In this document: in pieces, positions 1-64,000 of the stretch
How the letters are laid out: each line of letters begins with the position of its first letter
Position numbering within the stretch: position 1 is the stretch's first letter
Assembly (NCBI RefSeq): GCF_009389715.1
Contig: NW_024067981.1
Coordinates: 124,001 to 188,000, forward strand
DNA from: Phoenix dactylifera
Taxonomy: Eukaryota; Streptophyta; Magnoliopsida; Arecales; Arecaceae
Direction: 5' to 3'
Length of the DNA stretch: 64,000 nucleotides
Made by a program: the position numbers and the translations under genes
Notes under the pieces: model-generated
Databases searched by the model: none
Told to the model about the DNA's origin: nothing
The model's input: the letters and a program-made list of their open reading frames with translations, nothing else

Positions 1-3000
1 TGCCAGCATGAGAATCTCAAGACTGCTAGGGACATACTAGCACACCTGCAAGAGTTGTATGGTGAGCAGAGTCGCACAGCTCGTTTTGAAGTGTCCAAGA
101 GGCTCTTCAAGACAAAGATGCGCGAAGGGCAGTCTGTCCATGATCACGGTCTGACCATGATCAAGGACCTTGAGGAGCTTGAGAAGCTCGGGATGAACAT
201 GCACAAGGAATTACAAGTGGATTTGATCCTACAGTCACTTCCTGATTCATTTGGTCAGTTTATAGTAAACTACCACATGAATAAGATTGAATGCACTAAG
301 ACTGAACTGATCAACATGTTGGTAACTGCTGAGGGAGCCTTGAAAAGTTCAAGGGGCAATGTCCTTGCTGCTGAGTTGACTTCTGGTTCCAAGAGAAAGT
401 CTACTTGGAAGAAAAAGAAGCCTGCTAAGAAGCAGAAGAAAGACAAAAAGCCGAAGAAGGAAGTTCAAAAGAAAAAGGCTAATGACAAAGAAAAATGTTT
501 CCACTTTAATGTCGACGGCCACTGGAAGAGAAACTGTCCTTCATACCTCGAGAGCCTGAAGAACAAGAAAGGTGACACACCTTCAGAAGGTATAGACTTG
601 CTCATAATTGAAACTAATCTAACGGTTTCTTCTACTTCTAGTTGGGTTATAGATTCTGGTTCTAGTGCGCATCTATGCACTACCATGCAGGGTCTAAAGA
701 AAAGTAGAAGGCTGGCGGAAGGTGCGGTAACCCTTTGGGTTGGCAACGGGGCAAAAGTTGCTGCTGTGGCTGTGGGCACCTACCATCTGCGACTACCGTC
801 TGGTTTTAGTTTATTACTTAGAGACTGTTATTATGTACCTGTTGCTAGCAGAAATTTGATTTTTGTTTCATGTCTAGCACAGAAAGGTCATGTTTTTACA
901 TTTGACAAACACTGCTGTTCTATTTATTTAAGAAATAAAATAGTCGCACGTGGTTTTATGATTGACAGTCTCTATCATTTACATATGGATGTATCTGTGA
1001 ATGTTACCGAGCAAGAAGTGAGTGCCAAAGGGTCCAAGAGATCCAGAGATGAGATAAACCAAAGATATTTGTGGCACCTCAGACTTGGCCATATTGGAGA
1101 AGATAGGATGAACAAAATGGATAAAGATGGGCTTCTCGGCTCATTGACTTCCGAGTCATATCCAGTTTGCGAGTCCTGTCTTCAAGGAAAAATGGCTAAA
1201 TTGCCCTTTGTAGGACATGGGGAGAGAACCACTGAAATACTTACCCTAGTACATACAGATGTATGTGGCCCATTCGATGTGCTAGCCAGGGGACGTTATT
1301 CGTACTTCATTACCTTTACCGATGATTATTCACGGTATGGGTATGTGTATCTTATGAGACACAAGTCTGAATCTTTTGAAAAGTTCAAAGAGTTCAAGAA
1401 TGAAGTAGAAAAACAAACTGGAAAACCTCTTAAGGCTCTTCGATCAGATCGAGGAGGAGAATACCTTAGTGGGGAATTTCGGGACTATCTCAAGAAAAAT
1501 GGCATAGTCTCACAGTGGACACCTCCGGGTACACCTCAACTCAACGAGGTGTCAGAAAGGAGGAATCGGACCCTATTGGATATGGTCAGGTCCATGATGA
1601 GCTTCACTGATTTACCTATGTTCCTTTGGGGAGATGCCTTACTCACAGCGATTTATTTATTGAATAGAGTTCCCTCTAAATCCGTTCCTACCACACCGTA
1701 TGAGATATGGCATGGTAAGAAACCAAGTCTTGGTCATCTCAAGATTTGGAGATGTCCGGCCCACGTCAAGAGACTACAGGCGGACAAACTAGAGGCTGGG
1801 ACCATAAGTGCTCGTTTTATAGGATATCCTAAAGAGTCATTAGGATACAATTTTTACGTCTCAGAGGATCACAATGTGTTTGTGAGCCGTCATGCCATAT
1901 TCTTGGAAAATCAGTTTATCCTTGATAGAGGCAGTGGGAGGAAAATTGAGCTTGAAGAGAAAGTCTCTGAAAAGCAACGAGTCATGGATCCTATTGAACC
2001 CATTCATACAGAGCCAGTACACGATGTCCCTCGACTACCTCGTAGATCTAGTAGGGTCTCCCATCCTCCCGATAGATACTTAGGTATACTAGAAGAGGAT
2101 ACCGAGGAAATGTTCCTAGTGGGAGATAGGGATCACATACAGGATCCCAAAACCTACAACGAGGCGATATCTGATATCGATTCCGAGAAATGGCTGGAAG
2201 CCATGAAGTCAGAGTTAGACTCCATGCATTCCAACCAAGTCTGGACCTTAGTAGACCCACCAGAAGGTATTGTACCTATTGGATGCAAATGGATCTACAA
2301 AAGGAAAATAGGTTCGGATGGAGAGGTAGAGACCTATAAGGCAAGACTTGTGGCGAAAGGGTATAGTCAGCGCGAAGGCATTGACTATCAGGAGACCTTT
2401 TCACCTGTAGCCATGCTAAAATCCATCCGAACATTGCTTGCCATTGCAGCATTTCATGATTATGAAATCTGGCAGATGGATGTGAAAACTGCATTCCTGA
2501 ATGGACATCTTGATGAAGATATCTATATGGAACAGCCTTTGGGTTTCACTTCCAGTGATGGAGATCACAAGATCTACAAGCTGCAAAGGTCCATCTATGG
2601 ACTAAAGCAAGCATCTCGGAGTTGGAACACTCGTTTCGATGACGCAATCAAAACGTTTGATTTCATCAAAAACGAAGAGGAACCGTGTGTTTACAAAAAG
2701 GTTAGTGAGAGCGCTGTCGTATTTCTCGTACTGTACGTGGACGACATCCTCCTAATAGAGAATGATATTCCCATGCTAACCTCAGTTAAGGTCTGGTTGT
2801 CAAAAGAATTCTCCATGAAAGACCTTGGGGAAGCATCCTATATTTTGGGAATAAAGGTCTATAGAGATAGATCTAAAAGGATGCTTGGCCTTTCACAGAA
2901 GATGTACATAGAGGAGGTGCTGAAGAGGTTCAGCATGGAAAACTCCAAGAGGGGTCTCTTACCCCTAAGGCATGGAATTCATCTCTCCAAGAAGATGTGC

Positions 3001-3717
3001 CCCAACACATCTGAAGAGATTCAACGCATGAGCAAGATACCCTATGCATCGGCAATAGGGAGCCTCATGTATGCCATGCTATGTACACGACCTGATATAG
3101 CCCTTGCTATGAGTGTCACAAGCAGATATCAGTCGAATCCAGGTGAAGAACACTGGACAGCTGTGAAGAATATTCTTAAGTACTTGAGAAGAACTAAAGA
3201 TTTATTCTTGGTCTTTGGAGGATCATCAGAGTTAAAGGTAGAAGGGTACACAGATTCAGACTTCATGACTGATGTCGATGATAGGAAATCAACATCTGGA
3301 TATGTGTTCTTGTGCAATGGTGGTACGGTGAATTGGAAGAGTTCTAAACAACCGATCATTGCTGATTCTACTATGGAAGCTGAATACATCGCCGCCTCTG
3401 AAGCTGCTAAGGAAGGCTTCTGGTTCAAGAAATTCATTGCAGAGTTAGACGTGATGACATCAGATGTCATAACACTCTACTGCGATAATAATGGCGCCAT
3501 AGCTCTTGCTAAGGAGCCAAGGTCTCATCAGAAGTCCAAGCATATAGAGCGGCGCTTCCACCTCATACGCGACTATGTTGAGAAGAAATATGTAGAAGTG
3601 CAGAGAGTAGACTCCGCGGATAACGTGGCAGACCCGTTCACTAAGCAGCTAAGTCAGCAAAAGACTGAAGCCCACCTTGAGAAGATGGGGCTTAGATATA
3701 TGACTGATTGGCTTTAG
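1..3717 (+). CDS. Copia gag-pol polyprotein, 5'-truncated by the window edge
   Basis: One uninterrupted frame runs from base 1 to the TAG at 3715-3717 (about 1238 codons), so the true start is off-window. Order of domains: gag with a Lys-rich tail and zinc knuckle (about 496-537), aspartic protease (DSGSS, codon at 652), GAG-pre-integrase (WHLRLGH), integrase core ([17 protein letters not shown] and a Glu in SERRNR), reverse transcriptase with YVDD at 2734-2745, and RNase H ([21 protein letters not shown]). This protease-IN-RT-RNaseH order is the copia order. Odd: the second Cys of the zinc knuckle is Phe (CFHF instead of CxxC), which should weaken RNA packaging. Otherwise the frame looks intact, which suggests a fairly young copy. 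Confidence 0.93.
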
Positions 3718-4884
3718 TGCAAGTGGGAGATTGTTAGATGTATGCCCTAGAAGCCAATCTGGCTGACACATTGTTAATTCTAGGGACATAATTTTGTACT
3801 TGACTATTTATTATTGAATAAATAAAAGGCATCTTTTCATTCATATTATTTATGTGTCTATGAATCGTCCAAGAAATTAATAAGATGATGATACATATTC
3901 TCAAGAGTTGAGAATTTGAGCCATGTATCATTGGTGATTAATTTCTAAATGCTCCTGATCAATGGATCATCACGAGGACGGTGATCGATCCGATCAGTGC
4001 ACAGATCACTTTTCTTCTGGATGGACGAGACTTGAGTCCACAGTGTAGGGACACTGAAGTGATAGTGCAGGTGCTTGTTAGAGAACAAGGGTACTGAGCG
4101 TGACCAAGACAAGAAGTCACTTGGATGTCTATCCACTCGTCAGTGACTTGCTTGATGTTGCAGTAGTGTGACTGGTCCTTTGACCTGCGGTGCTTCGGCT
4201 ACTCACAGGGAGGTTATTGTAGTTTGACTGCACACATACATGGTCCCTAGCCATATGGGTCCATGCAGTGTAGATTGGCTGCAGTAAGTTCACTGTAGGA
4301 GTAGGGTATGCACCTATAAGGAATCTATCGACCTTGATAGATAAGGAGAGATCCTATGTGATTTATAAGACTAAGTTCGTAAGACCTCGGCCGGGGCAGT
4401 ATGCATAGTGGAGAAAGAGTTTTCCACTCTCGAACTTAAGTCGAATAAATCTTCACATATGACAGACGATGGGGTTTGACGAGTTGTCCATGACCTCCGT
4501 CCTGTAGGGATCCACGATAGTAGGACTGTATCACATATTAACTGCACCTAGAGGTTCACCATTCTATTCTGCTGGGCAGCCACTACATGCTGCTAGGTGT
4601 CACTGGTAGATGGTGTGACTCATAGGGATTATCTTGATGATCGATAAACCCTAATGAGTTGAGTTGGAATCGTTCCAACCCATTGAAAGGAGTCTTCAAT
4701 GATATTGTGATAGAGATCACAATATATCTCACACCAGTCAGAGTAGAACCTATGGGGTCACACACACTAGAAGTATTGAACGATCTGATGGTTGAATAGT
4801 GATTAGGAATCACAAATAATCAATTCGATTGATATTCAGTTGAAGAAGGAACAAAGGGAAGTAATTAATTGGACTTGAAACAAG

Positions 4885-5350
4885 AGTCCTACTTCGAGTA
4901 GGATTCCTAGAGTCCTAATTGGATTAGGACTGGGAATCCTAGTTGGAGTAGGACTGGGATTCCTACTTGGATTAGGATTCCCACAATCCTACTTAGAATA
5001 GGATTTTGAATTCAATATAAATTCCTACTTAGAATAGGATTCCTAGAAGTCCCAATTGGATTAGGACTTCGGATTCAAATTGAGTCCTAATTGGATTAGG
5101 ACTAAAATTAAATACATCCTAATATGGATTAGGGTTTCTTAAGTCACAATTAATTATTAATCTAATGAATCAATAAGACTCCTAATTGGATTAGGATTGA
5201 AGAGTTCAATTGAGTCAAAATTGATTCAAGTACTAATTGGATTAGGACTTACCTAGATTGGATCCATTGGTTCACCCTTGGGCTAAGCCCTAATAGGATT
5301 AGGGCTTGACCACATTAGGGCAATGCAAACCCTAATGTGGACTAGGGTTT
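4885..5350. repeat. Cluster of about 13 short palindromes inside the LTR
   Basis: The motif AGTCCTAATTGGATTAGGACT and its variants recur about 13 times in some 460 bp. Each is an imperfect inverted repeat with an arm of about 7-9 bp around a 2-4 base centre. Variants include TCCTACTTCGAGTAGGA, TCCTACTTAGAATAGGA and GCCCTAATAGGATTAGGGC. Compensating changes in both arms (TAATT/ATTA, TACTT/AGTA, ...CCC/GGG...) suggest that the palindrome itself has been kept. Confidence 0.8.
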
Positions 5351-5471
5351 ACCAAGAGGGAGGGGCGCAAGCCCCTCCCCTTGATCACTTGGTGCGGCAC
5401 AAGAGAGGGGGCCGGCGCCCCCTCTTTGGAAAGTCATCTAGGGCTCCTACTTTGGCGGAGCCCTTGATGGC

Positions 5472-5478
5472 TATAAAA
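5472..5478 (+). promoter_or_regulatory. TATA box of the Angela-like LTR
   Basis: TATAAAA in a CG-rich context about 600 bp before the LTR end, where a copia LTR promoter is expected. Transcription would begin some 30 bases downstream. Confidence 0.6.
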
Positions 5479-6075
5479 GGGCTTATGAGGCCGGCGCCCT
5501 AGAAGCATTGAAGCCTCTCCCTCTTGTGCCGTGGCCACCCTTTCCCTCTCCTTGTTTCAGCCGCAAGCAAGGGAAGAAGAAGATCCAAGTGTTGGCGGCC
5601 TCCTCCCCTTCCCTTCCTTCATCCAACGCAAGGAAGAAAAGAAGGCTGCGTGGGGATTCTTCTTCATCCTCTTCTTCATCCTTCTTCTTCCTCCTCTCAA
5701 GCATATTCAAGAGTTGAAAGAAAGAGAGGAGATCAGCCATCAAAAGAAGTCTTTGCAAGGGAGCTAGCACCCCGGGAAGACAAGAGATCTTTGATCAGGT
5801 CCTCTGCTTCGTGTGGATACCCGTAGAGGCCGGACGTTTGAACGGCTTCAAACGAACCCTCAACCTAAAACCACGAGCTTCAGTTTGCGGTGATCATCTA
5901 CCCGCACAAGGTGAAGATTTGATCTCCCTAAAGGTTTTAAAAGTATTAATTCTTATCTAACTACGAACGGTCTAGAAACAGCGTTCATGCTATGAACGTC
6001 GATCCCGCTTATGTCGATTCCGCTGCAATCTGATTTTTGTTTTGAAATATCAGCGGCATAGGCGGGTTCCCAACA

Positions 6076-6531
6076 CGCTGGCACAGATCTCCTACATACA
6101 GAACCACATCTTTCCCATTAGTACGCCTCTAGGAAAGAAGGAAGAACACGTTCATGCTTACAGATAGCTCACAAGAAACTCATAAAAATAATTGAAATTA
6201 TGAGGAGAAGTGAATAAGAATAAGAGGAAGAAGAAAAAAAATTTCGTCCCTTTGAAATGATCCCCAGAGCCCTTTATATAGGCTCGTGGGTCATCCAAAA
6301 AAGATAACATGTCAGAAGAAGCAGACGCGGGCCAAAAGAAGCAGAATCTGGCCAAAAGAAGAAAAGAGCTCGTTGACGTGGCCTAATCGCACGAATCGCG
6401 CACGATCGCATGCGGATGCGGGCCAAACGCGGAAGGAACGCACGGGAAGGGAAGAAATCGAGAAAAGAAAAGTAGAGATTAAATGCAGAACGGTTTTCAA
6501 AAAGGTTTAAGATATTTAATTTAATTCAACA
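6076..6531 (-). repeat. 3' LTR of the older copia element, truncated at 6076
   Basis: It aligns with 10624-11090 over its whole length, including the shared TATATAAA (6273-6280) and the terminal TGTTGAATTAAATTAAATAT on the minus strand. The alignment ends exactly where the Angela-like LTR ends, so the truncation is an insertion boundary and not decay. Confidence 0.88.
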
Positions 6532-6899
6532 ATCTCCCATAGAAATTAAATATTTAAATAATTTAAAAATCAAAATAAAGTGCTGAGTCTCTTATATTAT
6601 ATAATAGGTGTAGGTACCTTTCGGTTTGAACATTCACTTAGTGACAATTGATTACCTCTGTGGAGCCAAGGTGGACTATGCCTTGAACCTTGGTCCATGG
6701 CTTAGATTTCATCAACGGCCTACATAATATAGCGTGAACTATGCTCGAAGTGAGTTTGCACCTTACGGCCATGCACATGTATCATCTACATATAGAGATA
6801 AAAATTAGGATATCATCTATATATAGACATAAGATTATAATTTTATTATTCTTCTTTTTATAATATGCACATTCATCTGTGTTATTTATTTTAAATTTA

Positions 6900-9800
6900 T
6901 TAGTTAGAATTATTTCATCAAATTTAAGGTGCCATTATTTGGGGGCTTGTTTTAGACCATAAAGAGTTCTAATCAACCTACATACCTTTTTTTTCTTGAC
7001 CTGGAACAATAAAACCTTTGGATTGGTCCATGTAGATCTCTTCATCTAGGTCTCCATTCAAAAAAACGATTTTAATATCCATTTGATGTATAACCAGCTT
7101 ATGAATAGAATCCAAAGCAACAAAGATCCTAATGGTAGTGATTCTAGCTACAGGGGCATAAACATCAAAAAAGTCAATCCCAGATTTTTCAGTAAAATCT
7201 TTGGCTACTAACCTAGCCTTGTATTTATCTACATTTCATCTGGCCTAAATTTCTTCTAAAGATGTATTTACACCCTATGGATTTACTTCATGGGGGTAGG
7301 TCTATCAATTGCTAAATATGGTTTTGAAATATGGATGGCATTTCATTATCTATTGCTTCTTTCCAAAAGGAAGCATCTAAAGATTCATGGCATCCTTTAA
7401 AGAAGTAGGGGAGTCTTCTATTAGGAATGTATAATAATCTTCTCCAAAGTTCTTTTCAACTCTAATTCTTTTACTTTTTCTAGATTCAGTTTCTTCTTCT
7501 TCCTCTCTAAATCTGGTTCTACTTGAACTAGTGCCTATATTATTATTGGTATTTATTTGATCATTTATCCTTGTTTTACAGAAAAATATACTTTCAAAGT
7601 AAATTGCATCTCTTACTTTCAATATGGTGTTGTTATTAATTTCATTTATTTGAGAGTTAAATACTAAAAATCTATTAGCATTACTCTCAATTGCATATCC
7701 TATAAATATTACATCTACTGTTTTTGGTCCAATTTTTTCAATTATTTTCTAAATTTTTTACTTTAGCTAAGCACCCCCACACTTTTAAGTATTTTAAGTT
7801 AGGTTTTCTATGCTTCCAGATTTCATATGGAGTTTTATCATTATGTTTGAATGAAATTATGTCTAAGATATAAGATGCAGTTACTAATGCCTCCCTCCAA
7901 AGATTTTTTGGTGCACCTGAACTAATTAGCATAGAGTTAAATCCATTAAGGTTCTATTTTTTCTTTCAGCTACTCTATTAGATTAGGGTGAATAAGGAGC
8001 TATCACTTCATAAATTGTTCCATATTCTTCACAGAACTGGATCAGCTCAAATGAGGTAGATTCACCTTTTCTATCAGACCTTAAGGTTTTAATCTTTTTA
8101 TCAAGTTGGTTTTTAGTCTCTGCTTTATAGATTTTGAATTTATTTAAGACTTCATTTTTAGTTTTGATAAGATAAAGGTGACAGTATCTAGAAAAGTCAT
8201 TTATGAAAATTACAAAATATTTGTTTTCACCCCTTGAGGTCCTCCCTGAGTCACATACATCACTATGTATGAGTTCAAGGAGATCAGAATCTCTACTTAC
8301 AGAGTGGAACGGTCTTTTAGGTAATTTTGCCTCTACACATATCTCACATTTGTCATTATTCTTAAGTTTTGATTTTGGGATTAAGTTCAAGTGCATTAAT
8401 CTTTTAATTGAGCCGTAGTTTACATGTCCCAGCCTACCATGCCAGACAACAGGAGAGTCAATATGAAGAACAATAAAATTTTCATTCATAGATGGAATAA
8501 TGACATTGAGTTTGAACAACCCATCACAAAGAAAACCTTTTCCGATGAAAGAGACACCATGGGTTACTACAACTTTATTTGATTCAAAAATAATTCAATA
8601 TCCTTGCTGGACAAGCAAGGATCCACTAACTAGATTTCTACGGATGTTTGGAACGTGGTGCACGCCTTGCAGAGTGAGGATCTTCCCAGATGTAAGTGTC
8701 AGATCCACTTGTCCCACTCCAAGCACGCGTGCCATAGTATTATTACCCATGGTCACAATTCCTCCACATGAGACCTAATAAGATGAAAACCAGGAGCGAT
8801 CAGAACAAACATGTATACTAGCTCCGGTATCAATCCACCAGTCAAGTGCTAAGTGGGTCATCTTAACTTCAGGTATGAAGGAAACAGACCTAATAGCAGT
8901 CCCAGAGGAGTCAGCCCCATAGGTCACCATGTTGGCCTATGCGCTAAAAGTGGCAGGACCCTTACTTCTAGATTAATGAGGAGTAGTGATCTTGTAGAAG
9001 CATTGGTTGGCCATATAGTTGGTCCGACCACAGACAAAACAGGTAAAACAAATTCTCCTTCTTTCTCTTTCTTATGGTTCTGAGAAAAGTTGGGTCTTCT
9101 GTTGTTGGGCTGGAAGGAGATCCTATGGTTGAATGACTTCTTCTTGAAGAACTTGTTGTGGTTGGGACGGAAAGAACGATTCTGATTTTTGGATTTGGGC
9201 TTTGGTTCAACATTGTTGACTTTGGGCAAAAGATTGGAGGAGTGGAATTTTTTCCTAAGGCGATGTTGTTCTTCAATCCTAATAGAATTTAGGACTTGAG
9301 TTAGAGATAGATCACCTTAGGTGTGGCTCAAAGTCTTGGCAAAATCTGACCAAGTAGAGGAAAGTTTGTCTATGATACAAGCAACTTGAAAAGACTCATC
9401 TATATAGGTTCCATTTGCCTGAAGTTGATGAATTAGAGTTTCATATTCATGGATTTGATCATTCATAGTTTTGGAATCAACAAATTTAAACTTGTTAAAA
9501 TCAGAGACCTTGAATCTCTTTACCCTGGCATCATCAGGTCCATATTTATTTTCTAGGGTATCCTAGAGATCTCTGGCACTCTTAGCTACATAATAAATAT
9601 CATAAAGCCTATCAGAAAGGGTACCTAGGATTCTATGAAGACGGTGGTAGTTGGTTTCTTTTGGAGTCTTAGTAAAGAAGGTGGAGGAAGCAGCAGCAGT
9701 TTGGAAAGAGGAAGGAGCAGGATTTGGGTTGCGGCGAGTAGTAGGTCGTGAAGTAGATGGGTTAGACCCATTACTGACTTCAGTAGTACTCTCACCGATG

Positions 9801-9919
9801 GCTAAGATCAAGCCTAGGGTGGTGAGCCAGAACCGCATTTGATTCTGTCACCTCCTAAAGTTTTGACCATCAAACTTTTCAAGTTTAGCACTAAGATTTT
9901 CAGATGTATGAGAAGCCAT
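6900..9919 (-). pseudogene. Degenerate copia gag-pol
   Basis: Gag begins at ATG 9919 (MASHTSENLSAKLEKFDGQ) but has TGA where a Trp is expected, at about 9855. Then come gag fragments, a damaged zinc knuckle near 9000-9050 (CFVC...C, with the His lost), protease WIDTGASIHVC near 8800-8840, GAG-pre-integrase WHGRLGHVNYGSIKR near 8400-8455 and integrase (SDVCDSGRTS, LRSDRKGES, ERKNRTL) to about 7740. The start of reverse transcriptase follows to about 6940 (FLNGDLDEEIYMDQ, then TLYGLKQ). Frames shift many times. Most of the RT palm including YVDD, and all RNase H, are missing between about 6900 and the 3' LTR. Confidence 0.88.
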
Positions 9920-10096
9920 TGATTAGAAGAGAAGAAAGAGATTGATTTGTAGCTTAACACAGTTTTGACACCTATGAAAATGAAAAGGTTTATGACAAAT
10001 TATGGCTTTAGATGATTAGTTGAAAAATCCAAAGAATAACAGCCAGATCAGCTCCAGATCGGTGGTGGTGCACTAGGCTCACTAAGTACCAACCTT

Positions 10097-11090
10097 TGTT
10101 AGGCACGTAGGCCTTTTTGACAAGCTTTTCTTAGACACTGTTATTCAATGGATAATTTCACTAGATATCATTCAATTTCATTCTAAGTGCAATATTAAGC
10201 TTGCTCCTATGAATTAACTAATTTTCGAATTTTCGTTTTAATGGAATCTGAAAATTACTCCATGAGGAGTTCAAATGGAGGTATTAATAAACTTTTTGGA
10301 GGTTAGGCAATCTAATATTTTGCTTGAAAAATTAAGCACTAAAGTGAAGCTAGCAAAAATATATAACAGCTAAAATATAATAATTTGCAATTATGCAACA
10401 AAATGTATAATAAAATCTAGTGCTAATAGTACATAAACTTTCCTAGATTATTAGCCTAGATGCACAAATATAATTGATAAATTAATAATTTAATGTTTCT
10501 AATATTCATAAGCAGTAAATAAGAAGAATAAACTAGAAAATTATTTACTTGACAAGAAGATGGCATGTGGATCGAAGCATGCTGACGCGCTGTCCTAGAA
10601 AAGTTTATGCCCCCCATGCACGGGTCCGCTGGCACAAATCTCTTAGAGATACAACGACCCAGTACATAACCACATCTTCCCCATCTGTGCTCCTCCAGAA
10701 AAGAAAGAAGAGCACGTTCACGCTTGCAGATAAATCAAAAAAAACTCAGAAAAATAATTGAAATTATGAGGAGCAGTGAATAAAAATAAGAGGGAGAAGG
10801 AAAATTTTTTTGTCCCTTTGGAATGATCCCTAGAGCTCTTTATATAGGCTCGTGGGCCACCCAAAAAGATAACGGTCGCATCAAAAGAAGCAAACGCAGG
10901 CTAAAAAAAGCAGAATCTGGCCAAAAGAAGAAAAGAGCCCATTGACGTGGCCTAATCGCACAAACCATGCACGACGCGAATCGGATACGGGAGGAATCGC
11001 GCGGGGAGGAAAGAAATCGAAAAAAAAAAAATAGAGATTAATTGCTGCATGGTTTTCAAAAAAATTTGAAATATTTAATTTAATTCAACA
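10097..11090 (-). repeat. 5' LTR of the older copia element (994 bp)
   Basis: TG...CA bounded. On the plus strand it starts TGTTAGGCACG and ends TTCAACA. It is the complete version of the LTR whose other copy is cut at 6076, and so preserves the pre-insertion (empty) site of the Angela-like element at about 10624-10628 (CGCTG). Confidence 0.85.
10839..10846 (-). promoter_or_regulatory. TATA box in the older copia 5' LTR
   Basis: TATATAAA on the minus strand, followed by a GC-richer leader. The same motif is conserved at 6273-6280 in the other LTR although the LTRs have diverged, consistent with the former element promoter. Confidence 0.55.
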
Positions 11091-11820
11091 TATTGATGCA
11101 TTGAGACGAAAAAGCCAAGCTCCATGAGTCCAACTGATAAATAAAAGTCAGGAAGAGAGAGAGAGCGAGAGAGAGAGAGAGAGGAGGAGGAAAAAAAAGA
11201 GAGGGTACATGCCGCTCTATGCTGACTGTGCTGTCATCCTTTTCCTCTTCGTGCATATTTGTCCTTCAATGTAATGCATGTCATGCGATGCCCCCATAGA
11301 TGAAAACATAGGCAATTTGCATCATGCGATACCGGCTTCTAACCCGAACCTTGGTTACATTACAAAACAACGAAGCATTTTTTTTTCAAAAAAAAAAAAG
11401 GCATGAAGAAGAAGACGACGACGACTAGTAGTTGAGAACTCAGTATAGCCAATCCAATATCAAAAATGGAATAGCAAGTAGTTGAACATCACCAGCCAAT
11501 TCCAGCCAATTACCAAAGAACTACATTTTTTCGGAAATTACTACCGTGCTGCTGTTCATACAATGTCATAAGAAACAGTAATTTATGATCTCCATTGCAG
11601 AAAACTTTTTGTCAATATTCATTGACAAAAGCTTAGATGACAATCAAAAGCTGCTGCTCTGAATTCTAACATAACAACCTTCATCTTCAATAGGAAAAAT
11701 GATCTCCATTACTTATAACACATTTAACTCCAACGAAGTTGCACATAATTCTCATGAATTTCTTAAATTCACTCCATATCTAATGAAAAGTATTCCATAC
11801 GCCTTACAGATGATGGATCC
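11091..11820. other. 3' flank of the mannanase gene
   Basis: The 730 bp between the copia 5' LTR and the mannanase stop. It holds a (GA)n microsatellite at about 11154-11186, an A/T-rich stretch at 11380-11400 and the likely 3' UTR. I see no further gene. Confidence 0.5.
11154..11186. repeat. (GA)n microsatellite
   Basis: About 16 GA units with one interruption (GAGAGCGAGA), then a GGAGGAGG stretch. It lies just beyond the copia insertion, downstream of the mannanase gene. Confidence 0.85.
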
Positions 11821-14800
11821 TTATGCCTGTAATTTCGAACAGGGTTTGCCAATATTTTTCTTTCTTTGGGACAACCTCAGTAATCGACAAGATTGTTGTA
11901 CTATCAACTTATATGTCGATGGGTGGTCCCATGCTACCAGTGAGAAATCATCAAGATATTCTCCCATTCCTCCAGCCATCAACTGCCAAAGTAGAACTCC
12001 AGCACCAGCTTCACCCTTCTTCGCCGACTCATATACTTTATCATAAATCACCTTCAGTTGAACATCTCTTTCGTATGTTCCATTTCTCTTGACATGCAAA
12101 TTGGATCCAAACTCTAAAAACAGTACTGGTTTTTTCAATATATTCTGACTGTCATTCACGTGAGAATCCACCCAGCTGGAAAGATATTTGATTTTCTCTT
12201 CCAGGCTTGCCATTGGCATCCTAGACATAAAACAGAGTATCATTTCCTTTTTGTTGTGAAAATATTGAAAACAAAAATGTTTTCCATTTGAAGGAGAAAC
12301 TAACAAGCACTACATGAAACAAATAAGTTAGGTATGGCCGCCTACCAGCTATCAGGATATGCATGTACTGAAGAAAAATCAATATGCTCATCTGCTGAAT
12401 TCTTTACAAAATCAGAGCCAAATGTAGCCGCCCATTCCCCTGGATTCACCCCCAATCTTTCAGTTCTTCCAGACTCGTAAAATCCTTCAAGTCCAATTGT
12501 GACAAGGTGTTTCTTGTCTATACTCTTAATATGAGAAGACATGTCGACAATCCAATCCTGGAAAAAATGCACAATTGAGGGTTAGGCTTCTTGGCATCTG
12601 AGGTAAGCACTTTGTTAATCTTTTCGAGCTTCCTTCTTTTCTAGCAAATTGATTGTGCTATCCAATAAATTAGAGAAATCAAGGCAAAAGTAACGTAAGC
12701 TAACCAAGTTGCAGACCAGTTTTGTTACCTGAAGAATAGGAGCAGATGATTTAAATACACATCGAGGCTCATTCATGAGCTCCCAAGCAAATATAGCAGG
12801 TTCATCACAATATCTAACTCCACTATATGTGTTCCTTCTTGTCAGCATTACCTGTAATGTTTATTTTCAGAATGTGGATGGAACAAGCATTAATTGCGTC
12901 ACAACTTTCAATAGACACAAAAGCATAAAATCCAAGTGTCTGCATTGCGAGAACATGCTAAGATAAATGATGCTTAGTAGTTAAACTTTTCTTTGTGGAA
13001 AAGAGTTGGCATTATCCATTAAAGAATAGATGTAAGAAGGTTCTACACCATAATAATAAGATATGAAATGTCTATTCAGCAAACAAAATCAGCAGATTAT
13101 GCTAAAGGCTACAAAGTGAAGATTAAATCTTTAAGGTCCTCTCAAGTGATTGAAAACAAACAGAGAGCTGTGGAGGAGAACACCCAGTTTATGTCCCATG
13201 CAGATTATGGAGCATTAATTACGAGGTTCATTACGTTCCACATACCTAAAAGACATGGTTGTTTCAATTTTTTCCAAACATTTATTAAATAACTAAGCTC
13301 TCCAATGTCCAGGGATTTCATCTTGAGACCACTAGATGACAAATAATAACTTACCAAAAATTCTAGAACTCTGATTTTTTTTTACTTTTTACAAATATGA
13401 TGTTGCTTGTGCTGCGTGGGGTAAATTTTCATTATGATGGGCCACCATATAACAACATCAATAACTACTCTTTTCATGTTATGACAGAAGTTAAGTCATG
13501 CCCACACTACATACATGCTCATGCACAGACACCACAAGTAGGTACTAAAATATATTCCTCTGTTTCCTAGAAGAAATTGTTTTTTTCTTATAAAAAATCA
13601 TACTATGACCAGTGTTTCTTGGAATTCGCACAACTCTCCAAAAAGATAAATAAGAAGGAAAAAAAATCAAAATATGTCCCTAAATTCCACATGGCAGCAT
13701 ATCAAATTCTTGAAAATTCACAAAATAAATGTAATGAATAAAATTAATGAAAATGTGAAGAATGAAGATGGTGAGGTCAGAAATATGCTAATTGCTAAAT
13801 ATACCAAAAATTCTAGAACACTGATTTTTTTACTTTTTACAATTATGATGTTGCTTGTGCTGCGTGGGGTAAATTTTCATTATGATGGGCCACCATATAA
13901 CAACATCAATAACTACTCTTTTCATGTTATGACAGAAGTTTAGTCATGCCCAGACTACATGCATGCTCATGCACACAGACACCACAAGTAGGTACTAAAA
14001 TATATTCCTCTGTTTCCTAGAAGAAATCGTTTTTTTTTAATTAAAAATCATACTATGACCAGTGTTTCTTGGAATTTGCACAACTCTCCAAAAAGATAAA
14101 TAAAAAGGAAAAAAATCAAAATATGTCCCTAAATTCCACAGGGCAGCATATCAAATTCTTGAAAATTCACAAAATAAATGTAATTAATAAAATTAAATGA
14201 AAATGTGAAGAATGAAGATGGTGAGGTCAGAAATATGCTAATTGCTAAATATATCAGTCTGACAGAAATAGTGAAAAAAACAATCCAAAGAAAAAGTAAA
14301 TATCTTCTCATAATAAATAAAAATATTATTATATTAATAAAACATAAAGTGCTTCTAATTATCTTTTTCTCTTGCCAACTCAAACCCATCTTGTATCAAA
14401 AAATCAGAATTCTACCGGACGCTCATGCAGTTTATGGACTAAAAATTTAAATTACTTGGAACTTTAGATTGCATAAAATAATTTAACTCACTTAAATAGG
14501 AGGATCCATTGAGTAATGGAAAAATAAAGGAAGTATTAGGCGCGTGTTTATGTTAGTCTCTGTTGATAAGAGTCTCACTCAAAGATTTTTCACTAAGAGG
14601 TACACTTGTCAAGCATAACATGACAGCTTGACAGGTTCGATCACAGTCTAAAGTTAAAAACAACACAAACTTGTAGAAAAACAACTGTTACCAGCTAATA
14701 ATTAAATGAGATAGGCTTAGAAGTTACGTCTATGAAAGTCTTGAAGTAGCCCCTGATGACATCGAAAGAGAAAAATGCATCCGATGAGGTATTCACATTA

Positions 14801-16167
14801 AATCCAGCTTCTTGCGCCCATCTAACATATTGATCTTTACCACCAAATGCGTTGAGATTATTTAGAAGACAAAGAATTAATCTTACACCATTCCTCCTTG
14901 CTTCATATATCGCATAATCCAAAGCCTGAAACCAAATGGACCCAATCATAAAAACAGCTGATCACTGAAAAAGACAAGCATAGTAGAAATCCAATCTAAT
15001 AAATTAAATATAGGTGTCTGCAGAACTGACAAAAAATAAGTATCACTAGATTAAGCACAACAAAACATATTAAAAGAGCAAGGCAAACCCACTGATAGGA
15101 TAGGATTGGCATATCTTGACTCCACCAATCCCTTGGTCCAAGTAGCCTAAAGCAACATGTTGTTTGGAACACCTACTAAGCAAATAGAATCATTAAGGCG
15201 GGCCACACCCTGTTTTCTTTCCACTCCACCAATAAGGCAATTCCAATGAAAGCATGCTTTCAGAAAACCACACACACTCCTCTTAAGTGTTTCTCACTTC
15301 AAGCCTAATCTGCTTCATCAAGGCAAAACAAGCAACCCAGCAGCTAAACTGCCAAAAAGTTCTAAGAAAGGAACTAACCTGCAGAGACTTAATATTTCAT
15401 CCTCCTGAAGAGAAATACTTCGATAAATGAAATTTAATATTCCAAAACCCTATTCCTCCTCCTCTTTGAACTCACTACCCTCAAAATTACAAATTCGGCT
15501 CAAAAAACCATGAAACGGAATATAAAATAATCAGATAACATGATACTACACAATTCAGTTTCTTGAGAAAACAATAGTCATCAAAATTCCACCTGCCCTA
15601 CTTTAGCAATAAGCAGAAGTGGAAATCCCTCATCAAGCTGCAAAGAGATTTTGCGGTTCGCCAATCCAATGACCAAGCATTTAACAAAAAAAAGTATAAT
15701 TAAAAAGAAAGAATAAAGCGAAAGACTCTAAAAATTTGAAATAAAAGAAACAAATCCAGATTAATTAAGTGGGGAAGAAATAGAGCGACCTGAAACATCT
15801 GCTCATCGTAGTGTCCCGGGAAGAGCTGGAGGGCCTTGGGGCCGCCGTCGCTGAAGGCCCAGGTGCGGCAGACGGTGAGCCCCATCTCCCGCCCGCGCCG
15901 GAGCATCTCCGACACCCACTTCCGGTTCCCCGACGACATGAACCAGTAGGAGTTCCAGCCGTTGACGTACACCGGCGTGCCGCTTTCCAGGTCTATGAAC
16001 TGCGTCCCGTTCCGCCCGATGAACCCCATCCGCGGCTGCAGCCACGGGATCGGGACCCGGAACCCGCCACCCCCGCTGCTCCCCCACGAGTTCCAGTTCA
16101 TGTATCCCACCGCGATCAGCAGCAGAGCTCCCAACACCGCGTACGCTTGCCGCTCCTGCTTCATCAT
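11821..16167 (-). CDS. Mannan endo-1,4-beta-mannosidase (GH5 family, MAN type), 5 exons, 436 aa
   Basis: Hydrolyses internal beta-1,4 bonds of cell-wall mannans, galactomannans and glucomannans. Exons (-): 16167-15790, 14925-14728, 12851-12729, 12557-12346 and 12220-11821. All introns are GT-AG and the joins keep the frame (1311 bp with the TAA). An N-terminal hydrophobic segment after MMKQERQ (ALLLIAVGY) is a signal peptide or membrane anchor. The family motif [10 protein letters not shown] lies in exon 1. The acid/base Glu is in WELMNEPRC (E220) and the nucleophile in LFLEFG (E340). VHAYPDSW and the late LLWQLMAGG also fit the family. The length matches plant MAN proteins. Two adjacent ATGs exist (16167, 16164) and I took the first. 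It sits between a copia element and a duplicated 5' flank. Which MAN paralogue it is cannot be decided here. Confidence 0.94.
13353..14254. repeat. Two-copy tandem duplication (about 450 bp per unit) in mannanase intron 2
   Basis: Unit 1 starts at about 13353 and unit 2 at about 13803, both with ACCAAAAATTCTAGAAC. They stay collinear for about 450 bp, ending ATTGCTAAATATA, with a few substitutions and small indels (for example in the T-run and the AAAA tracts). Such similarity suggests a recent duplication. The short ORFs across it are chance frames. Confidence 0.9.
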
Positions 16168-16349
16168 CTCTCCCCCTCCTCCTCCTCCTACGTATATTAT
16201 TCTAACCCCCCCAAAAAAGAAGAATCAAAAAGAAAAAAATGATGAATTCTTGGAACCGAACCCTTTGGGCCTCCGCGTCCAGCCTCCTCACACTTTTGCA
16301 AGGGAGGCTGCTCGGTTTGGTGGCTCACCATGGCCATCTTGGTGTGAGC

Positions 16350-16356
16350 ATATATA
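16350..16356 (-). promoter_or_regulatory. Putative TATA box of the mannanase gene
   Basis: TATATAT on the minus strand, about 185 bp upstream of the start codon. It leaves room for a 5' UTR that includes the C/T-rich tract at 16168-16200. Position and sequence are the only support. Confidence 0.45.
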
Positions 16357-16822
16357 GTAGATCTACCATCTCCGATGCATGTGATATTAAAAAAAAAAAA
16401 AAATGAAAACAAAAAATGGTAAGTATTTTCCTCGGAGATAGGAGATGTTGACACTTGTAAGGAAGGGTGCGAGCGATGATGCAACGAAAAAGAGCGACAG
16501 GATTTAGCTGAGGAAAGACAGTTTTGTCGGTTTGGCGCGGAGGTGCGAGAGAAAGGTGAGGAGAGGTTGGATTAGCTGAGAGAGGAGAGTTGTCGTTGCA
16601 GCACCGAAGATCCAAGCTCTCGGCTGTTTCTGGTTGGTTTGCTTACACGTGGGTGGGCCGGGGGTGTACGTGTGACAGGTGTTGCTAGGACTTTCTCTCT
16701 TTTGAGTGAGATCAGAGATGTAGTGTTGTGGCATGAACGACGTGTCTGGAAATTAGGTTTGAATGCTTCCTAAATGAAACCATGGGTAGCGCACAATATC
16801 TAACAGATTCAAATATAGCAAA
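16357..16822. other. Mannanase 5' flank, copy A of a duplicated segment
   Basis: The stretch 16560-16800 (GGATTAGCTGAG..., TTGTCGTTGCAGCACCGAAG, GACAGGTGTTG) recurs in diverged form at 18660-18910. No gene is seen. The segment is interrupted on its right by the TRIM element at 16823. Confidence 0.6.
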
Positions 16823-17266
16823 TATAACAATTCAGGATCTCACCCAAAATGGCTAGCTGGAAGGTATTTTTTTAGGTTTCTTGATCCTGTATAAGTATGC
16901 AGAATCTACCCAACGAATAACCGATGTGAGGCTAAACACACGCCCGCACGAATCCTCATATACTCCCTCCGTTCAAGTTATGACGTCATCATCAGGCTAA
17001 GGGTTCAAATCTATTCAAATCTAATCACAAACACTACGATCGGCTCGTGGTCAGCCCCAATAGATCCGTGTTGTAGTGTCTCCTAGTCCACATAGGTTAT
17101 AAGTCGGGTTCGCTCTGATACCATTTGTAACATTAACCCAGGACCTCACCCAAAATAGCTAGCTGGAAGGTATTTTCTTGGGTTCATTGATCATTTATAA
17201 GTACCCAAGATCTACTCAGCGAATAACCAATATGAGACTAAATACACGCCCGCGCGAGTCCTCACA
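16823..17266 (-). mobile_element. TRIM (terminal-repeat retrotransposon in miniature), 444 bp, complete
   Basis: Two LTRs (17126-17266, 141 bp, and 16823-16960, 138 bp) flank about 165 bp with no coding capacity. On the minus strand the 5' LTR reads TGTGAGGACTCGCGCGGGCG to TGTTACA. Then follow two bases and the tRNA-iMet primer-binding site TGGTATCAGAGC (complement of 17112-17123). A purine tract (ACGGAGGGAGTA) ends at the 3' LTR. A perfect 5-bp target duplication GCAAA lies at 16818-16822 and 17267-17271. The LTRs differ at many positions, so it is not young. It must have moved with borrowed enzymes. Confidence 0.92.
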
Positions 17267-17356
17267 GCAAAAATGGAGAAGTTGCATGTATGCCCAAATT
17301 TTGAGAAGCTGCAGAATAAAGTACGCCCTCTCGATATCGAGCTCCGTACTGATGCC

Positions 17357-18094
17357 ACTCTATTACTATGGGGGTGCGTCCAGTATGAGAGCTGATTAAG
17401 CATATCGAGTGTTGGTAGGTCCTTTATAATGTGTATCGGTATCGAATTGATATGGTATATTCTGTATCATCTGATTTTCAAAAAATATATCTTCTCATTG
17501 GAAGACACAGTCCAAGAAGAATCCATCTTGGCTTCCAAAAGCATACTATTTGAAAGTTAATCCGATCCACTCGTGACCATCAATCTTTCATAACCTACTT
17601 GAAACTTTGCTTACTCTATTACTGTGGGGGTACGTCCAGTATAGGAGCCGATTCAACATATCGAGTGTCGGTGGGTTTTTCATACTGCGTACCGGTATTG
17701 AATTAGTACGGTATATTCCATATCATCCCGTTTTTAAAAAATATATCTTCTCGATAGAAGACACAGTCCCAGAAGAATCCATTTTAGCTTCCAAAAGCAT
17801 ACTATTCGAAAGTTAATTCGATCCATTCGTGACCATCAATCTTTCATAACCTACTCGAAACTTCGCTTACTCTATTACTGTGAGGGTACATCCAGTATGG
17901 GAGTCGATTCAGCATATCGAGTGTCGGTAGGTCCTTCATACTGTGCCTATATCATCTGGTTTTTAAAAAATATATCTTCTCGATAGAAGACAGTCCAAGA
18001 AGAATCCATCTTGGCTTCCAAAAGCATAATATTTGAAAGTTAATCTGATCTATTCGTGACTATCAATCTTTCATAACCTACTCGAAACTTTGCT
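17357..18094. repeat. Three-copy tandem repeat, period 256 bp
   Basis: Units begin ACTCTATTACT at 17357, 17613 and 17869. Each holds GTCCAGTAT, CATATCGAGTGT, AAATATATCTTCTC, GAAGAATCCAT, CTTCCAAAAGCATA and CATCAATCTTTCATAACCTA in the same order. The third unit lacks about 30 bp in its middle (the TACCGGTATTGAATTAGTACG part). Function unknown. It lies within the duplicated flank of the mannanase gene. Confidence 0.9.
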
Positions 18095-18310
18095 TGCAGG
18101 GAATGGAAGCAAATTTATCATACGACAATATTTTATGAGTAAAGGACACAATTCCAGCGTCTGATTAGCTGTCACTATGGAGAGCACCAATCTTTCACAA
18201 CCCACTCGAAAACGTCGCTTGTGATGAATCGAAGCAAATTTATTTTAACGATAGTGCTTTTTGAGTAAACGACATAATTCTAATGGCTGACTAGATGTCG
18301 CTATGTTAAT
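18095..18310. repeat. Two diverged copies of a unit of about 105-130 bp
   Basis: 18095-18190 and 18200-18310 share GAAGCAAATTTAT, a GAGTAAA(G/C)GACA(C/T)AATTC block and an AGCTGTC/AGATGTC-GCTATG end. Between them lies CACCAATCTTTCACAACCCACTC, which resembles the end of the 256-bp unit. This appears to be an older extension of the same tandem array. Confidence 0.6.
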
Positions 18311-18659
18311 GGAAGATTTCTTGTTTCCATTGGTTTCATCATCTCCTTCTAGTGAGTGGTATCAGAAATTTGGATTGAATTGATTGTCAAATATAGTGTT
18401 CACAGTTCACACTTCCAAAGCTAAATTTCCTTCAACCACAATTTTTGCATAGTGAACAAGCATAGTAACCGGCATCCCAATAAAAACTTCATCCACCATC
18501 CACTTCCTACTTGGCTGCAGAGCAAGTTACTGAAGAAAGATGTATCAGTTTCTACTCCTTGGAAATCATTATTTGCTCAAAGAAAAAGAAAAAAGAAAGA
18601 GAACAAGAAGATGGTATGTTTGTTTGGGATGTGCGAGGATTAATAGTGCATCACAAAAG
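18311..18659. other. Unassigned sequence
   Basis: AT-rich. The one longer frame (18452-18643) has Lys/Arg runs and no recognisable domain. Nothing functional is seen. Confidence 0.4.
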
Positions 18660-19607
18660 ATTGGATTAGCTGAGGAAAGAGGCATTGTCGTTGCAGCACC
18701 GAAGATGTAAGCTCTCATCTCTTCCAGATTCTTATCTTACACATGGCAGCTCTGCATGTGTACATGCTGAAAAGAATGACAGGTGTTGTTACCAATCCTC
18801 TCCAGCTGCAATTGTAGAGGTGTAATCTACTGCATGAGTGTTGACCTGCCGAACCATTTGGTTTGAATTGATGCCTGAACATTATTGTGGTTGGTCTTCA
18901 ATTTCTAACATGCTAAGACAGCAAAAGTGGATGGTTTCAAGAGGTGCATATATGTCCAAAGTTTGAGAAGCTATGCTACGATGCCAGATAGTCAAATAAC
19001 TTTGGCTCGGTTCTCTCCATGGTTCTACACCTTGCTTCATTGGGCTTCTGATAGAACTTTGCTTCATTTTGCAAGTACTGAATTTTCTTGATATAATAAC
19101 CAAAAAGAGAAGCAAAATTTATCCTAACGGTATGATTCCTCGGGTAAATGACACGGCTTGGATGGACAACTTCCTGTCAGCCAAAAATATCTTGTTCCTT
19201 TTGGTTCCTTTCTCCCCAGGAGACAAATGGGGCGCACTCTATAAGCCTAGTGTAATTTTAGTCTCAGTTGGGTGAATACTTTTATCCCAGTTATCACGAC
19301 GTGTAATAGACCATAGCACGTCTCTGCATGCAATTAAAGCTATAGTGTTAAGCGACAAGCTACCTGATAATTGGGTTTGAATGGATCCTGAGCATTACTA
19401 TGGTGGTGTTCGATAGAACAGTTTTCAGACATGGCAAACTGATTTCTTCTACAAGATGCAAATGCATCCAAATTTAGATAAGCTGCAGAATGACTGGATG
19501 GTTGGTAAATTTTGGTTGACTTTTTTCAAAAACTAAATATAGAGATTCGAACAGAAGCAAATATTTTGATCAGCTTTTTCTCTGGCTGTGTTTTCTGGCA
19601 GGGACTT

Positions 19608-19611
<4 letters not shown>
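18660..19611. repeat. Copies B and C of the mannanase upstream segment
   Basis: 18660-18975 repeats the order of copy A: GGATTAGCTGAGGAAAGAG, TTGTCGTTGCAGCACCGAAG, GACAGGTGTTG, a TTTGAAT block, AGCAAAAGTGG and TTTGAGAAGCT. A third, weaker copy lies at about 19370-19490 (TTTGAATGGATCCTGAGCAT..., GATAAGCTGCAGAATG). In copy B the TRIM insertion site is empty (CAGCAAAAGTGG). No gene is seen. Confidence 0.65.

Positions 19612-19651
<40 letters not shown>
19612..19651. repeat. Poly(A) tract of 40 bases
   Basis: Forty consecutive A residues on the plus strand, just before an apparent gene fragment. They could be the tail of a retroposed sequence lying to the left on the plus strand, or a slipped mononucleotide repeat. 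I saw no clear target duplication. Confidence 0.9.
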
Positions 19652-19655
<4 letters not shown>

Positions 19656-19695
19656 ATTAAGTCGATCATGCGTTGAAGCATGGCTCTACGGCTTT

Positions 19696-20190
19696 GTGCA
19701 CTGTTTCGGAGTTTTAGACCAACTTATAGCTCTTACAAGTGATACAGCGAATGTTGTTCTGGCCCTCCATCCTTGTAGCATGGTCCTTAAGGATGGATCA
19801 TCTCGTCTCACTCTTGGTGGAGTGGTACCTCAGCAGCCCTGCAAGCTTTGCTTTGCTCTGAGAGTCCTCATGGATGCCGAGTTTGAGGTTCTTCAGCAAT
19901 ATCAAATGAACAATTCAATGCACTTCTGGACCAGGTTCTTGCAGATGAACTAAAGCATCTTGTCCTGCTGGAGAATCTCTCCGGAGATGCTGAGGTCCTC
20001 AGAATTCACAATTCCTTGCAGTTGTCTACAATGAAAACTGATGTTGTTGTTAGGTTTTTTCCTGGTGTCAAAGAGGTCAAAAGGAGCTCTCTTGGCCAGA
20101 AAAAGTATAATCTCGAACTCGAGTTTGCCATCCACAGAAGTGCTTCAGACTCTTGCGGAAACCAGCTTACTCAATGATCTCTTCAGGCTT
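19696..20190 (+). pseudogene. Unidentified gene fragment with a frameshift
   Basis: A plus-strand frame from 19696 (MHCFGVLDQLIALTSDTANV...) stops at 19951-19953. A second, offset frame reads sensibly from about 19905 to 20180 (ADELKHLVLLENLSGDAEV, MKTDVVVRFFPGVKEVKRS, YNLELEFAIHRSASD). Codon use and composition look like coding sequence, unlike the flanks. I do not recognise the family. It could be an exon remnant of a real gene, broken by one indel near 19905-19950. Confidence 0.4.
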
Positions 20191-21151
20191 CCTCATCCTT
20201 CCGGAACATAGCTTCATGTAAATTGTAATGTATCACCCTCCGCTCGGGATAAACATGGTGATATTTTTCTCAAAAGAATGCATGATGCCGTGTGGTGTAT
20301 ATCTGGTAAAGCATACATGAAACATCTAGAATGGAAAATAAAACGCACCATCAAGTGCCCAAGCTGCTTGAGAGCAGTAGCTTCTCGGGGGTTTTGAAGC
20401 ATTTATTCCAACCCAAATCTGAGTCCCTAAAATTTCAAATATCAACTCCATCAATTTTATACTCCTATCTCAAGCTCTCCCTCAAATCTTGATGTAACCA
20501 GTGACATTGTTAAAAGCGTATCAAGCACATATTTCATTCCACAATACTCTTCTTTGTCACCCTCTAAGATTGATAGGACTTCCCTAAACAGCACATAAAA
20601 CGCCCGGGCCGCATCAAATGCCACCCATACTTGTGTGCTGCACGCAAGCCTTGATATCATGGTAAGTCGACTATGTCTCTAAATCAGATGTGGGAATATA
20701 CATAAACATTTGGAACTAAAAAGTGGAATAGAATAAATAAAGCTGTGACAGTAATCACTTTAATACTAAGAAGAAAATGTTTATCCGATCACAGGTATGC
20801 ACAATGACAGCAGACTAAGCTGCCACTATGAGTAGATTTCCAGAACAGTTGCAAATGAATTTTATCGTGCTGGCATCAAGAACACATGCGAGTATGCATC
20901 CAGTTCTCTACGAATTCAATCTAAAAGCACTCCACTAATTAAACCTAGCTGCAATAATCTTTCAAGTCTTGATTAAGTCCTTCAAATGAATTTGTCAACA
21001 TGTTATACACTTCTACTACATAATTACAACTCAGGCTATCATCAAAGATAGCAGCATTATTTTTGAGAGAGAGACTAAACAAATGAAAGATAGCAATAAT
21101 ATCCAAATGTGTTTAGCATGTGTAGATTATCGTTGCTCTACCATGTGCTGT
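20191..21151. other. Region between the gene fragment and the FYVE gene
   Basis: It includes the 3' flank and UTR of the FYVE gene. A minus-strand frame at 20660-20457 (MISRLACSTQVWVAFDAARA..., YCGMKYVLDTLLTMSLVTSR) looks like a possible coding fragment, but I found neither a family nor convincing splice partners. The rest is AT-rich without visible features. Confidence 0.4.
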
Positions 21152-24100
21152 TTAAGTTAATAAGGCAAGCTTCTTTTCAAGATGTTTGGCTGAGCGGAGA
21201 GCTTCCAAAGCCTCTGGTTGCTTACCTGCCCGTTTCAAGTTAAGCGCTCGAAGCTTCTCAGCTTTTATCTGTTCTTCCAGATTAGCTTTCTCCGCTTGAG
21301 GATTTCCATCCTTCTCAACTTTTGGCTTAGACTCTGATTTTCTTGAAGGTTGCACTCCGAAATCGGTATCTTGCCACCCAACTGCCTTGAGGGCAGACAT
21401 GAGTTGAGGATCAAGCAGATCCTCCACAACTGCATCATCCATTGCTTCCAATTTGCCAGAAGTGCTGGTGCTTGAACGTTGTGCATCCAACTCTTCTAAT
21501 TGGTTCTCCAATGCCTTGGCTAGTTCAAGTTCAGCCTCTGACTCCTCCATCTTTCCTTCTCGTCGCAGCTTCAAAGCATTGCGCTTGTGAGAGAGGGACT
21601 CCTGCTGTATTTTTAAGCGATCACGGCCTGAAATAGGTTTCTTTGATTGGTTGGTTTTGTTTTCTTGCACGACAGAAGTAGTGTCGGAAGTAGAAGCCAG
21701 AACACTTGGACTACCCATGTTGCTTTGTTGACCATCTTCTAGACTCTTTTCCAAAATTTTTGCTTGCCTCAGTTCTTCTCGGGCTTCTGCCAACTTCCCT
21801 TCTCTCTTTAGGGCAAGAGCCCTTCTCTTACGAGCCAGAATATTATCCTTAAGAGCATCAGTCCCATGATCTAATCTTTCTACAGGTGCTAAGGAATTAT
21901 CTGTGGTAGCAACATTTATCTCTTTCTTCTGAGCCATATGAAGAGTTGAGCCTCCATGTGAGAGTATTTCAGTTTCACCAATGGTCTCTTTGGCACTAAC
22001 CTGAATTCGTGGCTCGATCGGAACACTCGCAGGAGAGGAACTATTGGCTTCTGGAGTTTCTTCCCATGCTGATTCTCCAGAAGCTGGCCGTGAAATCTTT
22101 TCCTCGTTGCCTGAGAGAAAATCAAGCAAGTCTGAAGGCTGGTCTATAGAACTTTCTGCAGCTAGAAGACCTGGTTTTCCAAATTTCTGCAGCTCATGCC
22201 ACGATGTTTCAGGAACTTTCCCACCAGATCCAGGTGGAAGAGGTTTTCTTGCTTCACTCATTTTTTTTAAATTGACATCATATGCATCCCGTGTCAGGAC
22301 CACCTTATCCTTCGGCATATCATTCATAAAAGACAATAAGTCTGCATCAGTATTTTGTACATCACCAGTATTTTTCTGATTATCTGATCTCTTTTGTGTT
22401 TCCAGGGTTCTGAGTACATGTGATTCCACCTGCATAGTGTTGACATTGTGCAAGTTTTCCATATCTGCCATCTCATTTTCCAAGGCCTTGGCCTTCTCCA
22501 GCATTTCCTCAGCCTCCTCAGTTTTCCCTTGGCGTCTTAAGGCCAAAGCCTTTCTTTTTAAGGCTAATAATTCTCTCTGAAGTTCAGCCTTACTCCTCAT
22601 TGCCTTGCGAGGCATTACAGAAGGGACACTATCATGGGCAGATTCATCATTCATCTGTTCAGTGGGTTTATTTGTCATGCTAACAGATTCGACATCATCA
22701 TCGTTCCATCCCAAATTCTTCAAAACTGAAAGCAAGGCTGGATCATGCATGTCTTGTTCTGTTACCTCTGCATCCAACCCTTCCTCTCCAAGACCTACAG
22801 TCACAGAAGCAGCCTCATGTGTATGGGTTGATTCCAAAGTCCTCTTGCCCACTTTAGCTACAGGCCTTTTTGGTGCATTTTCCATCTCTTCCAATTGTTG
22901 CTCAAGAAATTTTCCTTTCTTCAGTTCTTCCTCTGCCTCGTTCAAGCGCCCTTCCCTTCTTAAAGTGAGTGCCTTCTTTTTCAAAGCCAGTAGCTCTTTC
23001 TGAATTGCTAGTTTACTTTTTGGTGGAGATCTAACAAATGAGTTACTTATTTCTGTAATACTTTCTTCAAAAGATGTCCCTGCCACAAATGGATCTACAG
23101 AAACTTGAGTGGTTGAAGTCTCCTGCTTCAGTTCTGGTGTAAAGATTTCAGCATCAGACTGCATACTCTCCAGGTCCTTCTCAAGTAGTTTAGCTTTCTT
23201 AAGCAGTTCCATTGCCTCTGCAGTGTTGCCTGCTCGTTTTTGGCTGAGGGCCTCTCTCTTCAGGGCAAGCACTTGGCTCTGCAATGCTTCTCGGTCCACA
23301 GCAACAGATTGCATGACATGATTGGTTGCTTGATCATCCTCTTCGCTCCAGCCAAATGATTTCAAGGCAGCAGCTAGCTCTGGGTCATTTATATCATCAT
23401 CTGTCACTTCAAAATTTCCATCAATAGAAAGATCATCTATGACACCTAAAAAGTGGTTGAAGTTTCTATCAGGGTCAGGTGCATGGTCCAATACTAAATC
23501 ATCTTGTTTGTCATCATCCATACCGCGGATTAAAGCAGATAGCTCATCGTCAGAATCTTCATCCTCACCCAAGAGCTCCTGTTCTTCTAGTTGTTTTTCT
23601 AAAATTTTGGCCTTCTTCAGTTCTTCCTTTGCCTCAGCAAGCTTCCCTTCTCGCTTAAGCAAAAGAGCCTTTTTCTTGTGAGCAGTGATCTGAGACTTAT
23701 CAATACCACCAGTTTTCCCACCTTGAGAGGATTTTGGAGTGACTTCTCCAAGAAGATTTGACAGTTCACCCTCCAAACTCAGCTTCACGGACTTTTTATC
23801 TGCATCATGAAGATCAGCATCAGACCATCCCAGTTCTCTAAGTTCAGCACCAAGGTCATCCTTTTCCTTTTTACTCCTTTGTGATGGTAACTTTCTTTTA
23901 CTGCCCAACTCTTCACTTTCATCTGTATTTTGGGTGCCAGCCGTGCTGCTCAAATTTGAAGCTTTTGAAGCCATTCTACGGCTCTTTCTTATTGCAATTT
24001 CTAAAGCCCCAGCTTGTCTCTCAAGTTCTTTACCACGCTTGAAGGCTTGAAGTGCTTCCTCAGATTTTCCTTCTGCTTTCAGGATCTTATACTTTTTCTT

Positions 24101-27100
24101 CTCCTCAACAGCTTGCTGACGCAATTCTTCTGGGCTACTGGACACAACATCAGTGTGGGCAGCATTGTGCATTTCAACAGATGTGCTCTTAATAATACCT
24201 ACTTCCCTAAATGGAGTAGCAGACTCATTCAAACTTGAACAGGAAGCGCTGCTCCCAAACTTCTGACGATCAGAAATTGCATCAGCATGCGATTCTTGTC
24301 CAGATGACAAATGCTGCTTCCCATCAGTTCCAAGAATCTGACCTAGAATTTCTTCCTCATGCTTTAAGGCGTGTTTCAGATTACCTGTCCAGAAAGTATA
24401 TGAAGGGAAGTTATGATTTTAGCCTCCATTTGTCGGCAAGCTTCATATTTATCTACCAAATAATCAAGTAAACCACTCCAAGTCAGTAGCTATCTTAAGG
24501 ATGCAACATTTATTGTCACTATCACCAAACAGAAATTCTGTCTTTGTGCCTGCCCAAAGACAGATGCCCCCATCAAAATTCTATAGCAAGAAAATAATCT
24601 CTCCTTCTTAACTCGTGACATATAACAGGAGCGCTGCATCAAAATGCTCGCTACTTTATCAGAAGCAGTCATGTACATATAAAAAATTAAAATGTCTGCC
24701 TATCATTCTTTTGAACTAAAGCCATTTTCCTAGAAAAGAAGTTCCATAACCAGAACAAATTTTTGGAAGTTATTAATGGGAACATTTAATAGTTCATGAA
24801 TGATAAATATGACGGTAGACTGATGCCCTCTTATGTTCCTGCTAAACAAGGTTTACTTGTACAAACAGGAAGAACTAACCCTGCTGTCTAAGAAAATTTA
24901 TGTTCACGATGTCTAAAGATGAAGACACAGCAATCAACTAACAAAAGTAAAACAAAGCATTGACCTTTTGCAGCTCGACTTTTGTGTCCATATCTCAACT
25001 CAAAGCGTGCTGCTTCCTCTATTTGTTTGCAAGGATCACATATTCGAACTGGTGAGTCACCTTGTCCACGTAAAACCATTCTCTGCTGAGTGCAACTATT
25101 GCAGAACAAGCCTCCGCATCTGCGGCAATGATGCTATAACAAGAAAAGCAAACATCAGTATCAACAAAAGCTTTTTTTCTTCAGGAAATTCTATATAGAT
25201 AATATGAAAAAATACACATAGAAGACTGCAATAGCTTTATATGATTATTCTGATTGAGACATGCTCAGACAACTTTTATATCAAATAGAAAAAGGTTTTC
25301 CTTTTTGAATAGCAAATACCAGTACTAGAAGAAAAGAGAAGACTAAAGGGCCATACTTCTTTTCTTCCCTCTAGATTGCAATATGGAGCATTCAACATCA
25401 CTTTCCGAGCAGGCAGGAGTATAAATTTCAAATCAAAAGCCACTGAAATGGACAATTCAATTTGAGAAAATGTATATTTAGCCGCATATAGCAGGCAGGA
25501 GTGAAGGGGGCATAGGGGAGCATTCATTTACAAGATGACAAGAGTCATGCAACAGATATAAGTATGTCCATACTAACATAATAAACTATTTGCTAATACA
25601 TAATTGGAAAGGCTTTGAGGTCAACCAACCTCAAAGCATGAAGCCGCACCTGCAAACCCACATGCCTTTCAATTTAAAAAGAAGAAAAAAAATACAATTT
25701 TCTTTTCTCCCTTCCATGCACCCTGGGCCCACTACCTGTGAAAAGTGTGGTTCTTTAATCTCTTAATATCGTTCCATACAGTCTCTTCTTTGAGTTCTAG
25801 AATTCTACCGAAGTTAAAGTTTTCATGCAGCCACCATCCAGGCCCCACCCAAGAAAAAAACATAAAAAATCCTCCACCTCCACCTCCACCTCCATGTTTC
25901 CTATGTTTCCAGGGTAACCACCACCCCCCCCCCCCAACCCACCCACCCACCCAACCCTTCCTCTCCTGGGCCTCGGTGATTGGAAAAAAAACAAAAGAAA
26001 AAGATGAACATGGATAACATGTGCACGACTCTAATAAGAGATTGAGGCCTCCCCTAGAAGCTTGGGTTTGGGATGTTAAGGCAGCCCCTCAAGTGATTGT
26101 GTTTTCATCGAAGCTAATGTGGACTTGACTTCCATGCTGAATACTGCTTCAGTGCAATGGCTTGGGGAGTTCAGAATGTGGTGATGCGGAGCACATTTAG
26201 AGGATTTTCAACATGGGCTATATGAGTGCCTCCTTTCCAAGGCATACATGGGCTCTGTTAAAACAGCAGTTGAAACATATCACTTGGGCAGATATCTGAT
26301 CTTCCATTATAACAACTCTATGCTTTACTGCTATGGAGCAAGACAAGTTGAAGAGCTCACCGGTCATAGCCTGTACACTATGGAACCTATGGAAGTCAAG
26401 GAATGAAGAGATATTCCAAGGTGTTCAGACTTCAGCATGCCAAGTTCTCAGAATTTCTTTCCATAAAGCTTTTTAGCTCCTTAGAAAGGGCACTGCAAGT
26501 CAGATGTCCTGGTTCCTGGGGTGTCTCTTCCACTCAATTACCACCTCAACCTACTTTAGTGCATTAGATACCCCCTCCACAAAGATTTCTCAAAATCAAT
26601 TTTGATGGCTCTCGCAAAGGACCTGATACAGCTGCTGCTGAATTTGAGGTTCAAGATGAGTGGGTCAGCTTTAGCAGCTGGTTGTCAACCTTTGGCTGGG
26701 ATGACAGTTCCTATTGCAGGCTGTTTGCTGCATTTATAGGTATTTGTCATGCGATAACAATCTTACATGGTAGTAAATTATGGATAGGAGGAGATTACAG
26801 TACAGTTTTTGCATGGCTACAGCGAGATGTGGTGGATGTCTATAATCCTTGTTTATTGCATCTCAAAGAGTCTCTGTGGCATCTTCAGGAGGTTTGGATT
26901 TCCCATGTTTTCAGGGAAGGCAACCAGCCTGCCCACTGGGTTGCCAATTTTGGAACTACATTTCCTGAATTTTTGGTTTGCGATTCTAATCTTCCACCTG
27001 GTCTCATGGCTCTTGTCATGTTTGACTCTCAGGAAGTTGGGTTGTATATAATGTAACAGGGTTTTTTTGGCCCATTGCTTATTAAAAAGAGAGGGGGGCA

Positions 27101-28638
27101 CTCAAAGGCACTAAGTATTGCATGGATACTATCAAGTTTGAGTATATACTTTTACAGGTCATATTAGATAATCTCTTAGGGAATGCTGAGAGGAAAGCAC
27201 AGGTCCACACTTTTCAATCACCACTATGTATTTGTCTACCACGAGCATTGGGATATGATTTTTCTAAGTGAATGCCTAATAGGAAAGCTGCTTATAAATT
27301 TTATTCCGTTATATTTGTTTCTAGACATCATTTTCGTTAGTTATACTATGACACAAAGAGAAAGCTCATAAAATGTTGGTCTAAAGTAAAAAAACAATAC
27401 AAGACTGTATCAAGTTACTGTCTAGTTAAATCAGTATTCACCTAGCTAATGTGCTCATGTTTCTTAAAAAACTGTCAAACAGGGTGAGGAAGGAATAGTC
27501 AATTGCTCATTGTTCCTAAAGCAGGGAACTGTTAACATACGGCCAAGGAATGTTTGCTTATGTCTTTCCAAGATATATCATAGACCAAAGGGGCAAGCAT
27601 GCATTAAGTTACATGTACAGCTGGAAGTCAAGAGTTCAGGGCAATATCGACAGATATAGCTCAGAAGACCAACATGAAATCTTATATTCCGTTGTGAACA
27701 CATTCTCTACACCAAATTATTAGTGGGTCAAACTATCACAACTGAGTGAATCAAAAGTATTGCTAGGAAGTACTGAAGGCAACGCATAAACCTATTAACA
27801 TCATTGAGAACAAAGTGAATCAGAAAGGTGTAGAGCTGTTTCAACCTATCAGCTGCAGACAACTTCTTGTCCTTGTCTCTTACAAAAATTAAAAACTCCC
27901 TAAAATTAGAATCTAGTTAAGTGATCACCAAAATTAAAAACTCCCCAAGGTTACTTGCTACCTTCTCCAAGATACTTCTATTTTCTGAAAATAGAGTATA
28001 TTACATGTGTGACATGAAGCAAACCTGGCACCAGGGAGCTGACTCTCCAGCTAGCAAGTGATAATCCTTTTTGCTTTATTATATTGCCCATTACACTAAT
28101 CATTGTGATTACAACCAGGGTATATCTACCTACAATATTAGCGGAAATCTTACATTTTGTTTCTGTGTTCATCAACAAGGTTAATAAACTTTAATTATAA
28201 ATAGAACGATCAACATCTGGCCGAATTAATCAAGAAGCATTACAAGAGTACATAAAAGAATAAATAGAATCCTGAAGAAACAACTAATTTCTAAAATCCT
28301 TAATACATCATCAACATGAGCATATGCAATTAACAAGAACAAATTACAAGAATAATCACACATATGCAATATATAAAATTATGGCATTGTAAAATATTAG
28401 GTTTCCTCCTAAGGAACTCTATTAACTGGAAATGCTTCACAAATAAAACTAATCAAAACAACACAAATGAAGAAGAGAATAAGAACATGGGTATAAGATA
28501 AATGTTATTAAGAAAGATGCAGACCTTCCTATTGATAAATGTGAACTGAGAAGAACAACCCTGGCAATGGGTTGCATCAATCACCCAACTTCCGCCTCGC
28601 ATCGATGGCTTGGCTGGCAAACCAATCTTTTCCAGCAT
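21152..28638 (-). CDS. FYVE-domain phosphoinositide-binding protein with DM14-like repeats, 1171 aa
   Basis: Exons (-): 28638-28525, 25133-24965 and 24384-21152. Joins are in frame (3516 bp with the TAA). An N-terminal FYVE zinc finger covers about residues 18-75: the WxxD motif (W18, D21), eight zinc Cys (25, 28, 41, 44, 49, 52, 70, 73) and the RKHHCRRCG signature, complete only after splicing exons 1 and 2. FYVE fingers bind PI3P on endosomes. The rest is acidic and low-complexity, with eight repeats of about 40 residues (about 185-224, 328-364, 464-502, 556-595, 696-735, 941-978, 1019-1060, 1131-1169) of the type ALxLKREGKxxEAxExLxxA, then KxLE. They resemble DM14 repeats. Four LxxLGWxDxD-type motifs (GW at 280, 439, 653, 1097) alternate with them. 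From memory it resembles Arabidopsis At1g61690 (FYVE4), linked to ESCRT-III trafficking. The large exon is unbroken. Gene identity is firm, the name less so. Confidence 0.93.
26160..27058 (+). mobile_element. LINE 3'-end fragment (zf-RVT and RNase H-like), in FYVE intron
   Basis: Translated pieces match the C-terminal part of plant non-LTR elements: a zf-RVT-like region (CGDAEH, TLWNLWKSRNEEIF, about 26180-26450), then an RNase H-like domain (KINFDGSRKG, IGGDYSTVFAWLQ, VWISHVFREGNQPAHWV, about 26590-27000). Internal stops lie in the first part. The 26682-27056 frame is open. It is antisense to the host gene and confined to the intron between its two FYVE-coding exons. The upstream reverse transcriptase is absent, as expected of 5'-truncated LINE copies. 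No clear poly(A) tail or target duplication was identified. Confidence 0.72.
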
Positions 28639-31194
28639 CTTTCCACTTTATAAAGACCAAAAAGGAACCTGATGTGAGGTTAAGAAAGTAGAACTTTCAG
28701 ACTCCTTTGCCAATTTTCTTTCTTCTCTCTCTCTCTTTCTTCCAGGTCTAGCTCCCAGATTGTCTAACAAAAGATTTGACGATGCTGTTAGGCAAATGGA
28801 AAAAAATTACAGTGATCTACACTATTCTAAACAACCAATATGTAATTAAAATTGTTGATTGAAATGTTCACCTATTGAGTTAGGTGGATTTGATTAGATA
28901 ATATTTGACAGTCACCATTAAAATTTCAACCAAAACCAAAGCAAATCTTTCTTTTGAACATAGCTTCAATGAACTTCAAAGTAGTTCTGGCCTCCCAAGT
29001 GAGGTGGTTAAGTTGGCTAAGATGATTAGGTGGGCTGTATGAGTGGTTAGTAGCCAGATCAAATAGCATTTATGCAGTATTAACAATAAAAAAAATTAAA
29101 GATTCTGCCCTCAAGCCCTCCCCCATTAAACTCCCATTCAACCAAATTCAAATCATGATAAATAAAAATTAGCCCTCGCTTCAACAATCTCAATCACCAT
29201 TAGAATTAACATCACTTTATTAGGTCTAGTGATATTAGGCATGCCATGTGTTTCTCCAAGGAATTTCATGTTCACTATAAGACCCAAAATGCCTCCTTTG
29301 CGCCGCCTTCCTCATAGAAGCCGTTGTTGTGGGATCGATTTTTTCAAAGATCAAGGAAGCGGAATTTCAGGTGGTCGAACCATTCATGGACTTTGAAGGA
29401 CATCCTCACAAATCTGAATGATCGATGTCTATTGATTTGTATTCCCACTCATCTTGACTACATAAATGTTTACTTTTCAACCAACCTATGTCTTCACCAT
29501 GGCCTCTCCTTGCTATAAAGAGTATCAATTTCCTTTACTTTTATGAATCGAACCTCAAATTTTTACTGAAAGAAAATTATGCTCCTCAAGTAAAAGAAGA
29601 AATCCAAAGTCTCCAAAGTTAAGTGAAAGAAAGAAGATTTAAATAAGAAAGAAAATAACCAAAACTACATTGTGCTATGGGCAGTACTGTACAATTTGAC
29701 AATGGATTAGACGGCATTTGCAAAAATCAATTTACATGAATTTGTGCTGCTAATGATCTTCTCTTATTAAGCTCAACTTAATATTGCTTAGTCATGTAGC
29801 TAATATGCAAATATCATAAAAGCTGCTAAACACTAAATTATTCTTCATCAACTTGTATGATGGCCAATATTTTAATCCTTCATCAGCCATCAAAATTAGT
29901 GAGACCCTTTCAGAGCTACAACTCAACCTTGAGTGCATCAACCATAAGCACATATATGATGCACCCAAGAGATCAAAGCTGGGGATAAATTTTCTCCATT
30001 CATCTCTGATTTCAATTGATACTTTAATACATGCACACTCTTCCTTAGTATTTGAACTAAATATTTAATATTTATTTATGTTAGAGCATTTTTTTCAAAT
30101 TTGTTTCCAGCTTTGAACAATCACTAGAGATGGCTTGAAGTATCACTAGTTGACATTAAGCATCTCATCTTTTCATTGTTGAAGGGAGCGATGGTACTGA
30201 AAAAGTTGCAAATCCAAACTTAAGTGTGTCCTTATCCATAATGAACTTGATTATAAGGTCTTCAAAAGATACATGAAGAATGGCTAAAATAACTCCAACC
30301 AAGTAGTGAATCTTCAACACTGCTGTGTAAAATTAACTAATAATTTTAAGAAATATATAAAATTAGATAGTACATGATTACCTTCCTTCATCCATAACAG
30401 TGGTGCACTTTTACTTAAGTGGAGATAAATGGTAAAACTTTTCATCATGCTGCACAGACCATTTGACTTCTCTTAACAATATAAGGGTGACTATAAATTG
30501 TGTTAGAGCATTTGATCCAACACCCAAAGTTGGATCGCACACTACTTCAATTCCATGCCTGCCCGGTCGTCATTAACTTTATCATCTAAAAAGCACAGCC
30601 TTGGCCTGCGATAATCCATAACCAAAAGATTTCTTCCAACCAAAATTCGCACTTATAATCTCCATTCATCGTCTCCACACTCATGTAGCCCTGTCTATAG
30701 TTTGTTATGCCGAAACTCAAAAAAAAGAAAAGAAGAGAAGAGAAGACGCACAAAAATACTAAAACAGCAGAAAGGGGAAAAAAAAGGTGAGAAAGGGCTT
30801 AACGAATATTTTACCTGTACACTCGAGATTGGTAATATCTCAGAGAGGGGATACTTTAGATATCTTCTTTCCCTCGAAAGAATCCCAAATAACTCAGCTA
30901 CTAATAGTATAGTAATATTAATTTGGAGAACGAGGAAAGGGAAGGGGAAGGGATGAAGGGGATCAAAAATAGTCAGCTCTGAGAGACTTCCAAATAATCA
31001 TATACTGCAAAAATTTCGAATTACACGCAAAAAACCCAAGATCTGGCCAATTGAAATCCTAAGATTCGGATTGGATCGCGAATTTTTTAAAGATTCAGAC
31101 AGTGATGCAATCAAGAGAAGGATTGAAACAAAATAACTGATATTAAAAGAAAAGAAGATAAATTAGACAGGGAAGCCCGTGATCGGGTTATTAC

Positions 31195-31260
31195 CTTAAG
31201 AGAGAAAAGAAAACGAGATTTGATCGAAGGGACGAGCGATCGTCCTCAGGGAAAAGGAAA
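31195..31260 (-). other. Probable non-coding first exon (5' UTR) of the FYVE gene
   Basis: A donor CTTAAG|GTAATA lies at 31195/31194, and a matching acceptor ACATCAG|GTTCC at 28669/28668, 30 bp before the start codon. Together with the TATA box at 31287-31294 this gives a first exon of about 65 nt and a 5' UTR intron of about 2.5 kb (28669-31194). This is inferred from signals only. Confidence 0.5.
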
Positions 31261-31286
31261 AGCGAAGGAAGGAGAAGAAGACCTGG

Positions 31287-31294
31287 CCTATATA
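31287..31294 (-). promoter_or_regulatory. Putative TATA box of the FYVE gene
   Basis: TATATAGG on the minus strand in a GC-rich block, about 30 bp before the predicted transcription start. Upstream (31330-31500) is GC-rich with repeated CCGGTT/CCGG motifs. Confidence 0.5.
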
Positions 31295-31586
31295 CTGCGG
31301 CAAATATCGGCAGCACGGATTTCTTTTCTCTTCGCGGTTTTACCCGTAATCGGTGAGCCGGCGGGTTTTGTGATCCGCCGGTCCGGATCCGGGTCGTCGA
31401 ACTAACCTGATTCGACCCCAGCGTTTTAAAACCGTTGACCCGGCCCAATCCGATTTGATATCCGGTTAAACGGTTCACCGGTTCAACCCGTAGTCGCATC
31501 TTACACCGTCCCCCATGTTCTCCTTGTTCCATTGGGTCGTTGGCCCTAAGTTTGTAAAGAACTCGCCGACTAAGGAATTTCTTCGG

Positions 31587-31643
<57 letters not shown>

Positions 31644-31882
31644 AGGACAAGATTAGGAACCGACCTGTAATAGGTATCGGGTGACGGGTCAGACGGGTCA
31701 GACCCGCTTGAGCCCAAAAGCAAGGTATGGCTTTGCTTCAGGTTTTCTTTTCTCTTCAGTTTGGTTTGGCAAGAAATTTCCCTGCAGGTCATCCTTATTA
31801 AGGTTTAGAATATTAAAAAGTGGTAAAACACTTTACTTTGCACCTTTTTCGTGTAATGTCGAGAGAATTGGCTAATCCACGT
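31295..31882. other. FYVE gene upstream region
   Basis: GC-rich promoter-like sequence to about 31500 with recurring CCGGTT, CCGGTTC and GGGTC motifs, then a GA microsatellite, then AT-richer sequence up to the probable solo LTR. No gene is seen. Confidence 0.5.
31593..31638. repeat. (AG)n microsatellite, about 23 units
   Basis: Uninterrupted AG dinucleotides about 300 bp upstream of the FYVE TATA box. Long GA tracts near plant promoters can bind BPC/GAGA-binding factors, but that role is only a possibility here. Confidence 0.95.
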
Positions 31883-32930
31883 TGATGGGGGGGAAAAATG
31901 GATCGTTCTGGTCAGGACAAGGGATCATCATATCCCGGCCGGGCATGCCACAATACTAACCGGGCAGGACCACAACCGTGCTCAGAACCAGCCCAATCTC
32001 AGGCTCCGCCGAAGGCTCAGTTGACCTCGGCCAGATCCCTTCGCCACTACGACCTGCTGAAACCTCTTCTAACACCTGTAATGAAGTCCCAAGCCTGAGC
32101 TCGGAACTCGTTGCTGAGTCAGTTGCGAGCCAAAGAACTCCTTCGACCGTAGAACTATTCGCCGACGCACTGTGCCCCAAGCTTGGAGCGCCCTTATATT
32201 CGCCGATGCGCCCGGACTCGAGCTCGGGGCGCCCTTATATTCGTCAACATGCCTCGACCGAGCTCGGGGCACCTTCTATATTTGACTATATGCCCCGGCC
32301 AAGTTCGGGGCGCCCCATCTAACAATGCGCCCCGATCCATGAGCTCGGAACGCTCTACCAAGCAAACCTTGGAATCGAGGAAGCGAAGCCGACCTCAGCA
32401 CACTCCAAGCCGACCTCGCCGAATACGTGACGCAACCCCTCATCGGGCTTGGCCTTGCCCACGCCCGCCTACATGGTCGTACATTACGACATCTCCGCAC
32501 CATGCTTTGCTTGTTGGCCAACGACAATCAAGGACAACGCCACACTGCTCCAGTCCTACCTTGCTACGACTGTCAACGTCTTACCGTTCACAAGAACGGT
32601 CTGCACCGTGCGCCTCAAGCAAGCTCTAACTGCGTGCCATCTGGCTAAGAGCCATCTTTTTCCAATATGAGGACGGGCTATACCTCCGCCACCTGTGTAC
32701 CTCTACGAGGACTATAAATAGCCCCAATAAGTAATGTCTCGAGGGCTTTTTGGACCAACTAAGATCCATCCTAACTTGAGCGTCGGAGGGCCATCACCGG
32801 AACGACCAGTGAGGCTTTGTGCAGGTACACCATCGCGCGAGAGGTGGTTCACCTACTTCCTCAACATCCCGACGGCTCCCTCGACTCCTCCGGCGTGGTC
32901 ATCCTTGGGCCAAATTTGAACCACAATAAG
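31883..32930 (+). mobile_element. Probable Ty3/gypsy solo LTR
   Basis: A sharply GC-rich block of about 1.05 kb in AT-rich surroundings, starting TGATGGGGGGG. It has a TATA box (TATAAATA, 32713-32720) about 200 bp before its end, followed by GCGTCGGAGGGCCATCACCG, a phrase typical of gypsy LTR leaders. No gag-pol lies on either side, hence solo. The right edge is uncertain (about 32926-32930) and I could not find a clean 5-bp target duplication. The overlapping short ORFs are GC-rich chance frames. Confidence 0.6.
32180..32330. repeat. Short tandem subrepeats (about 44 bp, about 3 copies) in the solo LTR
   Basis: GCGCCCTTATATTCG...CGAGCTCGGGG recurs at about 32188, 32230 and 32272 (the last as GCACCTTCTATATTTG), with GAGCTCGG/AAGTTCGG ends. 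The array lies upstream of the LTR TATA box. Confidence 0.7.
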
Positions 32931-33829
32931 CAGGCAGGCACCATAGAAAAAAATATAGAACAGGCTTTCAATTTTGCCACGTTGTTCTAGTGCGCAACTT
33001 AAAGCAAAAGCCCAAAGTCAGAAACTTCTTCTCTGATGAATTATGGAGAGAAAGCTGATGCACCAAACAGGCCTAGCACCTACTCCTATCCAGCATTTTC
33101 ACATATATGGAGATCATAAGAGTACTAAAAAAATAGGTGTCTGGTGCCCCATCCTTCAATCTAGCTAGACTACCTAGTGAACAGTCATAACTACTTGAGC
33201 AAATATAATTCACCATTTATCTGAATCTATTTGTAATTTTTTATATATTTTTACAATCATATATCAACTTAACGCCAACCCTCCATCTTTCTTATCCGAG
33301 TCTGGAACCATCCACGAATAAGGATCTATAACGCCAAACCCAATTTTTGGAAAAAACGAGATGATTGTGATTGTGAATTTCGTGTTTATTCTGTAGCTAC
33401 CAAGAAAAGCATTTTAGATGGAAGTGGATTTGTGATTATAGGAATGAAAATTGTGCACGCACATCCAAGAGAATCGAGCATCATTATATCAAGCTAAAAA
33501 CCAAATCCTGTAACCAACCATATCAATCATTATTATCACTCATCAAATGTATTCTGAGAAACATACAATTATACAACTTTCATAGGAACAAAACAAGTGA
33601 AGTACAAACATCTTATCTTTAACTCATACACGTCCAATGAAAAAGAAAATGAGAACTTTTGGCAAGCAGGCAAGTATTGGCCAGATTAGCAGATAATGTA
33701 ATATTGGACATGTAGTAAGCTGGACATAGACCAGGCAAAGCTTTTATCAAGCAAAGAATAATGCCAAAAAATTGAATCAATCAAATATATGTTTTATTAC
33801 AAATAATGAACTTTAGCAAGTGCCTTTGA
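32931..33829. other. Intergenic and 3' UTR region of the DUF1664 gene
   Basis: AT-rich, with no coding signal. It ends with the 3' UTR of the DUF1664 gene. Confidence 0.5.
33793..33798 (-). terminator. Possible polyadenylation signal of the DUF1664 gene
   Basis: AATAAA on the minus strand, about 32 nt after the stop codon. Position and motif fit, but plant signals are loose. Confidence 0.35.
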
Positions 33830-36800
33830 TCATAAAGCAAGGCCTTCCTTTCTTCGAGCAATGCTAGGGTATGACCTGTGTATTGTTGTAGCTTTGGAAA
33901 AAGTGCTTTTGACAAGTTTTTCCTGAAGGTCTTTCTGTAAGATAGTCCTTGTCTTTAACTTCTCTGCTTCCCCATCTTCGATAGTTTCAGCAAGAAATTG
34001 TAGTCCCTAAGAAAATGGAAACATATGACGTAAAAACAGGTAATCTAAATTAGTTAAAGGAAAATCAATACCATACCTTGAGGGATTTGTCCTCAGAAAA
34101 GGTCAATGACAAAGGAGTAGATTTAAGTTTCTCGCTAGCTTCCTGTCATTTTAGGAGGAAGAAGCAAATCTAAAGTCAATCCAACCTATGCTGAGAAATA
34201 GAGGGAAAATTGATCAAGAAACATTTGCAAAACTTAGTTGGTATACTTGGGTCACAAAAACCATTCAATGACTCAGTAAAGTAATAGGCGAATCTGCACA
34301 ATAATTTAAAATTTCAACAGTAATGCTGACTAGATGTGATAAAAGCAAGGAATTAGGGGGTGAACATGAGCTGGTGAAGATTAGCATCGAGAAACCAGAA
34401 CAGGAATGTGACATAATAGACAATAATAATGAAAGGATTTGTCAAACTGAATAAAGCAAGCTTTAGATATATCACATATAATCAGGTAGTGAATGATTCT
34501 TTCTTAGCTAGCATAATTGATTAGTCTCAGGGAATGTAACTCGAACAAGTTATTTCTGCTCAGGAACCAGATCAATATTTGTTCAGGTCATGCAATGTAG
34601 GATATTATAATACATCTATAATATCACCAACAAAGGCTATAATTGATCCAAGAACACCAAAAGAATCGCAAAGAAACAGAGAAACCAACTGATCATTGCA
34701 AATAACTCAAGCAAGCGAAACATTCAGCATAGCATAACAGCATGAAATGGTCATAAATATCTCCATGCAATTTCTAGAAATATGGCTGTTACTTTAGCAC
34801 CTATCTGTGTTTCACGACTGTTGCAGAGAAAAAGTTTCTTAACATTCTTTATTAAGCTGTACTAGACCTCCCTATACCCATTGGTAAACTAAAACAGCAA
34901 AAACATTCTCATGACATGGTCAAGCATTTACTGTTGTTCTGTTCTACTATAAGAATCTTGATCTCCATAATATATCCTTAATGAACTTAATTGTCTAAGC
35001 AAAATACCAATTAATATTTAACATTCACTAGTTATCTTTTATGTTGTTGAGAGTTCTAAAACTCAGGTTCTTTTAACAAACTAATGTGGTAAAAGACTAC
35101 AGGGTTCTGATGAAGATAAATATAGTTTAAAGAAATTTTGCAAAGAATCCTTTCAATGCACAAGAGCAATTGCTGTGCTTGTATTTGTCTCCTAGTTTTT
35201 ATAGTGAGGTGTTTCGTTCCTTTAAGCAGAAGACAAGATTGTGGATGGCCTGATTTATGATAATCCATACATGTTTCCTTTCATATTTTATAGCCATTTT
35301 ATATTCAATTTTGATATTAAAAAAATCAGCATGTGTTTTCCAAAAATCATTTTATGTTGCTCAGTTTTCATGAGCCTGTTTTAGTAAAGCTAATATTATT
35401 GTGTGATTGTAACATTTCTTTTCAATAACAAACTTCTATTTTTGAGTGTCTTGCTATATAGATTGCATTGCAGTTTCACGTAAATCAGATTCATACAGAT
35501 AAATATAATTCAGGAACAGGAATCACAGTATCCACCTACAGCCGTGCCTCTATAGCATACGAGAACCAGATAGCATGCACCGCACATGTGAACTGCATGC
35601 AGCAAATGACATAACAAATGCTTAACCTTTGATCAAGAAACTTAAGATAATATTCTGAACCCACGTTTACCAAATTTGAACCCCCCGAGTTAACTTCCTT
35701 TCTAGTTATCATGTCTTAATGAAATCATTTAATTACCCAACATGTTAAAGGTTGGACTACAAACAAGGGATAATCATCAACCGAATAGCAATTACAGATT
35801 AGCTACGGAGTCAATGGGCTGAAGCAACACAATAGCCTAAAGACTCGAACCAAATATTCTGTGCTTAGGCTCAAGAGTTAAATCTGTTGGTGACGCCTGG
35901 GATGTAATCCATACCCCAATGTGTTCAGTCTTGACTTGGGCTTGCCATGGAGAAATTAGAGTTAAGCTCAAATCTTTCTTAATCAATTCCCCTAGCCACA
36001 CCTGGCTTCAAGAAAACTTGAGCCAGATCCAGGCAAGATATTTACAAACTTACTCCATACTAGTGGTCCTAGTTGCAGACCAGGCTTGACCGCTTGAGCA
36101 GACCTCGACCTCAGTCCAACCCACTGATACCAACCACCTTTCTCATGCACACTATTGACACAATTTTCATGTGGTTTCATGATAATAAAGGTTTGGCAAA
36201 TAAGATCACTAGCCAAACTTGGAAAAGTTTTCACCATAAATAGTCTGTGCGGACTACTAGCGACCAATATTAAATATGTCATTTTACTTGTGTTGCCTTT
36301 CCAAGATAACACAATCTGCAGTTATAACTTCATTACATGAGATCAAGGAACAATAGTCATACAAGTATCAATTATGTTTCAAACACAGAAAATTGAACAG
36401 CAGAAAAGAACAAGATGTTGACCTGAAAATATTTAGTATCTAATCCCTTCTTGATGCCCCCAGCAAATTGGCAAAGATACCATATACCAGCATTAGTTGT
36501 ATCCTGAACAAATACAAAAACAAAACAGCATGATCAAAGTGAAATCTTTGTAAATATGCATATTATGAAGCCACAAATGGCAAACATATAACAAAACCTG
36601 TTTATTTTCAATAAGTCCAATTCTTCCTTCCTGTTCAAAGTGACAGCAATCTTAATCAGTGTCATCAGCTAAGCCTGATATTGTGATCATGCAAAAAAAG
36701 ATGGAAACTTCTGAACAGACTCACCAATCCAGATACCATTCTTTGGATTGATTCAATATCGAATCCAATTTGTGAAAGACCAGTTTTAACTTCAATTACC

Positions 36801-39800
36801 TGCTTATCATGACATCAATAACTGTTGAATAATAAGCATTGATGAGATCATTTTAATTATTATGCCAAGCTACCATTAACAAATAAATGTAGATAGTATC
36901 TTGAGAGATTTACAAAGACTTCTATTCATTCCAAGTTGTAAAAAGGTAGAGCTTGCTTTTGCCATGGATGCTGATGTCTTAAGTCAAAAACTAGCACAAG
37001 TAACCTTCTAGCCAAGTAGAAACCAGAACCTAGATATGACTTGTGAATTGGGGATGGCCAGCCACTAAGTTTACAGATAAGCACAACGATTCTGAAAGAC
37101 CATAATAAGTAAAAATTAACCATAGTCATAACTGACAGTTCTAGTATCAGAAATCCTTATTCGCAATCTGATCAAATGAGTACTTGTTATATAATCTGAC
37201 CTTTATCTGAGCCCTCTCATCCACAATCAAGTTTGATGACAAAAACACTAACATTGCAAATGGCAAAAAAGAATTCATAAGCGGTTGTTAATGAAGTTGA
37301 AGTTACCAAATTTTGGGGAGTCTTCTAAAAGGGCAAGAAATCAACATGGCATTATGAGATTGAAGGAAAAATAAAATGTCATGCTTATCAACCAAATGAA
37401 GTACATAGCTATTAGAGAATCAATCTTCTGAATCAGGAGGCATCTCTACTAATGGAGGGTTTCAAGCAACAATATAACAAAGTAAAGTTTTGATGTCCTA
37501 CCAAAAAAAAAATGATATCCAATCTTTAGTATTTGCTAATTTCTAGTCATAGAACTTCAGGGAGAAAACACAATAAATGATGTATTAATTGAATATCAAA
37601 ACTGACCTGAAAAGTTAACTTGAATACAACTCTAAAGCTTGACTCCATCAGATAGATGAAATTGAAAAGGAGAAGAAATGGAAACTGATTTAACGCAGGC
37701 TTTTTGGAAGTAGCCATTGCCATTATCATTTAACAATAACTCTTCAAGTATTTCAAGTCTAAATCTGAGGCTGTAGATTGGATTATGGACAGAATTCTTG
37801 AGAAACTCAAGTGGAAGTTCAAAGCCATGAGCTGGGTAAGTACATGAACTGGAGCTAATTCTGGTACTGCATAGGTTGAATAAGATAGTAGAATAGGAAA
37901 ATCAAACAAGACCTACAAGTGAATCCTGAATTAATTAAAATACAGATGGCTAAAGTGAATCAGCACAGGTATTTTGGTATATTTGCAACTTCAGACAGAT
38001 CCTGCAAAAGATATTTGTTAAAAAAAAAAATCAATTCTAATTTGAATGAAAAAATTCATATCATAGCATAGTCAGTAAATATATGTTAGACAACATGAAT
38101 AAAGTGAATTATCAATATGAAACCCAAATAATAAATAATACAGGCAGCATTATTAAACAAACAAGTAGTAAATGGGCTCTTCTTTCTGCTTGCAAAAGCA
38201 ATATAATTATATGTTAACTGCAAAATAAAATGTCATAGTCAACTAAAGGACTAATTGCTTCTTCTGAAACAGATATTCAATACTGCAAACGACATCCATC
38301 TTCTGTGGATCAGCTAAAGTATTAGAGTAAGCCAAAAAAAAAGAAAGAAAGAAAAGCAGCTAAAGCATCGCAAATTGAATATCGTTTAAAAAATTTGGTA
38401 GAAAGAAAGATTCTTGTCTGGTCAGGTCAGAAAAACTATAATTCTTTCCAACCTCATTCATGATCAGCTTAGATGTCTCCTTCTGTTCATCCAATTTCCC
38501 ATCCAAGTTTTCAAGCCGCTGGGTGAGGTGCTTTTTTGTTGCCTGGACAGAGCAACACAAGTCATCAATTAGTGCAGAAAAGACATAAACTAGAGTTAAA
38601 AATGATAACTCAAACATACAGCTAGAGCTGCAGATATTTGCTCCAATTGTTTTGACACATTTGCAACAGCATTGGCCATATTGCGTTTTGTGACAAACAT
38701 AACATCAGAGAAGGACCAGCCCTGCATAAGAAGAAAATCAAAAGCAAAATAATGAAGTCACTAAATTTTAAGAGTGTCTTCCTATTACAGGAAGTACATC
38801 CTTACTACAAATTGGAAGAAACAAGAATGCACAAAAATGCTGCAATATGAAGCAATATGAAGCAATATAAAGCAGACAAGAGATCAAGCACATACATGAA
38901 ATAATGCACAAAAGCAAGTTCCTCCCAGAGAATCTACTGCTCTATGTTCCCATGTTCCAGAATCAAGTTAACGTTGGCATCCAATAACACCTAAACTAAA
39001 TTATAAGAATTCTGTACTATTAAGTAGAAAGATGGAGGCTACAGCTTGATTTCCAATCAGCGACATCAACCATTAAGTACCCACATAAATATGCCTTCAA
39101 AAGAGCAGCATCCTACTTATATTCTGTTAAACAATAGCCAAAATAAAATAATCCCTTAACTTGTTAAGATGCTTAATATCAAAAACTTAGAAATACAACA
39201 GATCATTATGCATTCTCTTTTCTACCAAGTGTCTTTCGACAATGAGGATTTTCTACCTCTGCTTCCTTTGTTCCTGTAAGCTGACCCACTACATTGGGAA
39301 ATATGAGGGGGGGAAATATATTGAGTTCAAGCTTGTAGCTTGAAAGTGAACACAGATGATTCATTATCAAGAGCGAACACTCGTACAGCTGCATGGCATT
39401 ATTAACTACCCTTTTCATAAAACAGCATTTCTCATAGATATCTTTGTCTTCTTCTCAAATTTAACTAGCACGTAGCTCCTTTAAAGAGAGTTTAATTTAC
39501 TTATAGAAGTTATTCATGAAAATAATAAACAATCTCATCAAATAGAACATATTCATAAATCAAGTTGTTTACGAATACAAACTGAAAAATCCAAAAACAA
39601 AAGTGCAGGCAATTCAAGCAACAAATATTATCACTTAGAAAAAAAGAAGAATTTCAGTCCCATGACACTCTTAGTCTTGGGTTACTGGTGTTCAGAATCT
39701 TACCTTCCACCACATATAGCAATACCCTATTGCTCCAACTGCAGCAGCTGGCATTATGTAAGATGACAAACTCCCTGAAGTGACAACAAGAAAACTCATG

Positions 39801-42800
39801 AGCACTAATAAGATGAATATTTATTCGGCATGTATGTAAATTGAAATTTTCGCTATTAATGAAGAAAGGCAATTTGTCTGAGGCTCTGAGCCCTTTGCTT
39901 GGCATCCCACTTCCGGAAAAGCAGAAAAGAAAGAAAGAAAGGGGAAAAAAAAAGAAAAGCTCTGGCACTAGCATTGACCCAAGTGTAGGAGAAGATATTT
40001 AAGTAGCAAAGTTATATGCGTAAAATGAAAGACAAATACATTTGCCTACATGAAGACCTTACTCTGGATTTGGAAACATCAAAGTGTATTCCATGATCAA
40101 GTGAATAAGATTACAAATGATGCGAGAAAACAAGAGATCGAACTTCCTATAGCCCTTTATCAGCAACCATCTGGTTTTTAATTAAGTCAATATTTTACAG
40201 ACATAGTGCACTGTGCACATTTACAAACTGAAAGCTAAAGATTATTGCCAATTAAGGTAACAAGATCTGCTGAAGGTCTATCTTGATAACTCATCAAAAA
40301 TGCTTTGCCCTTTATGTTTGCATTTCTTTTATGCTCCTCCAAAAACACCAAACCTAAGGTATTTTATTTCATAGCTTCAAGTAGAAATTTGTGAGGTGAT
40401 AAACAATTATGAGTTTACACATATCGCTGAGAGCAGAAATTAATTCATGGAAAAAATTGTGTAAATACCACTGGAAGTCGAATCACCATTGAATATGGTC
40501 ACTGGTCTAGATAGTGTCAAATCCCTAACTTCTTGAGCCAAATGCCGAATCTACAAGTACAAGAAACAAGTAAGCAACAGTTGAAAATGATATCTGAAAA
40601 AAATGAAGACAATGAAAATATCTAATTCGTTCTAACATAGATACCCAAGAAACAAGAAAAAATAATAGTATATCTTAGAATACGATATATTAATTATTTG
40701 ACTTTTAGGCGATAATAAAATATATATACGTATTGTGAAATGCTATGCCAGTATCTTTAAAACTGTTTTTGATGTTATTATTAATTATTCTATAATATTT
40801 AATGCATTTCTCACCTTTTAGCCTTTTATCACTTTCGTAGAAACTACATCTCCAAAAGTTTACATATACAACCAACTTCTATATCTTGTTTTACAACATG
40901 GCTTCACCAGTGTATTAAAAATGTCAAATACAAATGTCTACTTAGGCAACTACCAAAACCAAAACTTTTAAATAAGTTTCCTGAGATAACTATAACTCCA
41001 AAATAAAACTCATACTTGTATAGATGTTTAAGAAATTTCCATAAGCATAAGATGAGGATAATAGAGATTAAATTACTTAATGTGGTTGTAGTATAACTAT
41101 GACAGATGGAGTTAGAAATGACTGCATTGAATTTAGTTATAAGCACCAACATAAGATAAGAGGACAAATGGTTAGGTTGCATTGGAAATGTGCAGCATAG
41201 GCCTGTCAAAGAACACCTCATTAAGGAGTCAGAAAATTGCTGCTAAGTTGAAAAGGAAGAGGTGGGATCTCATAAAGACTGGTAAGGAAGTAGCATCAAT
41301 GACTTGAAGACAATTTCCATATTGAAAGACTGAGATTAGAGCTTACAGCAAAATAGTGTTCGCATAGTCAACCTAAATTAGCAGAATGAGAATCTTGGAA
41401 TATGGGTCACTAATTGCATGAGACTTTACCAAAACTTTGTAATAAGAATTGAAGTTGCAAAGAATAGGTGGACACCTTAATTTATAAATAAGAAGTTGAA
41501 CAAAAAAGAACGATTGAAGTTGCAAAGAAAATATCACAGAAAATATCAATTGCTAAAGGTGCAAAACACAATGACCATGAAGATTCTAAGGCAGTATTTC
41601 GTTAAAACTTATAATTTAAAAGTATGGTGCATGTCTCTTTTTCCTTCTTTGTTCTTGTACACTTTCTTACCATGCTCTAATTTCTTTTGAAATTAATAAT
41701 CTAAGGGGAAAAGGGGGTACGACAGAAAATTGGCCTTTCAGTGGGAGTCAAAGTTTTTAAGCTGGCCAAACATTGGCCATTTACACAAACTCTTGGTCAA
41801 GGTCAAGTATTGTGTGATTAAATCTATATGGTCTAATTTTGGGTTAGATGCCATTATATCCGTTTTGAGCCATTACTATTGGCAGTATGTTAGGTTTTCG
41901 TCAGATATGTTTGGCTTGGATACCAATGAGATAAGGCATGTTAGCAAGATGGGTTCATCTTGGTCATCAAAGTTAAGGCTGGTTGAAGATAGGCTATTAG
42001 ATCCAAATTCATAGGTGAGCAAGGTCACTTAGCAGTTAGCCAAATAGAACTATCAAATCAACTTGCTAAGAGGGTCATGATAGGCCAGCATAAGCAGATT
42101 TAGCTTAACCCAGATAGAAAAGATAGACTAAATTATTCAAGATGGTCAGCTATAAGTCTCAAGATGACAGGATCCAACCCAAAAATACTGAACTCTACCA
42201 AGTTCGCTGGCATCTGTTCACAATCCTGGTTAGTTTAGTGCAAAGCCTACACAGGTTGGTCCAAAAGGCTAACATGAAGCTAGTCCAACTCGAATATTTC
42301 CAAGCCAACTCACAAACCAGGCCTGCTACATCCCCCAACCACCCCAATCAAAATTCTCAACAATGAAAGCAAAATTTCAATTAAAAAAAATCAAAGGTAT
42401 CAGGATTCCTTCACTAATAACCATCTTGTTAAACAAAACTATGGGCATTAATCTTCTTGCATATTCTGCTATGGTGAATTTCTTGCTTAAAAGTGGAAAT
42501 AGACATAAAGTTCAACCAATTACCCTACAATAGAGTTCCTGTGGGTGGTGAAAATTAGACAAGCAAACAATTTGATATGTTCTGTTGATAGCACACAGCT
42601 CTACTAGGTTCAGCAAGTAAACCTATAGTTTTGTTAAAGATGGCATTATTTCTACCATATAAGCACTAAAATCTCATGCCATCCTTTTTATCATATTGAG
42701 TCTTAATGACTGAAGTTTAGAATTGCAAATTCCCATGGGAAGAAATAGTTGTAACTCTAATGGTTTCCATCAAAAAAAGACATCAAAAACCAAATTTGGA

Positions 42801-44276
42801 ACAACATGATTAAATAGCAATGCACAAGTTAGCATTAGAATTTTAGAAAGATAAACTATCTACTGACAGCAAAACATGCAAAACATTAAAAAGAAGTAGA
42901 AAGGGAAAAATATAACCGCATCAAAGACTAAGGAACATGCATCATCTTTCCATGCTGTACACTTGAAGAGGAACAGAAGTAGTACCTGAGCTGCAAGAAG
43001 AGAAGGATCATAGTGGTTCGAGGAGTCTTCCACTTCTTTTATACCTTTCATTAATTCCTGAAAAGCCAAAGATAACACCAATAAGTATTCTTACCAAGGA
43101 TAATTAAATCAAGTCTATTTTCACAATATTGAATTTATGATCATGTAATTGGATTATTTCATTAACAACATATTGAAAGAAAAAGAATATTTCATCTGCA
43201 TATATTTTAGAAAACCATGATGAGTAATAAAACCTAAAAGTGCATGGGATTGTGTGATTTATTTGAGCTCCTACTAAAAAGCATGGAACCACTTGATAAA
43301 ATTCTCAAGCGCCGACATATGCATCGAAAAGCAACTCTTCAAAATCCAAGGTTGCCAAGGAAGCTAGGAATCCCCTAGTCAGCAGACCTAACTGCCTAGA
43401 CACCTCGGAGGATCGCCTAAGGATCTAGGCAGTTCATCTTTTGGAAGGGCAAAAAAAAAAAAATACATAAAAGGCTCTGTAATGCTCCACAAACACAAAG
43501 TCCTAACATTCAATGCGTACTCTCAGTTGGCAAACTCTATGACCAACAAACTGCGCCCAGCTGATCCCATCTTTATGCCAAACCAGCATCAAATAGCTAA
43601 GAATGCACTATAAGCTTCAACAAATCATAAGAAGACACCTAAATACAGGGCCTCAACTTTTTTATTGACACAAACACCAAGAACACACTTCTGACTACCG
43701 ATACGAAAACAGAAGATCACAGACTGTAACCGTTTCTAGCAAAAAATAATGGGCATTCACGCCCATTACGACAAGAAACCTATGCTACTGTTGGTAATCC
43801 CATAGGGGTATATCCTTGAAAATTCAAAGCATGCATTCAGATCAATCCCTTAATCATCTATAACTAACTGCGACGAAGCATGCCGATTAAATTCAAAAAC
43901 TTTTTGAAAGAAATAGCACTCGATCAGCATAATTTGCTTATCATGCTGCAATTTGGGCACGTACCTGAAGTTCTGCTAAGACATCGGCCAACCGACCATT
44001 CCTCAATATCACGGAACCAGTCAGACCTGATCGCAGAAGAAAAGCGGACTTTACCAATTGGACAAAAGTAAAGAATTTCATAGCACAAAAAGGAGAATTG
44101 CAGACTACGCGAGTATTAATCGAAATTAAAACCATCAACCTATATAGCCTATTTGCAGGAAGATTTCTCCAGCTGATAAAAAGATATAAAGAGAGACAGA
44201 AAGAATTGGAGATGAAGAGACCTGCTCCGACGAGAATGAGGACTTTCGAGGGGGACATCCCGGCCTGCATCGCCAT
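33830..44276 (-). CDS. DUF1664 family protein, 12 exons, 321 aa
   Basis: Exons (-): 44276-44222, 44026-43965, 43057-42986, 40550-40469, 39774-39704, 38721-38620, 38542-38453, 36799-36725, 36630-36598, 36503-36423, 34142-34077 and 34006-33830. All are GT-AG and in frame (966 bp with the TGA). The start MAMQAGMSPSKVLILVGAG matches what I recall of plant DUF1664 N-termini. A hydrophobic stretch lies at residues 11-27, with a second membrane-type segment PAAAVGAIGYCYMWW at about 99-113. Residues about 115-215 are the DUF1664 region, mostly coiled coil (KQLEQISAALAATKKHLTQR; GLSQIGFDIESIQRMVSG). The Lys/Glu-rich tail ends RRKEGLAL. Molecular function is unknown, and homologues are sometimes labelled golgin-like. 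It lies head-to-head with the BPI/LBP gene. Confidence 0.93.
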
Positions 44277-45695
44277 TTCCGGCCGGAGGAGAGTCGGAGC
44301 CTTCTGGAAGTCCGAGGGGAAAAGAGGAACGAGAGAAAGAAGCGAAGGCGGCTTTCAACGTTTTTCTGGCGCCCGATGGTCTGAATCAGGGGATCGCCTG
44401 GTTGCGTTTTCTTTCAGGAATTGATAAATATACTCCATTCTTTTGATAGATGCGCTCCAGTTTCCCTACATCGCCTTTGTGCTAGGAGAGAAATGTTGGA
44501 GTGCATTTATCGGAGACCAACGCAAGGATCCCTTGGGTTGGATCCGGTCGGACAACATGATGAGCTTTGTTTCGTGGCATGGAGGAGGCGGCCGAGTACA
44601 CAAAACAAAACAGGTAATTAGTTCTTGTTCCTAATTACAGATTCAGTTATAAGAAATGCAATCCATGGGAGACTAGCAAAGTTGCATAACTATTTCATTG
44701 CTAATCATATACAAAAGAAATTATCGGAGTTGATCTTGAGTCATATTTGTGCAAAAATATACGGGGGCTAGATTATAGCCCGCTCAATGTGTACATTATA
44801 TTATTTTTAAAATAAATATAGATAAATAATAGATGCTAGAAAAAAGGTTCAAATCTTTGATCTAGTGGTTAATAATTGCATGAAGGAATTAGAAATGCAC
44901 AATCAAAACTTAGGCAAGGTGATGAAATACGTGATAAGAAAAGTGTGGTAGGAAAATACTAATGATCAACATGTCTCATGCACAAATACTTTTGGAAAAT
45001 GTTTGGATGCAGAATATGTAGGAGATATCCTCCACCATCTTATCAAACACTTGTTTTCCATCCCCAAAATAGAGTTATGTTGCATGAGATATCTTTTCAA
45101 TGCACAACATAGTTCTATTTCACTTGTTGGGTCGGATAGATTTATAATGAAAATTGAAAGGAATCCTTTTCCACCTAATTAATGTTTGCTTTTGGCTATC
45201 ACTGTTGGGTGCAAAAGATTCAGGCGGTTTTTTCACTTTATCTTCCCGTCACCACATTCCTCCCTCTCCTCCAATCTTTGCTCTCTTTCATGTGGCATCT
45301 CTTTTTATTATTCATATTCTAGCGAGCACCATAGAGTTGGCGAGCTACCATCAGTCGGAGATTCGGCATGGGCTACATACTTGGGACTTTCATAGTTATC
45401 CTCTATCATAGGTTCTTCATTATGTGTTCTGGCCAATTTCTCTGCTCTTCGATGGTGGTTCCTTCCCAAAAAAATAGCACATCGCAGCATCACTTTTGTT
45501 TACCTTTTTTATTTTTTTATTGGTACTACAAAATCTGTTAGTATTGTGGCCTGCTGCTTACCTAGTGATTAGATTGTTTTGTGCATTAGCAAAGAATTAA
45601 CTCATCTAAGGGCTAGATTAACAATTTTTGAGGAAAAAAAAGCATGTCATTAATCGAGCCTCTAAGTTGCGCGTTTGGGCCCCTTTTCCTCAAAT
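44277..45695. other. 5' flank of the DUF1664 gene up to the gypsy insertion
   Basis: A GC-richer 5' UTR/promoter to about 44420, a possible TATA box at 44425-44432, then AT-rich sequence. Frames at 45154-45493 on both strands show no family. The target duplication of the gypsy element begins at 45696. Confidence 0.5.
44425..44432 (-). promoter_or_regulatory. Possible TATA box of the DUF1664 gene
   Basis: TATATTTA on the minus strand, about 150 bp upstream of the ATG, at the edge between a GC-rich leader and AT-rich DNA. It is a weak match. Confidence 0.3.
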
Positions 45696-45700
45696 AGAAA

Positions 45701-48700
45701 TGTAATAACTCTAAATTTTTTTTATATAAAAAAGAGATAGAATAGTTCTTTAAAATTGATATAAGGGGTAAAATTGGAAGGAATCAAAAGATAATGGCAT
45801 AATTGCAGATATATCGAAGTGGCAAGGGCAAAATGGGAATTTAATAATATTAAATAAAGGGTAAATAGTGTTTTGATGTGATTTAATTAGGGGGTTTGCT
45901 GTGGCTTTTGGATGAAACCGAGAGACAGAGAGGGGTTCTCAGGCGACAGAGAGGAAGAAAAAAGAAGAAGAGGAGAGGAAAGGAAGAAAGGAAGAGGAAG
46001 AAGAAGAAGAAAAAGAAAGGGAAAGGAATCTCGGTTGCACTTCCAGCTGAAGGGAAAAACATAGATCTCCTTCCCCTCTACGCAAGGACCTTGATTTTCC
46101 AAAAAGAAAAAGTTAAATATCCATCCCTATCTAGTCTTTTGATGACATTAGGCTATACAAAGGGTGAATATAGTCTAGAAGGGTCGGATAAGGGTTGTAG
46201 AGGCGGTTAAAAGAAGAAGAATCGGATTTTGACAAATTTTTCCGGCACTACGAAAAAACTGTGTCGAAGTCCCAACTTCGGCGAATTATTTAGGGGGTCA
46301 AACGACCTCCGATAGCAATGCATGTTACCTCTTTAGAATTCCCTATGAGTGTAGAATGTTAGGTAAAAATTTCATCAAATTTGGAGTCCTGAAAGTGGAT
46401 CAAACCCGGGATGAAGTAACCGGCTGTCGGTCCGGATTACTGTTCATCCGGGTGGAAAATAGGGGATTTCATGCTGTAATAGGGTATTAAGCCTAGATCA
46501 AGCTAAAAGGGACCTTGTACTCGTGCAAGGGAGTCCCTAATACACATAAATGATGAGTTAATTAATAGAAAAAGAAAAAGAGAAAGAAAAGAAAAGATTT
46601 AGGGAACGGGGGAGTTGAATCAATTAAAGTTCCCTATATTATAATTGGCACGTAGATTATAGCCCTTGATACAAAACTAAATGTATTGTAAATGCATGTC
46701 ACAGTTGGGCAAGAAGCTAGGGAACAAGAGGAAGAAGTCCCCTGCTGCCTACTGTAAAATTCTAGAGGCGTATCGAGGCCGTGCCGGATTGGCAGGTGAG
46801 TGGGAGTTTGTACTTTGCAGCATGAGCACATTCCTTATTCATTTTCATGAATGTTGCCAAGTGTGACTTGATTCCACCTGAGCTTATTGATTAATTGTTG
46901 TAGCAGATTCCTCTATAAATCTTGATTCTCCATGCTTGGTTATTCTGTACATGCATTTGAGGGAACATTGAGAGGAATTACGAGGGGTTGATGAGTAATC
47001 AAATTGATTCCGAATTATGAAATAACTTCTTTTGTAAATTGATTTCATTTTCTCTATTTCAAAGACTTGTAGAGTCCTTCTCATGGTATATTGAGTTGCA
47101 TTGTACTCCCGTGATTCCTCACTCCCAACCCTGATGTTAGTTATAATTGGGTCGTGGCCGAGTGAGTGGTAGTCATGATTATACTCCTTTATGAGTAATT
47201 AAATTGGATCTGAATTGTGAAATGACTTCTTTTGTAAATTGATTTCATTTCCTCTATTTCAAAGACTTGTAAGTGGTAGCCTTGATTATACTCCTTTATG
47301 AGTAATTAAATTGGATCTGAATTGTGAAATGACTTCTTTTGTAAATTGATTTCATTTCCTCTATTTCAAAGACTTGTAAGTGGTAGCCTTGATTATACTC
47401 CTTTATGAGTAATTAAATTGGATCTGAATTGTGAAATGACTTCTTTTGTAAATTGATTTCATTTCCTCTATTTCAAAGAATTGTAGAGCCCATTTCAGTG
47501 GTATATTGAGTTGCATTGCACACCCTTGACCCCTCACTCCCAACCCTGATGTTAGTTTATGATTGGGTCGGAGTCGAGTGAGTGGTAGTCTTAATTATGC
47601 TCCTTTTTAGTAGAGTATTGGGAGGGTGTATTATGACATTCATGCATGGCTTGACAGTATCTGCAGGACACCTATAGTCGATGGGGTTGAACATCGGCCT
47701 TTGTGCACATAGTAGCCTTCTGGGTGGGCGGAGCCCAGTCCCTTCCTAGGGGGGACACGGTCCTAGGCGTAGGATTGGCCAGTCCTACGACTTATATTCT
47801 GCTTGCCGCCGGGCATAGTAAGATCCCGCGAGGTGCGGTATGGCTTTCCGCGGATTTAGAATTCCCGCGAGGTGCCGTTTAGTATATAGATGTGAGATGG
47901 ATTTCTGTTCTGGATACTGGCTTGCATTTATATTATCAGTATGGTGTCTTATCCTGCATATGCATGTGACAGTAGGGAGTTGTTGCTGGTTCGCCTGGGG
48001 CGTAAAACCCACCTCCCAATAGCTGTCTTGTTGATGATTCAGCATATTGACACCTGATTTGTATATTCCAGCATTATGATCTGTTGAATATATTCATGAG
48101 TGGTATATATGTTTACTCGATTATTCCATATATGCTTCAGATGAGTTGATTGTGATTGTAGTGATATTGATGATTTACTCCATATTCTTTATGTTGAGTT
48201 CATGTTCATCTTGTTATTGATCTTGAGATTTCATCTCGAGCCATGATTATATTCTGTCTCATATGCATAGTACTCTCTACTCCACTCACTGAGTATTTAT
48301 ATACTCACTCCCCAGTTTGGTGTTTTTGATTGCAGGGCAGGTATTATATAGAGAAGAGCAGGGTTAGAGATTGCCTGCTAGCTGTGCCGCTCCATAGTAT
48401 AGTATAGTATAATGTAGATAGAGGTTTATACCTTTTGGTGTATTATAAACCTTCTATTGTATATAGTGCATAGTTACAGTCATAGATCCTGTTGTGGATA
48501 TGGGTTGGACCATGGATGGATTGGGAAGCAGGTATATATATATATGTGTGCAGATCAGTTGTGTGCTTGTGATAATGTATTGCTATATATTGTCCAGGTT
48601 TATTATGTGACAGATTATGTGATTAATGCTCTGACAGGTAGTGTGTTGTATGTATTGAGATAATCCTGACAGGTCACTATAGGAAAAGTGATCATTTTGT

Positions 48701-48841
48701 GCATGTATCATGCCAAATTTTTCAAGATCTATTGATGATTGATAGGTAGTAGGGTTCTACGCGGTGGCTGGTGGCCTTATGCCTACCCGCACCCTAGGAC
48801 CGTCGCGGCGGCCCGCCGGAAACGGGGCGGGGGTCGTGACA
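45701..48841 (+). repeat. 5' LTR of the gypsy element (3141 bp)
   Basis: TGTAATAACTC...GTCGTGACA. It is near-identical to 52078-55223. It carries a purine-rich tract (45935-46025), a 107-bp tandem repeat (47177-47490) and a T/A-rich start. The ORFs in it occur in both copies because the LTRs are duplicates, not because they are genes. Confidence 0.95.
46985..47490. repeat. 107-bp tandem repeat in the 5' LTR
   Basis: GATTATACTCCTTTATGAGT... repeats at 47177, 47284 and 47391. A diverged related unit lies at about 46990 (GAGTAATCAAATTGATTCCG). All share AATTGTGAAATGACTTCTTT and TTTCATTTCCTCTATTTCAA. The same copy number is present in the 3' LTR (about 53365-53868), so expansion predates the last transposition. 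Confidence 0.9.
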
Positions 48842-48846
48842 AGAAG

Positions 48847-48858
48847 TGGTATCAGAGC
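48847..48858 (+). other. Primer-binding site (tRNA-iMet)
   Basis: TGGTATCAGAGC, five bases after the 5' LTR end. It is complementary to the 3' end of initiator Met-tRNA. Confidence 0.9.
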
Positions 48859-49356
48859 AAAGGTTAAGAAGAGTCCTGTCAGAGCAATAGGGTGAGTCAG
48901 GATTAAGTATAGGATTATACTATGGAGCATAGGGTTTTTCTATATGTTATTTTATGAGTCATATACAATTCTGTAAAATATATTTGGGGATGAGACTTAA
49001 GAGTTCTTTTTGGCTCTACTTGAGACAAAATTGTATATCATTCAGTTTACAATCAAGATTTATATTTTGACAGAAAGTCAATTAATAAATTCGGAGGATA
49101 TTGATCAGAGTTGTGTAGCGAAAGTATAGTGGATCGAATCAATTTAAATTGGTCAAAAATATTGACTGTGATGGGAGACTAGATTTTTCAATAATGAAGA
49201 TTTGTGTTAATAAGAGAAGGTGAATATTGTAGATTCTCAGATTTATTATGATATGACTATGTGATCTCTTTGATGGTTTTTGCTATTTTACTATGTTAAG
49301 AGATAATTTATGTAAACTCATCATAAATTCTTGACTGCTAGGTAGCCGTAAGCAAT
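48859..49356 (+). other. Gypsy 5' leader
   Basis: The untranslated AT-rich leader between the primer-binding site and gag. No coding signal is seen. Confidence 0.6.
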
Positions 49357-50403
49357 ATGGAGGATGAAAGAGAAATAAGGGCACCTTCTCCGGACCCTGA
49401 TAGCCAATCAATTTCACAAACTACTCCACACTCCATAGCAACCCAAGCAGATTTAGCAGGAGTGTACCAGTTAATAGCACAACTGCTTGAGCAACTGCAG
49501 CAGATGCAGTTAGCTGCCCAACCTGTATAGCCGATAGAATCCTATTACGAGAGGTTCTGTAGGCTGAATCCACCGATGTTTAATGGTGGGTCCGATCCCA
49601 TGATAGCTGAGGCCTGGATCCGGGAACTGGAGAAGATGTATGAGTTACTTCAATTTCCCGAGGAGGTAAAAGTCAAACTAGCTATCTCCATGCTAAGGGG
49701 GAGTGCTGACTCTTGGTGGACTGCTATGGAGACAGCATATGAGGTCAACGGAACGGCCTGGGGAGATTTTAAGAGAATATTTTATGCTAAGTACTTTTCG
49801 GACTCAGTTAGGCAAATGAAGCAGAATGAGTTTTTATCGCTGACTCAGTCCGAGCATATGACTGTTTCGGATTACGTCAATAGGTTCGATGAGCTGGGTC
49901 GATTCTGCCCCCAGTTTATGGAGGATGATATGAGTAGAGCCAACCGGTTCGAACAAGGGCTTAGACATGAGATCAGGTCCCGGACATCTTCACAGTTAAT
50001 TACCAGCTATATGGATATTTTGGACAGAGCCTTGAGAGTAGAGGCTGAATTGAAAAGATCTGATAGAGAAAGGGCTGACCTGATGAGATCCAGATCAGAT
50101 AGAAGTCAGAGTGGCAGGCCATGGGATTTCAGGGGCACTCCAATTCAAGAGAAGCCCAGGGTCCGCAATTACTCTAGCAGATCCCATAGTGGAATCATCA
50201 ATATCACCATAGCAGATCCCAGAGCCCGCACTTACTCTAGCAGATCCCATAGTGGGCCCTATATGAGGAGAGCGAGGGCATGTTATAGTTGTGGGCGGAC
50301 TGGACACCTGGCACGTGATTGCCCATACAAGAGGAGGAATGAGCTCAGACCTCCTGTACCTGGTGACCAGAGGCCAAGAAGTAATGCTCGAGTTTTACAC
50401 TGA
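49357..50403 (+). pseudogene. Gypsy gag with one nonsense codon
   Basis: ATG at 49357 opens a gag frame broken once by TAG at 49528-49530 (Gln expected from context), then open to 50403. The part after the stop reads as Retrotrans_gag (FCRLNPPMFNGGSDPM, AWIRELEKMYELL, LRGSADSWWTA) and ends with a zinc knuckle CYSCGRTGHLARDC at 50281-50322. A short internal duplication (YSSRSHSG twice) lies before the knuckle. The second part could be made only by an internal start or readthrough. Confidence 0.88.
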
Positions 50404-51985
50404 CCTACCAAGATGCTAGTGCCAATGACCGAGTGGTAACAGGTATATTACCAGTCAGCTTGATTGATCCCTCTATTTTGTTCGATTCTGGCACTATGCA
50501 TTTCTTTATTTCAGTTAGTTTATCTAGATAACTACACTGCATACTCGAGGAACTAGAAGAATCACTGTGTGTTCCTACACCCCTATAGAAAACAGTAATT
50601 GTTGACATTAGTGCAAGAATTGCATAATTCAAATAGGGGTAGGAGAGTTAGTGACAAATCTTATATAACTTGACATGCAAGATTTTGACATCATTTTGGG
50701 AATAGCTTGGAGGTCTCAGTACCACACTCATATTGACTGCTACAGTAAAAGAGTGATATTCTAGATACTTGAAGAACCAGGGTTCTTCTTTCAAAGCGAT
50801 GCACCCGTGTAATGTAATTCATCATAACATTAATTTCTGTCCTGAAAGCTAGGAAGGCATTAGAAAAGGAGTATAAGACTTATTTAGTCTGTGTAATGGA
50901 TATCTGAAAGGAGACCAAATTAGAGGATATTCCAGTAATGAATGAACACCCTGATGTTTTTTTCAGAAGATCTTCCTGGTTTGCCACCAGAGAGAGAGAT
51001 TGAATTTGCAATTGATTTGATTCCCAATACCATACCAATCTTCAAAAACCCCCTATAGAATGGCTCCAACTGAAATAAAAGAATTAAAGGGAAAGTTGCA
51101 AAAAAAATCGCTTGATAAAGGCTTCATTCGACTTAGTGTGTCATCTTAGGGAACTCTACTATTGTTTGTAAAGAAGGAAGATGGAAGTTTGAGGTTATGT
51201 ATTGGTTATCAAGGATTGGACAAGGTAACAATACAGAACAAATATCTTCGACCCTGTATTAATGAATCTTGTAAGGTGTATACTGATCATAAGAGTTTAA
51301 AATACCTTCTTACCTAGAAGCTACTCAATATGAGACAGAAAAGATGATTGGAATTGATAAAAATCATGCCTTGTCTATATACTACTCTCCGAAAAAAAAA
51401 AAAAAAAAACTAATGTTGAGGTAGATACACCGAGTTGAAAAACTTCTGGTAGTATTGCTGCTCTACTCACATCCGAGAAAAGCTAATGTTGTGGTAGATG
51501 CACTGATCAGAAAAGGTGTTAGTGATACGAGAAAGGTTGAGGACAGTGTTTAGTAGGCAGAAGAGCTACGCAGATGTCAGAAGGAGAGATGTACAGTTTG
51601 GCACAGGGGATCATGTTTTCTTAAAGATCTCTCCTAGGAAAGGGGTAATGAGGTTTGGAAAGAGGGGCAAGCTTAGTCCCAGATACATTGGCCCCTTTGA
51701 GATATTAGATAAAGTTGGCAATGTATCTTACAGATTAGCACTGCCTCCAAACCTCAGCCATGTGCATCCAGTATTCCACATATCTATGCTCCGGAAGTAT
51801 GTGCCGGATCCATCTCATGTGCTATCAGTGCAGGAAGTTACAGTAGAAGAAGATCTTTCTTATGAAGAACTTCCTGTCGCTATTCTTGATACTCAGATCA
51901 GGAAGCTGAGAAATAAGAAAATATGTATGGTAAAGGTCTAATGGCACCGGCACAATGTTGAAAAATGCACTTGAGAGTCGGAGCA
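50404..51985 (+). pseudogene. Gypsy pol remnants with two internal deletions
   Basis: Fragments in order: protease (FDSGTMHFFIS, about 50480), the RT beginning ([32 protein letters not shown]; ends at NKY, about 51245), an RNase H piece (VYTDHKSLKYL, about 51277; NVVVDALIRK, about 51490), then directly the integrase C-terminus (51516-51941, with RYIGPFEILDKVGNVSYRLA, HPVFHISMLRKYVPDP, EELPVAILDTQIRKLRNK). The RT palm with its YxDD and the whole integrase core are absent. The chromodomain continues past a stop at 51940 (CAA to TAA by context). A 45-bp stretch (TACTC...CTAATGTTG.GGTAGAT.CAC) occurs twice, at about 51382 and 51466. Confidence 0.85.
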
Positions 51986-52077
51986 AAGTATGAAAAGCAA
52001 ATACCCTCACCTCTTTGAGTAATCAGATAATTTACCCTTTTAAATTCGAGGACGAATTTTATATAAGGGGGGGAGGA

Positions 52078-55000
52078 TGTAATAACCCCAAATTTTTTTT
52101 TTAATATAAAAAAGGGATAGAATAGTCCTTTAAAATTGATATAAGGGGTAAAATTGGAAGGAATCAAAAGATAATGGCATAATTGCAGATATATCGAAGT
52201 GGCAAGGGCAAAATGGGAATTTAATAATATTAAACAAAGGGTGAATAGTGTTTTGATGTGATTTAATTAGGGGGTTTGCTGTGGCTTTTGGATGAAACCG
52301 AGAGACAGAGAGGGGTTCTCAGGCGACAGAGAGGAAGAAAAAAGAAGAAGAGGAGAGGAAAGGAAGAAAGGAAGAGGAAGAAGAAGAAGAAAAAGAAAGG
52401 GAAAGGAATCTCGGTTGCACTTCCAGCTGAAGGGAAAAACATAGATCTCCTTCCCCTCTACGCAAGGACCTCGATTTTCCAAAAAGAAAAAGGTAAATAT
52501 CCATCCCTATCTAGTCTTTTGATGACATTAGGCTATACAAAGGGTGAATATAGTCTAGAGGGGTCGGATAAGGGTTGTAGAGGCGGTTAAAAGAAGAAGA
52601 ATCGGATTTTGACAAATTTTTCCCGCACTACGGAAAAACTGTGTCGAAGTCCCAACTTCGGCGAATTATTTAGAGGGTCAAACGACCTCCGATAGCAATG
52701 CATGTTACCTCTTTAGAATTTTCTATGAGTGTAGAATGTTAGGTAAAAATTTCATCAAATTTGGAGTCCTGAAAGTGGATCAAACCTGGGATGAAGTAAC
52801 CGGCTGTCGGTCCGGATTACTGTTCATCCGGGTGGAAAATAGGGAATTTCATGCTGTAATAGGGTATTAAGCCTAGATCAAGCTAAAAGGGACCTTGTAC
52901 TCGTGCAAGGGAGTCCCTAATACACATAAATGATGAGTTAATTAATAGAAAAAGAAAAAGAGAAAGAAAAGAAAAGATTTAGGGAACGGGAGAGTTGAAT
53001 CAATTAAAGTTCCCTATATTATAATTGGCACGTAGATTATAGCCCTTGATACAAAACTAAATGTATTGTAAATGCATGTCACAGTTGGGCAAGAAGCTAG
53101 GGAACAAGAGGAAGAAGTCCCCTGCTGCCTACTGTAAAATTCTAGAGGCGTATCGAGGCCGTGCCGGATTGGCAGGTGAGTGGGAGTTTGTACTTTGCAG
53201 CATGAGCACATTCCTTATTCATTTTCATGAATGTTGCCAAGTGTGACTTGATTCCACCTGAGCTTATTGATTAATTGTTGTAGCAGATTCCTCTATAAAT
53301 CTTGATTCTCCATGCTTGGTTATTCTGTACATGCATTTGAGGGAACATTGAGAGGAATTACGAGGGGTTGATGAGTAATCAAATTGATTCCGAATTATGA
53401 AATAACTTCTTTTGTAAATTGATTTCATTTTCTCTATTTCAAAGACTTGTAGAGTCCTTCTCATGGTATATTGAGTTGCATTGTACTCCCGTGATTCCTC
53501 ACTCCCAACCCTGATGTTAGTTATAATTGGGTCGTGGCCGAGTGAGTGGTAGTCTTGATTATACTCCTTTATGAGTAATTAAATTGGATCTGAATTGTGA
53601 AATGACTTCTTTTGTAAATTGATTTCATTTCCTCTATTTCAAAGACTTGTAAGTGGTAGCCTTGATTATACTCCTTTATGAGTAATTAAATTGGATCTGA
53701 ATTGTGAAATGACTTCTTTTGTAAATTGATTTCATTTCCTCTATTTCAAAGACTTGTAAGTGGTAGCCTTGATTATACTCCTTTATGAGTAATTAAATTG
53801 GATCTGAATTGTGAAATGACTTTTTTGTAAATTGATTTCATTTCCTCTATTTCAAAGAATTGTAGAGCCCATTTTAGTGGTATATTGAGTTGCATTGCAC
53901 ACCCTTGACCCCTCACTCCCAACCCTGATGTTAGTTTATGATTGGGTCGGAGTCGAGTGAGTGGTAGTCTTAATTATGCTCCTTTTTAGTAGAGTATTGG
54001 GAGGGTGTATTATGGCATTCATGCATGGCTTGACAGTATCTGCAGGACACCTATAGTCGATGGGGTTGAACATCGGCCTTTGTGCACATAGTAGCCTTCT
54101 GGGTGGGCGGAGCCTAGTCCCTTCCTAGGGGGGGACACGGCCCTAGGCGTAGGATTGGCCAGTCCTACGACTTATATTCTGCTTGCCGCCGGGCATAGTA
54201 AGATCCCGCGAGGTGCGGTATGGCTTTCCGCGGATGTAGAATTCCCGCGAGGTGCCGTTTAGTATATAGATGTGAGATGGATTTCTGTTCTGGATACTGG
54301 CTTGCATTTATATTATCAGTATGGTGTCTTATCCTGCATATGCATGTGACAGTAGGGAGTTGTTGCTGGTTCGCCTGGGGCGTAAAACCCACCTCCCAAT
54401 AGCTGTCTTGTTGATGATTCAGCATATTGACACCTGATTTGTATATTCCAGCATTATGATCTGTTGAATATATTCATGAGTAGTATATATGTTTACTCGA
54501 TTATTCCATATATGCTTCAGATGAGTTGATTGTGATTGTGGTGATATTGATGATTTACTCTATATTCTTTATGTTGAGTTCATGTTCATCTTGTTATTGA
54601 TCTTGAGATTTCATCTCGAGCCATGATTATATTCTGTCTCATATGCATAGTACTCTCTACTCCACTCACTGAGTATTTATATACTCACTCCCCAGTTTGG
54701 TGTTTTTGATTGCAGGGCAGGTATTATATAGAGAAGAGCAGGGTTAGAGATTGCCTGCTAGCTGTGCCGCTCCATAGTATAGTATAGTATAATGTAGATA
54801 GAGGTTTATACCTTTTGGTGTATTATAAACCTTCTATTGTATATAGTGCATAGTTACAGTCATAGATCCTGTTGTGGATATGGGTTGGACCATGGATGGA
54901 TTGGAAAGCAGGTATATATATATATGTGTGTGCAGATCAGTTGTGTGCTTGTGATAATGTATTGCTATATATTGTCCAGGTTTATTATGTGACAGATTAT

Positions 55001-55223
55001 GTGATTAATGCTCTGACAGGTAGTGTGTTGTATGTATTGAGATAATCCTGACAGGTCATTATAGGAAAAGTGATCATTTTGTGCATGTATCATGCCAAAT
55101 TTTTCAAGATCTATTGATGATTGATAGGTAGTAGGGTTCTACACGGTGGTTGGTGGCCTTATGCCTACCCGCACCCTAGGACCGTCGCGGCGTCCCGCCG
55201 GGAACGGGGCGGGGGTCGTGACA
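52078..55223 (+). repeat. 3' LTR of the gypsy element (3146 bp)
   Basis: Near-identical to the 5' LTR. The differences are scattered substitutions, a slightly longer T-run at the start, one lost base pair or two in the third tandem unit, one extra G at about 54127 and one extra TG in the TA/TG run at about 54925. Confidence 0.95.
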
Positions 55224-55228
55224 AGAAA

Positions 55229-56406
55229 ATAATAATATTATATAAAAAAAGAATCATGATGGGTTAGTTCGTTTTAATATATATATATATATATAATTTT
55301 AAGAAAAAATAATAATATATACCTTACTAAAATTGTAAAATAAAGTTTTAGTTGGTTTTGAATGCAGTTCAACTTATTTTGAGATGCATGTTTGTTGGGT
55401 TCAAGTGGCATCTCTATTGTTATCACTGCAAACATCAAATATGAAAGTACCTATTTGCCAAGGCATACATAAATGATATTATTGAGCACTAAATCTAACC
55501 CCATACCATCAAAACATATTGATTTAACATGCCTCTAGCCTTCCCCAATTTTTTTCAAAATTTCCAATTTATTTATTTATTTTTCAATCTCACCAAGGAT
55601 GTTGTGACTTGTTTCTAGTTCGAAATTATAGGAACTATTCCCATCCAATCAAAACCAGGCTTGAATTGAAACATATAACCTCTTCTCAATATCCTTGTTG
55701 GATATGGATTGCTAGGTACCCCTATACGGCGGCATCTAAATTAACGTGCTATATATATTTCATAAATCTTCTTGAATTTATAAATTAATTTTAAAGTTAA
55801 TGCAGATAGATATTGCTTGTAATATTATTGATTATAGTTTACATGGCTACCCATCAAATCTTATACGAAATTGTTTGTAGATAATGTCAGCATGTTACTT
55901 ACTAATATTTTACTACAGAATATTCATTTCACAGTTAGATAGTCAAATTACATATATTTATTATACTTTGTTCTTGGATTATCCTTTTAATCCAAAAAAA
56001 TCTGATAAACCGATAAAAACAAACCATAAATCTGATCTCATCCAACATTTGGATTTGGACTTCATTTTTCAGATCCGCTAAAATATAGATTGGATTTGAT
56101 TTGCGAGGCCCGCGCCCATCAGGATGCTGCTAAAATAAACACCATTTAGTCACTGCGTCACCGCGTTTGATCACAACCCGACTCCAGCTTAAGGACGGAA
56201 GGGAAGCTGCCATCAAGTACCGGACGGGGGAGGCGTAAGCGGACAAGCATTCCCTTACGATGTCGTCGTCTTCGGTCCTCTCCCATCATCCCCAACCCCC
56301 TCACCCTCCTTGTCCGCTTCCTCATAGTATCCTCCTCCTTTCCCTTTCCTTCTTCTCCTGAAGCCTCCCGTCCCCACTTCCTTTCTGGACTTCTCCTCCA
56401 AACCCC
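55229..56406. other. 5' flank of the BPI/LBP gene
   Basis: An AT-rich block with a short (TA)n run at about 55280-55296, then GC-richer promoter/UTR sequence from about 56100 with a long C/T-rich stretch (56270-56400). The minus-strand frame at 56631-56158 is antisense to exon 1. No other gene is seen. Confidence 0.5.
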
Positions 56407-59400
56407 ATGGCAACCCTCCTCCCCCTCCTCGTATTCCTCTCCATCATCTTCAATCCAGCCACGGCCCGGCTCCAGTCCAAAGAAGAAAGCTTCATCTCCG
56501 CCGGGATCTCCGAGAAGGGTCTCAACTTCGTGAAGGACCTGCTGATCGAGAAGGCTGTCAAGACCCTCACCCCGCTCCGCCTCCCCGACATCGAGAAGAA
56601 TGTGAAAATTCCGGTCGTCGGGGGTGTTCACATGGCTGCGTCCAACATCACGCTGTTAAGTATCGATGTCTCTTCTTCTACGGCTCAGCCTGGCGAGTCG
56701 GGTATCGCGATCGTCGCTTCGGGGGCGACGGCTAATTTGAGCATGGATTGGCGGTACTCGTACAGGACCTGGCTTGTTCCAGTTGAAATCTCTGATGAGG
56801 GGGGGGCTTTCGTTCAGGTAATTTAGTACAGTGTTTATCGAAATCTAGAATTTGTTCGTCTCTGTTGATTTGTTTATTGAATGGATCACCCTGTCCCTCT
56901 CTATGGAAAGCTGTGAGTCCAATTTAGTAGACTGGTGTAACGCTTGAAGCTTATGCTTGATTCCTCTACGGTAATATTTTTCATGTGACCTGCATCCATC
57001 ATTTGTTATAAAGTTTTCAATCGCAGCCTCCCCTCCCCGCGGTGTTTGATGTCTATTTGTGAAACTTGTTCTACTAATTTATGCATGTTTGCTCATGTTT
57101 TTAATTAGGACCAACTCCATCTGTATCCTTATAAGCGTTTGCACAATCTATCTCTTCTCTTTTCTCCCCCATCTCTCTCCTTCTCGGCTACCTGCTTACT
57201 TGTAATGTATTCCAACAAAGGGAAATTGATGAGTCCTGCTTCTGTGTAAGGTTGAAGGCTTGGAAGTTGGGCTTACTGTTAGCATGGATAATCAAAATGG
57301 AATTCTGGAGTTGACTGTGATGGAATGCGGCTGTTATGTGAAAGATATGGTTATAAGCTTGGATGGAGTAGCCTCATGGTTTTATCAAGGGTATGCAACC
57401 TTATCAATCCATTTGTAAAAGATTTGAATTTATTATGTCTTCTGGTGCATTTTATGCTTATTTATTGGCCTTATTATTTATAATCTAAGCTTAAACCGGA
57501 TTGTTCATATACATATGTTTTGTTAATAGAATAGGAGTGCGTCCATAAGTTATATTCTTACATGAACACTTTTCCTTTTCAATATATCCATTATGATCAC
57601 AAGTTAATCTTGAGAGCAGCATATCACATATTTAATAAATTAATGGTGAACTGCATTCTACTGCATTTTCTTCCATAATTCATGTCTTTAAGTTTCTGGG
57701 TATTTGTGAAGATGTTTGGATGCTATAGAGAATATCAGTTTGGCTCTGCAAGTTTGAAATGTAAAAGTTATACATACTTGGTCTTTTGCCTATGAGAATC
57801 CATATTATTTTAATACGGCACATTAAATGTATATGTACAAGAGTGACACTTGGATGGACATATCACTTGTGTTTTTTCACCAGTAGAGAAATGAGTTATC
57901 AAAGTTGTGAGAATTGGTAACTTGTCTATAGATGCATAGTTTCATCATAAAAGTTACATTTTCCAGCTTTCCTGTCAGATACAATAGATGTATTCAAGGT
58001 AATTAGCTAAGCATACTTGGCTTGGTCAAGAGCCTTCACTAGATCTGGAGGCATAAATTCTTTATTGAATCTAAGCATGGAGTCATGCAACTGCACAAAG
58101 AAAGGCACCACTTCTTCATCTTATATAAAAGAACAATATATAATCCTTATATCATCAAATGTTCATTAGCGAATATCCAGTCATGATTATAAAGCTTCTT
58201 GTGCCCCAACATCTCTCTTTTCCGTCCTACCATGGACAAAACATGCATTCAATGCCTGCCTTCCACTGTCCCCACCCTCCCCCTGCAAACCCACCAACAA
58301 CAAGGAAAAGAAAAACCTCTTTCCTCCCAAAAAAAAAAGGGTACGGAGGGAATTATAATTTTTTCCTATACAAACTGATCTATGATTAGAAGAAACTTTT
58401 GCAATGAAAGGAGAGAATTAGTGGTTATGACAGTTAAGACTGGGCTTTTGGCTTGACACGCTCAAATTTGCATTCTACTTTTGCCATTATGGCAATTGGT
58501 AGCGAGCAAGTAAGCATAATATTCTCACGAACTTTAGAAAGTTCCTTACTTAGAATCACAGGATACGGGATGAGCATGTATGATGAGGGAGAGAGGGAGG
58601 TAGGCAAGAAGATTATGGGGGATGTTACAGTGTGTTGCTTGTTTCTGCAAGCTTAAGATCTTGGGTTTTGCTTAGGGGCCAGGATGTGTTTTTATTTGTT
58701 GTAGAATAGGCAAGTATTTTTCAATATTTTTTGAATCCTTTATGCATGGTAATGACCTTCTAGGACATGAAAGTCATGTCAAGTGGAAGGTCTTGGATGG
58801 CAGTACAAGCTAGATCACAGTAGCCATGAGTGCAGTTATAATCAGTCTAAGGTAGCTTACATTAGATTTCCAATTGGACACGGCTGTTGAGCCATCGACA
58901 ACCCCAGATTGTTCAATAGTTGCATCGAGTTTTGCTTTTCATCAGGCATCTAAAGTATAAATTTGGTGACTTTTTGCAGCCAACATTAAATTTTCATTTT
59001 AACATTACTAAGGACTTGGCTCAAGTTAGGCAAAGATGAAGATTGTTTAAACTACAAACCTAGCTCAAGCCTACTTATAATGAAATGAAGTAAGTTTGAG
59101 ATTAGCCTTATAAGAGATGGGCATGTACTTGGTCATTCCAGAAAGAATGCATTTTTAAGAGTTCCATCTTTCTTGATTTGTAAACCATATAACACTGTAA
59201 ATGTAAACGTTCTTTAAAAACAGGAATGGGACGCCTAGCTCGTATATATTTCCACTAGAATACTCCATAATTACAAGACGATGATGTTCATAGTACGCCA
59301 GCTATGTAATGCAATCTGACTTATATTTCCTTGAGGCAGTTTTATGTCCTTTTCTTCCATTTTGGTGCCTATTCATGCCGAGAAACCTAAATGACTAACT

Positions 59401-62400
59401 TCCATGCTCTATTCATATTTTATAGGTTCGTAAATGCTTTCGAGGATCAGATTAGATCAGCTGTGGAAAGTGCAATTACTAAAAATATTATCAAAGGGGC
59501 TTTAAAGCTTGATTCTTTATTGCAAACTCTTCCAAAGGAAATTCATGTGGATGATGATGTGGCATTGAATGCGACTGTTATAAATGATCCACTGTTTGGA
59601 AATTCTTCTGTTGAGTTGGACATTAATGGTCTATTTGTTTCATATGAAAAAGTTTCAGCTCCAAGCTACTTACATAAATATTCACAGAGTTCAATATCTT
59701 GTGGGGAAGCACTAAAAATGCTCTGGATTTCATTAGATGAGGCTGTATTTAACTCTGCATCAATGGTATATTTTCAGGTAATTTAACCTTATCTCCATGG
59801 GCTACACTCTGTTAGTGTTGCTCATTTACAAATATTTTTATACATGAATATTAGAAAGCTAATCCTTCTTTTTTAATTTTTCTGTAAGGAAGAATGCTAT
59901 ATCTAATACTTGGATAAATGAAAACAATTTATATGCCACTCGAACTAAAAGTCTTCCCTCTAGGACCCATTGTCCCATGTCAGTATAATTGGGAGTCACA
60001 TGACAATGGGTGTATGGTTCACACATTTTTAGTTGTTTTTGTCTATTTGCTCATGTACGTTCATAACTCTAATTTGATTTTCAAGTTTGGGAATGACAAT
60101 CTTCATACTGGTTTAAGTTGTTGAAGTCCCTAAAATCTTATTTGCTCATATTTTATAAATTTTATTTGATTCACACTCCATGACAATGTGCCATCAAAAG
60201 AAGGCTTTAAAATTGGTAGAATTATATTGGGCTTTCAGTATTTTTAATTAATGAGTTGAGCATCGTACCTTCAAACAAATTTTCAGTATCAAGGTCTTAA
60301 TTCTCAGTTTCAGCTTTAGTTTTGGCTAGATTTGTTGAGTTTCCATTTTGCAAATTTTGGCATTTTAAGTATATATTTCATGTGAGTACATGTGCAATTA
60401 ATATCTGAACATGTTTTCAAGAACTTCAGCTGCTCAACTCCATCCGAATTTTTATCCCTCAACTATTTATTCTAACATATAAGAATAGATAGTCAATTTC
60501 TGATTAATGGCAAAGCAATATAAGTTTGTTTCTGATAAATTAGTAAGCTGTCAATAACAAGTATGCTTACCACAGGCAATTTGTATGTTAAGTGTTCACT
60601 TATATTTATTTGTTACTTCAGGCAGGATTGATGCATTGGATTGTGGACAAGGTACCTGATCAGTCCCTTTTGAACACTGCTAGCTGGAAGTTTATTATTC
60701 CTCAGCTGTACCGGAAGTACCCAAATGATGACATGCTCCTAAATATCTCATTAACTTCTCCTCCAGTCATAAGAATTACACCACAAAACATTGGGTCTAT
60801 CATTTTCTCGGACATGATAGTCCATGTTTTGGATGCTGGCGAGTCAATTCCTGTTGCATGCATATCATTGGTAAGCAAAATTTCAGTCCAGATCTGCTGC
60901 AAAATTGTTTTACTTGTTGCTTCTACTCAAATCTAGTGCATGCTTTGTTTGTTGCAATGCTTGTTATTGAATCTAGATGCTATAGCTTGCACTCTTGTCA
61001 GTTTTTTTTACAAATTCAGCAACATGAAACAACTGGATTTGATATTTGTATATCTTCTTATCCTGTGATTTGTGCATTAAATTCCTGTTAGAGGCTTCTA
61101 GGATGAAAAGTTCAACTCAAGCTGACCTGGTATTATTACCATTAACATGATCCAAACTTTCCTAACCAGACTCCAGTCAAATTATTTTGAAACTAAGTAG
61201 AAGCGAATACCATTAGATTATTGTGATGAAATAGATCTTTGTCACTTCTTTTCCCTTTTAGAGTTGCATGGTGGGAATACCGCATTTTGGATTTGAACAT
61301 GAAACCTCTCCCCAGCGCTTGTGCTAAGGAGAGGAATGCCAACTGGCGGACCCAAGTCCTATTGGCTAATGAGTTTCTAAATTCTGGTAAAATGAATTTC
61401 CTTTTATGATATAGTTTCAACACATGGCCCAGGAGTTGCAAATAACTAGCTGAAACGAGATGATCAAAAAGGCAAATAACTACCGAGATGGTCTGCTTAC
61501 AACATTCCATAACATTTGTCACTGTGGTCCTCCCACGGTTTTGACTATAATAATTTTCAAGAATGATTGCATGATTTTTCATTAATAGAACAACCAGAGA
61601 TATATGTATGACATGGATGAAATTCTGTTTGGAGGAAAACTATAAACAATACTTGACTGCAAACTACCCATGTATAAAATACATTCAAGTTTCGTCATGG
61701 TTGCTTTGGCAAATGGCTTCTTTTATTACTTGATTCAAGATTAAGCTGCGCTGTTTCTGACATTGCATTTTTTCCTGATGTGATTGGGTTACTTAGATCT
61801 CTGCCAGGAATTTTGTACAAACTGTGCTAGTTGAGGTTACTACTTTGAGGAATTAAGTTAGATTCTTTCTTGAGCATCTTGCTGGAACATAATTTAGTCT
61901 TTCATAGTTCAATAATGATTGCTTGCTCCTATATTGATTTGGCTAGTTGGGCACTGGTTTCTTTAGGTAGTTTCTGTTTCAGGTGTTGTGGAGATATCAG
62001 GAAACAATCTAACTGGTAGAGCTGAATTAGATGATTTCACCCTGAACTTGAAGTGGAGCAAGGTCGGAAATTTCCATATGTATCTAATTCAGGTATCATA
62101 TCTTATAGTGGTAAAGCATTTTGCCCCCACTTCTGGAAGGTGAATTGTTTTGAAAGTATGATCTAATCATGAATTTCTTTCCTGCATCACATAGTTCCTT
62201 GCTAACATTCTGCAAACTCTTAAAATAGGCCTTTTAATGGAGCAAAGCATATTTGGAACTCTCCATTTATTGAACTATGTTAAGCCTAATATACATTGTT
62301 GACCCATTCCGTATTTGCTTAAGCTTTTGGGGTCTAATAGTAAGTTAACATGGTACCAGAGTTCAAATTTGTTGGAGTTCATGAGTTCAAATCCTTTCCA

Positions 62401-63632
62401 GTTCAATTATTTATTTAATTATCCCTGGTTGTAAGTTATCTTGATTCTGATCTGTCTTGACTCTTGACTCAATCATCCCTCTACATGCATGGTCTGGGCT
62501 GCATGTGTGGGGGGGTTGTTAAGCCTGATATACATTGTTGACCCATTCCCTATTAGCTTAAACTTTGAGGTCTAGTGGTAAGTTAGCAGTCTATTTGACA
62601 AGAATCTTGGCATGTTACAAAGAAATGATGATGTTGCATATAACCCTAGGAAGATTTGATTGTTTCCATATGTTCATGTTTCTAATTTTTATTTATTTAG
62701 TTATTTTTGTGTATGTGAAGATTATAAAACAGCTGAAGTTATATTGGCAGATACTAGCAGAAATTATAGCATATACTCAAAAACCATTTGTTGGCACTTC
62801 TATGTTTGATGGATGTCATCTCTTGGATAAGAAAGTTCTAGTTATATAAAGCTGTGTACTTTCTCCTTTCTTTCTTTTTCTTTCATTCTTTTTCTTGATA
62901 GAAAGGACCCATAAGCAATGGGCTACACAACCGGTGGTATCCCTTCCCCAATTATCCCTAACCCCCCAAACCCTAACGAAAGTATTAGTGCTGCATTATT
63001 CCCCAATTATCCCTAACCCCCCAAACCCTAACGAAGGCAGTATTAGTGTTGCATCAACTAAAAAAGTTAATTGGGTGGAAGACCACTATAAAATCTTCAG
63101 CTTTTAATATTTATTACATGTCTACAATACAAAGAGAGAGAAACATGTACATGCAAGAGAAATAAGAGTTTCCATTATTGAGAAAGAATATTGGCTGAAC
63201 TATTAGACCTATCAAGTTAAAGTGTTTGGTTGTCATTTATACGGTTCTTGGTCATTTGTGGTTGGTGCTATTCACCTAATTTAATGATTGTGCCAGTATG
63301 TCTTAATCATTAACTTAATGAAAATACTTGTACTATCATCCAGTGCTTGTAGGATTCTCTTTTTTTTAAAATTTTTTTATGATACAAATGCATGATACTA
63401 TAGACCTGATTCTCATACAATCTTAATATTCAAGCAGGGGGTCATGAGGGTCTTCTTGAACACTGTATTTGTGCCATATGTTAATATGCATCTCAAGCAA
63501 GGTTTTCCTTTGCCGATTATCCATGGATTTACGCTCCAAAATGCATCCATATTCACCTCCAGTTCAAATATGGTTGTATGTTCTGATGTAGCGTACACCA
63601 ATTTCAGTGGTGCTGTGCACTCTTCCTTCTAG
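56407..63632 (+). CDS. BPI/LBP-family lipid-binding protein (plant LBR type), 6 exons, 490 aa
   Basis: Exons: 56407-56817, 57251-57390, 59426-59777, 60622-60870, 61967-62092 and 63438-63632. All introns are GT-AG and all joins in frame (1473 bp with the TAG). An N-terminal signal peptide (MATLLPLLVFLSIIFNPATA) precedes a tandem BPI-type lipid-binding fold: the N-terminal half (about 30-235, including SFISAGISEKGLNFVKDLL and DWRYSYRTW) and the C-terminal half (about 265-485, including AGLMHWIVDKV and LKQGFPLPIIHGF). Cys163, Cys165 and Cys276 are candidates for the family disulphide. Several N-glycosylation sequons fit a secreted or vacuolar protein. Known plant members (Arabidopsis LBR-1/LBR-2) bind bacterial LPS and affect defence gene expression, and I infer the same here. 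Length matches the family. Confidence 0.94.
62278..62588 (+). mobile_element. SMART/TRIM-like mini LTR retrotransposon, 311 bp, in the last BPI/LBP intron
   Basis: Two direct repeats of 73 and 72 bp (62278-62350, 62517-62588), both beginning TGTTAAGCCT and ending in CA. The first is followed at once by a primer-binding-like TGGTACCAGAG, and the second is preceded by a G-rich polypurine tract (GTGTGGGGGGGT). The internal part is about 166 bp and non-coding. The size fits SMART elements. The flanking bases (AACTA left, GTCTA right) are an imperfect target duplication, so the copy is likely old. Confidence 0.85.
62946..63055. repeat. Two-copy 55-bp tandem repeat with telo-box-like motifs
   Basis: CCCCAATTATCCCTAACCCC begins at 62946 and again at 63001. 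Each copy contains AAACCCTAACG and then an AGTATTAGTG(C/T)TGCAT tail. It lies in the last intron of the BPI/LBP gene. Confidence 0.85.
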
Positions 63633-64000
63633 CATTCATAGCACAGAAATGGGAAAAACAATGGATATTTGGATGATGAATGCAACATGCAGATATATGC
63701 TGGGATTCTGGAAGTGGTGGTCCATGAGCCTGGATTTATACCGATCAAGATCATGCGTATTAGAAATTCTTTTGGGAAGTTACTCTATATCTTCGAAAAT
63801 ATGTATCCTATGTACAGTGTAATATGATGTTCTTTAGTTCTAGTAACAGGCCAGCTGGTTTTAAAATATTTGAAATAATAGTCCAATTGCTTTATTGGTA
63901 TTCATGATTTAGTGAATTCCGTAAGCAAATCCTTTCAATTTTCTGGCAATATACCATTTATGAACATAGTATGCGTGTGGAAAACCAAAGTAATCTAAAT
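63633..64000. other. 3' flank of the BPI/LBP gene
   Basis: The probable 3' UTR and downstream sequence. I see no clear AATAAA and no further gene. Confidence 0.5.

Follow-up and report, generated by a model that had tools for sequence, protein, structure and literature searches.

A probable FYVE4-type gene of Phoenix dactylifera with eight helical repeats and four GW motifs as candidate SNF7-binding parts

A minus-strand gene in the window analysed here (64,000 nucleotides of Phoenix dactylifera contig NW_024067981.1) encodes a protein of 1171 aa, in which an N-terminal FYVE finger is followed by a long tail containing eight copies of a helical unit and four copies of a GW motif. This architecture raises the question of what the repeated elements are and which partner they might bring to the membrane. 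The initial annotation had compared the repeats with the DM14 domains of the animal Lgd/CC2D1A proteins and had inferred a multivalent SNF7 binder on PI3P membranes.

Gene structure and FYVE finger

The gene consists of three coding exons (28638-28525, 25133-24965, and 24384-21152) separated by GT-AG introns, and the exon sum of 3516 nt corresponds to 1171 aa plus the stop codon. Coding exon 1 (28525..28638, minus strand) encodes residues 1-38, including the start of the FYVE finger, WVID, and the first CxxC; the donor GT follows position 28525, and the reading frame joins that of exon 2. Coding exon 2 (24965..25133, minus strand) encodes the remainder of the finger with RIC, and RKHHCR is completed across the junction. 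Coding exon 3 (21152..24384, minus strand) encodes the tail with the eight hairpin repeats and the four GW motifs and ends with the stop at 21152. The range assigned initially (21152..25133) thus covers exons 2 and 3 but leaves out coding exon 1 (28525-28638), from which residues 1-38 and the finger's first zinc-binding pair derive. All of the elements described for the 1171-aa product, namely the FYVE finger, the eight repeats, and the four GW motifs, are present.

In a Pfam search, the FYVE domain (PF01363) was detected at residues 21-75 (E 3e-17), and no other Pfam domain in the protein exceeded its own cut-off. The PI3P signature is complete, as WVID, RKHHCR, and RIC correspond to WxxD, R(R/K)HHCR, and R(V/I)C, respectively, which supports the previous prediction of a PI3P-type finger, here one of the classic kind. 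By residue count without zinc, the net charge of the FYVE stretch is +3 to +5, which is lower than the +11 given for the AT1G61690 model and speaks against the FYVE4 assignment discussed below, although the two counts were made differently. A TY-Chap3 profile yielded an E-value of 5e-4 for the protein, which is below the cut-off, and no single stretch passes alone; this match was disregarded.

A search of the whole genome with exon 3 yielded one match at E<=0.01, which is the gene itself, and therefore no second copy. The FYVE search identified 23 places in the genome, one of which is the present gene. No repeats were found at the 11 of the other 22 places that were inspected, including flanks of about 1.5 kb for L001-L008 and wider stretches for L009, L010, and L029. 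At L006, the match runs past the finger, covering residues 18-150 at 27% identity, and stops before the repeats. No relatives were found in a bacterial genome collection.

Relationship to FYVE4 and SNF7 recruitment

In the published classification of Arabidopsis FYVE proteins, the class III protein (AT1G61690) is described as having FYVE as its only domain, in an N-terminal position and with the full signature, while the FYVE domain of class IV is placed C-terminally. FYVE2 and FYVE3 are At3g43230 and At1g29800. The class IV protein AT1G20110 is FREE1/FYVE1. Because FYVE2, FYVE3, and FREE1/FYVE1 are thereby assigned to other loci, FYVE4 would be AT1G61690 by elimination. The present protein, with an N-terminal FYVE finger as its sole recognised domain and the full PI3P signature, has the features of class III and shares them with this plant counterpart. 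From architecture and elimination rather than alignment, we infer that it is the FYVE4 orthologue.

FYVE4 is a plant-specific FYVE protein associated with ESCRT. A review reports that it binds SNF7 and plays an important part in bringing SNF7 to endosomes (PMC12051064). Double mutants of fyve4 and lip5 are described as seedling lethal. It is likely, in our judgement, that the gene is of the FYVE4 type, with the finger placed on PI3P endosomes and a tail of hairpins and GW motifs that captures SNF7 for ESCRT-III. The function originally proposed, SNF7 binding on PI3P membranes, is thus probably correct and has already been published, since that review reports both FYVE4-SNF7 binding and endosomal recruitment; it is the route through DM14 and Lgd that is not supported, as described in the next section.

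In the proposed mechanism, the FYVE finger would hold the protein on PI3P-rich endosomes, and the long tail, with few order-type residues between repeats, would display eight TPR-like alpha-alpha hairpins and four GW motifs. These elements would capture and concentrate SNF7, and the concentrated SNF7 could then give rise to ESCRT-III filaments and intraluminal vesicles. The hairpins and the GW motifs are the obvious candidates for the SNF7-binding parts, and either or both may act multivalently. They provide concrete pieces for dissecting SNF7 recruitment of the FYVE4 type; whether FYVE4 constitutes an independent ESCRT-III recruitment route in plants is treated as unsettled in the 2025 review (PMC12051064).

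Nature of the eight repeats

The repeat unit is approximately 46 aa long, and its eight copies, all on the minus strand, are R1 (23990..24130, residues 180-226), which is the most divergent, R2 (23570..23698, residues 324-366), R3 (23153..23290, residues 460-505), R4 (22874..23017, residues 551-598), R5 (22451..22594, residues 692-739), R6 (21725..21859, residues 937-981), R7 (21479..21622, residues 1016-1063), and R8 (21155..21292, residues 1126-1171), which forms the C-terminus. When a profile built from seven repeats was used to score the eighth, all eight repeats obtained 15.2-59.0 bits, whereas the best of 2000 shuffles of the tail reached 7.7-10.0 bits. Even the weakest, R1 (15.2 bits; composition-bias term, 11.0), exceeds these values, and the eight-copy helical unit noted initially is therefore real and far above chance. 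The seven linkers between the repeats are 34-197 aa long and contain, by composition, 59-76% disorder-type residues.

Both of the repeats that were modelled, R5 and R3, are predicted to form alpha-alpha hairpins. R5 alone, modelled by AlphaFold2 with the eight repeats as the alignment, gave two helices with a pLDDT of 94. R3 also shows two helices in a model of the GW2-R3 pair, but the packing of the two elements is unreadable because the confidence of this model (pLDDT 68, pTM 0.44) is too low.

If the repeats were true DM14 domains, they would bind SNF7 through a basic surface of the Lgd/CC2D1 type. The predicted hairpin of R5 is compatible with such an identity, as is the SNF7 binding of the likely orthologue, FYVE4. 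However, the Pfam DM14 profile (PF21528) matched none of the eight repeats at E<=10 (DM14 control, 2.4e-21), nor did it match the repeat consensus, and it had no match at E<=10 in the 773-Mb genome, a search in which one candidate was scored and which had no DM14-bearing genome as a control. The DM14 profile-profile score was reached by 10 of 150 and 7 of 200 shuffled repeats (for the GCN4 coiled coil, used as a control, by 4 of 150), and the Smith-Waterman z values for two DM14 sequences were 1.0 and 2.2, about the same as that of GCN4 (2.1). The binding residues point in the same direction. The basic Shrub-binding surface of odd-numbered DM14s is formed by KARRxxR (PMC11275157), and this set, with all four basic positions, occurs in none of the repeats. 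With the Ala that follows the invariant Glu taken as the anchor, the A388-position Ala is kept in seven of the eight and the R393 position is basic in six; however, the key residue K387 is replaced by Glu in all eight, R389 is basic in two, and R390 in none. The conserved C-terminal Pro or P-rich stretch that follows helix 2 in DM14 (PMC11275157) also lacks a counterpart, since inspection by eye revealed no LPxPPGF-like stretch following any of the eight repeats. Moreover, Shrub E90, which is contacted by KARRxxR, is replaced by Ile at all three SNF7 loci of Phoenix dactylifera, so that the acidic partner is missing.

A fold search with a 52-residue hairpin yielded no match with E<=0.001 and middling Z values. 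Solved DM14 chains were missing among the matches listed in two fold searches, an absence that counts for little because a lone hairpin fits many folds. No publication joining DM14, FYVE, and plant was found in our literature search, and those on DM14 and Arabidopsis among the matches listed all seem unrelated by title. On profile, motif, and partner residue, we rejected the DM14 identity, which appears highly improbable, and with it Lgd-type docking on CHMP4/SNF7. The initial annotation had itself named the lack of a DM14 match, or of the hairpin and its CHMP4-binding surface, as evidence against its reading; the hairpin is predicted, but the reading fails on its own terms because there is no DM14 match, KARRxxR is absent, and E90 is Ile. 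What the protein shares with Lgd/CC2D1A/B is a membrane-binding domain, several helical hairpins, and a probable CHMP4/SNF7 partner; it differs in having FYVE and eight repeats instead of C2 and four, and in lacking the DM14 match, KARRxxR, and the C-terminal proline stretch. These findings suggest that a plant may own a FYVE-anchored SNF7 binder while its genome shows no recognisable DM14 domain.

The repeats bear a closer resemblance to isolated TPR-like hairpins than to DM14. TPR and single TPR-like hairpins gave their best profile matches, though below the Pfam TPR cut-offs: the best was R5 with PF00515 (23.4 bits versus 27.8), and no TPR profile exceeded its curated cut-off. In the Smith-Waterman comparison, the z values were 10.8 for ribosomal S20 and 7.6 for a TPR unit. 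By TPR numbering, Ala is present at positions 8 and 20 in seven repeats each and at position 27 in six, and Leu at position 24 in seven, whereas Pro at position 32 is missing in all eight. There is no tandem TPR array, as the repeats lie 34-197 residues apart. The Gly at the turn is shared with TPR and with single TPR-like hairpins (S20, Tom20, and MIT; eLife 16761).

It has also to be considered whether the hairpins mimic the Snf7-type alpha1-alpha2 hairpin found in ESCRT-III proteins and act as pseudo-subunits that bind SNF7 in its polymer. They share with it the hairpin shape and a weak sequence match in helix 2. However, the Snf7 profile (PF03357) reached 14.5 bits versus a cut-off of 27.3, in R3 and R8 only, and the repeats lack the full ESCRT-III core. 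The match may be generic, because the unrelated S20 and TPR unit outscored it and unrelated hairpins obtained Z values equal to or above those of the Snf7 type in the fold search; in addition, the repeat profile retrieved no Snf7 chain from the PDB at E<=10. We thus regard such mimicry as unlikely. Its extended form, in which eight decoy hairpins together with the GW motifs would seed or dose the polymer on PI3P membranes, seems distinctly unlikely; if true, it would represent a plant solution convergent with, and unrelated to, animal Lgd. The VSL hairpin of Vta1/LIP5 (PF18097) was rejected as well: its shape is near (2rkl, rmsd 0.6 A over 42 residues), yet without sequence support, as the profile listed none of the eight repeats at E<=10 (control 1.5e-19), its score was reached by 44 of 200 shuffles, and the Smith-Waterman z was 1.9.

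GW motifs

The four GW motifs, all on the minus strand, are located in linkers between the repeats: GW1 at 23810..23857 (residues 271-286), GW2 at 23336..23386 (residues 428-444), GW3 at 22694..22744 (residues 642-658), and GW4 at 21362..21412 (residues 1086-1102). The count of four given initially holds, but the formula DPxLxxxLKxxGWxDxD is exact only in GW3 and GW4; in GW1 the DP is missing and K is replaced by R, and in GW2 the first of the D residues that follow GW is replaced by E. The pattern L...L[KR]..GW.[DE].D, chosen after the motif had been seen, occurs four times in the protein and in none of 20,000 shuffles.

The two Leu, the Gly, the Trp, and two Asp residues are constant in all four copies, and this constancy within linkers is consistent with another division of labour, in which the GW motifs would be the peptides that bind the partner, either SNF7 or the MIT domains of SKD1/LIP5, while the hairpins would serve as spacers or dimerisation units. 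The spacing D..L...L..L resembles that of MIM1 motifs, but the Arg and the final Lys/Arg of MIM1 are not kept. The motif had no PDB match below E 0.18 and no match over a Pfam cut-off (a typed consensus gave a weak RuvA_C match, E 0.018, below the cut-off), and the GW2-R3 model is of low confidence, as noted above. This division of labour is accordingly rather doubtful, and we retain both the hairpins and the GW motifs as candidate SNF7-binding parts. A further, degenerate GW-like stretch is present at residues 373-386.

Gene structure and probable identity as FYVE4

The FYVE4-type gene is encoded on the minus strand and is predicted to consist of three coding exons separated by GT-AG introns: exon 1 (28638-28525), exon 2 (25133-24965), and exon 3 (24384-21152), which when joined yield 3516 nt and a product of 1171 residues. 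The interval reported in the initial annotation (21152..25133) covers exons 2 and 3 but leaves out exon 1, which encodes residues 1-38 and includes the sequence WVIDATHCQGC. The Pfam FYVE profile (PF01363) matches residues 21-75 with an E-value of 3e-17, and the finger contains WVID, RKHHCR, and RIC, which together make up the complete classic PI3P signature as defined in PMC3017826.

A search of the 773-Mb Phoenix dactylifera genome with exon 3 returned a single match, which is the gene itself. Another FYVE locus (L006) is present in the genome, and its similarity to this protein extends past the finger (residues 18-150, 27% identity).

The Arabidopsis locus that bears the name FYVE4 was assigned by elimination, AT1G20110 being FREE1/FYVE1. 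In PMC3017826, AT3G43230 and AT1G29800 are placed in class II of the FYVE proteins, AT1G20110 in class IV, and AT1G61690, which has the FYVE finger as its sole domain and carries the full signature, in class III; the class II genes are named FYVE2 and FYVE3 in PMC10050702. By elimination, FYVE4 would correspond to AT1G61690.

Repeats and GW motifs

The eight hairpin repeats (R1-R8) were aligned over 49 columns, in which K, G, E, K, L, and E are invariant among the eight copies. Leave-one-out profiles, each built from seven repeats and scored against the eighth, gave 15.2 bits (R1) to 59.0 bits (R4), whereas the top scores reached when the tail was shuffled 2000 times were 7.7-10.0 bits. A single pattern, picked with the motifs already seen, fits all four of the short GW motifs located between the repeats and was found in none of 20,000 shuffles. 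These results confirm the presence of the eight repeats and four GW motifs described in the initial annotation. In addition, a degenerate GW-like stretch, DDELSALIRGMDDD (residues 373-386; window 23510-23551, minus strand), lies a short way C-terminal to R2.

Of the 1171 residues, 371 belong to the repeats, which are separated by seven linkers of 34-197 residues; as judged by composition, 59-76% of the linker residues are of the disorder type. Helix 1 of the repeats is basic (charge +1 to +5), and helix 2 is acidic in six of the eight copies (range +2 to -7). Structure models were obtained for two of the eight repeats; R5 was modelled as two helices with a pLDDT of 94 (AlphaFold2, with the eight repeats as the alignment), and two helices were likewise obtained for R3 in a second, weaker model.

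Comparison with DM14 and the Lgd-Shrub interface

The repeats had been likened to the DM14 repeat, and a profile search had been proposed beforehand. The Pfam DM14 model (PF21528), which detected a DM14 control at 2.4e-21, matched neither the repeat consensus nor any of R1-R8 at E<=10, with most matches above ~0.1 being removed by the HMMER filters, and gave no match at E<=10 across the entire Phoenix dactylifera genome. In profile-profile comparison of the repeats with DM14, column-shuffled profiles equalled the real one in 10 of 150 and 7 of 200 cases, and Smith-Waterman z values against two DM14 sequences were 1.0 and 2.2, versus 2.1 for the GCN4 coiled coil; both comparisons used just these two sequences. 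Because the similarity to DM14 hardly exceeds that of shuffled profiles and is about that of GCN4, and PF21528 finds none of the repeats, the DM14 identity was rejected.

According to PMC11275157, KARRxxR in the odd-numbered DM14s of Lgd is required for Shrub binding, Lgd K387 touches Shrub E90, and a C-terminal Pro is essential. When the residue correspondence between Lgd and the repeats was anchored on the hairpin Ala, the K387 position was occupied by Glu in all eight repeats, and basic residues were present in two, none, and six of the eight at the R389, R390, and R393 positions, respectively. On the partner side, 3 of the 18 Snf7-family matches in the genome (L022, L025, and L026) were presumed to be SNF7 from their CHMP4B similarity. 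In a gap-free alignment to Shrub (by MAFFT for L025; the same exons in L022 and L026), all three loci have Ile at the E90 position and His at the E86 position, with the numbering counted from R59/R70. Therefore, the K387-E90 contact is kept on neither side, and Lgd-type docking on SNF7 was rejected, as neither the full KARRxxR set in the repeats nor the E90 partner residue at the three loci is retained. Because His and Ile replace the acidic E86 and E90 of fly Shrub, the electrostatic contact in plant SNF7 filaments may differ from that of animal CHMP4.

Reported functions and neighbouring elements

The function first proposed for the protein, that of an SNF7 binder, is probably right, though already in print, whereas its designation as an Lgd counterpart via DM14 was dismissed. 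In the literature, a review (PMC12051064) states that Arabidopsis FYVE4 is a binder of SNF7 with an important part in bringing it to endosomes, and terms the role of FYVE4 as an independent ESCRT-III recruitment route unclear; seedling lethality is described for fyve4 lip5 (PMC9887185), and FYVE4 is also assigned a role in SOS1-SOS2 salt signalling (PMC13043654). In the present protein, the eight hairpins and the four GW motifs are candidate SNF7-binding parts, and their number may matter.

Elsewhere in the window, a Ty1/copia retrotransposon is present as one long open frame (55-3717, plus strand) with gag-like, integrase, and RVT_2 (E 1.7e-71) regions. Another open frame (49576-50403, plus strand) contains a retrotransposon gag and a CCHC zinc knuckle, the gag match being Ty3 capsid-like and under the cut-off.
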